From positions 1 to 64,000 of the forward strand of contig NZ_JAMJEZ010000002.1 in NCBI RefSeq assembly GCF_023544715.1: a stretch of 64,000 nucleotides of DNA, read 5' to 3'. This stretch comes from Pseudomonas eutrophicaquae. Lineage in GTDB: Bacteria > Pseudomonadota > Gammaproteobacteria > Pseudomonadales > Pseudomonadaceae. Positions 1-64,000 of this stretch are shown here, in pieces. The notes under the pieces were generated by a model that was not told where the DNA came from, searched no databases, and worked only from the letters and a program-made list of their open reading frames with translations. The number at the start of each line of letters is the position of its first letter. Positions within the stretch are counted from its first letter, which is position 1. Position numbers and translations under genes: made by a program.

Positions 1-172
1 TTATCGACAACTCGACGAGTCAGCCCTGGCGGCATGACTCAAACCAGAGAGCCTCCGGAGTTCCCGGGGCGGTTCAGCCAACGTTGATTTCATTGCGGTG
101 CTTAATTCGGCCATCGTGACATGAATACCCGATAGCTCAAGCTAAGCTTTGTGTGAGCGGCTCTAAACAAAA

Positions 173-200
173 ACGGGCGGGGCATCGCTGCCCCGCCCGT
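173..200 (-). terminator. Rho-independent terminator of the feaB-like gene
   Basis: A perfect 11-bp stem (ACGGGCGGGGC with its complement) and a 6-nt loop lie 37 bp past the aldehyde dehydrogenase stop. Read on the minus strand the stem is followed by TTTTTGTTT, a standard intrinsic terminator. Bases 1-170 to its left hold no gene I can support. Confidence 0.9.
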
Positions 201-236
201 CTTCCCGCTCAGCGGTCGTCGCCGCCGCCCGATACG

Positions 237-1727
237 TCAGTGGGCGATGCACACCGACTTGATCTCGGTATAGGCCTCGATCACCGCGCGGCCGAACTCG
301 CGGCCGACGCCGGACTGCTTGACCCCGCCGAACGGCATGTTGGGGTCGAGCAGCACATGGGCGTTGACCCACACGGTGCCGGCCTCGATGCGCGGCACCA
401 GGTTCATCGCCTTGGTCAGGTCGTTGGTCCACAGGCTGGCGGCCAGGCCGTATTCGCTGTCGTTGGCCAGGGCGATGGCCTCCTCGTCGCTGTCGAAGGC
501 CAGCACCGAAAGCACCGGGCCGAACACCTCGTCGCGGGCGATGCCCATCTCCTGGCGCACGTCGGCCAGCACGGTGGGCTGCACGTAGAAGCCGGCGCCC
601 TCCAGCGGCGTGCCGCCGGCCACCACGCGGGCGCCCTCGGCGCGGGCCCGGGCGATGTGCTCCAGCACGCTCTGCTGCTGGCGGCGCGACACCAGCGGGT
701 TGATCGCCGCGCTCGCATCCATGCCCGGCCCGACCTTCAGCGCGGCCACCGCCTCGCCCAGCCGGGCGACGAACTCGGCGTAGCGCGAGCGGTGCACGTA
801 GAAGCGCGAGGCGGCGGCGCACACCTGGCCCTGGTTGAGCAGGCCGCCGAGCAGCGCGCCCTGCACGGCCTTGTCGAGGTCGGCGTCGGCCAGCACGATC
901 ATCGGGTTCTTGCCGCCCAGTTCGAGGGCGAAGCGGGTCATGTTCTGCATGGCGGCGATGCCGACGCCGCGGCCGACCTCGGTGGAGCCGGTGAACGACA
1001 CCTTGCTCACCAGCGGGTGGCCGGCCAGGGCGTTGCCGATGCGGCTGCCGCGGCCGGTGACCAGGTTGAGCGCGCCGGCCGGCACCCCGGCTTCATGGGC
1101 CAGCTCGACCAGACGCAGGGCCGACAGCGGGGTTTCGCTGGCCGGCTTGAGCACCACGGTGCAGCCGCAGGCCAGCGCCGGCATGGCCTTCCACAGGGCG
1201 ATCATCAGCGGGAAGTTCCACGGGATGATCCCGGCCACCACGCCGACCGGCTCGCGGCGGGCGAAGGCGGTGTAGCGCGCGCCCTGCGGGATGGGGATCG
1301 ACACGTCGAGGCTCTGGCCCTCGATCTTGGTCGCCCAGCCGGCCATGTAGCGCATGAACTCGACGCTGGCGCCGACGTCGAGCATCCGCGAGGTGTTGAT
1401 CGACTTGCCCTGGTTGAGGGTTTCCAGTTGCGCCAGCTCCTCGCCGTGTTCCTCGACCAGCGCGGCGAAGCGCAGCAGGATGCGCTCGCGGTCGGCCGGG
1501 CGCAGGCCCGACCACACGCCGTTCCTGAACGCGGCATGGGCCGACTGCACGGCGCGGTCGAGCAGCGCCTCGTCGGCCTCGGCGACCTCGGCGATGCGCT
1601 CGCCGCTGGCCGGGTCGAGCACCGGGCTGCGCGGGCTGTCGTCGATCAGCCACTGGCCATCGATGAAGCAGCCGTGGCGGCGCTGAAGAAAGGCCGCGAC
1701 CTGCGGCAGGACGTTGACGACACTCAT
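237..1727 (-). CDS. feaB: Phenylacetaldehyde dehydrogenase (aldehyde dehydrogenase family)
   Basis: NAD(P)-dependent aldehyde dehydrogenase of 496 residues, the usual length for the family. The cofactor loop FTGSTEVG lies near residues 245-252. The general base is Glu269 in LELGGKNP and the catalytic Cys303 is in NQGQVCAAA. The start is set at 1727, where GAGG lies about 8 nt upstream; an upstream in-frame start at 1766 lacks this. It is preceded by a FeaR-type regulator and by paa genes, so oxidation of phenylacetaldehyde to phenylacetate, feeding PaaK, is the likely role. That substrate is inferred from context: the fold alone would also fit other aromatic or aliphatic aldehydes. Confidence 0.85.
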   Translation of the reverse strand: MSVVNVLPQVAAFLQRRHGCFIDGQWLIDDSPRSPVLDPASGERIAEVAEADEALLDRAVQSAHAAFRNGVWSGLRPADRERILLRFAALVEEHGEELAQLETLNQGKSINTSRMLDVGASVEFMRYMAGWATKIEGQSLDVSIPIPQGARYTAFARREPVGVVAGIIPWNFPLMIALWKAMPALACGCTVVLKPASETPLSALRLVELAHEAGVPAGALNLVTGRGSRIGNALAGHPLVSKVSFTGSTEVGRGVGIAAMQNMTRFALELGGKNPMIVLADADLDKAVQGALLGGLLNQGQVCAAASRFYVHRSRYAEFVARLGEAVAALKVGPGMDASAAINPLVSRRQQQSVLEHIARARAEGARVVAGGTPLEGAGFYVQPTVLADVRQEMGIARDEVFGPVLSVLAFDSDEEAIALANDSEYGLAASLWTNDLTKAMNLVPRIEAGTVWVNAHVLLDPNMPFGGVKQSGVGREFGRAVIEAYTEIKSVCIAH

Positions 1728-1843
1728 GGGAATACCTCGCGGGCGCTGGATCGGGGAGCCGCGCACCGCCTCGGGCCTGCGCGCGGAGATTCGCCGGGCA
1801 TTGTGCGCAGGCGCCGGAGCGCGTGCTTGTGCCTGCGTGCCAG

Positions 1844-1869
1844 GCCGCTTGCTCAGACTGCCAAGCGGC
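1844..1869 (-). other. Hairpin directly after the feaR stop codon
   Basis: GCCGCTTG and CAAGCGGC form a perfect 8-bp stem with a 10-nt loop in the 142-bp feaR-feaB gap. There is no T-tract, so it is more likely an mRNA-stabilising or pausing element than a full terminator. Confidence 0.4.
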
Positions 1870-2793
1870 TCAGGCCTCCGGCCGGTAGCGCTTGCGGTAC
1901 TCGCCGGGCGACACGCCGAAGCGCGCCTTGAAGGCGGTGGAGAAGTAGCTGGAGTCGGAGAAACCCCAGGCGTAGCCGAGCGCCGACAGCTTCAGCTCGC
2001 TGCCGGCGTGGCGCAGCGCCTCGGCGCAGAAATCCAGGCGGCGGTTGCGGATGTACTGCGCCACCACCAGCTGGCGGCGGGCGAACATCCGGTACAGGCC
2101 GCGCAGCGACACGCCGATCTCGCGGGCGATCAGCTCCGGGCTCAGCTCAGGCTCGCAGAGGCGCCGGTCGATCAGCATCACCGCGCGGCGGAACAGCCGC
2201 TCGTGCGGATCGTCGTCGCTGTCGACGCCGGCCAGCGCCGGGCGCAGCAGGCTGAGCAGGGCATCCAGGGTCGCCTCGCTCTCCGCCAGGCTCAGCCCCT
2301 CCTGGCGCGCCGACTCGCGCACCAGACTGTTGGCCAGCACCGCCACCGGGGTGTGCGCGGCGATCCGCGCGCAGCTGCGCACACCGGAGAAGCGCAGGCT
2401 GCGCTCGACCACCTCGCGCGGCAGGATCAGGCTGAGCTGGCGCGAACTCTCGCCGTACTCGAACTCGCTGGGCCGCGCCGCATCGATCAGGGTGATGTCG
2501 CCGGGAGCGAGGACGATGCGCTGGGTGTCCTGGGCCATCTGCGCGCGGCCTTCGAGCTGGAACACCGCGAAGTAGCCCTTGTCCTCGCCGGCGGCCAGCT
2601 CGCGCTCGGTGCGGTACAGCCGCGCGTGGGCGATGTCGTTGAACGACATCTGCAGCGCGCCGCTCTGGTACTGCTCGATGCGCCCGGCGAACGCGTCGCC
2701 CAGCGCCTTGGCGCAGAAACGCCCGCACAGTTCGTTGACGCGCTGCAGCCAGCCGTCGAGCGCCTGGTCCCGCGCCATGTGCCTGCTGTTCAT
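1870..2793 (-). CDS. feaR: AraC-family regulator, FeaR-like
   Basis: A 307-residue AraC/XylS-family activator. The N-terminal half is the AraC-binding-like ligand domain (FQLEGRAQMAQDTQRIVLAPGDITLID). The C-terminal ~100 residues hold the two helix-turn-helix motifs, ending in the signature GFSDSSYFSTAFKARFGVSPGEYRK. The start at 2793 has GGGAGG about 6 nt upstream; longer in-frame extensions have nothing comparable. FeaR proteins activate aromatic amine and aldehyde oxidation genes, and this one sits directly before the dehydrogenase. Its position 47 bp after paaY suggests it may also be read from the paaN promoter. Confidence 0.85.
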   Translation of the reverse strand: MNSRHMARDQALDGWLQRVNELCGRFCAKALGDAFAGRIEQYQSGALQMSFNDIAHARLYRTERELAAGEDKGYFAVFQLEGRAQMAQDTQRIVLAPGDITLIDAARPSEFEYGESSRQLSLILPREVVERSLRFSGVRSCARIAAHTPVAVLANSLVRESARQEGLSLAESEATLDALLSLLRPALAGVDSDDDPHERLFRRAVMLIDRRLCEPELSPELIAREIGVSLRGLYRMFARRQLVVAQYIRNRRLDFCAEALRHAGSELKLSALGYAWGFSDSSYFSTAFKARFGVSPGEYRKRYRPEA

Positions 2794-2840
2794 TCGCCAC
2801 CTCCCGGCATGTTCAGCCTGGCGCAGCCCGGCAGCGCCGC

Positions 2841-3434
2841 TCAGGACACACCCTTGGGCTTGACCTCGGAGAGCGGCAGACGCGGCCGCTCGGCTTCCGG
2901 CTCGGCGAGCGGCGCGCACTCCTCCAGCTGGGTCAGGCAGCGCTCGGCGAGCACCTGGTACTCGCGGGTACCGGCCTGCTTCCAGGCCACTTCCTTGTCG
3001 CTGAGCGGGCGGCTGACCCGCGCCGGCGCGCCCATCACCAGCGACTGCTCCTCGCAGGCGAAGCCGGCCTTGACGAAGGCGCAGGCGGCGACGATGGAGC
3101 GCGGCGCGATCTGCGCCTCGTCCATCACCACCGCGTTCATCCCGACCATGGCGTCCTCGCCGATCTGGCAGCCGTGCAGCACCGCGCCGTGGCCGACGTG
3201 GCCGTTGCGGGCGATGCGGGTGACGCTCTCCGGGAAGCCGTGGATCACGCAGGTGTCCTGCAGGTTGGCCCCCTCTTCGAGGACGATGCGTCCGAAGTCG
3301 CCGCGAAGGCTGGCCAGCGGGCCGACGTAGCAGCCGGGGCCGACGATCACGTCGCCGATCAGCACCGCGGTGGGATGCACATAGGCGGTCGGATCGACTA
3401 CCGGAGTAACTCCGGCATAACGGTAGCAGGGCAT
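2841..3434 (-). CDS. paaY: Phenylacetate degradation hexapeptide-repeat protein PaaY
   Basis: 197-residue gamma-class carbonic-anhydrase/hexapeptide-repeat protein. Left-handed beta-helix repeats run from about residue 14 to 130 (PTAVLIGDVIVGPGCYVGP and later turns). They contain the three zinc-type histidines (IHGF, GHVGHGAVLHGC). PaaY homologues are thioesterases that clear dead-end CoA esters such as 2-hydroxycyclohepta-1,4,6-triene-1-formyl-CoA, protecting CoA pools during phenylacetate catabolism. It follows paaN by 106 bp on the same strand. The length and motifs match the family fully. Confidence 0.93.
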   Translation of the reverse strand: MPCYRYAGVTPVVDPTAYVHPTAVLIGDVIVGPGCYVGPLASLRGDFGRIVLEEGANLQDTCVIHGFPESVTRIARNGHVGHGAVLHGCQIGEDAMVGMNAVVMDEAQIAPRSIVAACAFVKAGFACEEQSLVMGAPARVSRPLSDKEVAWKQAGTREYQVLAERCLTQLEECAPLAEPEAERPRLPLSEVKPKGVS

Positions 3435-3540
3435 GGGTATTCCTCTTCTTGTTGTTGTGTACCTGGCAGGAGCAAATTCCTTCGCGACGCTCTTGAGCGC
3501 AGACGGTCGCGGCTGAATTCGCCCCTGCGGGCAGGTGCGC

Positions 3541-5223
3541 TTATTCAGCGGCCACGTGGCGGCGGCTCTGCACCACCACGAAACGCCGGGCGACGAAGGC
3601 GGCGTCGGTCAGCGCGGCATTGGCCGCCGGGTTGGCGCCGGTACCGTGGAAGTCGCTGAACGCCGCCGACTGGTTGACGAACAGGCCGTTGTCCAGATTG
3701 ACCGACAGCGCCACGCCGACATCCTGCGCCAGTTCCTCGGCCTGCTCCAGCACTTGCGCGTCGGTCGAGTATACCGCCAGGGTCAGCGCGCCCTTCTCGC
3801 TGAGAGTCTCGCGCACCAGCTGCAGGCTGTGGGCGGTGTCGTCGGTGGCGATGACGAAGCCGATCGGGCCGAAGCGCTCCTCGGCGTAGGCCTCGCGCTG
3901 GCCGGCGTCGACCTTGAGCAGCAGCGGGGTACGCACGCGCGCCTCGGGGTACTCGGGATGCACGCGCGCCTCGCTGTCCAGCAGCACCTCGCCCAGTGCG
4001 CGGCAGGCATCGATGCGCGCCAGGGTGGCCTCGGACTGGATGCAGCCGAGCACCGTGCAGGCGCGCTCGTTGTCGGACAGGAACTTGCTCACCGCCGTGG
4101 CCAGGGTCTGCGCGACCTCATCGAAGCCAAGCACACCTTCCGGGGTGCGGATGCCACCGCGCGGCACGTAGATGGCCTGCGGCGCGGTGCACATCTGCCC
4201 GGAGTACAGGCTGAGGCTGAACGCCAGGTTGCGCGCCACCGCCTTCAGATCGGTCACGCTGTCGATCACCACGCTGTTCAGGCCGGCCTTCTCGGTGAAC
4301 ACCTGGGCCTGGCGGGCGTTGTCCTCCAGCCAGTTGCCGAAGGCGCTGGAGCCGGTGAAGTCGATCACCTTGACCCGCGGGTCGAGGGCCAGCGCTTTAG
4401 CCACCGGCGCCTCCACCGTGTCCGGCACCAGGCTGACCAGCGCCGGATCGAAGCCGGCTTCGGCGAGCACCTGCTGGGCCACGCGCACGGTCATCGCCAC
4501 CGGCAGGATGGCGCCGGGGTGCGGCTTGACCAGCACCGGGTTGCCGGTGGCTAGGCTGGCGAACAGGCCCGGATAGGTGTTCCAGGTCGGGAAGGTCACG
4601 CAGGCGATCACCAGGGCGATGCCGCGCGGGACGATGTGGAAGCGCTTGTCGACCACCAGCGGGTCGAGCTTGCCCTGCGGCTTGGTCCAGCGTGCCGCCT
4701 CGGGCACTTCGCAGAGCAGCTTCCAGGCATGCGCCACTGCTTCCAGACCGCGGTCCTGGGCGTGCGGGCCGGCGGCCTGGAAGGCCATCGGCAAACCTTG
4801 GCCGGTGGTGTGCACTGCGGCATGGGCGATGTCCGCGCTCTGCGCATTGAGGCGCTGGAGGATCTCCAGACACACGCCGATCCACGCCTTGGGCCCGGCA
4901 GCGCGCCAGGCCGGCAGCTGCGCCTGCAGATGATTCAGCAGCGCATCGGTATCCGGCTGGTCATAGCTGATGCCGAGCTCAAAGCCGTAGGGCGAGCGCT
5001 CGCCACCGACGCGGGTCGCGGCCACCGGGCAGTGCAGCTCGAAATGGCGATCCCGCAGCACGGCGAAGTTGAGCGGTCCGGCGGCCAGCGCCTCCTCACC
5101 GTAGGGGCGCAGGTTTTCCGGGTAGGGGGTCCAGTGCTCGCGGCTAGCGATGGCCTGAACAGCGCGCTCAAGCAGCGGCTGGTGACGGGTAAACAGGTCG
5201 ATGGCAGATGGGGCAGCACTCAC
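3541..5223 (-). CDS. paaN: Phenylacetate degradation protein PaaN (aldehyde dehydrogenase type)
   Basis: 560-residue member of the PaaN branch of aldehyde dehydrogenases, without the MaoC hydratase domain that PaaZ carries. The core shows VTFPTWNTYPG near residue 210, the FTGSSAFG loop near 289, Glu311 in TEKAGLN and the presumed nucleophile Cys345 in YSGQMCTAPQ. By family assignment it oxidises the ring-opened semialdehyde, so it partly duplicates the PaaZ dehydrogenase domain encoded at 16-18 kb. It is transcribed divergently from paaF across a 449-bp control region and heads the paaN-paaY-feaR-feaB strand. Confidence 0.9.
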   Translation of the reverse strand: MSAAPSAIDLFTRHQPLLERAVQAIASREHWTPYPENLRPYGEEALAAGPLNFAVLRDRHFELHCPVAATRVGGERSPYGFELGISYDQPDTDALLNHLQAQLPAWRAAGPKAWIGVCLEILQRLNAQSADIAHAAVHTTGQGLPMAFQAAGPHAQDRGLEAVAHAWKLLCEVPEAARWTKPQGKLDPLVVDKRFHIVPRGIALVIACVTFPTWNTYPGLFASLATGNPVLVKPHPGAILPVAMTVRVAQQVLAEAGFDPALVSLVPDTVEAPVAKALALDPRVKVIDFTGSSAFGNWLEDNARQAQVFTEKAGLNSVVIDSVTDLKAVARNLAFSLSLYSGQMCTAPQAIYVPRGGIRTPEGVLGFDEVAQTLATAVSKFLSDNERACTVLGCIQSEATLARIDACRALGEVLLDSEARVHPEYPEARVRTPLLLKVDAGQREAYAEERFGPIGFVIATDDTAHSLQLVRETLSEKGALTLAVYSTDAQVLEQAEELAQDVGVALSVNLDNGLFVNQSAAFSDFHGTGANPAANAALTDAAFVARRFVVVQSRRHVAAE

Positions 5224-5299
5224 GCAGGCAATCCTCGCAATGGGGGGCCGCCGCGACCTTGCGCAAGCAAGACATCAGCTTAGTGCGGCCTGTTTTTCT

Positions 5300-5318
5300 T
5301 GTATCACTTCAAAATACC
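5300..5318. promoter_or_regulatory. Candidate paa operator upstream of paaN
   Basis: TGTATCA, 4 nt, AAAATACC, about 80 bp upstream of the paaN start. The core is the pseudo-palindrome GTAT-N9-ATAC. The same two blocks with the same spacing recur upstream of paaA at 12064-12082, so this is probably the site of the missing phenylacetyl-CoA-responsive repressor. Confidence 0.55.
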
Positions 5319-5460
5319 CGCGCCCCGGCGATAAATCCACCCGCCGCCCTCAGGGCACCACCGACTGCCTGCAGCCGGCCCGGCATTGACGGTAAACCGC
5401 TCAGTGGCGCGGGCTATCTCCAGCACAACCGACAGAACCCCACCACCCGGCATACCCTCG

Positions 5461-5475
5461 CCATTCGTCGAATGG
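5461..5475. promoter_or_regulatory. Perfect 15-bp palindrome in the paaF control region
   Basis: CCATTCG-T-CGAATGG, about 200 bp upstream of paaF, followed by an AT-rich stretch. It could be an operator half-way between the divergent promoters. A terminator is less likely, because no coding region ends nearby. Confidence 0.4.
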
Positions 5476-5517
5476 TCTTTAAAATAGACACGGAAAATAC
5501 ATTTATCTCAGTTGCCG

Positions 5518-5538
5518 TGTATCACGTTATGAGTATAC
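5518..5538. promoter_or_regulatory. Partial paa operator upstream of paaF
   Basis: TGTATCA recurs here, followed by a TATAC block, but the spacing differs (GTAT-N12-ATAC instead of N9). AAAATAC also occurs at 5494-5500. The site is 135-155 bp upstream of the paaF start. Confidence 0.4.
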
Positions 5539-5672
5539 TCGGGCCCATCGGAGCGCGTAACCCGCGGTGCTTGATGCCCTGCATCCACACCGCCTGCCGC
5601 TGCGCACCGCCATAACAATTCCAAGAAGCCGTCCGGCGACAAGGCCGGAATACCTGCAAGGAAGGTGCTGTC

Positions 5673-6446
5673 ATGCCCCAGACCCTTTGCGTTCTGCCGC
5701 CGGAAAAAGGCGTGCGCCTGATCACCCTGCAGCGCCCCGAAGCGCTGAATGCCCTCAACACCCAGCTGCTCGGCGAACTGGCCGCTGAGCTGGATGCTGC
5801 CGAAGCCTGCGCTGACACCCGCGCCGTGGTGATCACCGGCAGCCGCCGCGCCTTCGCCGCCGGCGCCGATATCAAGGAGATGGCCGAGCGCGATCTGGTC
5901 GGCATCCTCGAAGACCCGCGTCTGGCCCACTGGCAGCGCATCACCCGCTTCTCCAAGCCGCTGATCGCCGCGGTCAACGGCTTCGCCCTCGGCGGCGGCT
6001 GCGAGCTGGCCATGCACGCCGACATCCTGATCGCCGGCGAGGACGCCCAGTTCGGCCAGCCGGAAATCAACCTCGCCATCATGCCCGGTGCCGGCGGCAC
6101 CCAGCGTCTGCTGCGCGCGGTCGGCAAGTCGCTGGCCATGCAGATGGTCCTCACCGGCGAGCCGATCAGCGCCCGTCGCGCCCTCGACGCCGGCCTCATC
6201 AGCGAGATCACCCAGCCGGAGCTGACCGTCGAGCGCGCCGTGGCCATCGCCCGCAAGATCGCCGAGAAGGCGCCGCTGGCGGTGCGCCTGGCCAAGGAAG
6301 CGCTGCTCAAGGCCGAGGACACCGACCTCGCCAGCGGCCTGCGCTTCGAGCGCCACGCCTTCACCCTGCTGGCCGGCACCGAGGATCGCAACGAGGGCAT
6401 CCGCGCCTTCCAGGAAAAGCGTAAGCCGGCCTACAAGGGCCGCTGA
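5673..6446 (+). CDS. paaF: 2,3-dehydroadipyl-CoA hydratase PaaF
   Basis: 257-residue crotonase-fold enoyl-CoA hydratase. The oxyanion-hole segments are FAAGADIKEM and NGFALGGGCELAMHAD. The catalytic glutamates are expected in GGGCELA and FGQPEINLA, and both are present. PaaF hydrates 2,3-didehydroadipyl-CoA to 3-hydroxyadipyl-CoA late in phenylacetate breakdown. A strong AAGGAAGG ribosome site precedes the ATG. It is the first gene of the paaFGHIJK transcript. PaaF is told apart from PaaG here by the intact pair of hydratase glutamates and by gene order. Confidence 0.92.
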   Translation: MPQTLCVLPPEKGVRLITLQRPEALNALNTQLLGELAAELDAAEACADTRAVVITGSRRAFAAGADIKEMAERDLVGILEDPRLAHWQRITRFSKPLIAAVNGFALGGGCELAMHADILIAGEDAQFGQPEINLAIMPGAGGTQRLLRAVGKSLAMQMVLTGEPISARRALDAGLISEITQPELTVERAVAIARKIAEKAPLAVRLAKEALLKAEDTDLASGLRFERHAFTLLAGTEDRNEGIRAFQEKRKPAYKGR

Positions 6447-6484
6447 GCGGTCCTGGTACTGCATGAACAGCAAGGGCCGCTGAG
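6435..6484 (+). repeat. Short direct repeat at the paaF 3' end
   Basis: AAGGGCCGCTGAG occurs at the paaF stop and again 36 bp later in the 120-bp paaF-paaG gap. The paaG 3' end (AAGGGCCGCTGAA) is nearly the same. This looks like a remnant of a tandem crotonase gene end or of recombination between paaF and paaG. Confidence 0.5.
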
Positions 6485-6566
6485 GCCACCGCTCCACCGC
6501 CCTATCTGTTGCCCAAGAGCCTTCCGGGGGTGCCCTGCGCCCCTCTATTAATAAGAGAACGCCTGC

Positions 6567-7358
6567 ATGAGCTTCGAACACATCCTCTTTACCCTCGAGC
6601 AGGGCGTCGCCACCCTGACCCTCAACCGCCCGGCGCAGCTCAACAGCTTCAACGCGCCGATGCATCAAGAAGTGCGCGAGGCCCTCAAGCAGGTGCGCCA
6701 GAACCCCGAGGTGCGCTGCCTGCTGATCACCGGCAGCGGCCGCGGCTTCTGCGCAGGGCAAGATCTGGGTGATCGCAACGTCGCCGCCGATGCCGTGGCA
6801 CCGGATCTGGGCGAGTCGATCGAGAAGAACTACAACCCACTGATCCGCACCCTGCGCGATCTGCCGATGCCGGTTATCTGCGCGGTCAACGGCGTGGCCG
6901 CCGGCGCCGGCGCCAACATCGCGCTGGCCTGCGACATCGTGCTGGCCGCCCGTTCGGCCAGCTTCATTCAAGCGTTCTGCAAGATCGGTCTGGTGCCGGA
7001 CTCCGGCGGCACCTGGACCCTGCCGCGCGCAGTCGGCATGGCCCGCGCCAAGGCCCTCGCCCTGCTCGGCGACAAGCTCAGCGCCGAGCAGGCCGAGCAG
7101 TGGGGGATGATCTGGCGCTGCGTCGATGACGCGGCCCTGCAGGACGAAGCCCTCAAGCTGGCCCGCCACCTCGCCGCCCAGCCGACCTACGGCCTGGCGC
7201 TGATCAAGCGCGCCCTGAATGCCAGCGCCAGCAACAGCTTCGACGCGCAGCTCGATCTTGAGCGCGACCTGCAGCGCCTGGCCGGGCGCAGCGAGGACTA
7301 TCGCGAGGGCGTCGCCGCCTTCATGGAAAAACGCACTCCTGCTTTCAAGGGCCGCTGA
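6567..7358 (+). CDS. paaG: 1,2-epoxyphenylacetyl-CoA isomerase PaaG
   Basis: 263-residue crotonase-superfamily isomerase. It converts ring-1,2-epoxyphenylacetyl-CoA to the oxepin-CoA. Motifs are FCAGQDLGDRNV, NGVAAGAGANIALACD and CKIGLVPDSGGTW. Here GAGANIAL replaces the hydratase glutamate motif of PaaF, as expected for an isomerase. The ribosome site is AAGAGAA. The gene ends 1 bp before the paaH start, so the two are translationally coupled. Confidence 0.92.
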   Translation: MSFEHILFTLEQGVATLTLNRPAQLNSFNAPMHQEVREALKQVRQNPEVRCLLITGSGRGFCAGQDLGDRNVAADAVAPDLGESIEKNYNPLIRTLRDLPMPVICAVNGVAAGAGANIALACDIVLAARSASFIQAFCKIGLVPDSGGTWTLPRAVGMARAKALALLGDKLSAEQAEQWGMIWRCVDDAALQDEALKLARHLAAQPTYGLALIKRALNASASNSFDAQLDLERDLQRLAGRSEDYREGVAAFMEKRTPAFKGR

Positions 7359-7359
7359 A

Positions 7360-8877
7360 ATGAGCGCACTGCATAAAGACGCCGCCATTGCGGTGATTGG
7401 CGCCGGCGCGATGGGCGCCGGCATTGCTCAGGTCGCCGCGCAGGCCGGCCACCCAGTGGCCCTGTTCGACACCCGCGAAGGCGCCGCCGCCCAGGCCATC
7501 GCCGGCATCGCCAAACAGCTCGGCAAGCGCGTCGAGGCCGGCAAGCTGGACGCCGCTGCGCGCGATGCCGTGATCGCCCGCCTGACCCCGGCCGAGCGTC
7601 TGGAAGATCTGGCCGGCAGCGCCCTGGTGGTCGAGGCGATCGTCGAGAACCTCGCCATCAAGCGCGAGCTGTTTGCGAAGCTCGAAGCCATCTGCGGCGA
7701 CGACTGCATCCTCGCCAGCAACACCTCCTCGCTGTCGATCACCTCGCTGGCCGCCACGCTCAAGCGCCCTGAGCGGGTCGCCGGCCTGCACTTCTTCAAC
7801 CCGGCGCCGGTGATGGCGCTGGTCGAGATCGTCGCGGGTCTGGCCAGTGACCCGGCGGTGCTCGACTGCCTGTACGCCACCGCCAAGGCGTGGGGCAAAA
7901 AGCCGGTGCACACCAAATCGACCCCGGGCTTCATCGTCAACCGCGTGGCCCGGCCGTTCTACGCCGAGAGCCTGCGCCTCTTGCAGGAAGGCGCCAGCGA
8001 CTGCGCCAGCCTCGATGCGCTGCTGCGCGACGCCGGCGGTTTTCGCATGGGCGCCTTCGAGCTGACCGACCTGATCGGCCACGACGTCAACTACGCGGTG
8101 ACCTGCTCGGTATTCGACGCCTACTACGGCGACTTCCGCTTCCAGCCCTCCCTGATCCAGAAGGAACTGGTCGACGCCGGCCGCTTTGGCCGCAAGAGTG
8201 GCCGCGGCTTCTACGACTACGCCGAAGGCGCCGAGCGCCCGGCGCCGCAGAGCCTGCCGGCTGCTGCCAAACCCGAATGCGTGGTGGTGGAAGGCGACCT
8301 CGGCGCGGCCTCGGCACTGGTCGAGCGCCTCGAAGCCGCCGGCATCGAGATCGTCCGCCGCGATGGCGCCGGCCTGCTGCGCGTCGGCGAGGCGGTGCTG
8401 GCGCCGAGCGACGGGCGCATGGCCGCCGAGCGCACCCGCATTGATGGCCTGCGTAACCTGGCGCTGTTCGATTTGGCGCTGGACTACGCGAAAGCCACCC
8501 GCCTGGCCGTGGCGTTTGCCGCCGACTGCGACAGCGCGGCCCGCGAGGCGGTCGCCGGTCTCTTGCAGGCCGCCGGCATCACCGTCACCGAAGTCACCGA
8601 CAGCCCGGCGCTGGTGGTGCTGCGCACCGTGGCGATGCTCGCCAACGAGGCCGCCGACGCCGTGCTGCAGGGCGTCGGCACCGCCGCCGACATCGACCTG
8701 GCCATGTGCGCCGGGGTCAACTACCCGAAGGGCCCGCTGGCCTGGGCCGACGCCATCGGTGTCGGCAGCGTGCTGAGCGCCCTCGACAACCTGCAGCGCA
8801 GCTACGGCGAGGACCGCTACCGCCCGTCCCTGCTGCTGCGCCGCCTGCACTGCACCGGAGGGCGTTTCCATGGCTGA
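7360..8877 (+). CDS. paaH: 3-hydroxyadipyl-CoA dehydrogenase PaaH
   Basis: 505-residue NAD-dependent 3-hydroxyacyl-CoA dehydrogenase that oxidises 3-hydroxyadipyl-CoA to 3-oxoadipyl-CoA. An N-terminal Rossmann motif GAGAMGAGIAQ lies near residues 12-22. HFFNPAPVMALVEIV carries the catalytic His region. Two C-terminal dehydrogenase domains follow, the second including GVNYPKGPLAWAD. The start was placed at 7360, just after the paaG stop, because the open frame upstream runs inside paaG. It overlaps paaI by 8 bp. Confidence 0.93.
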   Translation: MSALHKDAAIAVIGAGAMGAGIAQVAAQAGHPVALFDTREGAAAQAIAGIAKQLGKRVEAGKLDAAARDAVIARLTPAERLEDLAGSALVVEAIVENLAIKRELFAKLEAICGDDCILASNTSSLSITSLAATLKRPERVAGLHFFNPAPVMALVEIVAGLASDPAVLDCLYATAKAWGKKPVHTKSTPGFIVNRVARPFYAESLRLLQEGASDCASLDALLRDAGGFRMGAFELTDLIGHDVNYAVTCSVFDAYYGDFRFQPSLIQKELVDAGRFGRKSGRGFYDYAEGAERPAPQSLPAAAKPECVVVEGDLGAASALVERLEAAGIEIVRRDGAGLLRVGEAVLAPSDGRMAAERTRIDGLRNLALFDLALDYAKATRLAVAFAADCDSAAREAVAGLLQAAGITVTEVTDSPALVVLRTVAMLANEAADAVLQGVGTAADIDLAMCAGVNYPKGPLAWADAIGVGSVLSALDNLQRSYGEDRYRPSLLLRRLHCTGGRFHG

Positions 8878-9328
8878 TCTGCACAGCGAACTGACGCCCC
8901 AGCAACTGGCCGAAGCCTGCGCGGCTGCCATGCACGAGCGCGATCTGGCGGTGCGCCACCTGGGTATTGAGATCCTGCGCGTGGCGCCGGGTCAGGCGGA
9001 TCTGCAGATGACGGTTGGCGAGTTCATGATCCAGGGACACGCCAGCTGCCACGGCGGCTACCTGTTCACCCTCGCCGACTCGGCCTTCGCCTACGCCTGT
9101 AACAGCTACGACGACGTCTGCGTGGCGCTGGGCTGCAGCATCGACTACATCGCCCCCGGCCGCGTGGGTGATCTGCTCACCGCACGCGCCAGCGAGGTCA
9201 GCCGCAGCGGTCGCACCGGCAACTACGACGTGCGCATCGAGAACCAGCACGGCCAGCTGATCGCCGTGTTCCACGGCAAGTCCTACAAGGTGCGCGGCAC
9301 CGTCCGCCAGCAGGAGACCCCCGCATGA
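8870..9328 (+). CDS. paaI: Acyl-CoA thioesterase PaaI
   Basis: 152-residue hotdog-fold thioesterase. The PaaI signature CHGGYLFTLADSAFAYACN contains the conserved HGG and the catalytic Asp of LADSA. PaaI hydrolyses ring-hydroxylated and other blocked phenylacetyl-CoA esters so CoA is not trapped. It overlaps paaH by 8 bp and paaJ by 4 bp (ATGA), so it is tightly coupled in the operon. Confidence 0.94.
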   Translation: MADLHSELTPQQLAEACAAAMHERDLAVRHLGIEILRVAPGQADLQMTVGEFMIQGHASCHGGYLFTLADSAFAYACNSYDDVCVALGCSIDYIAPGRVGDLLTARASEVSRSGRTGNYDVRIENQHGQLIAVFHGKSYKVRGTVRQQETPA

Positions 9329-10530
9329 CTCAGGCTCTGATTATTGACGCGATCCGCACCCCGATCGGCCGCTACGCCGGCGCGCTGTCCGCCGTGCGGG
9401 CCGACGATCTTGGCGCGGTGCCGCTGCGCGCACTGATGGCGCGCAATCCGCAGGTCGATTGGACGGCCATTGATGATGTGATCTTCGGCTGCGCCAACCA
9501 GGCTGGTGAGGACAACCGCAACGTCGCGCGCATGTCCTCGCTGCTCGCCGGCCTGCCGCTCAACGTGCCGGGCACCACCGTCAACCGCCTGTGCGGCTCG
9601 GGGATGGATGCCATCGGCGCCGCCGCCCGCGCCCTGCGCTGCGGCGAGGCCCAGCTGATGATCGCCGGCGGCGTCGAATCCATGTCGCGCGCGCCCTTCG
9701 TGATGAGCAAGGCCGACAGCGCCTTCTCTCGTCAGGCGGAGATCTTCGACACCACCATCGGCTGGCGCTTCGTCAACGCGATCATGAAGAAGGAGTTCGG
9801 CATCGACTCGATGCCGGAAACCGCCGAGAACGTCGCCGAGCAGTTCAATGTCTCGCGCGCTGATCAGGATGCCTTCGCCCTGCGCAGCCAGCAGAAGACC
9901 GGCGCGGCGATGGCCCGCGGCCGCTTCGCGCGCGAGATCGTCCCGGTGGAGATTGCCCAGCGCAAGGGCTCGGCCAAGGTCGTCGAGCAGGACGAGCACC
10001 CGCGCCCGGACACTACCCTCGAGCAGCTGGCCAAGCTCGGCACGCCGTTCCGCGACGGCGGCAGCGTCACCGCCGGCAACGCCTCGGGGGTCAACGACGG
10101 TGCCTGTGCCCTGCTGCTGGCCAGCCCGCAAGCCGCGGAGCGTTTCGGCCTCAAGGCCCGTGGCCGCGTTGTGGCGATGGCCAGCGCCGGGGTCGAGCCG
10201 CGCATCATGGGCATCGGCCCGGTGCCGGCGACCCGCAAGGTGCTGGAGCTGGCCGGCCTCACGCTGGCCGACATGGACGTGATCGAACTCAACGAGGCAT
10301 TCGCCGCCCAGGGCCTCGCGGTGCTGCGCGAGCTGGGTATCGCCGATGACGATGCGCGGGTGAATCCCAACGGCGGCGCCATCGCCCTCGGCCACCCGCT
10401 GGGCATGAGCGGCGCGCGCCTGGTCACCACCGCCCTCAACGAACTGGAAGAGCGCCAGGGCCGTTACGCGCTGTGCACCATGTGCATCGGCGTCGGTCAG
10501 GGTATCGCCATGATCATCGAACGCCTGTAA
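9325..10530 (+). CDS. paaJ: 3-oxoadipyl-CoA/3-oxo-5,6-dehydrosuberyl-CoA thiolase PaaJ
   Basis: 401-residue thiolase. The nucleophile is Cys90 in [24 protein letters not shown] carries the His, and CMCIGVGQG the second Cys. It carries out both thiolytic steps of phenylacetate catabolism, releasing acetyl-CoA and finally succinyl-CoA. A same-length paralogue serves the benzoate branch at 42.1-43.3 kb. Assignment as PaaJ rests on its place between paaI and paaK. Confidence 0.93.
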
Positions 10531-10601
10531 AAAACCCCGCTTTGCACGAATGGGCGGCGCAGACCGCCCCTGGCCCGACAAGAATAAAGAGAGACGCCAT
10601 C

Positions 10602-11927
10602 ATGAACGCCATGCATTCGTTCAATTCCAACAAGGCCCAGCTAGACCCGATGGAAACCGCCAGCATCGACGCCCTGCGCGCCCATCAGCTCGAGCGTCTG
10701 CGCTGGACCCTACAGCATGCCTACGACAATGTGCCGGTGTACCGGAAGAAATTCGACGATCTCGGCATCCATCCGCAGGATCTGAAAACCCACGCCGATC
10801 TGGCCAAGTTCCCCTTCACCACCAAGAGCGACCTGCGCGAGAACTACCCGTTCGGCATGTTCGCCGTGCCGATGGAGCAGGTCTCGCGCATCCATGCCTC
10901 CAGCGGCACCACCGGCCAGCCCACCGTAGTCGGCTACACCGCCAATGACATCGACACCTGGGCCAACCTGGTGGCGCGCTCGATCCGTGCCGGCGGCGGT
11001 CGTCCGGGCGATCGCATCCACGTCGCCTACGGTTATGGCCTGTTCACCGGCGGCCTCGGCGCGCACTACGGTGCCGAGCGCCTTGGCTGCACGGTGATCC
11101 CGATGTCGGGCGGGCAGACCGAGAAGCAGGTCCAGCTGATCAAGGATTTCCAGCCGGACATCATCATGGTCACCCCCTCCTACATGCTGAACATTGCCGA
11201 CGAGCTGGAGCGCCAGGGCATCGATCCGCACAGCCTCAAGCTGCGCATGGGCATCTTCGGTGCAGAGCCCTGGACCGGCCAGTTGCGCGGTGAGCTGGAG
11301 AGCCGGCTGGGTATTCAGGCGCTGGACATCTACGGCCTGTCCGAGGTGATGGGCCCGGGCGTGGCGATGGAGTGCGCCGAGAGCAAGGATGGCCCGACCA
11401 TCTGGGAAGATCACTTCTACCCGGAGATCATCGACCCCAATACCGGTGAAGTGCTGCCGGATGGCGAGATGGGCGAGCTGGTGTTCACCTCGCTGTCCAA
11501 GGAGGCGCTGCCGATGATCCGCTACCGCACCCGCGACCTGACCCGCCTGCTGCCGGGCACCGCCCGGCCGATGCGGCGCATCGACAAGATCACCGGGCGC
11601 AGCGACGACATGCTGATCATCCGTGGCGTCAACGTGTTTCCGACCCAGATCGAGGAGCAGGTGCTGAAAGTCAAACAACTTTCCGCCCAATATGAGCTGC
11701 ATGTGTATCGCAACGGCAACCTGGACAGCATGGATGTGCTGGTCGAGCTCAAGCCGGAGTTCGAGGGCCTCAGCGATATCGAGCGCCAGGCGGTGAGCCG
11801 CGAGCTGGCCCACCACATCAAGAGCAACGTGGGAATCAGCACCCGCATCAACATCTGCCCCTGCTTTGCTCTGAAACGCTCGGAAGGCAAGGCTGCGCGG
11901 GTGGTGGATAAGCGCAAGTCGGCCTGA
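10602..11927 (+). CDS. paaK: Phenylacetate-CoA ligase PaaK
   Basis: 441-residue adenylate-forming ligase that activates phenylacetate with ATP and CoA. The phosphate-binding loop is ASSGTTGQPTVVGYT near residue 100. Other adenylation motifs are DIYGLSEVMGPG and GRSDDMLIIRGVNVFP, which leads into the C-terminal AMP-binding lid. The start at 10602 follows GAGAGA by about 6 nt; an internal Met at codon 4 is possible. The gene ends in a clear terminator and is the last gene of this transcript. Confidence 0.95.
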   Translation: MNAMHSFNSNKAQLDPMETASIDALRAHQLERLRWTLQHAYDNVPVYRKKFDDLGIHPQDLKTHADLAKFPFTTKSDLRENYPFGMFAVPMEQVSRIHASSGTTGQPTVVGYTANDIDTWANLVARSIRAGGGRPGDRIHVAYGYGLFTGGLGAHYGAERLGCTVIPMSGGQTEKQVQLIKDFQPDIIMVTPSYMLNIADELERQGIDPHSLKLRMGIFGAEPWTGQLRGELESRLGIQALDIYGLSEVMGPGVAMECAESKDGPTIWEDHFYPEIIDPNTGEVLPDGEMGELVFTSLSKEALPMIRYRTRDLTRLLPGTARPMRRIDKITGRSDDMLIIRGVNVFPTQIEEQVLKVKQLSAQYELHVYRNGNLDSMDVLVELKPEFEGLSDIERQAVSRELAHHIKSNVGISTRINICPCFALKRSEGKAARVVDKRKSA

Positions 11928-11940
11928 TTCGGCCCTCGGC

Positions 11941-11966
11941 AAGCCCCGCTTCGGCGGGGCTTTTTT
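11941..11966 (+). terminator. Rho-independent terminator after paaK
   Basis: AAGCCCCGC-TTCG-GCGGGGCTT followed by TTTTTA, 13 bp after the paaK stop. It separates the paaFGHIJK and paaABCDEZ transcripts. Confidence 0.95.
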
Positions 11967-12049
11967 ATGGGCGCCTTTCGGCCTGCCTGCGCGCACAGAT
12001 CGCCCACGCATTGGCCGCCGACCCTTAAAGCGACACTGAAAATATTTTC

Positions 12050-12082
12050 TTGCGTGTAATTTCTGTATCATATAAAAATACC
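12050..12082 (+). promoter_or_regulatory. Candidate paaA promoter and paa operator
   Basis: TTGCGT (12050-12055) with TATAAA (12071-12076) gives a possible promoter with a 15-bp spacer. Over it lies TGTATCA-N4-AAAATACC (12064-12082), the same pair of blocks as upstream of paaN. An operator covering the -10 region would suit repression. The paaA start is 50 bp downstream. Confidence 0.5.
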
Positions 12083-12131
12083 GGACGCCTGCAAGGCGAT
12101 GCCCTGTCTGCAACCGGCCGGAGAACAAAAA

Positions 12132-13124
12132 ATGTACGCACAACTCGTGGAAACCGGAGTCAAGCGCGTCAAGACCCTCGAGGAGATGTCCACAGAGGAG
12201 CGCGCCTTCCAGGAACGCATCGATGCCGAGATCAAGATCGAGCCGAAGAACTGGATGCCGGACGCCTACCGCCAGACCCTGATCCGCCAGATCTCCCAGC
12301 ACGCCCACTCGGAAATCGTCGGCATGCTGCCGGAAGGCAACTGGGTCACCCGCGCGCCGACCCTCAAGCGCAAGCTGCAGCTGATGGCCAAGATCCAGGA
12401 CGAGGCCGGCCACGGCATGTACCTGTACAGCGCCATGGAAACCCTCGGCGCCGACCGTGACGAGGAAATCGCCAAGCTGCACAGCGGCAAGGCCAAATAT
12501 TCGAGCATCTTCAACTACCCGACGCTGAACTGGGCGGACATGGGCGCCGTCGGCTGGCTGGTCGATGGGGCAGCGATCGTCAACCAGGTGATCCTGCAGC
12601 GCACCAGCTACGGCCCCTACTCGCGGGCGATGATCCGTATCTGCAAGGAAGAGAGCTTCCACCAGCGTCAGGGCTACGAAATCCTCCTGACCATGATGCG
12701 CCACGGCACCCAGGCGCAGAAGGACATGGTCCAGGACGCCATCAACCGCCTGTGGTGGCCGGCGCTGATGATGTTCGGCCCAAGCGACGCCGATTCGCCG
12801 AACAGTGCCCAGTCGATGGCCTGGAAGATCAAGCGCATGAGCAACGACGAGCTGCGTCAGCGCTTCATCGACCAGACCGTGCCACAACTGGAGTTCCTCG
12901 GCTGCACCGCCCCGGACCCGGACCTCAAGTGGAACGAGGAGCGCGGCCACTACGACTTCGGCCAGATCAACTGGCAGGAGTTCTACGACGTCCTTAAAGG
13001 CAACGGCCCTTGCAACCACGAGCGCATCGCCACCCGCCGCAAGGCCATCGAAGATGGTGCATGGGTGCGTGAAGCCGCCGTGGCCCATGCGGCCAAGCGT
13101 CAACAAAAACAACAAGCCGCCTGA
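12132..13124 (+). CDS. paaA: Phenylacetyl-CoA epoxidase catalytic subunit PaaA
   Basis: 330-residue ferritin-like di-iron subunit of the PaaABCE multicomponent monooxygenase, which forms the 1,2-epoxide of phenylacetyl-CoA. Carboxylate/His iron-ligand motifs are visible in [19 protein letters not shown] and [13 protein letters not shown]. The chosen start is MYAQLVETG at 12132; an upstream in-frame Met at 12099 would add 11 residues. First gene of paaABCDE-paaZ. Confidence 0.96.
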
Positions 13125-13150
13125 CCGGCACCTGATCGGGAGTGACCGCC

Positions 13151-13432
13151 ATGTCCCAGTGGACCCTTTTCGAAGTCTTCGTCCGTTCCAAGCACGGCCT
13201 CAACCACAAGCATGTCGGCAGCGTGCACGCAGCCGACGCGCAAATGGCCCTGGAGAACGCCCGCGACCTGTATACCCGCCGCAATGAAGGCGTGAGCATC
13301 TGGGTCGTGCCCTCGGCGCAGATCACCGCCACCGCAGGCGATGAGAAAGAACCGTTCTTCGACCCGTCCCAGGACAAGGTCTATCGCCATGCCAGCTTCT
13401 ACGAACTGCCCGACGAAGTCGGCCACATGTAA
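13151..13432 (+). CDS. paaB: Phenylacetyl-CoA epoxidase subunit PaaB
   Basis: 93-residue small subunit, starting WTLFEVFVRSKHGLNHKHVGS and ending in FFDPSQDKVYRHASFYELPDEV, both typical of PaaB. It is needed for the active complex and is thought to bridge or position the catalytic and reductase parts. It follows paaA by 26 bp. The ATG at 13151 is preferred over a GTG three codons earlier. Confidence 0.95.
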   Translation: MSQWTLFEVFVRSKHGLNHKHVGSVHAADAQMALENARDLYTRRNEGVSIWVVPSAQITATAGDEKEPFFDPSQDKVYRHASFYELPDEVGHM

Positions 13433-13442
13433 GGAGCAGGTC

Positions 13443-14207
13443 ATGAGCGAGCACAAGAATGATCTGATCGAGTACCTGCTGCGTCTGGCCGACAACGCCA
13501 TGATCAATGGCCAGCGTCTGTGCGAGTGGTGCGGCAAGGCGCCGGCGCTGGAAGAGGAAATGGCGCTGATGAACGTCGGCCTCGACCTGGTCGGTCAGGC
13601 CCGCAACTGGTACGAATACGCCGCCGAGCTGCTGAACGATGGCCGCGATGCCGACCAGCTGGCTTTCCGCCGTGACGAGCGCGCGTTCCGCAACCTGTTG
13701 CTGGTCGAGCAGCCCAATGGCGACTATGCGGTCACGACCCTCAAGCAGTTTCTGTTCGATGCCTGGCACTTCCACACCCTGAGCGCCCTGAGCCACTCCA
13801 GCGATGCACGCATAGCCGGGATTGCCGCCAAGGGCCTCAAGGAAGTCACCTACCACCTGCGCCGCTCCAGCGAGTGGATGGAGCGTCTGGGGGATGGCAC
13901 CGAGGAGAGTCACCGCCGTCTGGCCGCCGCTGTCGATGAGCTGTGGCGCTTCACCCACGAGCTGCAGGAAGCCGACGCGCTGGAGCAGCGCTTGGCTGAC
14001 GCCGGCCTCGCTGCCGATGCCGAGGCAGTTGCCGCGGCCTGGCGCAGCACGGTCGCCCAGGTGTTCAACAGCGCGACCCTGAGCGTGCCGGCCCCGGCCA
14101 GCTACTTCTACCTGAGTGGCAAGCGCGGCCTGCACACCGAGCACCTGGGCATCCTGCTGGCCGAGATGCAGTTCCTGCAGCGCGCCTACCCGGACGCCAC
14201 CTGGTAA
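13443..14207 (+). CDS. paaC: Phenylacetyl-CoA epoxidase structural subunit PaaC
   Basis: 254-residue ferritin-like partner of PaaA that holds the heterodimer and CoA substrate but is not the catalytic di-iron subunit. FDAWHFHTLSALSHSSD and KGLKEVTYHLRRSSEWMERLGDGTEES match the family. The start at 13443 has AAGGAG 6 nt upstream; the reading frame is open further upstream only because it overlaps paaB. Confidence 0.95.
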   Translation: MSEHKNDLIEYLLRLADNAMINGQRLCEWCGKAPALEEEMALMNVGLDLVGQARNWYEYAAELLNDGRDADQLAFRRDERAFRNLLLVEQPNGDYAVTTLKQFLFDAWHFHTLSALSHSSDARIAGIAAKGLKEVTYHLRRSSEWMERLGDGTEESHRRLAAAVDELWRFTHELQEADALEQRLADAGLAADAEAVAAAWRSTVAQVFNSATLSVPAPASYFYLSGKRGLHTEHLGILLAEMQFLQRAYPDATW

Positions 14208-14241
14208 GGCCGCTGCGCCTGCCCCAGCCAAGGAGGTTGCC

Positions 14242-14838
14242 ATGAGCATTTCATCGCAAGTCGACGCCCTGTTTGGCGGTGGCCCCTGCAGTGACGGTCA
14301 GTCCGCGCCGACGGGTGGGCTGATCGCCTCGGACGGCGGAGCCCGCGAGGCCAGCGCCGAGGATCTGCCGCGGGCCTGGCAGGTGCTGGAGCAGGTGATG
14401 GACCCGGAGGTGCCGGTGGTCAGTGTCACTGACCTTGGCATCGTCCGGGACCTGAGTTGGGAGGACGGCCACCTGCGGGTGGTCGTCACCCCCACCTACT
14501 CCGGCTGCCCGGCCACCGAACTGATCGAAAACGAAATCACCAAGGCGCTGGAACAGGCCGGGTTTCGCACCCCGCGCATCGAGCGCCAGCTGGCCCCCGC
14601 CTGGACCACCGACTGGATCAGCGAACGCGGTCGCGAGCGGCTGCGTGCCTACGGCATCGCCCCGCCGGTCGGCTCCAGCAGCAAGCGCAGCCTGCTGGGC
14701 GAGCCCGTCACGGTGAGCTGCCCGCACTGCGGCAGCCAGGAGACCGAGGTGGTCAGCGAATTTGGCTCCACCGCCTGCAAGGCCCTGTACCGCTGCCGCA
14801 GCTGTCTTGAGCCCTTCGACTATTTCAAGTGCATCTGA
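14242..14838 (+). CDS. paaD: Phenylacetate epoxidase maturation protein PaaD
   Basis: 198-residue protein with an N-terminal MIP18/DUF59 domain (DPEVPVVSVTDLGIVRD, TPTYSGCPATE) thought to act in iron-sulfur or di-iron maturation of the epoxidase. A C-terminal zinc-ribbon has CPHC and CRSC pairs. It begins with a ~40-residue Gly/Ser/Ala-rich leader before the DUF59 domain. The ATG at 14242 has AAGGAGG directly upstream, which supports that start, so the extra N-terminus appears real. Confidence 0.92.
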   Translation: MSISSQVDALFGGGPCSDGQSAPTGGLIASDGGAREASAEDLPRAWQVLEQVMDPEVPVVSVTDLGIVRDLSWEDGHLRVVVTPTYSGCPATELIENEITKALEQAGFRTPRIERQLAPAWTTDWISERGRERLRAYGIAPPVGSSSKRSLLGEPVTVSCPHCGSQETEVVSEFGSTACKALYRCRSCLEPFDYFKCI

Positions 14839-14880
14839 ACGGCTCGCCCGTCGCGCTGGCCGAGCCTGGAGAATAATAAA

Positions 14881-15960
14881 ATGAGCAAGTTCCATACGCT
14901 GACCGTCCGCGAAGTCCGCCCGGAAACCCGCGATACCGTCTCGGTATCCTTCGCGGTGCCGGCTGATCTGCAGGACAGCTTCCGCTATGCCCAGGGCCAG
15001 CACCTGGTGATGCGCACCTTTATTGACGGCGAGGAAGTGCGCCGCAGCTACTCGATCTGCACCGCGGTCAGCGACAATGACCTGCGCGTGGCGATCAAGC
15101 ACATTCCCGGCGGCCTGTTCTCCAGCTTCGCCAACCAGCAGCTGGCCGCGGGTGATCGTCTGGAGGTGATGCCGCCGGCCGGGCACTTCTCGGTAGCGCT
15201 CGACCCCGCGCGCGCGGGCAACTACCTGGGCGTGGCCGCCGGCAGTGGCATCACGCCGATCATGTCGATCCTCAGGACCACCCTGGAAACCGAGCCGCAC
15301 AGCCGCTTCACGCTGATCTACGGCAACCGCGCCACCCAAAGCACCATCTTCCGCGAGCAGCTTGAGGACCTGAAGAACCAGTACCTCGAGCGCCTCAACC
15401 TGATCTTCGTGTTCAGCCGCGAGCAGCAGGACATCGACCTCTACAACGGCCGCATCGACAGCGCCAAGTGCGAGGCGCTGTTCTCGCGCTGGCTGGATGT
15501 ACCGAACCTAGATGCCGCCTTCATCTGCGGCCCGCTGGAAATGACCGAGACCGTGCGCGACACCCTCAAGGCGCACCAGATGCCGGCCGAGCGCATCCAC
15601 TTCGAGCTGTTCAACGCCGGCAACGTCGCCAGCGAGCGCCGCGAGGCACGCGCCGCCGCCGCGCAGGCCGACCAGAGCCAGACCCAGGTCACGGTGATCA
15701 GCGATGGCCGCGCGGTGAGCTTCGAGCTGGCCCGCAACAGCCAGAACCTGCTGGATGCCGGCAACAGCCACGGCCTTGAACTGCCCTACTCCTGCAAGGC
15801 CGGCGTGTGCTCGACCTGCAAGTGCAAGGTGGTGGAAGGCGAGGTGGAGATGGACGCCAACTTCGCCCTGGAAGATTACGAAGTCGCCGCCGGCTTCGTG
15901 CTGTCCTGCCAGGCCTTCCCGGTCAGCGACAAGGTCGTGCTCGACTTCGACCAGATCTGA
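14881..15960 (+). CDS. paaE: Phenylacetyl-CoA epoxidase reductase PaaE
   Basis: 359-residue electron-transfer subunit. The N-terminal FAD domain includes RRSYSIC; the NAD domain has [14 protein letters not shown]. The C-terminal plant-type 2Fe-2S ferredoxin domain has [15 protein letters not shown] plus the distal SCQ cysteine. It passes electrons from NAD(P)H to PaaA. Gene order paaABCDE is the standard one. Confidence 0.95.
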
Positions 15961-16009
15961 CCCCGCCCCCATCCCGGAGCGCGCCGCCTGCCTGCAGAGC
16001 GGCGCGTCG

Positions 16010-16026
16010 GCCTGCACGCTGCAGGC
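16010..16026 (+). other. Hairpin in the paaE-paaZ gap
   Basis: GCCTGCA-CGC-TGCAGGC, a 7-bp stem with no T-tract, in the 98-bp gap before paaZ. It may tune downstream expression. Confidence 0.3.
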
Positions 16027-16058
16027 TCCGCCCCCGCCTTGCTTCAGGAGAACCCCTG

Positions 16059-18069
<2,011 letters not shown>

Positions 18070-18095
<26 letters not shown>

Positions 18096-19020
18096 ACACC
18101 AGGGCCTTGAGGCCCCCCTGCGGATCGGCGTCGGCGAACTCCTCGGGGTTGGCCAGCCGCTCGACAAACCGCAGCTCGGGGGCCTCGCGGGCCATCTCCG
18201 CAATCAGGAAATCGCTACCGATCGCCGGGTCGTTGACGCAAGCCAGCACCCGGCCCCGCTCGGTGAGCAGTGCCGGCAGCCGGCGCAGCACCTTGCGGTA
18301 ATCCTTCTCCAGCACAAAGCTGCCGCGCTGGAAGGTCGGCGGATCAATGATGATCAGCTCATACGGACCGTGCCGGGCCACCTTGCTCCACGACTTGAGC
18401 AGGTCGTGGGCGAGAAAGCGCACCCGGCCCAGCTCCTGATCGTTGAGCTGGTGATTCTCACGCCCGCGCGCCAGCGCCGCGCTGGACATGTCCAGATTGA
18501 CCACCTGCTGCGCCCCACCCGCCAACGCCGCCACCGAAAAGGCGCAGGTGTAGGCAAACAGGTTGAGCACCCGGGCACCCTCGGCCTGCTCGCGCACCCA
18601 GCGCCGGCCAAGACGCATGTCGAGGAACAGGCCGCTGTTCTGGGTACGACCGAGCTCCAGCTGATAACGCAAGCCCTCCTCCTCCACCTGCCAGCGCTCG
18701 ACCGGCGGGCCGTACAGCCATTCATTGGCGCAGTCGGCGCGGTAGCGGTGCTGCAGGAGCAGCTGGCGGGCACCGCACTGCGCCCAGACCGGGCTGGCCG
18801 TCAGGCGCTGCAGGGTGGTGCGCAGCGCCGCCAGCCACTCCTCGCCCGGATCGCGGAACAGGGTGACCAGCAGCACGCCCTGCAGCCAGTCGACGGTCAG
18901 CTGCTCAAGGCCCGGCCACAGCCGGCCGCGGCCATGCAGCAGGCGGCGGGCCTCGTTCGGGGCCTGGGGCAGAGTCTGCAGCAGGTGCTGCTGCAGGGTG
19001 ACAAGGGCTTGGTGATCCAT
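18070..19020 (-). CDS. Class I SAM-dependent methyltransferase (RlmI/RlmL-like)
   Basis: 316-residue methyltransferase. The SAM-binding region is [20 protein letters not shown] near residue 150, with acidic partner NLDMSSAAL. The IIDPPTF motif is of the N/C5-methyltransferase type used by RlmI/RlmK-like rRNA modifiers. No PUA or THUMP domain is obvious in the first 130 residues, so an rRNA target is inferred only. It is convergent with paaZ and shares 26 bp at the 3' ends. Confidence 0.85.
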
Positions 19021-19081
19021 GGGCGACTCCAGCGGGGCGGGCCGGCATTCTAGACCAGCGGCCGCACCCGGCTGCAGCCCG

Positions 19082-19615
19082 TCAGCGGCGCAAGAAGGCG
19101 TCGCGCAGCACCTGATCGATCACCCCACTGGTCGAGACCAGCAGCAGGTCGGTGCCGGCGCGCACCCACTCATAACCACGGTATTGCGGCAACTCACGGC
19201 CCAGATCGCCGCCAACCCACTTGCCGATGCCCGGCGGCAGCGGCTTGCCGCGCTGCAGGTTCTTGCGAATGCCCGGCGGCAGTGCCGGCTGCGATCCCCA
19301 GTGCTGGCGGTGCGCCTCGATCATCTGGCGGATACGGGCATGATCGGCACGCTGCGCCGCATTGGCCTCGCGCAGCCGGTTCGGGGCACGGCCCTCGGCC
19401 TCATGGTGACCGGGCACCCAGCCCTTGCCCGCCTGATCCTGACGCTGCAGGCGTTCCTCGCGGGGCGGTTTGTGCAGATTGCGCCCGTCCTGCTGGCGCG
19501 GATGCGTGTCGGCATGGGGACCCTTGCCTTCGGGCGGCGCGGCCTGCACGGCTGCAGCACCGCCAAGCAGGACGCAGGCGGACAACCACAGCGACAGGGA
19601 ACGGGAAATCGGCAT
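19082..19615 (-). CDS. CigR/RcnB-like secreted protein
   Basis: 177-residue protein with a signal peptide of about 25 residues ending in VQAAPP. A very charged, low-complexity linker rich in His, Arg, Gln and Glu follows. The C-terminal domain has LPPGIRKNL, LPPGIGKWVGGDL and YEWVRAGTDLLLVSTSGVIDQVLRDAF. That C-terminal pattern is typical of the RcnB family and of proteins annotated as CigR. The location is periplasmic or inner-membrane. Function in Pseudomonas is not established. Confidence 0.8.
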   Translation of the reverse strand: MPISRSLSLWLSACVLLGGAAAVQAAPPEGKGPHADTHPRQQDGRNLHKPPREERLQRQDQAGKGWVPGHHEAEGRAPNRLREANAAQRADHARIRQMIEAHRQHWGSQPALPPGIRKNLQRGKPLPPGIGKWVGGDLGRELPQYRGYEWVRAGTDLLLVSTSGVIDQVLRDAFLRR

Positions 19616-19639
19616 GATCGGTACTCCTCAAGGATGGGT

Positions 19640-19679
19640 TACGGTGGACCACAGCACGGGGTCACCGTTCTTGAACGGT
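19640..19679. promoter_or_regulatory. Nested inverted repeats between cigR-like and DUF3015 genes
   Basis: ACCGTTC-TT-GAACGGT (19664-19679) is a perfect 7-bp dyad. The sequence just to its left (ACGGTG...CACCGT, from 19640) can pair with one of its arms. The block lies in the 209-bp divergent promoter region and could be an operator or an RNA structure. Confidence 0.4.
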
Positions 19680-19824
19680 ATAGCCAAGCTGGGAAAATTC
19701 CGCGAATGACTGGAAATAGAGCGGTTTTGCTGACGTTTCCTTGACAGGCCAGGGTAATTGCAAAAAGCTGACACTTGCCCGTCAGGCCTGGCGGGCTTAT
19801 CAGTTCACGAAGAAGAGAACGATC

Positions 19825-20313
19825 ATGAAACGGATTCTGCTGGGTTCCCTACTGGCTGCTGCCTCCTTCAATGCCTTTGCCGAAGCGCCGGGTGGCCCGG
19901 GTTGTGGCTGGGGCAACATGCTGTTTGAAGGCCAGCGCGGCCTGCCCTCTCACCTGGTGGCCCTGACCACCAACGGTACCTCCGGCAATGCCACCTTCGG
20001 CATGACCTCCGGCACCAACGGCTGCAACACCAACGGCACCCTGAGCTACAACGGCAAGCCGATGCTGGTGCTGGGCAGCATCATGGACGAGCTGTCCGAG
20101 GACATGGCCCGCGGTGAGGGTGAAGCCCTGACCACCTACGCCGTCATCCTCGGCGTGCAGCCGCAGGATCGTGAGCACTTTGCGGCCGTGACTCACCAGC
20201 ACTTCAACCAGATCTTCAACTCCGCCAACGTCACCGCCGAGCAAGTACATGCCGCGACGCTGGTGATCCTCAAGCAGGATGCCCGTCTGGCGCGCTACGC
20301 CGACAAGGCCTGA
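19825..20313 (+). CDS. DUF3015 family periplasmic protein
   Basis: 162-residue secreted protein. The signal peptide MKRILLGSLLAAASFNAFA is followed by the DUF3015 opening EAPGGPGCGWGNMLFEGQRG. A Thr/Asn/Gly-rich stretch (LTTNGTSGNATFGMTSGTNGC) follows. Two cysteines frame this region and probably form a disulfide. The C-terminal half is helical. No biochemical function is established. The start is the ATG with AAGAGAA upstream; it is followed 75 bp later by the DUF4105 gene on the same strand, a pairing that suggests a shared envelope role. Confidence 0.88.
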   Translation: MKRILLGSLLAAASFNAFAEAPGGPGCGWGNMLFEGQRGLPSHLVALTTNGTSGNATFGMTSGTNGCNTNGTLSYNGKPMLVLGSIMDELSEDMARGEGEALTTYAVILGVQPQDREHFAAVTHQHFNQIFNSANVTAEQVHAATLVILKQDARLARYADKA

Positions 20314-20320
20314 TGCCTGT

Positions 20321-20346
20321 CCGGGGGTAGCCTCTGCCGCCCCCGG
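20321..20346 (+). other. GC-rich hairpin after the DUF3015 gene
   Basis: CCGGGGG and CCCCCGG arms with a 12-nt loop directly after the stop. There is no T-tract, so it may only partly reduce read-through into the DUF4105 gene. Confidence 0.35.
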
Positions 20347-20387
20347 CTCCTGCCACGCCATCTTCCCCCCGCGCAACTGGCTTCCCG

Positions 20388-22244
20388 ATGCTCCTTCGCC
20401 TGCTTCTGCTGATGCTCTGTTCGGGCCTTGGCCTGGCTCATGCCGCTCCCAACCTGTCCCCCGAACGCCTGCAGACCCTGGCAGACGACCCGCACTGGCT
20501 CAATCTCGGCCACTACCAGCGCACCTACACCGGCCGCTGGCGCAGCCATGTCGATGATCCGGATTTCTTCCTCGCCACCGAGGGTGCCGAGGACCCGGCC
20601 GCCGAGCTGCGCGCCACCCTCACAGCGCTGTATCAGCCGGCCACATCTGGCGATCGACATGCCCAGTGCCGCTACCCTTCGCGCACCCGCTGGTTGCGCC
20701 AGCAGCTGCCTCTGATTGATCTACCGGTCATCGAGTGCCCTGAATATCAGCGCTGGCTGGCGGATATCGACCCTGATCGCAGCGTACTGGTCTTCCCGGC
20801 GGCCTACCTCAACAGCCCGTCCTCGATGTTCGGCCACACCCTGCTGCGCATCGACCCCCCCGGCACCGAAGCCAACGGCACCGCCCTGCTGAGTTACGCC
20901 CTGAATTTCGGCGCCACCACCGATGCGCAGGACAACAGCCTGATGTACGCCTGGAAGGGCCTGTTCGGCGGCTACCCGGGCCAGTTTGCCCTGCTGCCCT
21001 ATCGCGAAAAGATCGGTGAATACAGCCGGCTGGAAAACCGCGACCTCTGGGAATACCACCTGGATCTGAGCCGTGAAGAAACCCGGCGACTGGTCGAGCA
21101 CGTCTGGGAACTGCGCGATACCCGCTTCGATTACTACTTCTTCGATGAAAACTGCTCCTACCGCCTGCTGGAGCTGCTGGAGGTTGCCCGGCCCGGCCTT
21201 GAGCTCACCGACCGCTTCCCGCTCACCGCGATTCCCGCCGACACGGTGCGGGCGGTCATGGACGCTGGGCTGATCGTGCGTACCGACTATCGCCCCTCGC
21301 GCGAGCGCGAACTGCAGGCGCGCAGTGGCGATCTGGCCGCCGACGAGCAGCGCTGGGTACGGCGACTGGCCGACGGCGATGCCAGCCTGCATGAAGCGGC
21401 CTGGCACGCACTGCCGGCGGCGCGGCGCGCCGTGATCCAGGAAGCGACCTATCGTCTGCTGCGCTATCGCGCAGCCGGGCAGGCGCGTGATCCGGAGCTG
21501 GCGGCGCGCAGCTTCCGGCTGCTGCAGGCCATCCATGAAAATCCCCCGCCACCGCTGGTTCTGCAGCGCCCCACCGCGGCCGAGCAGGGCCACGAATCAC
21601 GCACCCTGCAACTGGCCGTGGGCAGCCATGAAGGCCGCGCGTTCGCTGACTATGGCCTGCGCATGGCCTATCACGATCTGGCCGATCATCTGCCAGGGTT
21701 CCCGCTGGGGGCGCAGATCGAGCTGGGGCATCTGCGCCTTCGTCAATACCAGGGCGGGCACTGGCAAGTGCAGCAGCTGGATCTGATCGATATCCGCTCG
21801 CTGACGCCGCGCACCCGGCTGCTGCAACCCTGGTCGTGGCAGGTCGCCGCCGGGCTGGAGCGCGTGCCGGGGCATGCAGGCGACGAAACGCTGGTCAGCC
21901 AACTGGGGGGTGGCGCCGGGATGACCTGGCCGCTGGCTTCCTCCCTGCAGGCGTTCACCCTGGCGACCGTGCGCCTTGAACACAACCGTGATCACGCCAG
22001 CGTCCTGAGCCCGGCAGCTGGCCTGAATGCCGGCCTCTTGTGGCGTAATCCGCTCGGCACACTGCTGCTTGAGGGCCGCGGCGAGCAGTTCACGAATGGC
22101 GAACTGCGCCAGCAATGGCAACTGACCCAGCAACTCGAGATTGATGCACGTCAGGCCCTGCGCGTTAACGCCCGCTACCAGCACAGCCGGCGCCACGGGG
22201 AAACCCTCGAAGCCGGGGTGGAGCTGCGCTGGTATCTGTATTGA
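20388..22244 (+). CDS. DUF4105 (Lnb N-terminal-like) periplasmic protein
   Basis: 618-residue exported protein with a signal peptide (MLLRLLLLMLCSGLGLAHA). The DUF4105/Lnb-type domain is marked by FPAAYLNSPSSMFGHTLLRID near residues 135-155 and by FFDENCSYRLLELLE near 260. These carry conserved His and Cys positions suggestive of a papain-like hydrolase or transferase fold. The C-terminal ~200 residues alternate polar and apolar residues (LQLAVGSHEGRAF, LEAGVELRWYLY), like an outer-membrane beta-barrel. The function is unknown; the barrel is my inference. Confidence 0.85.
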   Translation: MLLRLLLLMLCSGLGLAHAAPNLSPERLQTLADDPHWLNLGHYQRTYTGRWRSHVDDPDFFLATEGAEDPAAELRATLTALYQPATSGDRHAQCRYPSRTRWLRQQLPLIDLPVIECPEYQRWLADIDPDRSVLVFPAAYLNSPSSMFGHTLLRIDPPGTEANGTALLSYALNFGATTDAQDNSLMYAWKGLFGGYPGQFALLPYREKIGEYSRLENRDLWEYHLDLSREETRRLVEHVWELRDTRFDYYFFDENCSYRLLELLEVARPGLELTDRFPLTAIPADTVRAVMDAGLIVRTDYRPSRERELQARSGDLAADEQRWVRRLADGDASLHEAAWHALPAARRAVIQEATYRLLRYRAAGQARDPELAARSFRLLQAIHENPPPPLVLQRPTAAEQGHESRTLQLAVGSHEGRAFADYGLRMAYHDLADHLPGFPLGAQIELGHLRLRQYQGGHWQVQQLDLIDIRSLTPRTRLLQPWSWQVAAGLERVPGHAGDETLVSQLGGGAGMTWPLASSLQAFTLATVRLEHNRDHASVLSPAAGLNAGLLWRNPLGTLLLEGRGEQFTNGELRQQWQLTQQLEIDARQALRVNARYQHSRRHGETLEAGVELRWYLY

Positions 22245-22349
22245 GGCATTCGCCGGCAATCAACCCAATCTATCAGGGTGATGCCTGGCGATGCCTGCTT
22301 CTATCGGCTCTAATAAACGTACCTTTTTCTCCTCCTTGGAATCGCTGCC

Positions 22350-23279
22350 ATGACCCCTTCCCAGACTCTGGCGGCCGAGCTGCGCGATGCCTGGCGCGTG
22401 CAGGTCCGCCTTCATCCCTTCATCGCCAGTGGTCTGCTGGTCGCCGGTCTCTGCACCCTCGGCCTGCTGCTGGCGGGCATCGTCAGTGCGCTGGGCAATG
22501 GGGCCGGCGACAACGTGCGCCATGCGCTGATCGGTGGCTCTGCCGGTTTTCTCACCACCACCCTGGGCGCCCTGCTGGCGGTCGGCATGGGCCGGGTCTC
22601 ACAGCGCCGTCAGGATGCCATGCTCGGCTTTGCCGCCGGGATGATGCTGGCGGCCAGCTCCTTCTCGCTGATCCTGCCGGGCCTTGAGGCCGCCGAAGGG
22701 ATGCTCGGCAGCGGCCGGCTGGCCGCGCTGGTGGTGGCCATCGGGGTCTGCATGGGCGCCCTCCTGATGCTCGGACTCGACTACTTCACCCCCCACGAAC
22801 ATGCCAGCACCGGCCCCTGCGGCCCGGACTGCGAGCGCCTCGGACGGATCTGGCTGTTCGTGCTGGCGATCGCCCTGCACAACCTGCCGGAGGGCATGGC
22901 GATCGGCGTGGGCTTTGCCCAAGGCGATCTGGGCGTCGGGCTGCCGCTGACCCTGGCCATCGCCATTCAGGACATCCCCGAGGGGCTGGCGGTGGTGCTG
23001 GCGATGCGCAGCGCCGGGCTGTCTTGCAGCCTGTCGGTGCTGGTTGCGGCGCTGTCCGGGCTGATGGAGCCGATCGGCGCGCTGGTCGGTATTGGCCTGT
23101 CCAGCGGCTTTGCGCTGGCCTACCCGGTCGGCCTCGGGCTGGCGGCCGGGGCGATGATCTTCGTGGTCTCCCATGAAGTGATCCCGGAAACTCACCGCAA
23201 CGGTCATCAGACCCCGGCAACCCTCGGGCTGATGGGCGGCTTCGTGCTAATGATGTTCCTCGACACGGCGCTGGGCTGA
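22350..23279 (+). CDS. ZIP-family divalent metal transporter
   Basis: 309-residue membrane protein with about eight hydrophobic segments. The ZIP signature metal-site helices are present: HNLPEGMAIGVGF and QDIPEGLAVVLAM. A short His/Cys segment (FTPHEHASTGPCGPDC) forms the variable loop, and HEVIPETHRNGH lies near the C-terminus. Expected to import zinc or other divalent metals across the inner membrane. The cupin gene follows after 4 bp, so the two are probably co-translated. Confidence 0.92.
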   Translation: MTPSQTLAAELRDAWRVQVRLHPFIASGLLVAGLCTLGLLLAGIVSALGNGAGDNVRHALIGGSAGFLTTTLGALLAVGMGRVSQRRQDAMLGFAAGMMLAASSFSLILPGLEAAEGMLGSGRLAALVVAIGVCMGALLMLGLDYFTPHEHASTGPCGPDCERLGRIWLFVLAIALHNLPEGMAIGVGFAQGDLGVGLPLTLAIAIQDIPEGLAVVLAMRSAGLSCSLSVLVAALSGLMEPIGALVGIGLSSGFALAYPVGLGLAAGAMIFVVSHEVIPETHRNGHQTPATLGLMGGFVLMMFLDTALG

Positions 23280-23283
23280 ACCG

Positions 23284-23616
23284 ATGCCGCCGCACAACCT
23301 GTTCCAGCCGCTACCGGATGCCCGCGAGGGCGAGTGCTTCGATGATCTGTTGCGCCGCCCGGGCTGCCGGGTGGAGCGCATCGTCTCCCACGGCCAGGCC
23401 AGCCCGCCGGGCTTCTGGTATGAGCAGGACTGGGACGAGTGGGTGCTGCTGCTCAGCGGCCACGCCGTGCTGCAACTGGACGGCGAAGCCGCCCCGCGCC
23501 CGCTGGCGGTCGGTGATTACCTGCTGATCCCCGCCGGGCTGCGCCACCGGGTCGAGGCCACGGCGACCGACCAGCCCAGCGTGTGGCTGGCAATCCATTT
23601 TGAGCCCTCGGCCTGA
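23284..23616 (+). CDS. Small cupin-domain protein
   Basis: 110-residue single-domain cupin. The two cupin motifs are visible around DWDEWVLLLSGHAVLQLDGE and VGDYLLIPAGLRHRVEAT. Similar proteins bind a metal and lie beside transport or metabolic genes, but no reaction can be assigned. It lies 4 bp after the ZIP gene. Confidence 0.85.
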   Translation: MPPHNLFQPLPDAREGECFDDLLRRPGCRVERIVSHGQASPPGFWYEQDWDEWVLLLSGHAVLQLDGEAAPRPLAVGDYLLIPAGLRHRVEATATDQPSVWLAIHFEPSA

Positions 23617-23669
23617 GCACCTGACGCCGGCTGACACACGCACCCTCAGGTGAAGGTCGCCCGCCCCAG

Positions 23670-24614
23670 TCAGCCCAGCCGCGCCGCCAGCAACTCGAAC
23701 AACCGCTGCCGCTGCTCGGGGGCCTCGTTGACCAGGTGATGCCGCGCGCCGGGCAGCAGGAGGGTCTCGGCCGCCGGGAACTTCTCGCTCAGCACGCCCA
23801 GGTTGTGGCGCCAGTCCACGGTGCGGTCCGCGTCCCCCTGCAGGATCAGCAGCGGCTGATCGGTGGGCCGGGCGGCCTCGATCCGTCCGATCCAGCGCGC
23901 CAGCGCCCCGACCCAGGCAGTCGGCAGGATGCGCGCCTGCAGCGGGTCGCGCTGCACGAAGTCGAGAAAGGCCCGGTCGGCGGAGTTTTCGCTGTAGCGC
24001 CGCGGGATCTGCTGCACAAAGGGGCGCAGCAGGTGATAGGTGAGCCGGGCGCGGCGCCAGTCCTGCGGACGCACCAACGGCGCCAGCAGGATGCGCTGAC
24101 CGAGCGCCGGCCGCGGCGCCTTATGCAGCAGGTAATCCAGCAGGATCGCCCCGCCGGTGCTCTGCCCCAGCATATGCCAGGGCTCAGGCAATCCCAGTTG
24201 CTGCGCGCTCGCCAGCAGTGCCTTGAGGGCCTGCTGGTACTCGGCAAAGTCCTCAATGCTGGCCGGTGCGCCCTCCGAGAGGCCGTGACCGGGCAGATCG
24301 CAGGCCAGCACCGCCAGATCCTGCGCCAGCGCCCAGTCGATCACATGACGATAGAGCCCCATGTGATCGTAATAGCCATGCAGCACCAAGAGCGTGGCGC
24401 GGGCACTCGCCCGCCACCAGCCCTGCAGCGCCAGCCGCCGCCCACCGGCGCTGACCCAGCCCAGACGGCTCTGGAGCCCATCGACCGGCGGAAGGCCATA
24501 GAGCTGGCGGTATGCCGCGTACTGGGCGCTGAACGCGCGGCTGGCCGGCGCCTGACCCTCGAAGAAGGCCGGCAGGTGCGCGCGCAGCAGGGCGGGCTGG
24601 AAGACAGCGGACAT
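23670..24614 (-). CDS. Alpha/beta hydrolase
   Basis: 314-residue serine hydrolase of the monoacylglycerol-lipase-like group. The oxyanion/HGYYDH segment lies near residue 75, the nucleophile elbow is GQSTGGAI, the acid is in LQGDADRTVDW, and the His is in GARHHLVNE. The start MSAVFQPALL at 24614 was preferred because upstream codons run into the divergent gene. Substrate unknown; lysophospholipids are possible for this group. Confidence 0.85.
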   Translation of the reverse strand: MSAVFQPALLRAHLPAFFEGQAPASRAFSAQYAAYRQLYGLPPVDGLQSRLGWVSAGGRRLALQGWWRASARATLLVLHGYYDHMGLYRHVIDWALAQDLAVLACDLPGHGLSEGAPASIEDFAEYQQALKALLASAQQLGLPEPWHMLGQSTGGAILLDYLLHKAPRPALGQRILLAPLVRPQDWRRARLTYHLLRPFVQQIPRRYSENSADRAFLDFVQRDPLQARILPTAWVGALARWIGRIEAARPTDQPLLILQGDADRTVDWRHNLGVLSEKFPAAETLLLPGARHHLVNEAPEQRQRLFELLAARLG

Positions 24615-24718
24615 GGAGCACCTCGCGCTCAGGTGTGCGGATCGGTCGCCTGCGCTGATCTTCAGTGGCGCAGCGCAACATGGCAAGCTTGAGCCCCCAC
24701 CGTCCGGCCCCTTACGCC

Positions 24719-25291
24719 ATGCCCTCCTCCCGTCGCAAGAATCTGTTGATTGCCGTGCTGGCCCTGTGCTGGTTTGTCGCCCTCGGCGGCCTGTACGCCT
24801 GGTATCAGTCGCGCTACATCCGCCCGTTCGGTGAAACCACGGTGCTGTTCGATGCGGCGGCGCTGCGCCTGCCGGCCGAGCTGGCTGGGCCCGGCAATAT
24901 CCGCGTGGTGCATCTGTGGGACCCGCCCTGCCCGTGCAATGTCGGCAATCAGCAGCACCTGAGCGAGCTGATCGCGCGCTTTGCCGAGCAGGGGGTCAGC
25001 TTCCACGTCTGGCAGAAGCCCGGCAGCCGCGGCCGTCTGCCAGAAAGCCTCGCCGCGCTGCAACCGCTGCGCGAGCTGCCGGGCGCCGAGCAGATGCCGG
25101 CCAGCCCGGCGGTGGCGATCTGGGATCGTGCCGGCAATCTGGCCTATCTCGGCCCTTACAGCGAGGGCGCGGTGTGTACCTCGGACAACAGCTTCATCGA
25201 GCCGATTCTCGATGCGCTGATCGCCGGCCGCCCGGTACTGGCCACCGGCACCCTGGCGGTGGGCTGCTACTGCCCCTGGGCGACGGAGTAA
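24719..25291 (+). CDS. DUF6436 thioredoxin-fold membrane-anchored protein
   Basis: 190-residue protein with an N-terminal transmembrane anchor (residues about 8-27, NLLIAVLALCWFVALGGLYAWY) and a periplasmic thioredoxin-like domain. VVHLWDPPCPCNVGNQQHL stands where thioredoxins have WxxxCxxC, but the cysteines are spaced CxC. A second CxC (GCYCPW) lies near the C-terminus. A start 13 codons earlier (24680) is possible. A role in periplasmic thiol or metal chemistry is plausible but unproven. Confidence 0.8.
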   Translation: MPSSRRKNLLIAVLALCWFVALGGLYAWYQSRYIRPFGETTVLFDAAALRLPAELAGPGNIRVVHLWDPPCPCNVGNQQHLSELIARFAEQGVSFHVWQKPGSRGRLPESLAALQPLRELPGAEQMPASPAVAIWDRAGNLAYLGPYSEGAVCTSDNSFIEPILDALIAGRPVLATGTLAVGCYCPWATE

Positions 25292-25345
25292 GGGACGGCG
25301 GTACGCGAGCAGGCTGAGCCGGGCGAGTACCCGCGGCTATCGTCT

Positions 25346-25768
25346 TCAGCGCACCAGCACGCGCAGACGCCGCTCGCGGCGACGTTCCTGCCAGCGGCGG
25401 GGCCAGGCGCGCAGGCCGTGGCGCAGCCGACGCAGGTAGCCGGCTGCCCGCAGGGTGTGCCAGAACACACCGCTGAAATAGCCGCCCGCAATGCACAGCC
25501 GCAGCTGCTGCTCCAGATGAGCGGCCGGGCTGCGCAAGAGGTACAGGCGTAGGTCGTGGTAATCGAGCAAGGCCCAGCCCAACAAGCACAGCAGCGGCAG
25601 CCCCACCGCCCAGCGCAGGCCTGCGCGCAGGGGGCGCAACAGACGCGGATCGCCGGTCCAGCAGCGCCAGCCGTGGGCCAGCGTGCGCCCGAGCAAGGCC
25701 AGCAGGCGCCCCACAAAACGCACCAGCCGGCCCGGCAGGCGAGGGGAAGGGTTGTTGCCGTAGATCAT
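25346..25768 (-). CDS. Hypothetical small basic membrane protein
   Basis: 140-residue open frame with one clear hydrophobic segment (AVGLPLLCLLGWALLDYHDLRLYLL). The ends are extremely Arg-rich (YLRRLRHGLRAWPRRWQERRRERRLRVLVR). It fills the gap between the DUF6436 gene and znuA. No ribosome site is obvious upstream of its ATG. Arg-rich frames can arise by chance in GC-rich DNA, so I am not sure it is expressed. I do not recognise a family. Confidence 0.45.
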   Translation of the reverse strand: MIYGNNPSPRLPGRLVRFVGRLLALLGRTLAHGWRCWTGDPRLLRPLRAGLRWAVGLPLLCLLGWALLDYHDLRLYLLRSPAAHLEQQLRLCIAGGYFSGVFWHTLRAAGYLRRLRHGLRAWPRRWQERRRERRLRVLVR

Positions 25769-25920
25769 CCAGAGTGCCCGTACGGTCCAGAGAGGGCGCA
25801 GAGTCTAGGCAAGGTATGGATGACGACGGTTTCGACCGTGCCACAACTTGGCCGGCAGGCCGCCACAAAGCGTGCGACCGATCACAGGGTACGGCCGCAC
25901 GGCAGGCACGGCTGGCCGCC

Positions 25921-27003
25921 TCAGAGGGCTTCCAGGCACTCGGCCATGATCGTGGCCAGGCCCTCGAGCAGCCGCTCATAGGCATCGGCCTTGAGGGGCA
26001 GGCCGTGGCCCAGGGCATCGAGTTCGGCAAAGCGCACATCCAGCCCGGCGCCCAGGGTCTCGGCCAGACGCGGGCGCTGTGGCGGCTCGGTGAACACGCA
26101 GCTGGCACCGGCCTGCTCCAGACGACTGCGCATCGCCGCCACGTGGCGCGCGCCAGGCTGGGCTTCGCTGCTGATGGCAAAGGCGGCGGTGTGGCGCAGG
26201 CCGTAAGCCTCCTCGAAGTAGTCATAAGCCTCGTGGAAGACGAAGAACGGCTTGTCCCGCAGCGTGGCCAGGCGCGCCTTGAGCCGCTCGTCCAGCGCCG
26301 CAAGACGCGCCTCGAAGGCGGCCAGATTGGCCTGATAACGGGCGGCGTTGTCCGGATCGGCGGCGGCCAGATCGGCGGCCATGCGCGCGGCAATCACCCG
26401 CGCATTGGCCGGCAGCAGCCAGAGGTGGGCATCCAGGGCGCCGGGGCGGTGGGCGTGGTCATGGTGATCCTCGTCCGCCTCGCCCGCCTTTGCCGGGTGC
26501 TCCGCGTGATCGGCGTGATCGGCGTGATCGGCGTGATCGGCGTGATCATCATGGTCCTGATGAGCGTCGTGCGCCTTGTGGCCTGCGTGTTCATCGTGAT
26601 CCGCATGATCATCATGGCCGGCATGGGCGTCCTGTTCGGCCGCGTGCGCGGCATGCGCCTCGCCGAAGTGGCGCAGGTGCAGGCCCGGCAGGTGCTGGAG
26701 CGCCACCGCCGGCTGCGTGCGGCCTTCCAGCACGCGGGGCAGGAAGGTCTCCAGATCCTCGCCGATCCAGTAGAACAGCTGCGCCTCGCGCACCCGGCGG
26801 ATGTCCGAGGGGCGCAGCGCATAGTGGTGCGGCGAGGCACCGGGCGGCAGCAGTACCTCGGGGCTGCCCGCGCCCTCTTGCACCGCGGCGGCGATCAGCT
26901 GCAGCGGCTTGATACTGGTCAGCAGCGAGACATCGGCCTGGGCCGGCAGGGCGACTAGAGCGGGCAGCGCTGCGGCCGACAGCAACGGGATCGAACGGAA
27001 CAT
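25921..27003 (-). CDS. znuA: Zinc ABC transporter substrate-binding protein ZnuA
   Basis: 360-residue periplasmic zinc-binding protein (cluster A-I). A signal peptide of about 23 residues ends in AQA. Zinc ligands are expected in GASPHHYALRPSD (His60), DAHLWLLP (His193) and FHEAYDYF. Between them lies a charged His/Asp-rich loop from about residue 116 to 186 with more than 20 histidines, thought to collect Zn. Divergent from zur across 63 bp. Confidence 0.95.
   Translation of the reverse strand: MFRSIPLLSAAALPALVALPAQADVSLLTSIKPLQLIAAAVQEGAGSPEVLLPPGASPHHYALRPSDIRRVREAQLFYWIGEDLETFLPRVLEGRTQPAVALQHLPGLHLRHFGEAHAAHAAEQDAHAGHDDHADHDEHAGHKAHDAHQDHDDHADHADHADHADHAEHPAKAGEADEDHHDHAHRPGALDAHLWLLPANARVIAARMAADLAAADPDNAARYQANLAAFEARLAALDERLKARLATLRDKPFFVFHEAYDYFEEAYGLRHTAAFAISSEAQPGARHVAAMRSRLEQAGASCVFTEPPQRPRLAETLGAGLDVRFAELDALGHGLPLKADAYERLLEGLATIMAECLEAL
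26503..26547 (+). repeat. 9-bp tandem repeat inside the znuA His loop
   Basis: Five head-to-tail copies of GGCGTGATC (the first with one mismatch). On the coding strand they encode repeated Asp-His-Ala. The repeat can expand or contract in frame by slippage, changing the number of histidines. Confidence 0.9.
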
Positions 27004-27028
27004 GGCGCAAGCTCTCAGGGCGGGAAAG

Positions 27029-27042
27029 GTCTATATAATAAC
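27029..27042. promoter_or_regulatory. Shared znuA/zur promoter with Zur-box-like dyad
   Basis: GTCTATATAATAAC contains TATAAT (27034-27039), a good -10 for zur. It resembles the AT-rich Zur dyad (GTTAT...ATAAC), with one intact half. It lies 25-38 bp before zur and 26-39 bp before znuA, so one Zur dimer could shut both promoters. Confidence 0.6.
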
Positions 27043-27066
27043 GTCCCTTTCTTCCGGAGTGCCGTC

Positions 27067-27570
27067 ATGTCGTCGACACCGCTGGCCTGCCATCCCCACG
27101 ACCACAGCCACTGCGTGGCCAGCGCGCTGGCCGCCGCCGAGGCCATCTGCACCCGTCAGGGCGCACGCCTGACTGCGCTGCGCCGGCGCGTGCTGGAACT
27201 GGTCTGGCAGAGTCATCAGCCGCTGGGCGCCTACGACATCCTCGGCGTGCTGAATGCCGAGGATGGCCGCCGCGCCGCGCCGCCGACCGTCTACCGTGCC
27301 CTCGATTTTCTGCTGGAGCATGGCCTGATCCATCGTCTGGCCTCGCTGAATGCCTTCACCGGCTGCAGCCATCCGGGCGAATCCCACCAGGGGCACTTCC
27401 TGCTCTGTCGGCAGTGCAAGACCGCCATCGAGCTGTGCCAGCCGGCGATCAGCGAGGCCATTCGCAACGCCGCCGATGCGCTCGGCTTTGCCGTCGAGGG
27501 GCAGATGGTCGAGGTGGTCGGTCTGTGCAGCCGCTGCCAGTCGGGAGCCGCCCATGCCGGCCACGCCTGA
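27067..27570 (+). CDS. zur: Zinc uptake regulator Zur (Fur family)
   Basis: 167-residue Fur-family repressor. The winged helix is in the first ~90 residues ([41 protein letters not shown]). The dimer/metal domain has [18 protein letters not shown] and a C-terminal LCSRC, giving the two CxxC pairs of the structural zinc site. With Zn bound it represses znu genes. It overlaps znuC by 17 bp. Confidence 0.95.
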
Positions 27571-28336
27571 GCCGCTGCTGCGCCTGCAGGGCGTCGGAGT
27601 GAGCTTTGACGGCAACGACATCCTGCAGGAGGTCGAGCTGACCCTGCAGCGCGGCGAGATCGTCACCCTGATCGGCCCCAACGGTGCCGGCAAGACCACC
27701 CTGGTGCGCGTGGTGCTGGGCCTGCTCGCCCCGCAGCGCGGGCAAGTCTGGCGGCGCGAACGGCTGCGCATCGGCTACATGCCGCAGAAGCTGCACGTCG
27801 AGCCGACCCTGCCGTTGAGCGTGCTGCGTTTTCTCTGCCTGGTGCCGGGTGTGCGCCGCGCCCAGGTCGAGGCCGCGCTCGAGGAAGTCGGCGCCGCCCA
27901 GGTGATCGACAGCCCGCTGCAGAAGATTTCCGGCGGCGAGCTGCAGCGCGTGCTGCTGGCCCGCGCCCTGCTGCGCCAGCCGGAGCTTTTGGTGCTGGAT
28001 GAGCCGGTGCAGGGTGTGGATGTCAGCGGTCAGACCGAGCTGTACCGGCTGATCGGCACCCTGCGCCAGCGCTATGGCTGCGGCGTGCTGATGGTCTCCC
28101 ACGACCTGCACCTGGTGATGGGCGCCACCGACCGGGTGATCTGCCTCAACCACCATATCTGCTGTTCGGGCCATCCCGAGCAGGTCAGCAACGATCCGGT
28201 ATTCCGCCAGCTGTTCGGCCAGGATGCCCGCAGCCTGGCCATCTATCACCACCATCACGACCACGCCCACGACCTGCACGGCAGCGTGGTCGCGACCTCA
28301 TCACCCCACCGCCACGGCCCGGACTGCAAGCACTGA
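27554..28336 (+). CDS. znuC: Zinc ABC transporter ATP-binding protein ZnuC
   Basis: 260-residue ABC ATPase. Walker A is GPNGAGKTT, the signature is [16 protein letters not shown], and Walker B is [10 protein letters not shown]. The C-terminal tail is rich in His ([22 protein letters not shown]), as in many ZnuC proteins, and could sense or buffer zinc. The start lies inside the end of zur, so translation is coupled. Confidence 0.95.
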
Positions 28337-28338
28337 TC

Positions 28339-29127
28339 ATGCCCGACTTCCTTCTCAATGCCCTGCTCGCCGGGCTCGCCCTGGCACTGGTCGCCGGCCC
28401 GCTGGGCTCCTTTGTGGTCTGGCGGCGCATGGCCTATTTCGGCGACACCCTGGCCCATGCGGCGCTGCTCGGCGTGGCGCTGGGTTTTCTGCTCGACATC
28501 AGCCCGACCCTTTCGGTGGCGCTGGGCTGCGTCCTGCTGGCGGTATTGCTGGTCACCGTGCAGCGCCGCCAGCCACTGGCCAGCGACACCCTGCTCGGCA
28601 TCCTCGCCCACAGCGCACTATCGCTGGGGCTGGTCACCGTCAGTCTGCTGGATGAGGTGCGGGTCGATCTGCTCGCCTACCTGTTCGGCGACCTGCTGGC
28701 GGTCGGCAGCACCGACCTGCTGTGGATCGTCGCCGGCAGCCTGCTGGTGCTGGCCCTGCTGGCCTGGCTGTGGCAGCCGCTGCTGGCGATTACCGTGCAT
28801 GAGGAGCTGGCGCGGGTCGAGGGCTTGCCGGTCGAGGCGCTGCGTCTGGCGCTGATGCTGCTGATCGCGGTGGTGATCGCGGTGGCGATGAAGATCGTCG
28901 GCGTGCTGCTGATCACCTCGCTGCTGATCATCCCGGCCGCCAGCGCCCAGCGCCATGCGCGCACCCCGGAGCAGATGGCCATCGGCGCGAGCCTGGTGGG
29001 ACTGGCTTCGGTGTGTGGCGGGCTGGCGTTGTCCTGGCAGCACGATACGCCCGCCGGGCCGTCGGTCGTGGTCAGCGCCGCGGCGCTGTGCCTGCTGAGC
29101 TTCCTGCTGCCCCGCCGGGCGGTGTAA
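28339..29127 (+). CDS. znuB: Zinc ABC transporter permease ZnuB
   Basis: 262-residue permease of the ABC-3 family with about eight membrane segments. It includes the conserved PLGSFVVWRRMAYFGDTLAHAALLGVALG near the N-terminus, where the His/Asp pattern is typical of metal permeases. It starts 2 bp after the znuC stop and completes the zur-znuCB operon. Confidence 0.95.
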   Translation: MPDFLLNALLAGLALALVAGPLGSFVVWRRMAYFGDTLAHAALLGVALGFLLDISPTLSVALGCVLLAVLLVTVQRRQPLASDTLLGILAHSALSLGLVTVSLLDEVRVDLLAYLFGDLLAVGSTDLLWIVAGSLLVLALLAWLWQPLLAITVHEELARVEGLPVEALRLALMLLIAVVIAVAMKIVGVLLITSLLIIPAASAQRHARTPEQMAIGASLVGLASVCGGLALSWQHDTPAGPSVVVSAAALCLLSFLLPRRAV

Positions 29128-29163
29128 TATCGCTCACTTTCTGTACAGCCCGAGGCACTGCCG

Positions 29164-29589
29164 ATGACCTCTTCCCTTCGTCTGAGCAGCGCGCTGCTCC
29201 TGCCGCTGCTCGGCGCCTGCCAGAGCCCCGCGCCGACCGAGCAGGCCGCGCCGGCTCAGCCCGCCCTCTGGCAACTGGAAGCCCAGCTGACCGCTGGTGA
29301 TCTGGAAGCGGCCAGTGCCGCCTTCGACGAGCTGCAGCGCCTGCAGGCCGGCAACACGCTGGAGGCCTACCAGCGGCGTCTGGCCGAGGCCTGGCTGCAG
29401 CGCAGCCAGCAGGCTCTGGAGGCCGGCGATCTGAATGCCGCCACCGCCGCGCTGGCCCGCGCCCGCGCCCTGCTGCCCCAGGCACCAGCGCTGATCAATG
29501 ACCTGGGTAGCACGCGCCCGGCGCCAGAGGCCGCACCTGCGGAGCTTGCACCCGCAGCGGCGCCAGGCGCTGCATCTCCCGCACCCTGA
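29164..29589 (+). CDS. Small tetratricopeptide-like lipoprotein
   Basis: 141-residue predicted lipoprotein. The lipobox LLGAC places the lipidated Cys at residue 19. The mature part is Ala-rich helical, with two TPR-like helix pairs (AQLTAGDLEAASAAFDEL, SQQALEAGDLNAATAALARA) and an Ala/Pro-rich tail. A similar gene follows znuB in other pseudomonads. No function is known; it could be read through from znuB, 36 bp upstream. Confidence 0.8.
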   Translation: MTSSLRLSSALLLPLLGACQSPAPTEQAAPAQPALWQLEAQLTAGDLEAASAAFDELQRLQAGNTLEAYQRRLAEAWLQRSQQALEAGDLNAATAALARARALLPQAPALINDLGSTRPAPEAAPAELAPAAAPGAASPAP

Positions 29590-29595
29590 AGCGCC

Positions 29596-29937
29596 TCAGG
29601 CGTACCAGAACAGCGGCTCGCGCACCGGCGCGGGGGCTGCAGGCTGCGGCGTACTCTGCTGCAGCAAGTGCGCCGACCAGCGGGATATCCCCTCATCAAT
29701 GCGCATGCCCTGCCCCAGCAGACCATCGACCACCTGCTCGAGAATGAAGCGGGCGCTGAGCGAGCACGGGAACGGTCCCTGCACGCTCACCCGCTCGGGC
29801 AGCTCGCCATCCAGGCAGATGGCGCAGAGAAATACCCAGTCCGAACCGCTGCCAGAAACCGGGCGGATCAGACATTCGATGCGGGTGTGGGTGTCGGTGG
29901 CGGGTTCGTGGCGCAGGATACAGAGCGGACGCAGCAT
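29596..29937 (-). CDS. Conserved hypothetical protein
   Basis: 113-residue soluble protein without signal peptide or membrane segment. GAGG lies about 9 nt upstream of its ATG, which supports expression. The middle segment (FLCAICLDGELPERVSVQGPFPCSLSARFILEQVVDGLL) is well structured and contains spaced cysteines. I do not recognise a named family. It is convergent with the lipoprotein gene, with 6 bp between the stops. Confidence 0.7.
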   Translation of the reverse strand: MLRPLCILRHEPATDTHTRIECLIRPVSGSGSDWVFLCAICLDGELPERVSVQGPFPCSLSARFILEQVVDGLLGQGMRIDEGISRWSAHLLQQSTPQPAAPAPVREPLFWYA

Positions 29938-29985
29938 GGCGGCATACCTCGATCAGCCAGAAGAGCATTTCACGGCCTGCCATCC

Positions 29986-30033
29986 CTGTGACTGTGAGGC
30001 ATCCGTCACAGAAAACTAGCCCAGTTTTGTGAC
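29986..30033. terminator. Compound hairpin downstream of the SpmAB gene
   Basis: CTGTGAC...GTCACAG (29986-30011) overlaps a second hairpin, GTCAC/AAAACT-AGCCC-AGTTTT/GTGAC (30005-30033). The AT-rich second stem ends in TTTT, so it may act as a terminator for the minus-strand SpmAB transcript. Confidence 0.45.
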
Positions 30034-30086
30034 ACGTCAAGCACGCTCGTCGCCGGCCATGCACCCTGCTGGGGCAATCCAGCGCG

Positions 30087-31316
30087 TCAGGCAAAGAACC
30101 AGTAGCACACCGCAATCGCCGCCAGCACCCCGGAAAGATCCGCCAGCAACGCGCAGCCTACCGCATGGCGGGCGCGCTGGATGCCCACCGCGCCAAAGTA
30201 CACCGCCAGCACGTAGAAGGTGGTTTCGGTGCTGCCCTGCACGGTCGCCGCCACCAGCGCCGGGAAGCTGTCCACTCCCTGACTCTGCATGGTCTCGATC
30301 AGCATGGCCCGCGCGGCACTGCCGGAGAACGGCTTGACCAGCGCGGTGGGCAGCGCATCGACAAAGCGGCTGTCCCAGCCGGCCCACTCGACCAGCATGC
30401 GGATACCCTCAAGGCCCAGCTCCAGCGCCCCCGAGGCGCGCAGCACGCCAATCGCGCAGAGCATCGCCACCAGATAGGGCAGCAGGTTTTTGGCGACCTC
30501 AAAGCCCTCGCGGGCGCCCTCGACAAACGCCTCGTAGACCGGCACCCGGCGCAGCGCGCCGAACAGCACAAAGCCCAGGATCAGGCCGAACAGGGTCAGG
30601 TTACCGAGCAGCGAGGACAACGCCGCCAGCGCACTGGCCGACAGCCCCGCCAGCAGAGCCATGAAGCCGCCAAGCAGCAGCGCCGTGCCGCCCAGCCAGG
30701 CCAGCACCACCGGATCGTGCAGGCGCAGGCGCTGCATGAACGCCACGCTGAGCAGCCCGACCAGAGTCGAGGCGCTGGTCGCCAGCAGGATCGGCAGAAA
30801 CACCAGGGTCGGGTCTGGCGCGCCCTGCTGCACCCGGTACATGAAGATCGACACCGGCAGCAGGGTCAGCGACGAGGCATTGAGCACCAGAAACAGGATC
30901 TGCGCATTGCTCGCCGTGGTCTGGCTCGGGTTGAGGCTCTGCAGCGCGTGCATGGCCTTGAGGCCGATCGGCGTGGCGGCGTTGTCCAGCCCCAGCGCAT
31001 TGGCGGTGAAATTCAGGGTGATCAGCCCCAGCGCCGGATGGCCGGGCGGCACCTCCGGCATCAGGCGGCGAAACAGCGGCCCGAGCAGCACCGCCAGCCG
31101 CTCGACCAGCCCGGCACGCTCGGCAATGCGCAGAAACCCCAGCCAGAGGGTCAGGGTGCCGAACAGCACCACCATCACCTCGACCGAGAGCTTGGCCATG
31201 GCGAACAGACTCTCGACCATGGCGGCGAACACGCCGGGATCATCGCCGATCAGCCAGCGCCCGGCGGCGGACAGCGCCGCCACCACAAAGAATCCGAGCC
31301 ACAGGCCGTTGAGCAT
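30087..31316 (-). CDS. Nucleoside recognition (Gate) domain membrane protein, SpmA-SpmB fusion
   Basis: 409-residue inner-membrane protein made of two Gate-type halves. The N-terminal half (about 1-210) resembles SpmA (LNFTANALGLDNAATPIGLKAMHALQSLNP). The C-terminal half (about 240-409) resembles SpmB (GAREGFEVAKNLLPYLVAMLCAIGVLRASGAL, GSTETTFYVLAVYFGAVG). In Bacillus these are separate spore-maturation genes; in non-sporing bacteria the fused form has no settled role. It follows the quinone oxidoreductase gene by 62 bp on the same strand. Confidence 0.88.
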   Translation of the reverse strand: MLNGLWLGFFVVAALSAAGRWLIGDDPGVFAAMVESLFAMAKLSVEVMVVLFGTLTLWLGFLRIAERAGLVERLAVLLGPLFRRLMPEVPPGHPALGLITLNFTANALGLDNAATPIGLKAMHALQSLNPSQTTASNAQILFLVLNASSLTLLPVSIFMYRVQQGAPDPTLVFLPILLATSASTLVGLLSVAFMQRLRLHDPVVLAWLGGTALLLGGFMALLAGLSASALAALSSLLGNLTLFGLILGFVLFGALRRVPVYEAFVEGAREGFEVAKNLLPYLVAMLCAIGVLRASGALELGLEGIRMLVEWAGWDSRFVDALPTALVKPFSGSAARAMLIETMQSQGVDSFPALVAATVQGSTETTFYVLAVYFGAVGIQRARHAVGCALLADLSGVLAAIAVCYWFFA

Positions 31317-31336
31317 GACGATCCCCCTCCCGATCA

Positions 31337-31357
31337 GGCCGGCGATGATAGCCGGCC
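31337..31357 (-). other. Hairpin between the quinone oxidoreductase and SpmAB genes
   Basis: GGCCGGC-N7-GCCGGCC, flanked by further complementary CCCCC/GGGGG runs, in the 62-bp gap. No T-tract follows, so it is not a clear terminator. Confidence 0.35.
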
Positions 31358-31378
31358 CGCCGGAAGGGGGCCATCGAC

Positions 31379-32338
31379 TCAGTCGGGGATCAGCACGATC
31401 TTGGCGCTACCCGCCTCCACCGCCCGGTACGCCTCGACCCCGCGACTGAGCGGCCAGCACTGCGGCAGGGCCGGCAGCGGCAGTTGCCCGGCGGCAAACA
31501 GCGCCCCGATCGACTGCAGATGGCGGGCGCATTCCTCAAGGCTATAGAGCAGCGAATTGACCCCGACCAGCACACCGCCGCGCCGGTACAGATCCAGCAC
31601 CGGCACCTCGACCTGCCCGCTGACCGGTGCGGCGATCACCGCCAGACGCCCGAAGGTCGCCAGCGCCGGCACCGCTGCCGCCAGCCAGAAGCCGGTGGTG
31701 TCGAAGATCACCTCAGGCAGCACACCGGCAAAGGCCTCCTGTACCTGCGCCGCCAGTGCCGTCGGCTCGCCCAGCAGCAGGGTGTGGGTGCGCGCCTGCC
31801 AGGGCGCCAATGCCTCGCGACGCCGCGCCGCCACACACACCTGCGCACCGCGCGCCAGCGCCAGATCAGCCGCCGCCTGCGCCACCGCGCCGGCACCGAT
31901 GATCAGCAGCCGCGTGCCCTGCTCGACCCCCGTGCGGCTCAGGGCATCCCAGGCGGTCAGGTAGGGCACTCCGCAGGTCGCGGCGCGGGCAAAGTCCAGC
32001 TCGGCCGGCAGACGGGCCAGCGCCTCAATCGGCAGGCAGACTTGCGCGGCATGGCAGCCATCGCGGGTGAAGCCAAAGCCCTTGCCGCTGCCGCCCCACA
32101 CCGCCTGGCCAAGCCACTCGTCCGGCCCCTCGATCACCACCCCAGCAAAATCCCGGCCGGGAATCCGTGGGGTCTGGGTATAGGGAAAGCGCCCCAGCAC
32201 GTTCTTCACATCGCTGGGATTGACACCGGCGGCACGCACCTCGACCCGCACCTCACCCGCGGCCAGCGGCGGTGCGGCCACCTCGCAGAGCTGCAAGGCA
32301 TCCAGAGAGCCGGTGGTGGAAAACTGCAAGGCCTGCAT
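31379..32338 (-). CDS. MDR-type NADPH:quinone oxidoreductase / alcohol dehydrogenase-like protein
   Basis: 319-residue medium-chain dehydrogenase/reductase. The N-terminal GroES-like part has VNPSDVKNVLGRFP and GRDFAGVV. The nucleotide site is LLIIGAGAVAQAAADLALARGA. The catalytic zinc ligands of true alcohol dehydrogenases are not evident, which favours the zinc-free quinone-reductase group. The start at 32338 has CAGGAG upstream. A terminator separates it from azoR, so it has its own promoter. Confidence 0.8.
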   Translation of the reverse strand: MQALQFSTTGSLDALQLCEVAAPPLAAGEVRVEVRAAGVNPSDVKNVLGRFPYTQTPRIPGRDFAGVVIEGPDEWLGQAVWGGSGKGFGFTRDGCHAAQVCLPIEALARLPAELDFARAATCGVPYLTAWDALSRTGVEQGTRLLIIGAGAVAQAAADLALARGAQVCVAARRREALAPWQARTHTLLLGEPTALAAQVQEAFAGVLPEVIFDTTGFWLAAAVPALATFGRLAVIAAPVSGQVEVPVLDLYRRGGVLVGVNSLLYSLEECARHLQSIGALFAAGQLPLPALPQCWPLSRGVEAYRAVEAGSAKIVLIPD

Positions 32339-32368
32339 GGGCGTACTCCTGAAACACGGCAAATGAAC

Positions 32369-32397
32369 AAACGGCCCCCTCAGCGGGAGGGCCGTTT
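32369..32397. terminator. Terminator between azoR and the quinone oxidoreductase gene
   Basis: AAACGGCCC...GGGCCGTTT, a 9-bp stem with A and T ends, so it can work in both directions. It lies 16 bp after the azoR stop. Confidence 0.8.
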
Positions 32398-32412
32398 ACA
32401 TGGGGTGAGTCC

Positions 32413-33012
32413 TCAGCCGATCAGCGCGGCGATGTGCGCCTCAGCGGCAGCAAAGGCCTGCTCGACGCCCTCGGCGCCCATCGCCAGCCCTTCGGCGTAG
32501 ATGAACTCGACATCCTGCATGCCCAAAAAGCCCAGCATGGTCTTCAGGTACGGCACCTGGGAGTCAGCCGGGGTGTCGCGGTACTGACCGCCACGCGCCA
32601 GCGCGACGTAGACCTTTTTGCCGGTCAACAGCCCCTGCGGGCCGTTCTCGGTGTAGCGGAAGGTCACCCCGGCGCGGGCGATGGCATCCAGCCAGCACTT
32701 GAGCTGCACCGGCACGCCGAAGTTGTACATCGGCACGCCGAGCACCAGCACATCGGCAGCCTGCACCTGGGCGATCAGCGCGTCATCAAGGGCCACGCGC
32801 GCCGTCTGTTCGGCGCTACGCTGCTCGGCCGGGGTGAACAGCGCGCCCAGCGCGTCCTGATCGAGCATCGGGTGCGGCTGGCGGGCCAGGTCACGCAGCT
32901 CCAGCTGCGCCTGCGGGTGAGCGGCTTTGAGGCGGGCGCTGATCGCATCGGCCAGACGGGTGGAGTTGGCGCCCTGGGTGCGGGCGCTGGCATTGATCTG
33001 CAGAATCTTCAT
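32413..33012 (-). CDS. azoR: FMN-dependent NADH azoreductase
   Basis: 199-residue flavodoxin-fold quinone/azo reductase. The FMN phosphate site is [15 protein letters not shown] near residues 8-22. [41 protein letters not shown] is the family core. AzoR proteins reduce quinones by two electrons and so limit redox cycling. It follows the pirin gene by 27 bp. Confidence 0.93.
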
Positions 33013-33039
33013 CGGTGGGGTTCCTGGGAGTGAAAAGCG

Positions 33040-33759
33040 TCAGTAACGGGGTTGTTCGTGGGGGCGCAGGTCGAATAGCAGCACCTCGGCCTGCTCGCCC
33101 TCGGCAAACTCGATCTCGCGCACGCGGCGCAGGCGCGCACCGTCGCCGGCCTGCAGGCGCTGGCCGTTGACGCTCAGGCTGCCGCGCGCCACCTGAATAT
33201 AAGCAAAGCGATCAGGCGCCAGCGTGATGCGCTGCCGCTCGGCACCATCGAACAGGCCGGCATACACCCGGGCATCCTGATACACCGCAAGCGAGTCGTC
33301 CGCCCCGTCAGGCGAGATGATCAGGTGCAGCTGGCCGCGCTTCTCTTCAGCGCTGAAGTGGCGCTGCTGATAGCGCGGCGTCACGCCCTGACGATCGGGG
33401 ACGATCCAGATCTGCAAAAAATGCACCGGCTGATCGGCCGAGGCGTTGTATTCACTGTGCCGGATGCCGCTGCCGGCACTCATCATCTGCACATCCCCGG
33501 CGTGGATCACCGAGCCTGTGCCCATCGAATCGCGGTGCGCAAGCGCGCCCTCCAGCACGTAGGAGAAGATCTCCATGTCGCGGTGCGGGTGGGTATCAAA
33601 GCCGTGGCCGCCGCGCACCCGGTCATCATTGATCACCAACAGATCCGAGAAGCCCAGCTGCTGCGGATCGTAGTAGCGGCCAAACGAGAAGCTGTGCTGC
33701 GACTGCAGCCAGCCAAAGTCGGCAACGCCGCGCGCGGCGGCCGGGCGAATCTCCAGCAT
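33040..33759 (-). CDS. Pirin family protein (bicupin)
   Basis: 239-residue bicupin with the pirin N-terminal signature FSFGRYYDPQQLGFSDLLVINDDRV. The metal-binding histidines are in GFDTHPHRDMEIFSYVLEG and GSGIRHSEYN. Pirins of the YhaK/YhhW type show quercetinase or redox-sensing activity. The start at 33759 has AAGGAG 6 nt upstream; the longer in-frame extension overlaps the preceding gene. Together with azoR it suggests a response to quinones or flavonoid-like electrophiles. Confidence 0.92.
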   Translation of the reverse strand: MLEIRPAAARGVADFGWLQSQHSFSFGRYYDPQQLGFSDLLVINDDRVRGGHGFDTHPHRDMEIFSYVLEGALAHRDSMGTGSVIHAGDVQMMSAGSGIRHSEYNASADQPVHFLQIWIVPDRQGVTPRYQQRHFSAEEKRGQLHLIISPDGADDSLAVYQDARVYAGLFDGAERQRITLAPDRFAYIQVARGSLSVNGQRLQAGDGARLRRVREIEFAEGEQAEVLLFDLRPHEQPRY

Positions 33760-33826
33760 GTCGATCTCCTTGAGTTCAGCGGGGGTGAGGCCGGTCATGC
33801 CGGCCTCGCCCTCCCGTGGACAGCTC

Positions 33827-34135
33827 TCAGTTCTTGATGGCTTCCAGCACATGGCGCGGGTGGCCGCCGGTGGCAAACAGGTTGCGCTGCTCGATCTGCA
33901 CCTGCACCGGGTCGATCCGCTCATCCGCCTGCGGCTCGATGCGCAGGGTCAGCGGCTGCTCCACGCCACTGACCATCAGGGCGCCCTCGATAGCGGTCGG
34001 CTGGCCGGCCTCGAACTGCACCCGATGGGTGGTGAAGGTCGCCTCATCGCTGGACGGGGCCGCCAGGGCACTGGTGGCGGTCAGGGCGGAAGCGCTCAGC
34101 AGCAGGATGGTCGAGAGTGTGTGCAGGGTTTTCAT
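33827..34135 (-). CDS. Small secreted protein of unknown function
   Basis: 102-residue protein with a clear signal peptide (MKTLHTLSTILLLSASALTATSALA). The mature part is about 77 residues of probable beta structure, rich in acidic residues and Gln, with no cysteine. The start at 34135 has TGGAG upstream. It lies 68 bp before the pirin gene and is divergent from a LysR regulator, so it is likely the first gene of the regulated unit. I do not recognise a family. Confidence 0.75.
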   Translation of the reverse strand: MKTLHTLSTILLLSASALTATSALAAPSSDEATFTTHRVQFEAGQPTAIEGALMVSGVEQPLTLRIEPQADERIDPVQVQIEQRNLFATGGHPRHVLEAIKN

Positions 34136-34212
34136 CAAATCGCTCCAGTGAAGGGCATGGTGGGTGACGCCGCGCACTGTAGCGGCGGCATTGACGCTGA
34201 AATAGGTGACAA

Positions 34213-34230
34213 TCAACAACACTCTGTTGA
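34213..34230. promoter_or_regulatory. Candidate LysR operator
   Basis: TCAACA-N6-TGTTGA, a perfect dyad 15-32 bp before the lysR start and about 80 bp from the divergent secreted-protein start. The position fits autoregulation plus control of the divergent unit. Confidence 0.6.
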
Positions 34231-34244
34231 CGCTGGAGGCAACA

Positions 34245-35162
34245 ATGAACCGTCTTGAGGCGATGGCGCTGTTCGTGCGGGTGGCGGAGCTGGGCAGCTT
34301 TGCCGCCGCGGCCAGTCAGCTGGGCGTGGCCCGCTCGGTGGTCACCCGGCAGATCGCCGCACTGGAGGCGCATCTGGGCAGCAAGCTGATGGTGCGCAGT
34401 ACCCGGCGCCTGACCCTGACGACCGCTGGCAGTACCTATCTGGAAAAATGCCGGACGATCCTCGCGCTGGTCGAGGAGGCCGAGTCGGGGGTGATGGAGG
34501 CGCGTCAGGAGCCGAGCGGGCCGCTGCGCATCAGCCTGCCGCTGAGCTTTGGCCTGCGCCGGCTGGTGCCGCTGCTGCTGGAGTTCGCCCGCTGCTGGCC
34601 GAAGATCCAGCTGTCACTGGATTTCAGCGACCGGCGCCAGCACCTGATCGAGTCCGGCATCGCCCTGTCGATCCGCATCATGGCGCAGCCGGAACCCGGC
34701 GATATCGTTCGGCGCCTAGGCAGTGTGCGGTTGCAGGTGGTGGCGGCGCCCGACTACCTGGCCCGCCACGGCTGCCCGCAGCATCCTCAGGAGCTCAAGG
34801 CACATACCTGCCTCGGCTATTCCCAGTACCTGAACAACCAGCCCTGGCAGTTCAGTCTGGACGGCCAGCTGCGCAGCCTGGCGCTGCCGCTGGCGCTACA
34901 GGCCAACAATGGCGACGCGCTGGCCGAGGCGGCCGCCCAGGGCATGGGCATCAGCCAGCAGCCGGATTTCATCATCGCCCCGTATCTGGCCGATGGGCGT
35001 CTGGTGACCCTGCTGCAGGCCTTCGAGCCGCCACCGCTGGGCATCTACGCCCTGCTGGCCGGCAACCGCTTCCTGCCGCACCGGGTGCGGGTGCTGATCG
35101 ACTTTCTGGCCGAGCGACTGGCCGAGCCATCGGCCACGCCGCCCAGTCCTTCGCCTCAGTGA
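34245..35162 (+). CDS. LysR-family transcriptional regulator
   Basis: 305-residue LysR regulator. The winged HTH is in residues 1-60 (ALFVRVAELGSFAAAASQLGVARSVVTRQIAALE) and the LysR substrate domain runs from about residue 90. It belongs to the CrgA/AaeR-like branch by its opening MNRLEAMALFVRVAELGSF. TGGAGG precedes the ATG. Divergent gene order and the operator predict control of the secreted-protein/pirin/azoR unit. Its last 7 bp overlap the convergent DUF2474 gene. Confidence 0.9.
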   Translation: MNRLEAMALFVRVAELGSFAAAASQLGVARSVVTRQIAALEAHLGSKLMVRSTRRLTLTTAGSTYLEKCRTILALVEEAESGVMEARQEPSGPLRISLPLSFGLRRLVPLLLEFARCWPKIQLSLDFSDRRQHLIESGIALSIRIMAQPEPGDIVRRLGSVRLQVVAAPDYLARHGCPQHPQELKAHTCLGYSQYLNNQPWQFSLDGQLRSLALPLALQANNGDALAEAAAQGMGISQQPDFIIAPYLADGRLVTLLQAFEPPPLGIYALLAGNRFLPHRVRVLIDFLAERLAEPSATPPSPSPQ

Positions 35163-35260
35163 ATCAGGCTGCGGATCAGCAGGCCGACCAGCGCCAGCGC
35201 GCCCACACCCAGAGCCCAGAACAGCACGAACCAGCCCAGTTGCCGCCAGGTACGCGCCAT
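35156..35260 (-). CDS. DUF2474 small membrane protein of cytochrome bd oxidase operon
   Basis: 34-residue single-span protein (MARTWRQLGWFVLFWALGV, then an Ala/Leu helix ending LIRSLIH). It starts on the last base of the cioB stop (TGATG), so it is translationally coupled. Tiny proteins of this kind (CydX/CydZ-like, DUF2474) accompany bd-type oxidases and help assembly or stability. Reported here because its position and sequence fit. Confidence 0.85.
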   Translation of the reverse strand: MARTWRQLGWFVLFWALGVGALALVGLLIRSLIH

Positions 35261-36264
35261 CAGTGATACCCGCCCTGCGGGTCGATCTTGCCGCGGAACA
35301 CCCAGTAGGCGTAGCCGGTATAGGCTAGGATCAGCGGCAGCAGCACCAGCGCACCGGCCAGCAGGAACCACAGGCTGTCGTCCGGGCCGGCCGTCTCCCA
35401 GAGGGTCAGGGCCGGGGGCACCATGTAGGGGAACAGGCTGATGCACAACCCGACAAAGCTCAGCACGAACACCGACAGCGCCGCACCGAACGGCCAGGCA
35501 TCACGGCCACGGCGCATCCCCTGCACGAACACCAGCACCGCCACCAGCATCAGCGCCGGGACCCAGATGCTGAACAGCGCCCCGGGCAGGCTGAACCAGC
35601 GCGCCAGGTACTGCGGATTGAGCAGCGGGGTGAGCAGGCTGACCACCCCGATCAGCAGCAGGGTCAGCGCACCGCTCAGCCACGCCAGGCGCCGCGCCCG
35701 CTCACGCACTGCCCCTTCCGTCTTCATCAGCAGCCAGGTGGCGCCCAGCAGGCTGTAACCGCAGACCAGCGCCACGCCAGTCAGCAGCGAGAAGCCGCTC
35801 AGCCAGTCCCAGTGCCCGCCGGCATAGGCGCGATTTTCCACCGCGATGCCCTGCACCAAGGCACCCAGCGCTACCCCCTGCGCCAGCGTCGCCAGCAGGC
35901 TGCCCGCACAGAACGACAGGTTCCACACCCAGCGCCCGCGCTGGGTCCGCCAGCGGAACTCGAACGCCACCCCGCGCAGCACCAGGGCCAGCAGCATGAC
36001 GATGATCGGCACATACAACGCCGGCATGATCACCGCATACGCCAGCGGAAACACCGCAAACAGCCCGCCGCCGCCCAGCACCAGCCAGGTCTCGTTGCCA
36101 TCCCAGACCGGGGCCACCGTGTTCATCGCCAGCGACTTCTCCTCATCGCCGCGCATGAAGGGGAACAGCATGCCGACCCCCAGATCAAAACCGTCGAGTA
36201 CCACATAGGCCAGTACGGCAAAGGCAATCAGCGCCGCCCAGACCAGAGCCAGATCGATTGTCAT
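35260..36264 (-). CDS. cioB: Cytochrome bd-type (cyanide-insensitive) quinol oxidase subunit II
   Basis: 334-residue CydB/CioB with about eight to nine membrane segments. It opens with ALVWAALIAFAVLAYVVLDGFDLGVGMLFPF, and the conserved DGNETWLVLGGGGLFAVFPLAYA lies near residue 55. It partners CioA in a quinol oxidase that does not pump protons and tolerates cyanide. It starts 10 bp after cioA. Confidence 0.94.
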   Translation of the reverse strand: MTIDLALVWAALIAFAVLAYVVLDGFDLGVGMLFPFMRGDEEKSLAMNTVAPVWDGNETWLVLGGGGLFAVFPLAYAVIMPALYVPIIVMLLALVLRGVAFEFRWRTQRGRWVWNLSFCAGSLLATLAQGVALGALVQGIAVENRAYAGGHWDWLSGFSLLTGVALVCGYSLLGATWLLMKTEGAVRERARRLAWLSGALTLLLIGVVSLLTPLLNPQYLARWFSLPGALFSIWVPALMLVAVLVFVQGMRRGRDAWPFGAALSVFVLSFVGLCISLFPYMVPPALTLWETAGPDDSLWFLLAGALVLLPLILAYTGYAYWVFRGKIDPQGGYH

Positions 36265-36274
36265 CTCAGTCTCC

Positions 36275-37672
36275 TCAACGGGTCGCGGACGGCTGGCTGC
36301 CGTCATGCAGAGCCGGAATACCCGCCGCACGCAGCGGCCCCGCCACCGAGGGCGCCATGCCCTGCACGCGCGTATTCATCAGACGCAGGATGTAGAAGGT
36401 GCCGGCCCCGAACATCGAGAAATAGATGACGATGAACGCCAGCAAGGAACTGCCCACGGCCGTCGCCTCGACCGGCGCCACACTGTCGGCGGTCAGCAGC
36501 AGCCCCTGAATGGTCCACGGCTGACGGCCCACCTCGGTGGTGATCCAGCCGGCCAGCACCGCGACAAAGCCACTCGGCCCCATCAGCAGCGCCGCGCGCA
36601 GCAGCGCCGACGAGCCATACAGCCGCCCACGCCAGCGCAGCCAGGCGGCCCACAGCCCGAGGCCGGCCATCAGCAGGCCGAGCATCACCATCACCCGGAA
36701 CGACCAGAACACCAGCGCCGCCTTCGGGCGCTCCTCACGCGGCCAGGCCTTGAGGCCCTGCACCTCGCCGTCCCAGTCATGGGTGAGGATCAGCGAGCCG
36801 AGCTTGGGAATCTGCACGGCATAGCGGGTGATTTCAGCCTCATCATCAGGCAGGCCGAAGAGGATCAGCGGTGCCCCGGCGTGGGTCTCGTAATGCCCCT
36901 CCATCGCCGCCACCTTGGCCGGCTGATACTCCAGGGTATTGAGGCCGTGGAAGTCCCCGGCCAGCACCTGCAGTGGCGCGACCACCACCAGCATGCCCAT
37001 CGCCATGCCGAACATGGTGCGCGCCGCCTGATCGGCGCGGTCACGCAGCAGGTGCCAGGCACCGACCGCCCCGACCACCAGAGCGGTGGTCAGGTAGGCG
37101 GCCAGCACCATGTGCACCAGCCGGTACGGGAACGAGGGGTTGAAGATGATCGCCCACCAGCTCTCGGGGATGAACTGCCCCAGCTCATTGATCCCGTATC
37201 CCTGGGGCGTCTGCATCCACGAGTTGACACTGAGGATCCAGAACGCCGAACCGAGGGTACCGACCGCCACCATCAGGGTGGCGAAGAAGTGCAGGCGCGG
37301 ACCGACCTTCTCGCGGCCAAACAGCATCACGCCCAGAAAGCCGGCTTCCAGAAAGAAGGCCGACAGCACCTCGTAGCCCATCAGCGGCCCGAGGATCGGC
37401 CCGGCCTTGTCGGAGAACACCGACCAGTTGGTGCCGAACTGGTAGGACATGACGATGCCCGAGACCACGCCCATGCCAAAGGCCACGGCGAAGATGGTCT
37501 TCCAGTAGTTGAACAGGCGCAGGTAGACCGGCTGGCCGGTGCGCAGGTGCAAGCCGTTAAGTACCGCCAGATAGCTGGCCAGCCCGATCGAAAATGCCGG
37601 GAAGATGATGTGAAAGGACACCGTGAAAGCGAACTGCAGACGCGCCAGTTCCAGTGCATCGAAGCCGAACAT
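36275..37672 (-). CDS. cioA: Cytochrome bd-type (cyanide-insensitive) quinol oxidase subunit I
   Basis: 465-residue CydA/CioA. His21 in FTVSFHIIFPAFS is a heme ligand. GWITTEVGRQPWTIQGLL is the family's conserved C-terminal motif. The periplasmic Q-loop is short, as in the CIO subgroup; E. coli CydA is longer by about 55 residues. The start is the ATG at 37672, where all conserved sequence begins. A 20-bp dyad lies 70 bp upstream. Confidence 0.94.
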   Translation of the reverse strand: MFGFDALELARLQFAFTVSFHIIFPAFSIGLASYLAVLNGLHLRTGQPVYLRLFNYWKTIFAVAFGMGVVSGIVMSYQFGTNWSVFSDKAGPILGPLMGYEVLSAFFLEAGFLGVMLFGREKVGPRLHFFATLMVAVGTLGSAFWILSVNSWMQTPQGYGINELGQFIPESWWAIIFNPSFPYRLVHMVLAAYLTTALVVGAVGAWHLLRDRADQAARTMFGMAMGMLVVVAPLQVLAGDFHGLNTLEYQPAKVAAMEGHYETHAGAPLILFGLPDDEAEITRYAVQIPKLGSLILTHDWDGEVQGLKAWPREERPKAALVFWSFRVMVMLGLLMAGLGLWAAWLRWRGRLYGSSALLRAALLMGPSGFVAVLAGWITTEVGRQPWTIQGLLLTADSVAPVEATAVGSSLLAFIVIYFSMFGAGTFYILRLMNTRVQGMAPSVAGPLRAAGIPALHDGSQPSATR

Positions 37673-37741
37673 GGAAATATCCCCGCGGGGAGTGGAGTCG
37701 CGGCACAGGATGGTCGCCACGGGTACGGGTGAGAACTGCCA

Positions 37742-37761
37742 GATTGTCACATGGGACAATC
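37742..37761. promoter_or_regulatory. Palindrome upstream of cioA
   Basis: GATTGTC-N6-GACAATC, a perfect 7-bp dyad 70-89 bp upstream of cioA and 9 bp before the stop of the penicillin-acylase-family gene. It does not match an ANR/FNR box (TTGAT-N4-ATCAA). It could be the site of a redox regulator. Confidence 0.55.
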
Positions 37762-37769
37762 CGCCCCGC

Positions 37770-40190
37770 TCACGGCCGCAGCCACAGCACCCGCCCGTCA
37801 GGCTGAGCCGCCCAGGGCCGCTCGCGGTATTCGCCGGCCAGATAGGCACGGGCCTGATCGGCATAGTGGCGATCCAGCGGCACCCCACTCTGCCCGAGCG
37901 GCGCCGCCCGCCAGGCGGTGGGCGCGGCGCCCAGCTCGATCACCCGGCGCACCGAGGGGCCGTACTGCACCGGCCAGGGTGCCGGCCCCAAGGCTTGAGA
38001 CAGGTTGTTGGGCACCTCGTGGCTGCCGGGCGCCTCCAGCGGGCCGACGTTGAGCAGCCGATCCAGCGGCGCGAGGCGCCCAAGCGGATGACCGAAAGTC
38101 AGGGTATGGGCGCGGCCCCAGCGCCAGGTGTCCGGCGCACCGTACAGCGCGCGCAGGTGCGCAAGGCTCGCCTGCCAGGCGCGCGCGAGGATCGCCGCGC
38201 GGTCCTCGCGGGCCGGCGTGGCGCGATCATCCCACCAGGGCGAATCGTGGCGGGCGGCCAGTGCGGGTAGCGCCTCATCCAAGGCGCGGGTCTGCAGCAG
38301 GGCGGCAAACCAGCCCTCGCCCAGCTCATCGGCCAGCGCGGCGCGGGCCAGCTCGTAGCGCAGCTGGTTGAACAGCACCGCCGGGCGCGAGTCCAGCTCG
38401 TGCGCGCCGGACCAGGCCAGCAGCTCCTCCAGCAGCGCGCGCTCCGCCTCGCCCACCTCGGCACGCAGCTCCGCCGCCAGCGGGGCCAGCAGGCGCGCGG
38501 GGTAGGCGCTGGCGGTGTCCAGCTGCAGGGCGCGGCTGTCGGCGGGCGTCCAGCCGTGAGGGCGCGCATCCAGTGCCGCCTGCAGGCGCTGCTGGCGATC
38601 GACCGGGTTGTAGTAGCCCGGCCCGCCTCCGGCCGGGCGCTGGTTGGCGGACAGCACATAGCCGCGCGGCGGGTTTTCCTCCTGAGGATTCTCCGCGAAC
38701 GGGCGCGGCTGCGGCGCCTGCGCGTCAGCGCTGCCGCCCTGCAGGATGAACGCCGGATCCACCCCCGGCGGATGGCGCAACAAGCGCGCGGCGCTCCACC
38801 AGGCAATATCGCCCCCGGCGCCCGCCCACACCACGTTCAGCCCCGGCGCGGCGATGCCGGCCACCGCGGCGCGGGCCTTGGCCAGACTGTCGGCGCGGTT
38901 GAGCTGGTAGAAGGCGTCAAGGATCGGGTTGTACGCCTCATACAGCACCCAGCGCAGCGCCAGCGGCGTGGGACCGGCCTGCTCGCCGAGTGCCTCGTTG
39001 ATCAGCGGGCCATTCGGTGAGCGGCGCAGGCACAGCTCGACCGGTGCGGCATCGCGCACGGCAATCGATTCGCAGCGCTGGCTCAGCGTCACCCACTGCC
39101 CGTCGTGCCAGATGCGCTGGGCATCCTGCGGATCGACCTGCTCGGCGATCAGGTCCATGTCATCGTTCTGCAGCATGGTCAGGCTCCAGGCGAAGGCGGC
39201 GCTGTGCCCGAGCAGGGCAAACGGTACCAGCGCATGGTGCTCGCCGTAGAGATCCAGCCCCGGCGCCTCTAGGCGGGCGCTGTACCAGACCTGCGGCACG
39301 CTGAAGGCGATGTGCGGGTCTCCCGCTAGCTGCGGCGCACCGCTGGCGGTGCGTGCGCCAGACAGCGCCCAGGCGTTGCTGCCGGCAAAGCGCGAGAAGG
39401 CCGGTCCCGGCAGCGCCGCCACCTGCTGCGCCAGCGCCTCGAGGGCCGACCAGTCCGCCTCCTGCAGCCGCCCGGAGGCGGCCGGCGCGCGGTTCAGGGC
39501 CTCGCTGAAGATCGCCAGGTACTCGCTGCCCAGCCGGTCGCGGACATGGGTGAGCAGTGGCTCACTGCGCAGCGCGGCGGCAAAGCTGTAGGCCATGTAG
39601 CCGACCACGCTGAAGGTGTCGGTGGCGGTAAAGGGCCGCGGCGTGATGCCCAGCACGGCAAATTCCGGCGGCAGCGGCCGGCTGGCCTGGAACTGGTTGA
39701 TGCCATCCAGATAGGCCTGCAACGCTCGCCAGGCCGGGGTATCGTGCGGCTCACGGGCGGCCGCGGCACTCGCCTGCTCGCCGAGGCGCAGAGTGCGGAA
39801 CAGCCGATCGACCGGTAGCAGCTCGGCGCCGAGGATCTCGGCAAGCTCGCCCTGGGCCAGACGGCGCAGCAGCTCCATCTGGAACAGCCGGTCCTGGGCG
39901 TGCACAAAGCCCAGCGCCCGGTACAGATCCGTCTCGTGTTCGGCCTGGATATGCGGTACGCCCTCGGCATCGAAGCGTACCGCCACCGGCGCGCGAAGGC
40001 CGCTCAGCGGCAGGCTGCCCTCGCGCTGCGGCAGGCTGCGCTGCCAGAACAGGCCCAGCAGCAACGCACCGAGCAGCAGCACGGCCAGCAGCGCATACAG
40101 CGCAAGACGCCAGGGCCGGCGCCACGCGGCCAGTGAGCGGACAGCAGAAATCTTCACGGACGGTTTCCAGCACAGTGACGAGGCGCCCAT
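37770..40190 (-). CDS. Penicillin acylase family protein (Ntn hydrolase)
   Basis: 806-residue N-terminal-nucleophile hydrolase precursor. A membrane anchor or signal lies at about residues 28-48. The alpha-chain part begins RFDAEGVPHIQAEHETDLYRALGFVHAQDRLFQMELLRR. Autocleavage is expected before Ser271 in RFAGSNAWALSG. The beta chain contains GDPHIAFSVPQVWY and NDDMDLIAEQVDP. Homologues act on acyl-homoserine lactones, penicillins or other amides; the substrate here is unknown. The start is uncertain: an ATG at 40190, or a GTG at 40157 with GGAA upstream. Confidence 0.88.
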   Translation of the reverse strand: MGASSLCWKPSVKISAVRSLAAWRRPWRLALYALLAVLLLGALLLGLFWQRSLPQREGSLPLSGLRAPVAVRFDAEGVPHIQAEHETDLYRALGFVHAQDRLFQMELLRRLAQGELAEILGAELLPVDRLFRTLRLGEQASAAAAREPHDTPAWRALQAYLDGINQFQASRPLPPEFAVLGITPRPFTATDTFSVVGYMAYSFAAALRSEPLLTHVRDRLGSEYLAIFSEALNRAPAASGRLQEADWSALEALAQQVAALPGPAFSRFAGSNAWALSGARTASGAPQLAGDPHIAFSVPQVWYSARLEAPGLDLYGEHHALVPFALLGHSAAFAWSLTMLQNDDMDLIAEQVDPQDAQRIWHDGQWVTLSQRCESIAVRDAAPVELCLRRSPNGPLINEALGEQAGPTPLALRWVLYEAYNPILDAFYQLNRADSLAKARAAVAGIAAPGLNVVWAGAGGDIAWWSAARLLRHPPGVDPAFILQGGSADAQAPQPRPFAENPQEENPPRGYVLSANQRPAGGGPGYYNPVDRQQRLQAALDARPHGWTPADSRALQLDTASAYPARLLAPLAAELRAEVGEAERALLEELLAWSGAHELDSRPAVLFNQLRYELARAALADELGEGWFAALLQTRALDEALPALAARHDSPWWDDRATPAREDRAAILARAWQASLAHLRALYGAPDTWRWGRAHTLTFGHPLGRLAPLDRLLNVGPLEAPGSHEVPNNLSQALGPAPWPVQYGPSVRRVIELGAAPTAWRAAPLGQSGVPLDRHYADQARAYLAGEYRERPWAAQPDGRVLWLRP

Positions 40191-40244
40191 GGTAGCGGCC
40201 CTGCCCAACGCCTGCAGCCTGCGCGGTGCTCGGGGCCGCGCGCC

Positions 40245-41111
40245 TCAGCGCCGCACGGCCCGCGCCTGCACCCAGACGCTGAGCAGCCCGGCACAGATGA
40301 TCACCGCCATGCCCAGCAGCGCGCCGCCGTCCGGGCGATGCGCAAAGACCAGCAGCCCGAGCAGCGCGGCAAACAGAATCTGCAGGTAGCTGAACGGCGC
40401 CAGCACCACCGGCGAGCTGTAGTGGAAGGCGCGGGTCATCAGCAGATGGCCGAACACGCCGATGCCGCCGAGCGCCAGCATGGCCAGCAGCGCGGGCAGC
40501 GCCGGCCAGCCCGCCCAGAACCATGGCAGCAACAGGCTCATCCCGCCAAGGCCAATCAGCCCGGAAATCAGGTTGCTGGTCAGCGCCGAATCGCGGTTGC
40601 CGATGCGCCGGGTCAGCAGCTGGTACAGGGCATAACAGGTCGCCGAACCCAGCGGCAGCAGCATGGCCGGCGTCAGCAGCCCGCCGCCGGGCCGCACGAT
40701 GATCAGCACACCGACAAAGCCGATGGCCACCGCCAGCCACTGGATCGGCCGGGCCCGCTCGCCAAGGATCGGCATGGCCAGCAGGGTGACCAGCAGCGGG
40801 GCGAGAAACTGCACCGCCGTCGCCTCGCCCAGGGGCAAAAAGCGCAGCGCCGAGAAGAAGAACAGGCTGATGCCCAGCTGGCTCAGGCCGCGCAGTACCT
40901 GCAGCCCCGGGCAGTTGACCCGCAGCAGGCCCAGCCCCTGACGGGGCAGCAGCCAGGCACCGAGCAGCGCGGTCTGGGCGAAGTAACGCACCCAGGTGAC
41001 CAGCACCACGCCATGGGCCAGCGCCAGGAACTTGGCCAGGCTGTCCATCGAGGCGAAGATCAGCGCCACCAGACAGGTGAGCAGGATGCCCTTGAGGGGG
41101 TTGGCAGTCAT
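40245..41111 (-). CDS. EamA/DMT-family permease
   Basis: 288-residue membrane protein with ten predicted spans and two EamA repeats (about 8-135 and 150-280). It is probably a metabolite exporter. The substrate cannot be told. It sits downstream of pcaD (87 bp after it on the same strand) and upstream of the acylase gene. Confidence 0.88.
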   Translation of the reverse strand: MTANPLKGILLTCLVALIFASMDSLAKFLALAHGVVLVTWVRYFAQTALLGAWLLPRQGLGLLRVNCPGLQVLRGLSQLGISLFFFSALRFLPLGEATAVQFLAPLLVTLLAMPILGERARPIQWLAVAIGFVGVLIIVRPGGGLLTPAMLLPLGSATCYALYQLLTRRIGNRDSALTSNLISGLIGLGGMSLLLPWFWAGWPALPALLAMLALGGIGVFGHLLMTRAFHYSSPVVLAPFSYLQILFAALLGLLVFAHRPDGGALLGMAVIICAGLLSVWVQARAVRR

Positions 41112-41198
41112 GGTACAGGGGTTCCGTCAGGCAGGAGGCCCGGACGTCGGGATGTCGGGGCGGTGTGCCCAGCATGGCACATCCGCCCCCGTCTGACC

Positions 41199-41987
41199 TC
41201 AGCGGGTCAGAAACGCCAGCACGGCATTGCTGAAATCAGCACCGGCTTCGACGTTGGAGAGGTGCGCGGCATGGAACTCGACCAGCTCCGCGCCCTGGAT
41301 GCGCGCCTGCATGAAGCGGCCATCGTCCGGGGTGGTCACCGCATCGGCGCTGCCGCAGACGATCAGGGTCGGCACGCGGATGGCTCCGATCTGCTCGCGG
41401 TAGTCGGCATCGCGCACCGCCGCGCAGTTGGCGGCATAGCCCTGCGGCGAGGTGGAGGCCAGCATGCCGACGATCGGCTCGGCCTGCTCCGGGTGCGCCG
41501 CGGCGAACTCGGCGGTGAACCAGCGGGCGATCGAGGCATCGCGCAGGTCACGCATCGCCTGCTGGCCACCGGCCAGTACGGTCTCGATGCGGGTGTTCCA
41601 CACCTGATCGTTGGCGATCTTCGCCGCGGTGTTGCACAGCACCAGACGGGTCAGACGCTCACCGGCATGAATGCCCAGCCACTGGCCGATCAGGCCGCCC
41701 ATCGACAGACCGCAGAACGCCGCCTTGTCGATGTTCAGCGCATCGAGCAGGGCCAGCACGTCACGGCCAAGCTGCTCGATGCTGTAGAAGCCCTCGGTGG
41801 CCAGCGAGGCGCCATGGCCGCGGGTGTCAAAGCGCAGCACGCGAAAATGCTGGGTGAAGGCCGGGATCTGCGCGTCCCACATATGCAGGTCAGTGCCCAG
41901 CGAGTTGGACAGCACCAGCACCGGGGCATCGACCGGGCCATCGAGCTGATAGTTCAGGGCGCCATCGGCGAGTTGTACGGTCGGCAT
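41199..41987 (-). CDS. pcaD: 3-oxoadipate enol-lactonase
   Basis: 262-residue alpha/beta hydrolase of the PcaD/CatD family. It hydrolyses 3-oxoadipate enol-lactone to 3-oxoadipate. The nucleophile is Ser95 in FCGLSMGGLIG, the acid is in VCGSADAVTTPDDG, and the His is in FHAAHLSNVEAG. It is last in the pcaIJFD set, consistent with the pathway order around it. Confidence 0.92.
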   Translation of the reverse strand: MPTVQLADGALNYQLDGPVDAPVLVLSNSLGTDLHMWDAQIPAFTQHFRVLRFDTRGHGASLATEGFYSIEQLGRDVLALLDALNIDKAAFCGLSMGGLIGQWLGIHAGERLTRLVLCNTAAKIANDQVWNTRIETVLAGGQQAMRDLRDASIARWFTAEFAAAHPEQAEPIVGMLASTSPQGYAANCAAVRDADYREQIGAIRVPTLIVCGSADAVTTPDDGRFMQARIQGAELVEFHAAHLSNVEAGADFSNAVLAFLTR

Positions 41988-42091
41988 GCAGCACTCCTTG
42001 GAGAATCAACGGGAAACAGCAACGCGAATGCAGCGACCGCCAGGGGCAGCCGCTGCATCGCTTACCAGGCAGGCAGACACCTGCCGGTCAC

Positions 42092-43293
<1,202 letters not shown>

Positions 43294-43297
<4 letters not shown>

Positions 43298-44073
43298 GCA
43301 TCACCCCCGACCTGACCGTGGGCCGCGGCGGTACGCGCTTCCAGGGCACGCAGGGCCTCCAGCTCGACCTGGGTCGGCTCCGGCACGATGCTCACCTCAT
43401 CGGCAAAGCGGATCGCCCAGCCGGTGTTCTCGATGATCTGCTCGCGGGTCACGCCCGGGTGGATGGCGGTAACGATGAACTCGTTGCTGCCCGCTTCCGG
43501 CTCCATGATGCAAAGGTCAGTGATGATCGCCACCGGGCCCTTGCCCGGCAGGCCCAGACGCTGACGGTGATCGCCGCCCTCGCCATGACCGACCGAGGTG
43601 ATGAAGTCGAGCTTATCGACAAAGCTGCGATGACCCTGCTTGAGGATGATCAGCACCTCTTTGGCGCTACCGGCGATTTCCGGCGCGCCACCGGCGCCGG
43701 GCAGGCGCACTTTCGGCGAGAAGTAGTCGCCGACCACGGTGGTGTTGATGTTGCCGAACTTGTCGACCTGCGCAGCGCCCAGGAAGCCGACGTCGATGCG
43801 CCCGCCCTGCAGCCAGTAGCGGAAGATTTCGCCGGTGGGCACCACGGTGTCGGCGGTTTCGGCCAGCTCGCCGTCACCGATGGACAGCGGCAGCACGGTC
43901 GGCTTGGCGCCGATCGGGCCGGATTCGTAAATCAGCACCACGTCCGGGGACGAGGTCAGGCGCGCCAGGTTGGCGGCCTTGGACGGCAGGCCGATACCGA
44001 CGAAGCACACCGCGCCGTTCTTCAGGCGACGGGCCGCGGCCACGGTCATCATTTCGTTGGTGGTGTAGCTCAT
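43294..44073 (-). CDS. pcaJ: 3-oxoadipate CoA-transferase subunit B
   Basis: 259-residue beta subunit. The catalytic Glu50 in [12 protein letters not shown] forms the CoA thioester, and [19 protein letters not shown] is conserved. It transfers CoA from succinyl-CoA to 3-oxoadipate with PcaI. The start at 44073 overlaps the pcaI stop by one base. The size matches the CatJ type known from Pseudomonas B13, longer than the ~213-residue PcaJ of P. putida. Confidence 0.93.
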
Positions 44074-44930
44074 CACTTGGCCTCCTGCTGAGCGGCCAGC
44101 TTGGCCTGATACTCGGAGAAATCGGCGGTGCCGCGAATGTAGGTGTCGATCCACGCAGTGAAAGTGTCACGGTTGCGGGCGATCGGATCCCAGGCCTGGT
44201 AGAAGCGGTTATCGCGCTCGTAGTAGCCGTGGGCGTAGGATGGATGGGCACCACCCGGCACCAGGCAGACCGCCGACAGTGCCCAGGTGGGCAGCACGCA
44301 GGCGTTCATCGGCGCGTTGAGGTCGTCGACGATTTCCTCGACGGTGACGATGGCGCGCTTGGCGGCCAGCACGGCTTCCTTCTGCACCCCGAGGATGCCC
44401 TGCACCAGCACGTTGCCCTTGCGATCGGCCTTCTGGGCATGGATCACGGTGACATCCGGGCGCACGCTCGGTACGGCGGCCAGCTGCTCACCGGTGAACG
44501 GGCAGGTGACCGACTTGATCAGCGGGTTGACCTTGGGCAGGTCGGAGCCAGCGTAGGCGCGCAGCACGGCGAACGGCAGGCCGGAAGCACCGGCGACGTA
44601 GGCGTTGGCCAGGTCGGCGTGGCTGTGCTCTTCGATTTCCAGGGCGTGCGGCCACTGCTTCTCGACAGAATCACGCAGGCGGTGCAGGGAGCCGACACCG
44701 GGGTTGCCACCCCAGGAGAAGATCAGCTTCTTGGCGCAGCCCGAGCCGATCAGCTGGTCGTAGATCAGGTCGGGGGTCATGCGCACCAGGGTCAGCTCTT
44801 TCTTGCCCTGACGGATGATTTCGTGACCGGCAGCAGTCGGGATCAGGTGGGTGAAGCCTTCGAGGGCGACGGTATTGCCGTCGTTGACGAAGCGTTGCAC
44901 CGCTTCGCGCAGGGTGAGGATTTCGGCCAT
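44073..44930 (-). CDS. pcaI: 3-oxoadipate CoA-transferase subunit A
   Basis: 285-residue alpha subunit of the class I CoA-transferase. It includes the early GFTHLIPTAAGHEIIRQ and SGCAKKLIFSWGGNPGVGS. This is the longer CatI-like form rather than the ~230-residue PcaI of P. putida. First gene of pcaIJFD; a perfect PcaR-type palindrome lies 115-129 bp upstream of its ATG. Confidence 0.93.
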   Translation of the reverse strand: MAEILTLREAVQRFVNDGNTVALEGFTHLIPTAAGHEIIRQGKKELTLVRMTPDLIYDQLIGSGCAKKLIFSWGGNPGVGSLHRLRDSVEKQWPHALEIEEHSHADLANAYVAGASGLPFAVLRAYAGSDLPKVNPLIKSVTCPFTGEQLAAVPSVRPDVTVIHAQKADRKGNVLVQGILGVQKEAVLAAKRAIVTVEEIVDDLNAPMNACVLPTWALSAVCLVPGGAHPSYAHGYYERDNRFYQAWDPIARNRDTFTAWIDTYIRGTADFSEYQAKLAAQQEAK

Positions 44931-45037
44931 CGCTAGTGCTCTTGCTCGGTGGGGAAAACCGGCGCCATGACGCCGGTGAGTGTCTCTGACACGCGCAACA
45001 GTAGGATGCTACGCGCAGCGCGGCAATCCGATAACCG

Positions 45038-45059
45038 ATTATAGGTTCGATAATCGAAC
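45038..45059 (-). promoter_or_regulatory. pcaI promoter with PcaR box
   Basis: GTTCGAT-A-ATCGAAC (45045-45059) is a perfect palindrome. It differs at one base from the P. putida PcaR site that I recall as GTTCGATAATCGCAC. On the minus strand a perfect TATAAT (45038-45043) follows one base later. The box therefore lies in the promoter spacer, as described for PcaR activation. Confidence 0.85.
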
Positions 45060-45115
45060 AAAAACCGCTGACTGTTCGCGGTGTTGTCATCCGCGCGGCG
45101 TAGCGGCGCGCCCGA

Positions 45116-46003
45116 TCAGCCCTGCAAAGGACTGGCCACCTGAGCCCCCAGCTCGCGGCTGATCCGGCTCTGTTGCTCTATGCCCTGGATCACCCGGTTG
45201 ACGATGGCCACGCGCGCCTGGGCGCCTTCGCGGATTTCGCCCATCGCCGTCAGTGCTAACTGCGCTTGTTGCAGGGCCTGGGTGGCGCTGCCGCCCAGCT
45301 CGCCGATCCCGGCGCGGGCGCTTTCGGCGGCGCCTTCCAGACTGCTGGCGATCTGCATGATCTGCACGCTGGATTCGTTGGCGCGCTGGGCGAGGCTGCG
45401 CACCTCGCCGGCCACCACGGCAAAGCCCCGGCCATACTCGCCGGCCCGCGCCGCCTCGATGGCCGCGTTGAGGGCCAGCAGGTTGGTCTGCATGGCAATC
45501 TCCTGGATGCTGGAGACGATCGCGGCAATGCTCTGCGACTGGCCACGCAGCGCGTCGAATACGTCATGCAGGCTGTCCATATGCCCGGACAGGCCACCGA
45601 CACGGCTGCTCACCTCCTCGATCGAGCGCAGGCTCTGCACCACCCGCTCACCAAAGCCTGCGGCCAGCTGGCTGGCGTAGTCCATGTCGTTCTGTACCTG
45701 GCCGATGGCCGCCTCCAGCGCCTGCAGGCTCGGTTGCAGGGTCTGTGGATCGAAGTCGCTGGTGGCCTGCTGGTGATGGGCGGCTTCCGCCGGCTCATGC
45801 GCCGCCGGCAGATCAATAGAGGGGGTTTCCATCTGGGCCAGGGCCGGCTCGGTAGAACGGTGCGCACAGCGCAGCAGCCAGAGTGCCGCCAGCAGGGAGG
45901 CCAGCGTGCCCAGCCAAGCGAGTGGGCTGGCCAGCTGCAGGGCTTGCAGGCCAGTCACCGCCACGATCAGTACGGTAGCCAGAAGAGAGGGAAGAGCGAT
46001 CAT
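45116..46003 (-). CDS. Minimal methyl-accepting chemotaxis protein
   Basis: 295-residue chemoreceptor. Two transmembrane segments (about 3-18 and 25-43) are joined by only a few residues, so there is no periplasmic ligand domain and no HAMP domain is visible. A Pro/Ala/Glu/His-rich linker leads to a signalling coiled coil with the hairpin tip [29 protein letters not shown]. The C-terminus lacks a CheR-docking pentapeptide. It lies 135 bp after livF on the same strand. The start at 46003 follows GGAG by 8 nt. It may sense through another protein or cell state. Confidence 0.88.
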
Positions 46004-46106
46004 CGGCAGACTCCAGCAGACTGTCGTCGTGCGCCAGCGGCCGGAACAGCGCCCCGGCGCACGGTGGGCGGGACAGAATACCTTGGCCATCCGGCGGACC
46101 AAGGGT

Positions 46107-46133
46107 CGAAGACCGCCTGGTGGGCGGTCTTCG
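46107..46133 (-). other. Hairpin between livF and the chemoreceptor gene
   Basis: CGAAGACCGCC and its complement form a perfect 11-bp stem with a 5-nt loop just after the livF stop. No T-tract follows, so it probably limits rather than ends transcription into the chemoreceptor gene. Confidence 0.5.
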
Positions 46134-46138
46134 CACAC

Positions 46139-46882
46139 TTACAGACCGATATGCTCCTGCAGCAGCTGCGGCTGCTGCTTGAGCTCGCTGCTCGGGCCAT
46201 CGTAGACCACATGTCCCTTGACCATGATCATGCTGCGATCCGTCAGATCGAGCAGCACGCTGACGTTCTTGTCCACCACCAGGGTGGCGATGCCGGTGTC
46301 CTTGATGGTGCGGATCACCCCCCAGATTTCCTTGCGGATCAGCGGCGCCAGCCCTTCGGTGGCCTCATCGAGGATGATCAGCTCCGGGTTGGTCATCAGC
46401 GCCCGACCGATGGCGACCATCTGCTGCTCGCCGCCGGACAGGTTGCCGGTCAGGTGAGCAAAGCGCTCGGCCAGACGCGGGAAGGTGGCCAGCACCCGGT
46501 CAAGATCCCAGTCCTTGCGACCGTTGAGGCCGGGGCGGGCCGCCATGACCAGACTCTCGCGCACGGTCAGGTTGGGGAACATGCCCCGCCCTTCCGGGAC
46601 GTAGCCGATGCCGCGGCGGATGGTCTGGTAGGGCGGCTGGCCGTTGACCCGCTCGCCACAGACATACACATCGCCGCGGCGCGGGGTGACAAAACCCAGC
46701 ATCGAGCGGATGGTGGTGCTCTTGCCCATGCCGTTGCGCCCGAGCAGCGCCAGGGTCTCGCCGGGGGCGATACGCAGATCGACCCCGTGCAGGATGTGGC
46801 TGTTGCCGTAGTAGGTGTGCAGACCGACCGCCTCGATGATCGGGGTGGCGGACTGCGGTGCCTGTGCCAGTGCTGCGCTCAT
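46139..46882 (-). CDS. livF: Branched-chain-amino-acid-type ABC transporter ATPase (LivF-like)
   Basis: 247-residue ATPase of the HAAT family. Walker A is LLGRNGMGKSTTIR, the signature is LSGGEQQMVAIGRAL, and Walker B is LIILDEATEGLAP. The substrate is not set by this subunit. The gene overlaps livG by one base (TGATG). Context (between cat and pca genes) suggests an aromatic acid or catabolic intermediate rather than leucine. Confidence 0.9.
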   Translation of the reverse strand: MSAALAQAPQSATPIIEAVGLHTYYGNSHILHGVDLRIAPGETLALLGRNGMGKSTTIRSMLGFVTPRRGDVYVCGERVNGQPPYQTIRRGIGYVPEGRGMFPNLTVRESLVMAARPGLNGRKDWDLDRVLATFPRLAERFAHLTGNLSGGEQQMVAIGRALMTNPELIILDEATEGLAPLIRKEIWGVIRTIKDTGIATLVVDKNVSVLLDLTDRSMIMVKGHVVYDGPSSELKQQPQLLQEHIGL

Positions 46883-47640
46883 CAGAACTCCTCCTCGCCA
46901 TCGCCCAGATAGGCTTCCTGGACCAGCGGATCGTTGCGCACCTGATCAAGCGGGCCACTGGCCAGCATCTGGCCGTTGACCATCACGGTGAGCTTGTGGG
47001 CGATGCTGAACACCGCATCCATGTCGTGCTCGACCAGCACCAGCGAATAGTCGCGGGACAGGGTGGCCAGCAGCTCCACGACGCGGCTCGACTCCTCCTT
47101 GCCCATGCCGGCCATCGGCTCATCGAGCAGCAGGAAGCTCGGTTCGGTGGCCAGCACCATGCCGATCTCCAGCTGACGCTGCTCGCCATAGCTCATGGTC
47201 CCGGCGATCACGTCGCGCTTGGCGCTCAGGCCGCACAGCTCAAGGCCCATTTCAGCCAGTTCGCGCACCTGGCTGTAGCGCTCGCTGCGCCGGAAGAAGC
47301 GGAACGAGTTTTTCAGTCGCGACTGGGCGGCCAGCCAGCAGTTTTCCATGCAGGTGAAGCTTGGGAAGATGTTGGTGCGCTGGAAGCTGCGCCCCATCCC
47401 CAGGTGCGAGATGCGCTGCGGCGGGGTGCCGGTGATGTCGCGGCCCTTGAAGATGATCTGCCCCTCGCAGGGCGGCAGGTGCCCGGACAACAGGTTGACC
47501 ATGGTGCTCTTGCCGGCACCGTTGGGGCCGATGATCGCGTGCACTTCACGCTGACCGACTTGCAGGGACACGGCATTGACGGCCGTCAGACCACCGAAGG
47601 TCTTGGTCAGACCGCGGGTTTCCAGAATGATCTCGCTCAT
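46882..47640 (-). CDS. livG: Branched-chain-amino-acid-type ABC transporter ATPase (LivG-like)
   Basis: 252-residue ATPase. Walker A is GPNGAGKSTMVN and Walker B is FLLLDEPMAGMG. The usual LSGGQ is replaced by TMSYGEQRQLEIGM, as is common in LivG proteins of this family. It overlaps livM by 4 bp (ATGA). Confidence 0.9.
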   Translation of the reverse strand: MSEIILETRGLTKTFGGLTAVNAVSLQVGQREVHAIIGPNGAGKSTMVNLLSGHLPPCEGQIIFKGRDITGTPPQRISHLGMGRSFQRTNIFPSFTCMENCWLAAQSRLKNSFRFFRRSERYSQVRELAEMGLELCGLSAKRDVIAGTMSYGEQRQLEIGMVLATEPSFLLLDEPMAGMGKEESSRVVELLATLSRDYSLVLVEHDMDAVFSIAHKLTVMVNGQMLASGPLDQVRNDPLVQEAYLGDGEEEF

Positions 47641-48683
47641 GGTTGGCCAGCCTCTTTCTGTACGGCGCCTGCCAGGGGGGCAGCGCTCTTGTTATTGACG
47701 TTTTTTGCCGACAGCCGTTCGGTGAGCTTGAGCAGCAGCCCGGCGATACCGCGCGGCAGCACCAGCACCATGCCGATCACCACCAGGCCCATCAGCAGCT
47801 CCCAGTGCGGGGTGATGGCGGCGAAGCCGGCATGCAGGCCCTCGAAGGCAAAGGCGCCGAGGATCGCCCCAAACAGCGTGCCCATGCCGCCGAGGATCAC
47901 CATCACCAGCACATGGGCCGACAGCTCCCAGCCTACCTGGTCGGGGCTGACGAAGCCGTACTGGGTCGCCGACAGCATGCCGGCGTAACCGGCCAGCGTG
48001 CCGGCAATCACGAAGGCCACCAGCTTGTAGTACAGCGGGTTGTAGCCCATGGCGCGCACGCGGGACTCGTTCTCCTTGATGCCCAGCAGCAGCTGGCCGA
48101 AGGGTGCGCGCAGGAAGGTGCGCAGCAGGGCGAATACCGCGATCAGCGAGACCAGCACGACATAGAACAGCGTGGTGCGGTTTTCCAGATCGAGCAGTTG
48201 CACCCCGGCGATGCTGACATCCGGCTTCATGAACAGGTAGGCGCCGTCGGAGCCACCGGTAAACGAGGAGTCATGGAAGAAGAAGTAGAGCATCTGCGAG
48301 AAGGCGATAGTCGCCATGATGAAGAAGATGCCCGAGGTGCGGATGATCAGCAGCCCCATCAGCAGGGCCGCCAGGGCACTGACCCCAAGGCAGATCGGCA
48401 GGGCCACCCAGATGCTGACAGCTTCGTACTCGGGCGCCACCAGCACCAGGGTGTAGCCGGCCAGACCGAAGAAGGCCGCCTGGGCGATGCTGACCATCCC
48501 GGTGATCCCGACCAGCAGGTCAAGGCTCAGGGCGACGATGGACAGGATCATGATGGTGGTGAGTTTTTGCAGGTAGAAATCAAACTTGTCGCCGACCAGC
48601 GCCTCGCCAAACAGCGGGAACAGGGCGATCAGCACGGTCAGCACGATCAGCAGGTTGCGGATCGGAGCAGGCAGGATGCGCAT
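47637..48683 (-). CDS. livM: Branched-chain-amino-acid-type ABC transporter permease (LivM-like)
   Basis: 348-residue permease with about nine spans. It contains the LivM-type LLVGITGMVSIAQAAFFGLAGY and IKENESRVRAMGYNPLYYKL loops. The C-terminus is a cytoplasmic tail (LLKLTERLSAKNVNNKS). It pairs with the LivH-like permease and starts 21 bp after it. Confidence 0.9.
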   Translation of the reverse strand: MRILPAPIRNLLIVLTVLIALFPLFGEALVGDKFDFYLQKLTTIMILSIVALSLDLLVGITGMVSIAQAAFFGLAGYTLVLVAPEYEAVSIWVALPICLGVSALAALLMGLLIIRTSGIFFIMATIAFSQMLYFFFHDSSFTGGSDGAYLFMKPDVSIAGVQLLDLENRTTLFYVVLVSLIAVFALLRTFLRAPFGQLLLGIKENESRVRAMGYNPLYYKLVAFVIAGTLAGYAGMLSATQYGFVSPDQVGWELSAHVLVMVILGGMGTLFGAILGAFAFEGLHAGFAAITPHWELLMGLVVIGMVLVLPRGIAGLLLKLTERLSAKNVNNKSAAPLAGAVQKEAGQP

Positions 48684-48704
48684 GAGAGGATTCTCCGCAG
48701 GTAA

Positions 48705-49565
48705 TCAGGCGAACAGGCCGCGTGGCTTGAACAGCAGCACCGCTGCCATGAGGACGTACACCACCATCCCGGCGAAGTCAGGGACCAGCACCGCACCCCA
48801 GGTGGCAGTCAGACCGACCAGCAGGGCACCAAGGAAGGCACCACGGATCGAGCCGAGGCCCCCGATGACCACCACCACAAAGGCAATGATCAGCACCTGG
48901 TTGCCCATCCCCGGGTATACCGAGGAGATCGGCGCGGCGATCATGCCGGCAAAGGCGGTCAGTGCGGCGCCAGCGGCAAACACCAGGGTGTAGATGCGGC
49001 GGATGTTGATGCCAAGGCCCTGCACCATGTCACGGTTGCTGGCGCCACCGCGGATGATCATGCCAAGGCGCGTGCGCTGCAGGACCAGGTACATCACCAG
49101 GGCGATCACCCCGCAGACAGCGGAGACGAACAGTCGGTACACCGGGTAGTCGAGCGTCTCGGTCAGGGCGATCGAGCCGGACAGCAGCGCCGGAATCGCC
49201 ACGCTGTGCACGTCATTGCCCCAGATGATGCTCTGCAGGGCGTCGAACACCAGGATCAGGCCGAAGGTCATCAGTACCTGGTCGAGGTGATCGCGCTTGT
49301 ACAGCGCCTGCATCAGGAAGCGCTCGATGAGAATGCCGATGCCAACGGCCAGCGGAATGGCCAGCGCGATGGCCAGGAACAGGTTGCCGACCATGCCACT
49401 CAGCCAGTAGGCCAGGTAGGCGCCCACCATGTACAACGCGCCATGCGCCAGGTTGATGATGTGCATGATGCCGAAGATCAGCGTAAGGCCGCTGGCGATC
49501 AGGAACAGCAGCAGCCCGTACTGCAGACCGTTCATGGTCTGGATGAGAATGCTGGAAAGGTCCAT
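48705..49565 (-). CDS. livH: Branched-chain-amino-acid-type ABC transporter permease (LivH-like)
   Basis: 286-residue permease with about eight spans. It opens IQTMNGLQYGLLLFLIASGLTLIFGIMHIINLAHGA, typical of LivH. The start at 49565 is chosen from family alignment; an upstream in-frame start at 49643 would add 26 charged residues that do not fit. No strong ribosome site is visible. Confidence 0.9.
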   Translation of the reverse strand: MDLSSILIQTMNGLQYGLLLFLIASGLTLIFGIMHIINLAHGALYMVGAYLAYWLSGMVGNLFLAIALAIPLAVGIGILIERFLMQALYKRDHLDQVLMTFGLILVFDALQSIIWGNDVHSVAIPALLSGSIALTETLDYPVYRLFVSAVCGVIALVMYLVLQRTRLGMIIRGGASNRDMVQGLGINIRRIYTLVFAAGAALTAFAGMIAAPISSVYPGMGNQVLIIAFVVVVIGGLGSIRGAFLGALLVGLTATWGAVLVPDFAGMVVYVLMAAVLLFKPRGLFA

Positions 49566-49690
49566 GGGAGTTATCCACACAACGAAGACAGAAAGGCGGC
49601 CGCCAGCCCGCCGCGCCCGACAGGGGCGACGGCTGGAGGACACTAGGTGCTACGGGGCCTTGCGGCCCGCTTCAGGCAGCGTGGGCGGCG

Positions 49691-50884
49691 TTACAGCTTG
49701 CAGCCGGGCGCCGGATCGCTCAGGTTTTCGCTGGCGATGTTGACCACCACGTTGTCGCCGTTGCGCACCTCGCGCAGGTAGACGTTCTGCACGGGGTTGT
49801 GGGCCTTGGAGAAGGTCCAGGTGCCGCGGGGGCTGTCGATGCGCGCCCCTTCCATCGCCTGCAGCCAGGCCTTGCGGTCCTGGGTGTTGCCGGCAACCTG
49901 CTGCAGGGATTGCGCCAGCAGCAGGCCGGTGTCGTAGCCCTGTACCGCATAGATGTCAGCGGCCTTGCCAAACTGCTTCTGGTAGTCCGCGCGGAAGGTG
50001 TTGTTGACCGGCGTGTCCAGCGAGTCGGCGTAGTGCAGGGTGGTCAGCAGACCTTCGGCGGCGGCGCCCTGGGCCTGCAGGGTGCCTTCGGTGAGGAAGC
50101 CTGAACCCAGCAGCGGGATCTTGTCCTTGAGACCGGCGGCGGCGTAGTCCTGAACGAACTTGGCCGCACCACCACCAGCGAAGAAGACGAACACCGCATC
50201 CGGCTTGAGGGAGGCGATCTCGGTCAGCTGCGACTGGAACTCCACTTCCGGGAAGGGCAGGTAGATTTCCTTGGTGACCTTGCCGCCGGCCTGCTCGAAG
50301 CCTTCCTTGAAGCCATCCACCGACTCGGTGCCAAAGCCGTAGCGCCAGGAGACGGTGACGATGTTCTTGTAGCCCTTCTCGGCCGCCACTTTCCCCATCG
50401 GGTAGGCGGTCTGCCAGGAGGTGAAGGAGGTGCGGAAGATGTTCGGCGCGCACAGCGGGCCGGTGGCGGCGTTGAAGCCGGCGTTGGGGATGATCAGCGG
50501 CACACCCGTCTCGCGGGCGACCTTGACCGCAGCCATACCGACGCCGGAGTGGACCGGACCGACCACCACATCGACCTTGGAGCCGGAGACCAGCTTCTGC
50601 ATGTTCTGCACGGCCTTGCCGGGGTTGGCCTCGCTGTCGACCACCACATACTCGACCGGACGCCCGCCCAGGGTGCCACCCTGCTGCTCGATGGCCATCT
50701 TCAGACCGTTGGTGGTGGCCTCACCGAGCGCCGCGAAGGTGCCGGTGTAGGGCAGCAACAGACCGACCTTGACCGGGTCAGCCGCCTGGGCGGAAGTCAT
50801 GAGGCCCGCGCTCAGGGCCATAGCCAGCGCGGACATCGAAAACAGTTTGGTGCGGTTTTGCAGGATCTTATTGTTGTTGTTCAT
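49691..50884 (-). CDS. ABC transporter periplasmic substrate-binding protein (Peripl_BP_6 type)
   Basis: 397-residue type I periplasmic binding protein. The signal peptide ends near residue 34 (SAQA/AD). The mature start is DPVKVGLLLPYTGTFAALGE, followed by VVVGPVHSGVGMAAVKVARETGVPLIIPNAG, both usual for this family. Relatives bind branched amino acids, urea, benzoate derivatives or p-coumarate. The location beside catA and a PcaR-type box upstream favour an aromatic acid or an oxoadipate-type dicarboxylate, which is inference. It is first in the five-gene transporter operon, which ends in the chemoreceptor. Confidence 0.88.
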   Translation of the reverse strand: MNNNNKILQNRTKLFSMSALAMALSAGLMTSAQAADPVKVGLLLPYTGTFAALGEATTNGLKMAIEQQGGTLGGRPVEYVVVDSEANPGKAVQNMQKLVSGSKVDVVVGPVHSGVGMAAVKVARETGVPLIIPNAGFNAATGPLCAPNIFRTSFTSWQTAYPMGKVAAEKGYKNIVTVSWRYGFGTESVDGFKEGFEQAGGKVTKEIYLPFPEVEFQSQLTEIASLKPDAVFVFFAGGGAAKFVQDYAAAGLKDKIPLLGSGFLTEGTLQAQGAAAEGLLTTLHYADSLDTPVNNTFRADYQKQFGKAADIYAVQGYDTGLLLAQSLQQVAGNTQDRKAWLQAMEGARIDSPRGTWTFSKAHNPVQNVYLREVRNGDNVVVNIASENLSDPAPGCKL

Positions 50885-50966
50885 TGTTCTCTCCGGAACG
50901 GATCAAAAGCGACAAGCCGGGTCATCGTGGAACAAGGTCACCGTAGCATCAATCCGGCAAAGGGCG

Positions 50967-50986
50967 GTTATGGGCGATAATCGAAC
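50967..50986 (-). promoter_or_regulatory. ABC-transporter promoter with PcaR-type box
   Basis: On the minus strand GTTCGATTATCGCCC (50986-50972) matches the PcaR site at 13 of 15 positions. A -10-like CATAAC (50972-50967) follows it directly. The box-to-(-10) distance is within 2 bp of that at pcaI. It lies 88-102 bp upstream of the substrate-binding-protein gene. Confidence 0.7.
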
Positions 50987-51175
50987 AGTAATACCCATAA
51001 AGCGCAATTTGCGGATACATCTTTAATACGCCTGTACTAGCCACTCCCCTGCCCTGATGATCTCGCAGCAAAGCCGCGTGCCAGAGGCTTTTATTCAGGC
51101 GACGAACGGCGCCGTGCCACAAGCTGCCCAGCGCGCCCGGACGGCCGCCAGCGGGCTACATGCCGCCGGCACAAA

Positions 51176-51190
51176 GGGCGATTATCGAAC
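51176..51190 (-). promoter_or_regulatory. Distal PcaR-type box
   Basis: GTTCGATAATCGCCC on the minus strand matches the PcaR site at 14 of 15 positions. No good -10 follows. It lies about 290 bp upstream of the transporter operon and 34 bp beyond the cat operon terminator. Confidence 0.6.
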
Positions 51191-51223
51191 AGATTAGCGC
51201 CCTGTAGGTCTCGGCCAGAAACG

Positions 51224-51258
51224 ACAACGCCCCGTCACAGGACGTGACGGGGCGTTGT
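51224..51258 (-). terminator. Terminator of the ben-cat operon
   Basis: A perfect 15-bp stem (ACAACGCCCCGTCAC and its complement) with a 5-nt loop, 43 bp after the catA stop. Only a short T run (CGTTTCT) follows on the minus strand, but the stem is very stable. Confidence 0.8.
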
Positions 51259-51300
51259 GCGACAGCCATTCAGCGGATCAGCATCCGCTGCTCAGCCGGA

Positions 51301-52248
51301 TCAGGCGCCTTGCACCTGCAGCGCGCGCGGACGGTGGCTGCGCTGCTCGGCTTCGTTGCTCGGGGCCTTCTGCAGCTGGAAGTTGAACTCCAGCTCCGCG
51401 AAGCGGCTGGCGTCCAGACCACGGGCCTTGGCAGCGGCGGCGTCTTCGATGAACTTGATGTCACCGACCAGGCCATCGCGGGTGGCGTAGGCGAAGTCAT
51501 CCCACAGGTACTTCTCACCGGCCAGGTTGATCTGGGTGGTCAGGTGACGGTGACCCGGCGCGGAGATGAAGAAGTGGATGTGCGCCGGACGCTGGCCATG
51601 ACGACCCAGCAGGTTCAGGCACTCCTGAGTCGGGCCTTCCGGGTGGCAGCCGTAGCCGCTCGGCACGATGGAGCGGGCGCGGTAGCGACCTTCGGCGTCG
51701 GTGACGATACGACGACGCAGGTTGTACTCGGACTGGCTCTTGTCGAAGTAGGAGTAGTTGCCGTCGGTGTTGGCGTGCCACAGGTCAACGGTGGCGCCGG
51801 CGACCGGCTTGCCGTCCAGATCGATCACCTGACCTTCGAGGAACATCACGGTGGCCTTGTCCAGCTCGGTGCCATCGTCCATGCGCGCTTCGCCTTCGCA
51901 GATCGGCGCGCCGGCCACGTACAGCGGGCCTTCGATGGTGCGCGGGGTGCCACCGGTCAGGCCGGCTTCGGCGTCCTTGGCGTCCTGCAGCACGTCGAGG
52001 AAGTGCTCAAGGCCCAGACCTGCGACCAGCAGGCCGGCTTCGTTGCGGCCGCCCATGCGGTTGAGGTAATCGACGGCGAACCAGAACTCGTCCTGGGTCA
52101 CTTCCAGGTCTTCGACGATCTTCGCCACATCGTTGATGATGCGGAACATCAGCTGCTTGACGCGCGCGCTGCCCTGATCGTTGTTGAGGCCGGCTGCCTC
52201 CTTGAACAGGTCCTGGATCGCGGTGGTGTTGGAAACTTTGACAGTCAT
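51301..52248 (-). CDS. catA: Catechol 1,2-dioxygenase
   Basis: 315-residue intradiol ring-cleaving dioxygenase turning catechol into cis,cis-muconate. Non-heme Fe(III) ligands are Tyr165, Tyr199, His223 and His225 (NYSYF, SGYGCHP, PAHIHFF). The N-terminal ~100 residues are the helical dimer/lipid-binding part. It is last in catBCA and is followed by a strong terminator. Confidence 0.96.
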   Translation of the reverse strand: MTVKVSNTTAIQDLFKEAAGLNNDQGSARVKQLMFRIINDVAKIVEDLEVTQDEFWFAVDYLNRMGGRNEAGLLVAGLGLEHFLDVLQDAKDAEAGLTGGTPRTIEGPLYVAGAPICEGEARMDDGTELDKATVMFLEGQVIDLDGKPVAGATVDLWHANTDGNYSYFDKSQSEYNLRRRIVTDAEGRYRARSIVPSGYGCHPEGPTQECLNLLGRHGQRPAHIHFFISAPGHRHLTTQINLAGEKYLWDDFAYATRDGLVGDIKFIEDAAAAKARGLDASRFAELEFNFQLQKAPSNEAEQRSHRPRALQVQGA

Positions 52249-52283
52249 GAGAGGCTTCCTTCAGTTGTTATTTTGAGCGGACA

Positions 52284-52574
52284 TTACCGATCATCGGCAT
52301 GAATGGACGACGGGTGACGGCAGATCGGTGCCACCTCGATATCCATGTACGGGAACAGCGGCAGGCGCATCAGGGTGTCATGCAGCTCCTGAACGCTCTC
52401 CACATCGAACACACTGAAATTGGCGTACTGGCCGGCGATGCGCCACAGGTGGCGCCACTTGCCTTCCTGCATCAGGCCCTGAGCCAGGGCCTTTTCGTCG
52501 GCCTTGAGCTTGTCGGCCTTGGCCGGGTCCATGTCGAGCGGAAGATTCACGGTCATCTTCACGTGGAACAGCAT
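52284..52574 (-). CDS. catC: Muconolactone delta-isomerase
   Basis: 96-residue enzyme that converts muconolactone to 3-oxoadipate enol-lactone. It opens MLFHVKMTVNLPLDMDPAKAD and has the conserved GKWRHLWRIAGQYANFSVFDV. The size and sequence fit CatC exactly. It lies between catB and catA with gaps of 18 and 35 bp. Confidence 0.96.
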   Translation of the reverse strand: MLFHVKMTVNLPLDMDPAKADKLKADEKALAQGLMQEGKWRHLWRIAGQYANFSVFDVESVQELHDTLMRLPLFPYMDIEVAPICRHPSSIHADDR

Positions 52575-52592
52575 CGGCAGTTCTCCTTGCAG

Positions 52593-53714
52593 TTACTTGC
52601 GGGCGAAGCGCGCCAGGCGCTCTTCATCGAGGGTCAGACCGATACCCGGGGTGCGCGGCACTTCCAGCTGGAAGTCACGGTAGACCGGCGCTTCGGTGAC
52701 GATTTCTTCAGTGAGCAGCAGCGGGCCGAACAGTTCGGTGCCCCAGGTCAGGCGGTTGAGCGTGACGAAGGCATGGGCCGACGCCAGGGTCCCGACCGAG
52801 CCCTCGAGCATGGTGCCGCCATAGAGGGCGATACCGGCCGCCTCGGCGATCTGCGCGGTGCGCAGCACAGCACGCGGGCCGCCGTTCTTGGCGATCTTCA
52901 GGGCGAAGATGCTGGCGGCGCCATCGGCGGCCAGGCTGAAGGCGTCCTCGACGCTCTCGATCGACTCATCGGCCATGATCGGTGCCGGGCTGCGCTGGTT
53001 GAGGCGGATCTGGCCGGCGCGGTTGATGCGGGAGATCGGCTGCTCGATCAGGTCGATGCCGTTCTCGCCCAGTACCTGGCAGGCGCGGATCGCCACCGAC
53101 TCTTCCCAGGCCTGATTGACGTCAACCCGAACGCTGGCCTGATCGCCCAGCGCCTTCTTGATCGCCACCACGTGGCGCAGGTCGCGAGCCACCTCACCGG
53201 CACCAATCTTCAGCTTGAAGATGCGGTGACGACGGATTTCCAGCATGTGCTCGGCTTCGGCGATGTCCTTGGCGGTATCACCGGAGGCCAGGGTCCAGGC
53301 CACCTCGAGGCTGTCACGCACCCGACCACCGAGCAGCTCGCTGACCGGCAGGCCCAGGCGCTTGCCCTGGGCGTCCAGCAGGGCGCTTTCCAGGCCGGAC
53401 TTGGCGAAGGTGTTGCCCTTGGCCGCCTTGTCCAGGCGCAGCATGCACGCATTGATATTGGCCGCATCCTGGCCGATCAAGAGCGGTGCCAGATGGCTGT
53501 CGATGTTCTGCTTGATGCTTTCCGGGCTTTCGTTGCCGTAGGCAAGGCCGCCGATGGTGGTGGACTCACCGATGCCTTCAATGCCATCGGCGCAGCGCAC
53601 ACGGATGATCACCAGCGTCTGGCTCTGCATGGTGTGCATGGCCAGCTTGTGAGGGCGGATGGTCGGCAGGTCGACGATGATCGTCTCGATGCGCTCGATC
53701 AGGGAGTGGCTCAT
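52593..53714 (-). CDS. catB: Muconate cycloisomerase
   Basis: 373-residue enolase-superfamily cycloisomerase turning cis,cis-muconate into muconolactone. The catalytic KxK motif is Lys167-Leu-Lys169 in RIFKLKIGAG. Metal-ligand carboxylates are expected in VRVDVNQAW, LIEQPI and IMADESIES. First of catBCA, 38 bp after benK, with no terminator or LysR regulator (CatR) between. Confidence 0.95.
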   Translation of the reverse strand: MSHSLIERIETIIVDLPTIRPHKLAMHTMQSQTLVIIRVRCADGIEGIGESTTIGGLAYGNESPESIKQNIDSHLAPLLIGQDAANINACMLRLDKAAKGNTFAKSGLESALLDAQGKRLGLPVSELLGGRVRDSLEVAWTLASGDTAKDIAEAEHMLEIRRHRIFKLKIGAGEVARDLRHVVAIKKALGDQASVRVDVNQAWEESVAIRACQVLGENGIDLIEQPISRINRAGQIRLNQRSPAPIMADESIESVEDAFSLAADGAASIFALKIAKNGGPRAVLRTAQIAEAAGIALYGGTMLEGSVGTLASAHAFVTLNRLTWGTELFGPLLLTEEIVTEAPVYRDFQLEVPRTPGIGLTLDEERLARFARK

Positions 53715-53752
53715 ATCAATATCCGAAAGTGACGTGTCGTGGGGTTGCCGCC

Positions 53753-55084
53753 TCAGGCAGCAACCTCACTACGGGAACGGCTGATGGCAAACACCAGCAT
53801 GGCCAGCGCCGCCAGTACACCCGGGATGGCAAACGCCATGAAGTTGAGGTGCAGCGGCAGGTTGATGCCAAGGAGCGCACCGCCAAGCAGCGGACCGACG
53901 ATCGCACCGTTACGGCCGATGCCGGATGCCCAGCCAAGGCCGGTGGAGCGGATCGACAGGCTGTAGAACTGTGCGGCGCAGGCGTAGAGCAGAATCTGCG
54001 TGCCGATGGTGGTGGCACCGGCGATGCCGATCAGCAGGTAGAGCACCGGCTGCGACAGACCCTGGATGCCCAGCATGCTGATCGAGATGGCCGCCAGCGC
54101 GAAGAACACCGCCAGTACACGCGGCAGGTTCATCCGATCACCCAGCCAGCCGCCGCCGATCGCCCCGAATACCGCACCGAAGTTCAGCGCCATCAGGAAC
54201 GACAGGCTCGAGCCGAGGCTGTAGCCGGCGTTGGCCATCAGCTTGGGCAGCCAGGAGCTCAGGGCGTAAACCATCAGCAGGCAGCAGAAGAAGGCCACCC
54301 AGATCGACAGGGTGCCCAGTGCGCGGCCGCCACGGAACAGCTCGACGATCGAGCCACCCTTGACCTTGCTTTCCGTCATCACCAGCTCGCTGCCCGCCTG
54401 CAGGTTGCGCTGGTCATCGAGCTTGTTGAGGATCTTGCGCGCTTCGTCATGCTTGCCGTGGCGCACCAGGAAGCCGACCGACTCCGGCAGATAGAACATG
54501 ATCACCGGCAGCAGCAGCAGCGGGATGGCGGCGGCAAAGAACATCGGCTGCCAGCCGAAGTTGGGCAGCACCCAGATGCCAAGACCGGCCGAGCACATGC
54601 CGCCGATCGAATAACCGCTGAACATCACCGCAACCAGGGTGCTGCGCAGACGCTTGGGCGCGTACTCGTTCATCAGCGCCACCACGTTAGGCATCAGGCC
54701 GCCACAGCCAAGGCCGGCGAGGAAGCGGAAAATGCCGAACTCGGTCGGCGAGCTGGCAAAGCCGTTGATTACCGTCGCCACGCTGAACAGCACGAAGCAG
54801 ATGGCAATACCCTTCTTGCGACCGATCTTGTCTGCCAGTGTGCCGAAGATCAGCGCACCAAACATCATGCCAAACAGTGCATAGCTGCCCAGCGCACCGG
54901 CTTCGAGCGGGGTCATGTTCCATTCTTTCATCAGCGTCGGCAGCACCGCGCCGTAGATGAACAGGTCATAGCCGTCGAAGATCAGCAGCAGCGCGCACAG
55001 CGCGGTGATCAGCCAGTGATAACCGCCGAACCGGGCGTTATCGATAATTTCGTGAACGTCTGTCTTTTGCATGGCAAGGCTCAT
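53753..55084 (-). CDS. benK: Benzoate MFS transporter BenK (AAHS family)
   Basis: 443-residue proton symporter with 12 predicted spans. The aromatic acid:H+ symporter signature DGYDLFIYGAVLPTLMKEW lies in TM1 and GTLADKIGRKKG in the TM2-3 loop. It imports benzoate. The start could be the ATG at 55084 or the one four codons later; neither has a clear ribosome site. Confidence 0.92.
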   Translation of the reverse strand: MSLAMQKTDVHEIIDNARFGGYHWLITALCALLLIFDGYDLFIYGAVLPTLMKEWNMTPLEAGALGSYALFGMMFGALIFGTLADKIGRKKGIAICFVLFSVATVINGFASSPTEFGIFRFLAGLGCGGLMPNVVALMNEYAPKRLRSTLVAVMFSGYSIGGMCSAGLGIWVLPNFGWQPMFFAAAIPLLLLPVIMFYLPESVGFLVRHGKHDEARKILNKLDDQRNLQAGSELVMTESKVKGGSIVELFRGGRALGTLSIWVAFFCCLLMVYALSSWLPKLMANAGYSLGSSLSFLMALNFGAVFGAIGGGWLGDRMNLPRVLAVFFALAAISISMLGIQGLSQPVLYLLIGIAGATTIGTQILLYACAAQFYSLSIRSTGLGWASGIGRNGAIVGPLLGGALLGINLPLHLNFMAFAIPGVLAALAMLVFAISRSRSEVAA

Positions 55085-55144
55085 TTGTTGTTATGTACCC
55101 AGGCGGCCACAGGCAGCCGCCCGGGCGAGGGGGTAACCGGGCGA

Positions 55145-55921
55145 TCAGCCCAGGTCACCACCACCCACCGGCAGGATGGTGCCGGTGATGTAGGAAGCTT
55201 CATCGGAGGCCAGGAAGCAGATAGCACCGACCTGCTCCTCGATGGTGCCGTAGCGCTTCATCAGGCTGCTGTCGATGGTCTGGTCGACGATCTGCTGGTA
55301 CCAGGCCTTCTCCTGCTCGCTCTGCTCGGCGCTGTTGCGCGGGATGCGGCGCGGCGGTGCTTCGGTACCGCCCGGGGCAGTGGCGTTGACGCGGATGCCG
55401 CGCTCGGCGGTTTCCAGCGCCAGGCAGGCGGTCAGCGCATTGACGCCGCCCTTGGCCGCGCCATAAGGCACACGGTTGACGCCACGGGTGGCAATCGAGG
55501 AGACGTTGACGATCGCGCCCTTGCCCTGCTCGAGCATGTAGGGCAGCGCCGCGTGGCAGCACCACAGGGTGGGGAACAGCGAGCGGCGCACCTCAGCCTC
55601 GATCTCGTTCTCGCGGTAGTGCTCGAACGGCTTGGCCCAGATGGTGCCACCGACGTTGTTGACCAGAATGTCCAGACGCCCGAAGCGCTCGACAGCCGCC
55701 GCCATCACCCGCTGGCAATCGGCGTTCTGCTCAAGATCGGCGGTCAGGGTCAGCACTTCGGCCACACCGGCCAGCTCATCGCTCAGCTCGTGCACCAGCT
55801 CGGAGCGATCGACCAGTACCAGACGACCGCCCTCGGCGGCCATGCGCAGGGCAACGCCGCGGCCGATGCCCTGTGCAGCACCGGTGATCACCGCGACCTT
55901 GTCTTGGAAACGCTTGTTCAT
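55145..55921 (-). CDS. benD: Benzoate cis-diol dehydrogenase BenD
   Basis: 258-residue short-chain dehydrogenase oxidising 1,2-dihydroxycyclohexa-3,5-diene-1-carboxylate to catechol with release of CO2. The NAD motif is TGAAQGIGRG, the Tyr/Lys pair is in VPYGAAKGG, and the Ser is in NVSSIA. It lies 99 bp after benC, with a terminator-like hairpin in the gap. Confidence 0.95.
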   Translation of the reverse strand: MNKRFQDKVAVITGAAQGIGRGVALRMAAEGGRLVLVDRSELVHELSDELAGVAEVLTLTADLEQNADCQRVMAAAVERFGRLDILVNNVGGTIWAKPFEHYRENEIEAEVRRSLFPTLWCCHAALPYMLEQGKGAIVNVSSIATRGVNRVPYGAAKGGVNALTACLALETAERGIRVNATAPGGTEAPPRRIPRNSAEQSEQEKAWYQQIVDQTIDSSLMKRYGTIEEQVGAICFLASDEASYITGTILPVGGGDLG

Positions 55922-55935
55922 GGCAATGAATCCAT

Positions 55936-55961
55936 TAAAAAGGAGCCCGCAGGGCGGGCTC
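55936..55961 (-). terminator. Terminator-like hairpin between benC and benD
   Basis: GAGCCCGC-N3-GCGGGCTC followed on the minus strand by CTTTTTAATGG. It is a complete intrinsic terminator pattern inside the operon, just upstream of the benD start. Confidence 0.8.
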
Positions 55962-56020
55962 AGGGGGACTGCCCTATTACCGGCAGCACACGGCGGGGCG
56001 GGGCATCGCGCCCGGCCCGG

Positions 56021-57031
56021 TCAGGCGCTGGCGGCGAATTTTTCGTAGTGGAAGCTGACCGGCTCCACGCCGCGCTGGCGCAGATCCTGGCTGACCGCCT
56101 CGACCATCGGCGGCGGGCCGCACAGGTAGATGTCCACATCGCCGTCGTTGAGCTGGCCAGGCTCGATGTGCTGGGTCACGTAGCCCTTGAGCGGGTAACT
56201 GCTCTCGGGGCTGGCCACGCAGGCGGCGAAGGTGAAGTTGGGGATCTGTGCGGCGAAGGCTTCCAGCTTGTCCATCTCGACCAGGTCGCTGTCGTTGGTG
56301 ACGCCGTAGATCAGATGGATCGGGTACTCGCTGCCCTCGGCAGCGATCTTCTCCAGCATGGCGAGGAACGGCGCAAGACCGGTACCACCGGCCAGCATCA
56401 GCAGCGGGCGCTTGATGTCGCGCAGGTAGAAGCTGCCCAGCGGGCCGTTGAGGGTCATTGCATCACCCGGCTTGGCCTGGCCGGTGAGGAAGCTGCTCAT
56501 CAGGCCGCCCGGCACGTTACGGATCAGGAAGCTGACCGCGCCATCGTTTTGCAGGGAGCTGAAGGAGTAGGCGCGGTGCTGCTCGGTGCCCGGCACCTGC
56601 AGGTTGACATACTGGCCCGGCAGGAAGGACAGCGCCTTGAGCCCATCGCCTTCGATGGTCAGGCTGATGGTGCTGTCTGACAGCGACTTCACTTCCCGCA
56701 CGCTGGCGTTGTAGCTGGCCTGCTGGATCTTGCAGACATCCGAGGAGGCCGGTACGCGAACCACGCAGTCGCTTTCGGCACGCATCTGGCAGGTCAGCAC
56801 GTAGCCCTGCTCCAGTTCGTCCTCGCTCAGCGCGTCCTCGATGAAGTTGTCACCCATATCGTAACGGCCGGATTCGGCAAAGCACTTGCAGGCACCGCAG
56901 GCACCGTCACGGCAGTCGAGGGGAATGTTGACGCCCTGGCGATAGGCGGCGTCGGCCACTGTCTCACCGGGATTGGCATCGATGAAGCGGGTTACCCCGT
57001 CTTCGAAGTTCAGTGCGATCTTGTGCGACAT
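56021..57031 (-). CDS. benC: Benzoate 1,2-dioxygenase reductase BenC
   Basis: 336-residue electron-transfer component. The N-terminal plant-type 2Fe-2S centre has Cys40, Cys45, Cys48 and Cys81 (CRDGACGACKC and LTCQ). The FAD site is HRAYSFSS and the NAD site LLMLAGGTGLAPFLAML. It moves electrons from NADH to BenAB. The start at 57031 has GAGG upstream. Confidence 0.95.
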   Translation of the reverse strand: MSHKIALNFEDGVTRFIDANPGETVADAAYRQGVNIPLDCRDGACGACKCFAESGRYDMGDNFIEDALSEDELEQGYVLTCQMRAESDCVVRVPASSDVCKIQQASYNASVREVKSLSDSTISLTIEGDGLKALSFLPGQYVNLQVPGTEQHRAYSFSSLQNDGAVSFLIRNVPGGLMSSFLTGQAKPGDAMTLNGPLGSFYLRDIKRPLLMLAGGTGLAPFLAMLEKIAAEGSEYPIHLIYGVTNDSDLVEMDKLEAFAAQIPNFTFAACVASPESSYPLKGYVTQHIEPGQLNDGDVDIYLCGPPPMVEAVSQDLRQRGVEPVSFHYEKFAASA

Positions 57032-57086
57032 GTGCTGCGCCTCGATTCGATGTTTTTCTTGCGCACGGGAGCCGTGCATGCACGCA

Positions 57087-57117
57087 GGAAAAAAGTGCGC
57101 CACAGGCGCACTTTTCC
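57087..57117 (-). terminator. Terminator-like hairpin between benB and benC
   Basis: AAAAGTGCGCC-ACA-GGCGCACTTTT, an 11-bp perfect stem. On the minus strand the distal arm runs on as CTTTTTTCC, giving a T-tract. It can act in both directions and lies in the 126-bp benB-benC gap. Confidence 0.85.
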
Positions 57118-57157
57118 GGCTCGCGTCAGGGCCGGACGGGCCGGCCCGTCGCGCCTA

Positions 57158-57646
57158 TCAGAGGTGATAGATGTCGATGACCTGACGGACGTAATCGTTC
57201 TTCAGGACGACCTTCTTCTCGGTAATCAGCGGGTTCGCACCGCGGGTATCGATGGTGTAGAAGCTGGTACCGAAGAAGTGGTCGGTCACTTTGTAGCGGA
57301 AGCTCAGGGTGTGCCAGTTGAAGCGCACCTTCACAAAGCCTTCGCCCTGCTCAACAACCTCGATGTTGTTGATGTTGTGGGAGGTGCGGGTGTCCGGGAT
57401 GGAGGCACTCGAACGCTCGGTCTTGATGCGGAACACGCGGTCTTCCAGACCCCCACGGTTGCCGTACCAGATCAGGGAGATTTCGGTCTGCGGGTTCTCG
57501 ACCAGCTCGTCGTTGTCATCCCAGCACGGCATCCAGAAGGTGGCGCTCGGCGCGTACAGCTCCAGCCACTCGTCGAACTGCTTGTCGTCCAGGTAGCGCG
57601 CTTCACGGTAGAGGAAGTCGCGGATTGCTTCGTAACTCATGCTCAT
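57158..57646 (-). CDS. benB: Benzoate 1,2-dioxygenase small subunit BenB
   Basis: 162-residue beta subunit of the ring-hydroxylating oxygenase. It opens [27 protein letters not shown] and contains TEITEKK-type core segments of this family. It has a structural role in the alpha3beta3 complex. It overlaps benA by 4 bp (ATGA). Confidence 0.95.
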
Positions 57647-59007
57647 TGCGCGCCCTCCACGTGGATCAGCTGCTCTTGCTCTTTCTTGATGGCCTTGATC
57701 ATTTCCTGCTGCCAGTACTGGTGCTGCAGCACGAACAGGCCTTCGTCCTCGGTGCGTACACCGCTCAGCAGCGGCTTGAGCTCGATCTCGTCGGCCGCCT
57801 GATCAGCGCCCTCGATCCAGTGCTTGGCACCGCGCGACATGTCGTTCCACTCCATGGCACGGCCGTTGAAGCCCTGCTGGCAGGCGCGGAACTCTTCCAG
57901 ATCGTCCGGAGTGGCCATGCCGGAGACGTTGAAGAAGTCTTCGTACTGACGGATGCGGCGGGCGCGGGCCTCGGCGCTCTCGCCTTTGGGGGCGATGCAG
58001 TAGATGGTGACTTCGGTCTTGTCCACGGAGATCGGGCGAGCGATACGCAGCTGCGAGCCGAACTGGTCCATCAGGTACAGGTTCGGGTACAGGCACAGGT
58101 TGCGCGAGTGGCCGATCATCCAGTCAGCGCGGGCTTCACCGAACTCGGCGACCAGGCGGTCACGATCGGCGGACAGCGGACGGTCTTCCGGGTTGTCCCA
58201 GCGAGTCCACAGCAGCAGGTGGCCGTTCTCGAAGGAGTAGAAACCACCACCCTTCTTGCCCCAGCCGCCGGCGCTCATGGTCTTCATTTCTTCGCCAGCA
58301 TCACGCGCCTTGCGCTGCTGCTGGGTCGCGGCGTAGTTCCAGTGCACGGCGGTCACGTGGTAGCCGTCAGCACCGTTTTCGGCCTGCAGCTTCCAGTTGC
58401 CTTCGTAGTAGTAGGTGGAGGAGCCACGCAGCACTTCCAGACCTTCCGGCGACTGGTCGCAGACCATGTCGATGATCTTCTTCGACTCGCCGAGGAACTC
58501 TTCCAGCGGCGCAACGTCCGGGTTGAGGCTGCCGAACAGGAAGCCACGATAGGACTCGAAACGCGCAACCTTTTTCAGGTCGTGCGAGCCTTCGCAGTTG
58601 AAGCTGTCGGGGTAGCCGGCATCCTTCGGATCCTTCACCTTGAGCAGCTTGCCGCTGTTGTTGAAGGTCCAGCCGTGGAACGGGCAGGTGTAGCTGGCCT
58701 TGTTGCCGGTCTTGTAACGGCAGAGCATGGCGCCACGGTGGCTGCAGGCGTTGATGAATGCGTTCAGTACACCGTCCTTGTTGCGCGCGATGAAGATCGG
58801 CTGGCGCCCCATGTAGGTGGTGTAGTAGTCGTTCACGTTGGGGATCTGGCTTTCATGGGCCAGATACAGCCAGTTGCCCTCGAAGATGTGCTTCATCTCG
58901 AGTTCGAACAGGCGGGGGTCGGTGAACATCTCCCGCTTGCAGCGGTAGATGCCCTTCTCTTTGTTTTCTTCGAGCAGGCTTTCGAGGTAATCGAGTCCCA
59001 GGGTCAC
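57643..59007 (-). CDS. benA: Benzoate 1,2-dioxygenase large subunit BenA
   Basis: 454-residue catalytic subunit. The Rieske 2Fe-2S ligands are Cys88-His90 and Cys108-His111 (CSHRG, CPFHGW). The mononuclear iron site is in [16 protein letters not shown] plus a downstream Asp. It adds O2 to benzoate to give the cis-diol carboxylate. First gene of the ben-cat operon; BenR-type sites lie about 70-130 bp upstream. Confidence 0.97.
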
Positions 59008-59052
59008 GGCCGCGGCCTCCGTTGTTATTGTTCCAACATCATCCGGTGGAAG

Positions 59053-59136
59053 ACTAAGTGCCGGCGAGAGCCGGCAATATCCACTTTCTGCACGAGGTTT
59101 ATCCGATTACTGCACTGGGTTTATCCGCTTTTTGCA
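59053..59136 (-). promoter_or_regulatory. benA promoter with three tandem BenR/XylS sites
   Basis: On the minus strand three exact matches to TGCA-N6-GGATA lie at 59122-59136, 59100-59114 and 59078-59092. All are in direct orientation and exactly 22 bp apart. A -10-like TAGTCT at 59053-59058 follows the proximal site. The XylS/BenR site is TGCA-N6-GGNTA; the Pm promoter has two such repeats about 21 bp apart. Confidence 0.85.
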
Positions 59137-59234
59137 GCATCTGGATAACTGCAACAATTCCCCAGCAGGCCAGCGGATGCCTGCACGCAGGGAAGTTTCT
59201 GCCGCGGCGCTACCGATCAACGGCAGCGCCGGTA

Positions 59235-60188
59235 TCAGCCGCGCCGGCGCAGGGTGTCGGAGGGCAGCTCGCCGAAGGCACTTTTGTAGCTTTCCGAGAA
59301 GCGTCCAAGGTGCAGGAAGCCGTAATCGAGCGCCACTTCGGTGACATTGCGCACCGCCGCCGCCGGATCGCTCAAGCGATCGCGGATGTGCTGCAGCTTG
59401 CGCTGGCGGATGTAGCTCTTGGGGGTGGTGCCGGCGTTGCGCTCGAACAGCGCATACAGCGAGCGCGGACTCATGCGCGCCAGCTCGGCCAGCTGCTCGA
59501 GGCTGATGTCCTGGCGCAGGTTGTCCTCGATGTACTGGACGATGCGCTCAAAAGACGGGCAGCTGCCATTGGCCGGCTCGCGGCTGACATTGTTGTCCAG
59601 CAGGGCCAGCAGCTTGTTGGCGATGATCCGCGAGTACTGCTCCTGCACCACCGGCAGGCCGTGATCGCTTTCGGCCTCCTCGCAGACAAGCCCGAGCAGA
59701 TTGCCGAAGCCTTCCAGCCGGCTCAGCTCGTGACGCGGCGTGAAGCGAATGCCGGTACTCGGGCGACGCCACTGGTTATCGCTGCAGGCCTTGTCGAGCA
59801 GGTTGGCCGGTAGCTTGAGGATGAACTTCTCGCAGTCGTCGGAGTAGGTCAGATCGACCGGATCATCCGGGTTGATCAGGAGCAGCTCGCCGGGGGTGAA
59901 GTAGTGCTCCTGACCGCGACCGCGCCACAGGCAGTGACCCTTGAGCAGGATCTGCAGGTGGTAGATGGTTTCCAGCGCCGAGGAGGTCACCCGCACACTG
60001 CTGCCGTAGCTGATCCGACACAGGTCGAGGCTGCCGAAGGTGCGGTGATTGAGGCTGGCCGCCGGTTGGGCGTGCCGGGCCAGACGAATGCAGTGCGAGC
60101 CGACATGCTCATTGACGTATTCGGACACGGCATGAGGATCGGCGTGGGCGAAAATCTGACTCTTGTCGTTCAACAGGCGGCCGTTCAT
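59235..60188 (-). CDS. benR: AraC/XylS-family benzoate regulator BenR
   Basis: 317-residue activator of the XylS/BenR group. The N-terminal effector domain has YHLQILLKGHCLWRG and FTPGELLLINPDDPVDLTYS. The C-terminal double HTH has LEQLAELARMSPRSLYALFERNAGTTPKSYIRQRKL and ends with GFLHLGRFSESYKSAFGELPSDTLR. It activates benA with benzoate as effector. It sits 227 bp upstream of benA on the same strand, with the BenR sites between. Confidence 0.93.
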   Translation of the reverse strand: MNGRLLNDKSQIFAHADPHAVSEYVNEHVGSHCIRLARHAQPAASLNHRTFGSLDLCRISYGSSVRVTSSALETIYHLQILLKGHCLWRGRGQEHYFTPGELLLINPDDPVDLTYSDDCEKFILKLPANLLDKACSDNQWRRPSTGIRFTPRHELSRLEGFGNLLGLVCEEAESDHGLPVVQEQYSRIIANKLLALLDNNVSREPANGSCPSFERIVQYIEDNLRQDISLEQLAELARMSPRSLYALFERNAGTTPKSYIRQRKLQHIRDRLSDPAAAVRNVTEVALDYGFLHLGRFSESYKSAFGELPSDTLRRRG

Positions 60189-60376
60189 AGCGCTCGTCGC
60201 TCTTCGTTGTACTGGTCGAGAACCCCGGTGCAGCATTGTCTGTCGCTCGCACCGACTCCGTCTGCATGTGCTCAGTCGGCAAGCCGCCTCAGGAAGCGGC
60301 GACCGCGTGCCATGCAGTGACAGCCAGCCTGGCCAAGAACACTCCCCAGCGCCCGCGATGGAAGGCTGGTCACTCT

Positions 60377-60406
60377 AGAATAGGCGATTTGTGCGAATGC
60401 CGCACA
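60377..60406 (-). promoter_or_regulatory. Candidate benR promoter and dyad
   Basis: TATTCT (minus strand, 60377-60382) lies next to the perfect dyad TGTGCG-N5-CGCACA (60390-60406), about 190 bp upstream of benR. The dyad would overlap the promoter spacer and the -35 end. The rest of the 298-bp benR-pcaR gap shows nothing else clear. Confidence 0.35.
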
Positions 60407-60486
60407 GCAATGTCCGACAATCGCACGCTTTATCAACCCAGCACACCAGCTGCCTTGACTTTCCACCCCTCGCCGCCCGAAGGGCG

Positions 60487-61326
60487 TCAATGGAACAGCT
60501 GCAGACTCAGCTCACGGCTGGCGGCCAGCAAGGCCGGCAGGAAGCGCACTTCCAGATCCTGGCGACTGACCCGGCTGGCATGGGTGCTGACGTTCATCGC
60601 TGCCAGCACATGCCCGGCGGCATCGCGCACCGGTACGGCGATCGAGCGCAGGCCCTGCTCCAGCTCCTGATCGACCACACACCAGCCTTGCGCGCGCACG
60701 GTCTGCAGGCACTCCCAGAGCGCCTCGGCGCTGTGCAGGGTGCGGCTGGTCTTGGGCTGCAGGTCGGCGTGGTTCAGGTAATCGCGCAGGCTGGCGTCGT
60801 CGAGGGCGGCCAGCAGGATGCGGCCCATCGAGGTGCAGTAGGCCGGCAGGCGGCTGCCCACGCTCAGATCCACCGAAATCAGCCGCTGGGGAATCGCCGA
60901 GCGCGCCAGGTACAGCACCTCGTCGCCCTCAAGGCTTGCCAGGTTGCAGGCCTCGTGCAGCTGCTCGCTGATCCGGTCCAGGAACGGCTGCGCCGAGACG
61001 GCCAGCGGGGTCGAGGACAGGTAGGCGTGCCCGAGAGTCAGCACCTTGGGCAGCAGCGAGTAGGTGCGGCCATCGGTGGTGACGTAACCCAGGCGCATCA
61101 GGGTGTACAGGCAGCGCCGCACCGCCGCGCGGGGAATCTCGGTGCGGTGGCTGATCTGGGCGATGGTCAGGTGACGCTTGCGCTCCTGGAAGGCATTGAT
61201 CACCGCCAGACCTCGCGCCAGCGAGGTCATGAAGTTGGGGTCGCCACTCAGACCCTCGATGCGCTTGGCCGGTGAGATGTAGGGCGGCGGCGCCAGGGTT
61301 GGCTGGGTCGGGCGAGCGTCGCTCAT
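60487..61326 (-). CDS. pcaR: IclR-family regulator of 3-oxoadipate catabolism PcaR
   Basis: 279-residue IclR regulator. The N-terminal winged HTH is in about 30-90 (SLARGLAVINAFQERKRHLTIAQISHRTEIPRAAVRRCLYTL) and the effector domain follows. PcaR activates pca genes with 3-oxoadipate as inducer and represses itself. The start at 61326 has GAGG about 9 nt upstream. Two PcaR-type boxes sit over its own promoter. Confidence 0.92.
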   Translation of the reverse strand: MSDARPTQPTLAPPPYISPAKRIEGLSGDPNFMTSLARGLAVINAFQERKRHLTIAQISHRTEIPRAAVRRCLYTLMRLGYVTTDGRTYSLLPKVLTLGHAYLSSTPLAVSAQPFLDRISEQLHEACNLASLEGDEVLYLARSAIPQRLISVDLSVGSRLPAYCTSMGRILLAALDDASLRDYLNHADLQPKTSRTLHSAEALWECLQTVRAQGWCVVDQELEQGLRSIAVPVRDAAGHVLAAMNVSTHASRVSRQDLEVRFLPALLAASRELSLQLFH

Positions 61327-61637
61327 GACGGGTATTCCTCGAACGGGGCACAACAAAGGTCGGCGATTATCGAACCTTGGGGCGATAATCGCAACGCATG
61401 CCACGCAGGATTGACCCCTGGCGCCGCAGGGCGTACCGTGCGCGCGCTCGTGATCGTTGCCAGGTCTTGTCAGGTACCCCGCAGCGGCGGCGCGATGGCC
61501 AGACCATCGCCACCCCCTCGATCACGCGCCTGTCGCGCTGCTTGCAGCCGGCACACGCCCCCGTCCACAAGCCGGCCCGGCGTGCTCTTCCCTTCTGTAC
61601 TAGCCAGCCGCCAAAAGCGGCTCTGGCCCTCTCTCGC
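61327..61637. other. Intergenic region between pcaR and the MFS gene
   Basis: A 311-bp gene-free stretch holding the pcaR promoter (61361-61394, listed separately). Beyond about 61400 it is GC-rich sequence with no feature I can support. Confidence 0.6.
61361..61394 (-). promoter_or_regulatory. pcaR promoter with two PcaR-type boxes
   Basis: On the minus strand TTGCGA (61394-61389), a 17-bp spacer and GATAAT (61371-61366) form a good promoter 40-68 bp upstream of pcaR. One box (61361-61375, 13 of 15) covers the -10. A second (61380-61394, read on the plus strand, 12 of 15) covers the -35. This layout fits autorepression. Confidence 0.75.
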
Positions 61638-62810
61638 TCAGCGTGCCGGCGCCGCCGGTGGCAGACGCCGCAGGATCAGCAACAAGCCACTGGCCAGCAG
61701 CATTGCGGCAGCGGCCAGATACAGCCCGGCGTCGTAGCTGCCCAGACGCAGCGCCAGCCAGCCGGTCAGCGCCGGGGCGATGATCTGGGCCACGCCATAG
61801 GCCAGCGTCATGCGCCCCATCATCCGCGCCGGCTGCGAGGGGTAGAAGCGCCCGGCCATGCTCAGCACCAGACTGACCATGCCGACGAAGGTCAGCCCGA
61901 ACAGCGCCGCCCCGGCCAGCGCCGCGCCCAATCCGCCCCACAGCGGCAGCAGGATACCGGCAATATGCAGCAGCGCAGCCAGGATCAGCGCATTGAGCGT
62001 GCCGGTGCGCCGGGCCAGCAGATCCCAGAAGATGCAGCCAGGCGCCGCCGCCAGGCCCACGACCAGAAACACCCAGGTGCCTTGCCCTGCCAGCCCCGGC
62101 AGCGCCTCGACAATCGCGACAATAAAGGTAGCGCTCACCACATAGCCGATGCCGGCGCAGAAGTACGCCACCAGCAGCAGCGTGAAGAACAGCCGCCCCG
62201 GCGGCTGATCGGCCAGCGCCGCTCCGCCGGAGCTGCCGACGGTCGCTGGGGCCGGCATCCAGCGGAGCGCCGGAATCAGCAGCAGCACGCCCAGCGCGCC
62301 CAGCACGAACCACTGCATCCGCCAGTCCAGCCACAGACTGCAGAGCCCGACCACCAGCGCACAGCCGGCGATACTCAGGCCGATGCCGGAAAAGTGGATG
62401 CCCAGCTCGCCGCGCAGGTCATGACGGATCAGCCAGTTGAGGATCAGCCCGGTGCCCAGCAGCATGCCCGCCGCGCTGCCGAGCCCGGCGACAAAGCGCG
62501 ACAGCGCCCACCATCCGACATCGGTGGTCAGCCCCATCAGCCAGGTGCTCAGCAATGCAGCCAGCAGACCGAGGCGATAGAGTCGCAGCTTGAGCGCAGG
62601 GTCACTGATCAGCGAGGCCAGCAGGGCGCCAGCCAGATAGCCGGTATAGTTGATGGCCGCCAGCCAGCCGGCCGCCGCCACGCCCAGCCCGACCTGGGCC
62701 TGCATCAGCGGCAGCAGGGGCGTATAGGCAAAGCGCGCCAGCCCCAGGGTGAGCAGCAGACTGAAGATGCCGGCGCAGAGCACGCGCAGGCGTTGTTGTC
62801 GCAGGTCCAT
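61638..62810 (-). CDS. YbfB/YjiJ family MFS transporter
   Basis: 390-residue major-facilitator protein with 12 predicted spans, opening LRVLCAGIFSLLLTLGLARFAYTPLLPLMQ as in the YbfB/YjiJ family. The start MDLRQQ at 62810 has GAG upstream; a GTG at 62837 would add 9 residues. The substrate is unknown. Its position after pcaR does not by itself link it to aromatics. Confidence 0.88.
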   Translation of the reverse strand: MDLRQQRLRVLCAGIFSLLLTLGLARFAYTPLLPLMQAQVGLGVAAAGWLAAINYTGYLAGALLASLISDPALKLRLYRLGLLAALLSTWLMGLTTDVGWWALSRFVAGLGSAAGMLLGTGLILNWLIRHDLRGELGIHFSGIGLSIAGCALVVGLCSLWLDWRMQWFVLGALGVLLLIPALRWMPAPATVGSSGGAALADQPPGRLFFTLLLVAYFCAGIGYVVSATFIVAIVEALPGLAGQGTWVFLVVGLAAAPGCIFWDLLARRTGTLNALILAALLHIAGILLPLWGGLGAALAGAALFGLTFVGMVSLVLSMAGRFYPSQPARMMGRMTLAYGVAQIIAPALTGWLALRLGSYDAGLYLAAAAMLLASGLLLILRRLPPAAPAR

Positions 62811-62876
62811 GATGAGGTACTCGTTCTTGTTGTACACGCACCATAGGCGACAACCCCTCGCCTGGACAGCCCCGGC

Positions 62877-63830
62877 TCAGAGCGCGAACGGCAGCCCCGG
62901 CACCGCCACGCGGCGCTGCTCCAGCCGTTGGCGGAACTCGCCGGGGTCCTTGATCAGCACCGCCTGCCCGGCGTTGGCCTGCGCGGCGATCAGGCGCGAC
63001 AGCCAGAAGCGCAGCGCCGCCGCGCGCAGCACCAGCGGCCAGAGCAGCGCCTCGCGGGCCACGAATGGCCGGTGCGCGCCGTAGGCCCCGAGCAATGCCG
63101 AGAGACGCGGCGCATCCAGACGCCCATCAGGCTCGCTGCACCAGTCATTGGCGACGATGGCCAGATCCAGCAGCATCGGCCCGAGGCAGGCATTGTGGAA
63201 ATCCAGCACCCCACTGAGCTCCGCGCCCTCGAACAGCGCGTTATCGCAGAACAGATCGCCGTGCAGGTTGGCCTGCGGCAAGCTCTCCAGATGCTGACGC
63301 TCGCCAGCCAGTTCCGCCAGCGTCTCGGCCAGCAGCGCACGTTCCGCCTCGGGCAGTGACAGCGCCTGCAGCGGGCCGACCTCGAGGATCCAGTCGAAGC
63401 CGCGATCATTCGGCTGCTCCAGCGCCGCCTCGCGGGTGAGCTGGTGCAGACGTCCCAGCCAGTCACCGATCGCCCGGCAATGTGCCACCCCCGGCTGCAG
63501 CACATGCCGCCCGGGCAGACGCGGCTGCAGCAGCGCCGGCAGCCCCGCCAGCTCACCAATCGCCCGCCCCTCGCGGGTGCGCAGGGCGTGGGGCACCTTG
63601 AGACCCGCGGCATCCAGCCGGTCAAGCAGCGCCACCACAAAGCCCAGCGTCGCCTGACGCTCCGGGCGCTCGATCAGGGTCAGCACGCACTCGCCGGCCT
63701 CAAGGCTGACGAAGAAATTGCTGTTCTCCGTCCCGGCCGCGATGCCCTCGAAGGCCAGCAGGCGGCCCAGTTGATACGGCGCGACAAACGCCGCCAGTTC
63801 AGCGTGTTGCAGCGGGGTAAAGACCGACAT
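62877..63830 (-). CDS. thrB: Homoserine kinase (APH-fold type)
   Basis: 317-residue homoserine kinase of the aminoglycoside-phosphotransferase fold used by Pseudomonas. It opens MSVFTPLQHAELAAFVAPYQLGRLLAFEGIAAGTENSNFFV. The catalytic loop is NLHGDLFCDNALF (HGDxxxxN) and the Mg site VLDFHNA. It phosphorylates L-homoserine in threonine synthesis. The DUF2782 gene lies just upstream, the usual Pseudomonas neighbour. Confidence 0.93.
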   Translation of the reverse strand: MSVFTPLQHAELAAFVAPYQLGRLLAFEGIAAGTENSNFFVSLEAGECVLTLIERPERQATLGFVVALLDRLDAAGLKVPHALRTREGRAIGELAGLPALLQPRLPGRHVLQPGVAHCRAIGDWLGRLHQLTREAALEQPNDRGFDWILEVGPLQALSLPEAERALLAETLAELAGERQHLESLPQANLHGDLFCDNALFEGAELSGVLDFHNACLGPMLLDLAIVANDWCSEPDGRLDAPRLSALLGAYGAHRPFVAREALLWPLVLRAAALRFWLSRLIAAQANAGQAVLIKDPGEFRQRLEQRRVAVPGLPFAL

Positions 63831-63869
63831 GGCATCGCTCCCAGCACAGGGGGTGGCCGAGCACCCGGG

Positions 63870-64000
63870 TTACCAGCGGAAGATTTCCCACTGCGGAATC
63901 AGCCGATCCGGGTGATCGGCGCGGATGAAGTTGTTGTCGCCATCGGCGCGGACCAGAAAGTACGGCTTGCCGGTCTTGGGGGTGACCTTGATGGCATACA
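63870..64000 (-). CDS. DUF2782 protein, C-terminal part (cut by window edge)
   Basis: The last 42 residues are visible, ending GDNNFIRADHPDRLIPQWEIFRW before a TAA stop at 63870-63872. The gene enters from the right edge, so its start is outside. DUF2782 proteins are small, usually exported, and lie beside thrB and polA in pseudomonads. Function unknown. This gene is too short here to be found as a full open frame. Confidence 0.85.
   Translation of the reverse strand, partial: YAIKVTPKTGKPYFLVRADGDNNFIRADHPDRLIPQWEIFRW

Follow-up and report, generated by a model that had tools for sequence, protein, structure and literature searches.

A putative benzoate-type ABC importer and chemoreceptor operon with two PcaR-type boxes in the ben-cat-pca cluster of Pseudomonas eutrophicaquae

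In Pseudomonas, MFS carriers (BenK, PcaK) and BenE are generally held responsible for the uptake of aromatic acids, and the chemoreceptor PcaY is linked to PcaR. The closest described ABC system is RPA0665-0668 (hbaEFGHI; PDB 4evq and 4evr) of Rhodopseudomonas palustris, the genes of which are flanked by the bad and hba operons of anaerobic, CoA-linked pathways; its protein RPA0668 also binds 4-hydroxybenzoate, salicylate, and other substituted benzoates (PMC3223731). The importer described here is likewise of the HAAT type and adjoins benzoate genes, whereas it is placed in a ben-cat-pca cluster together with PcaR boxes and a chemoreceptor. Another likeness is to the BoxR- or BenR-controlled ABC transporters of Betaproteobacteria, which are also predicted benzoate importers within benzoate regulons; however, in the accessible part of the source (PMC6449761) the predicted regulators are others, and PcaR is not among them. 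The PcaR regulon of Pseudomonas putida (pcaIJ, pcaF, and pcaBDC; accessible part of PMC12455658) shares the GTTCGATWATCG-core operator, published there as GTTCGATAATCGCAC. In P. putida, the MFS transporter PcaK and PcaY with its ligand-binding domain are present (PMC5449446), whereas the importer here is of the ABC type and the receptor lacks that domain.

The window, that is, the whole stretch of 64,000 nucleotides analysed (contig NZ_JAMJEZ010000002.1), carries five HAAT-type ABC genes and one chemoreceptor gene on the minus strand in the interval between pcaI and catA (Table 1); the gene coordinates thus bear out the sequence-only reading, which had placed a five-gene ABC transporter and a chemoreceptor on one strand there. 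The ABC genes are consecutive and encode one substrate-binding protein, two permeases, and two ATPases, the subunit set of an RPA0668-type importer. The pcaI gene was 82-97% identical to the pcaI matches in relatives and adjoins pcaJ, pcaF, and pcaD (pcaD was assigned by TIGR02427). In the chemoreceptor, MCPsignal was the only domain found, two hydrophobic stretches lie 13 residues apart, and a periplasmic ligand-binding domain of the PcaY type was not detected by the domain search; as for the chemoreceptors of relatives, eight of nine were judged (L015 was left out). We consider it probable that these genes specify an RPA0668-like (HbaE) benzoate importer together with a co-expressed chemoreceptor lacking a sensor domain, and that the operon is switched on by PcaR via two boxes.

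Table 1. Positions of the genes and sequence elements discussed in the text (window coordinates)
Feature	Position	Strand	Remark
pcaI	44073-44930	-	named by position and similarity
pcaI box, PcaR-type	45045-45059	-	perfect palindrome, upstream of pcaI
Chemoreceptor	45116-46138	-	start uncertain, 46003 possible; two membrane helices and signalling domain
LivF-type ATPase	46139-46882	-	
LivG-type ATPase	46882-47640	-	
LivM-type permease	47637-48683	-	
LivH-type permease	48705-49643	-	likely start 49565
Substrate-binding protein	49691-50884	-	periplasmic, RPA0668/HbaE-like (benzoate)
Box 1, GTTCGATTATCGCCC	50972-50986	-	13/15 to published P. putida operator
BenR/XylS-type half-site, TGCGCTTTATGGGTA	50992-51006	-	one mismatch; 5 bp upstream of box 1
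Box 2, GTTCGATAATCGCCC	51176-51190	-	14/15 to published P. putida operator
Terminator-like hairpin	51224-51258	-	strong, 15-bp stem, after catA; fold z-score -5.93, 96-nt stretch
catA	51301-52248		upstream flank of ABC operon
PcaR gene	60487-61404	-	likely start 61326; TIGR02431, 341 bits (cut-off 284.75)
Two PcaR-type boxes, GTTCGATAATCGCCG and TTGCGATTATCGCCC	61361-61394	-	19 bp apart, upstream of pcaR

The centre of box 1 is 95 bp upstream of the start codon of the binding-protein gene. Its earlier score was reproduced, as the box differs from the published operator at two of 15 bases; box 2 is an additional site that had been overlooked, and the operon has two boxes, not one, both with the core of the P. 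putida operator. The genome (2.55 Mb, 99.85% complete) was searched for GTTCGATWATCGNNC: exact matches were found at three sites (45045, a palindrome matching on both strands; 50972; and 51176), and one-mismatch matches at two (the pcaR promoter, 61361, and one site on contig C23). With up to two mismatches, GTTCGATNATCGNNC had 16 matches in the window (palindromes counted on both strands) against 3.88 expected, a number reached in none of 100 shuffles. Note that 40 random windows drawn from an order-1 Markov model gave maxima averaging 11.2, the highest of which, 19.5, exceeded the 15-bp score of box 1 alone (18.0).

Box 1 is followed by CATAAC, which shares the last base of the box. The presence of CATAAC agrees with the earlier proposal, in which a -10-like element stood right behind the box both here and at pcaI; the pcaI part was rejected as a general arrangement, since the bases at that place were not -10-like in the relatives, and CGGATTG at +29 from the box start was conserved instead (15 of 15 relatives' pcaI promoters). 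After box 1, CGGATTG is found at +30 as against +29. With a 36-bp profile of the 15 pcaI promoters, the pcaI promoter of the window scored 56.6 and the ABC-operon promoter 2.4, less than one unrelated site (4.4) in the window; at the ABC-operon promoter, the second operator half is degenerate. A search of 50700-51400 gave no sigma-70 consensus promoter, and it is possible that the promoter consists of the BenR-like half-site, box 1, and CATAAC. The hairpin between catA and the ABC operon would isolate the operon from cat transcription.

PcaR was the sole IclR_C match in the genome, and its DNA-contact and effector-contact residues were conserved. The two boxes, this single IclR-family regulator, its effector residues, and the fact that the operon has a promoter region of its own downstream of a terminator make PcaR-type control, as predicted from the sequence at the outset, the best reading. 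Because the operon lies in a benzoate cluster, encodes a relative of a benzoate-binding importer protein, and has two likely PcaR sites, uptake is probably switched on by a late breakdown product. PcaR would bind both boxes in the promoter region of the operon and, once benzoate-derived 3-oxoadipate (or a similar dicarboxylate) accumulates, turn on the operon together with pcaIJFD and pcaR. This would form a feed-forward loop, in that the breakdown of the first trickle of benzoate leads to the uptake of more. Effectors besides 3-oxoadipate are possible, as P. putida PcaR in Escherichia coli also responded to succinate and to further di- or tricarboxylates (accessible part of PMC12455658). If this is true, an ATP-driven benzoate importer under late-product control would let the cell scavenge benzoate when it is scarce and represent a simple positive-feedback circuit. 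We found no report linking PcaR to this ABC transporter in searches of the open-access PMC literature, in agreement with the presumed novelty of the link. However, the novelty is narrowed by two sources, as far as their accessible parts go: IclR-family control was suggested for benzoate-type ABC transporters of Polaromonas (PMC6449761), and LivKHMG-type transporter COGs are among the co-occurring COGs of IclR-family regulogs (PMC8222616).

As for the cargo, the nearest solved structure to the binding protein was RPA0668 (50% identity over 360 residues), and the leucine and urea binders were behind it by at least 11 in Z. The nearest solved relative holds 4-hydroxybenzoate; PDB 4evr is the benzoate complex. 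From 106 relatives of the binding protein, 80 orthologous loci were kept (26 were left out) and sorted into those with ben genes nearby (32), those with benzoyl-CoA genes (40; boxC or a benzoate-CoA ligase gene nearby, and no match to benA-D, catA, catB, or pcaI, pcaF not being a sorting marker), and those with neither (eight, of which five were shorter than 12 kb). The gene for the binding protein is therefore associated with two different benzoate pathways, and benzoate-route neighbours are present in 72 of the 80 loci as well as here; for L009, the ben genes are on another contig of G005, a genome of equal length. On the kinship to RPA0668 and this split, the cargo is very probably benzoate and not 3-oxoadipate, and 4-hydroxybenzoate or salicylate is perhaps also carried. 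That one of these two or another substituted benzoate is the main cargo agrees with the binding of such compounds by RPA0668, but we regard it as quite unlikely, since the neighbour genes belong to benzoate routes. Import of 3-oxoadipate or a similar dicarboxylate would fit the adjoining pcaIJ, the presumed role of 3-oxoadipate as inducer, 3-oxoadipyl-CoA as the shared end point of the two benzoate routes, and the pcaF-like thiolase gene in four of the 40 benzoyl-CoA loci; it is nevertheless very improbable, as half of the 80 loci stand beside boxC or benzoate-CoA ligase genes, free 3-oxoadipate is not known to be an intermediate of that route, and the ligand of the nearest solved relative is an aromatic acid. 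Also very improbable, and the least credible of all, is a typical importer of branched-chain amino acids (or urea) placed here by chance: all five subunits are similar to Liv and Urt proteins at the family level, and the best NCBIfam match of each was a Urt model, but every score was under its cut-off (bits/cut-off: LivK 62/477, LivH 86/379, LivM 109/366, LivG 203/362, LivF 152/441; UrtA 101/493, UrtB 194/250, UrtC 156/296, UrtD 246/304, UrtE 208/286), and the gap in Z points the same way. Leucine is thus not a likely cargo, as the sequence-only reading had held; its aromatic acid is very probably to be narrowed to benzoate, and its alternative, a 3-oxoadipate-like dicarboxylate, was set aside with leucine and urea on homology and the split of the loci.

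The importer might also carry benzoate with benzoate itself, via BenR, as the main switch and PcaR as a minor partner or none. The half-site next to box 1 is on the coding strand, two further one-mismatch matches lie on the opposite strand within 62 bp, and in L013-L022 the operon comes after catA, benE, and a porin gene of the same orientation, with which it may be co-transcribed. The half-site was called with the BenR consensus, which is supported by three exact repeats upstream of benA (59078-59136). However, sites with at most one mismatch are frequent (49, compared with 36.67 expected), a single one has the proper orientation, no second repeat was seen at 21-22 bp, and two exact-core PcaR boxes are far rarer than BenR-type matches. 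We therefore judge BenR as the main switch to be unlikely, and prefer activation by PcaR, with co-control through the BenR/XylS-type half-site as a possible addition.

The 14 nearest loci (L009-L022) lacked a PcaR-type site (up to two mismatches) in the 500 bp preceding the binding-protein gene, which leaves the canonical boxes of this operon without phylogenetic confirmation; the intergenic region between catA and the operon had no DNA match in any relative fetched. The same-strand order catA, benE, porin gene, and ABC operon occurs, without a PcaR box, in L013-L022, and the lineage of the window lacks benE and the porin gene at this position. Remnants of them in the gap were not found by blastn, and the single match given by blastx, to pcaJ (E 0.75), was not meaningful. 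Five sister genomes carry a variant palindrome, GTGCGATYAGCGCAC, once per genome, upstream of the homologous porin-ABC operon (before the porin gene), and also a second PcaR (PcaR2), a paralogous regulator that is 73-75% identical and has a changed effector-contact residue. This pair resembles the present system in the homologous operon, and differs from the PcaR boxes here in its half-site letters and its paralogous regulator. Tentatively, and with somewhat more doubt than belief, we suggest that in one Pseudomonas-related genus the benzoate uptake operon was wired to the PcaR family twice, by PcaR2 with the changed operator in five species and by ordinary PcaR with two canonical boxes in the lineage of the window, where benE and the porin gene are absent; PcaR2 would then serve benzoate uptake specifically, through an operator and an effector of its own, and the chemoreceptor without a sensor domain would link motility to the uptake of benzoate. 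PcaR and PcaR2 with the variant operator would offer a tangible example, open to testing, of joint change in an IclR-family operator and its regulator. At the variant sites, TTG is located at +33 from the box, the same spacing as at pcaI.

The minus strand of the window carries, in order, pcaR, benR, benABCD, benK, catB, catC, catA, the ABC transporter-chemoreceptor operon, pcaI, pcaJ, pcaF, and pcaD. The names pcaR, catA, and pcaD were based on curated models; benR, benA-D, catB, catC, pcaI, pcaJ, and pcaF are putative names from our reading of the sequence and gene order. The operon comprises the genes for the binding protein, LivH, LivM, LivG, LivF, and the chemoreceptor. A strong hairpin (z, -5.93) lies at the end of catA; thus, the operon should need its own transcription start. 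The genome (G000) is 2.55 Mb with a completeness of 99.85%.

Positions of the features discussed
Feature	Position	Strand	Remark
pcaI	44073-44930	minus	
GTTCGATWATCGNNC before pcaI	45045	both	exact; palindrome
Operon	45116-50884	minus	HAAT-type importer and chemoreceptor
Box 1	50972-50986		exact GTTCGATWATCGNNC at 50972
Box 2	51176-51190		exact GTTCGATWATCGNNC at 51176; 204 bp upstream of box 1
catA	51301-52248	minus	
BenR/XylS-type half-sites	59078-59136		upstream of benA; three, exact, 22-bp spacing
GTCCGACAATCGCAC before benR	60412-60426		imperfect PcaR/PobR-like palindrome
pcaR	60487-61404	minus	
GTTCGATWATCGNNC before pcaR	61361		one mismatch

The PcaR-type box that the sequence-only reading had placed upstream of the operon (box 1) was confirmed, with 13 of 15 positions identical to the published P. 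putida operator GTTCGATAATCGCAC; box 2 agreed with it at 14 of 15 (available part of PMC12455658). Both boxes agree with KTCGATWATCGS and mismatch at the following A of the P. putida PcaR motif, WWWRKTCGATWATCGSAYRRW (available part of PMC8222616). Across 40 random windows, the maxima averaged 11.2 and reached 19.5, which is above the 15-bp score of box 1 (18.0). Genome-wide, exact GTTCGATWATCGNNC was found only at the three places in the table, and a single mismatch added the site before pcaR and one place on contig C23. The search with IclR_C, which was also positive in 8 of 14 control genomes, gave one protein, the PcaR of the window; therefore, one such regulator was found, with likely sites at three promoters (pcaR, the operon, and pcaI). 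The core by itself is no proof of PcaR in four genus mates, since GTTCGATWATCG there precedes a different IclR-family gene, 28-29% identical to PcaR (L125:2428, L132:2886, L135:17014, and L139:7947). The best solved relative of the window PcaR was P. putida PcaR (8eju; E = 1.1e-139); in this alignment the recognition-helix stretch IPRAAVRRCL is identical, and all five residues reported as succinate contacts in P. putida (available part of PMC12455658) are kept by manual mapping. We consider the observation of an operon with a PcaR-type box sound, and regulation of the operon by PcaR likely.

The -10 element proposed to follow the box directly is not conserved in 15 pcaI promoters of relatives, where the bases directly behind the box were variable. 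CGGATTG stands at +29 from the box in all 15, and likewise at the window's pcaI; it is followed by TTGTTT in 10 of the 15 (TTGTTC or TTGTCT in the remainder) and, 17 bases further on, by TACTGT or TAATGT in 13 (both counted by eye). To judge from a title of Guo and Houghton in 1999, PcaR reportedly acts through binding of both the -35 and -10 elements. At the operon promoter, CGGATTG is at +30; the window holds eight copies versus 9.36 expected, approximately chance, two of the eight being those at the pcaI and operon promoters. Speaking against a pcaI-like promoter there, a 36-bp profile of the 15 promoters scored the window's pcaI at 56.6, the operon promoter at 2.4, and one unrelated window site higher than the latter, at 4.4. 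A BenR-type half-site with one mismatch (consensus presumably TGCA-N6-GGNTA) adjoins box 1, and joint control by BenR is thus possible from the sequence. Five exact matches to the half-site were counted in the window.

The cargo, for which an aromatic acid or 3-oxoadipate-like dicarboxylate had been proposed, can be narrowed very probably to benzoate. This kind of transporter is already known: benzoate ABC transporters of Betaproteobacteria were described, as predictions, under BoxR and BenR, and IclR-type control was suggested for the Polaromonas copies (available part of PMC6449761). In P. stutzeri A1501, where catR is absent, a pcaR mutant no longer grew on benzoate or catechol; the term 'ABC transporter' was not counted in that paper (PMC2907835). 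Searches of open-access PMC papers gave no link of PcaR to a benzoate-type ABC transporter, and the wiring appears to be new.

In the 14 nearest loci (L009-L022; 13 Pseudomonas or Stutzerimonas and one Gammaproteobacteria MAG), no canonical box lay in the 500 bp upstream of the gene for the binding protein. The order catA, benE, porin, binding protein was found in all ten of L013-L022, nine of which reach pcaI and have the canonical box before it. Two genus genomes (G001 and G002) have catA, benE, porin, box, and pcaI with the ABC genes absent; benE and the porin are absent from the corresponding place in the window. Canonical palindromic PcaR-type boxes were also seen 260-400 bp before OprD-type porin genes in three genus mates (L127:4829, L131:4634, and L133:4128); these porins share about 51-52% identity with the porin of the benzoate cluster and, judging from the boxes, are possibly under PcaR control.

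The palindrome GTGCGATYAGCGCAC occurred exactly once in each of five of the nine genus genomes (G004 to G008), ahead of a porin-ABC operon (the G005 contig stops inside the porin), and its reversed control pattern had no match in the search of the genus genomes. A TTG stands at +33 from this box in the five promoters, the same offset as at pcaI (manual count). Among the nine, only these five genomes have a second PcaR (PcaR2) beside benR, 73-75% identical to the window PcaR, with fixed differences including N271S (N257 of P. putida PcaR). Since these species are closely related and PcaR2 is encoded in the same cluster, the co-occurrence should not be counted as five separate lines of evidence. 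In all five, GGGCGRTAATCGCCC (read in one direction) lies between the second pcaR and benR. G007 has a second tandem porin-ABC copy without GTGCGATYAGCGCAC; its locus L121, with a tandem pair of porin, binding protein, and livH flanked on both sides by ben genes, is, as read from this arrangement, a putative duplicated benzoate uptake region.

Of the 14 nearest loci, 9 have a chemoreceptor match after livF (the L010 contig stops 266 bp past livF). For the window's chemoreceptor, Pfam gave the signalling domain only, and its two hydrophobic stretches, with a 13-residue gap, leave no space for a periplasmic sensor; among eight relatives read in frame, the stretches are 2 to 7 residues apart in seven, and L021 has one stretch at the threshold used. 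P. putida PcaY is a precedent for taxis induced together with aromatic uptake, but PcaY has a sensor domain, whereas the window's chemoreceptor has none (available parts of PMC12288460 and PMC5449446). CheW-family matches are present elsewhere in the genome, and the chemoreceptor may report uptake or energy state.
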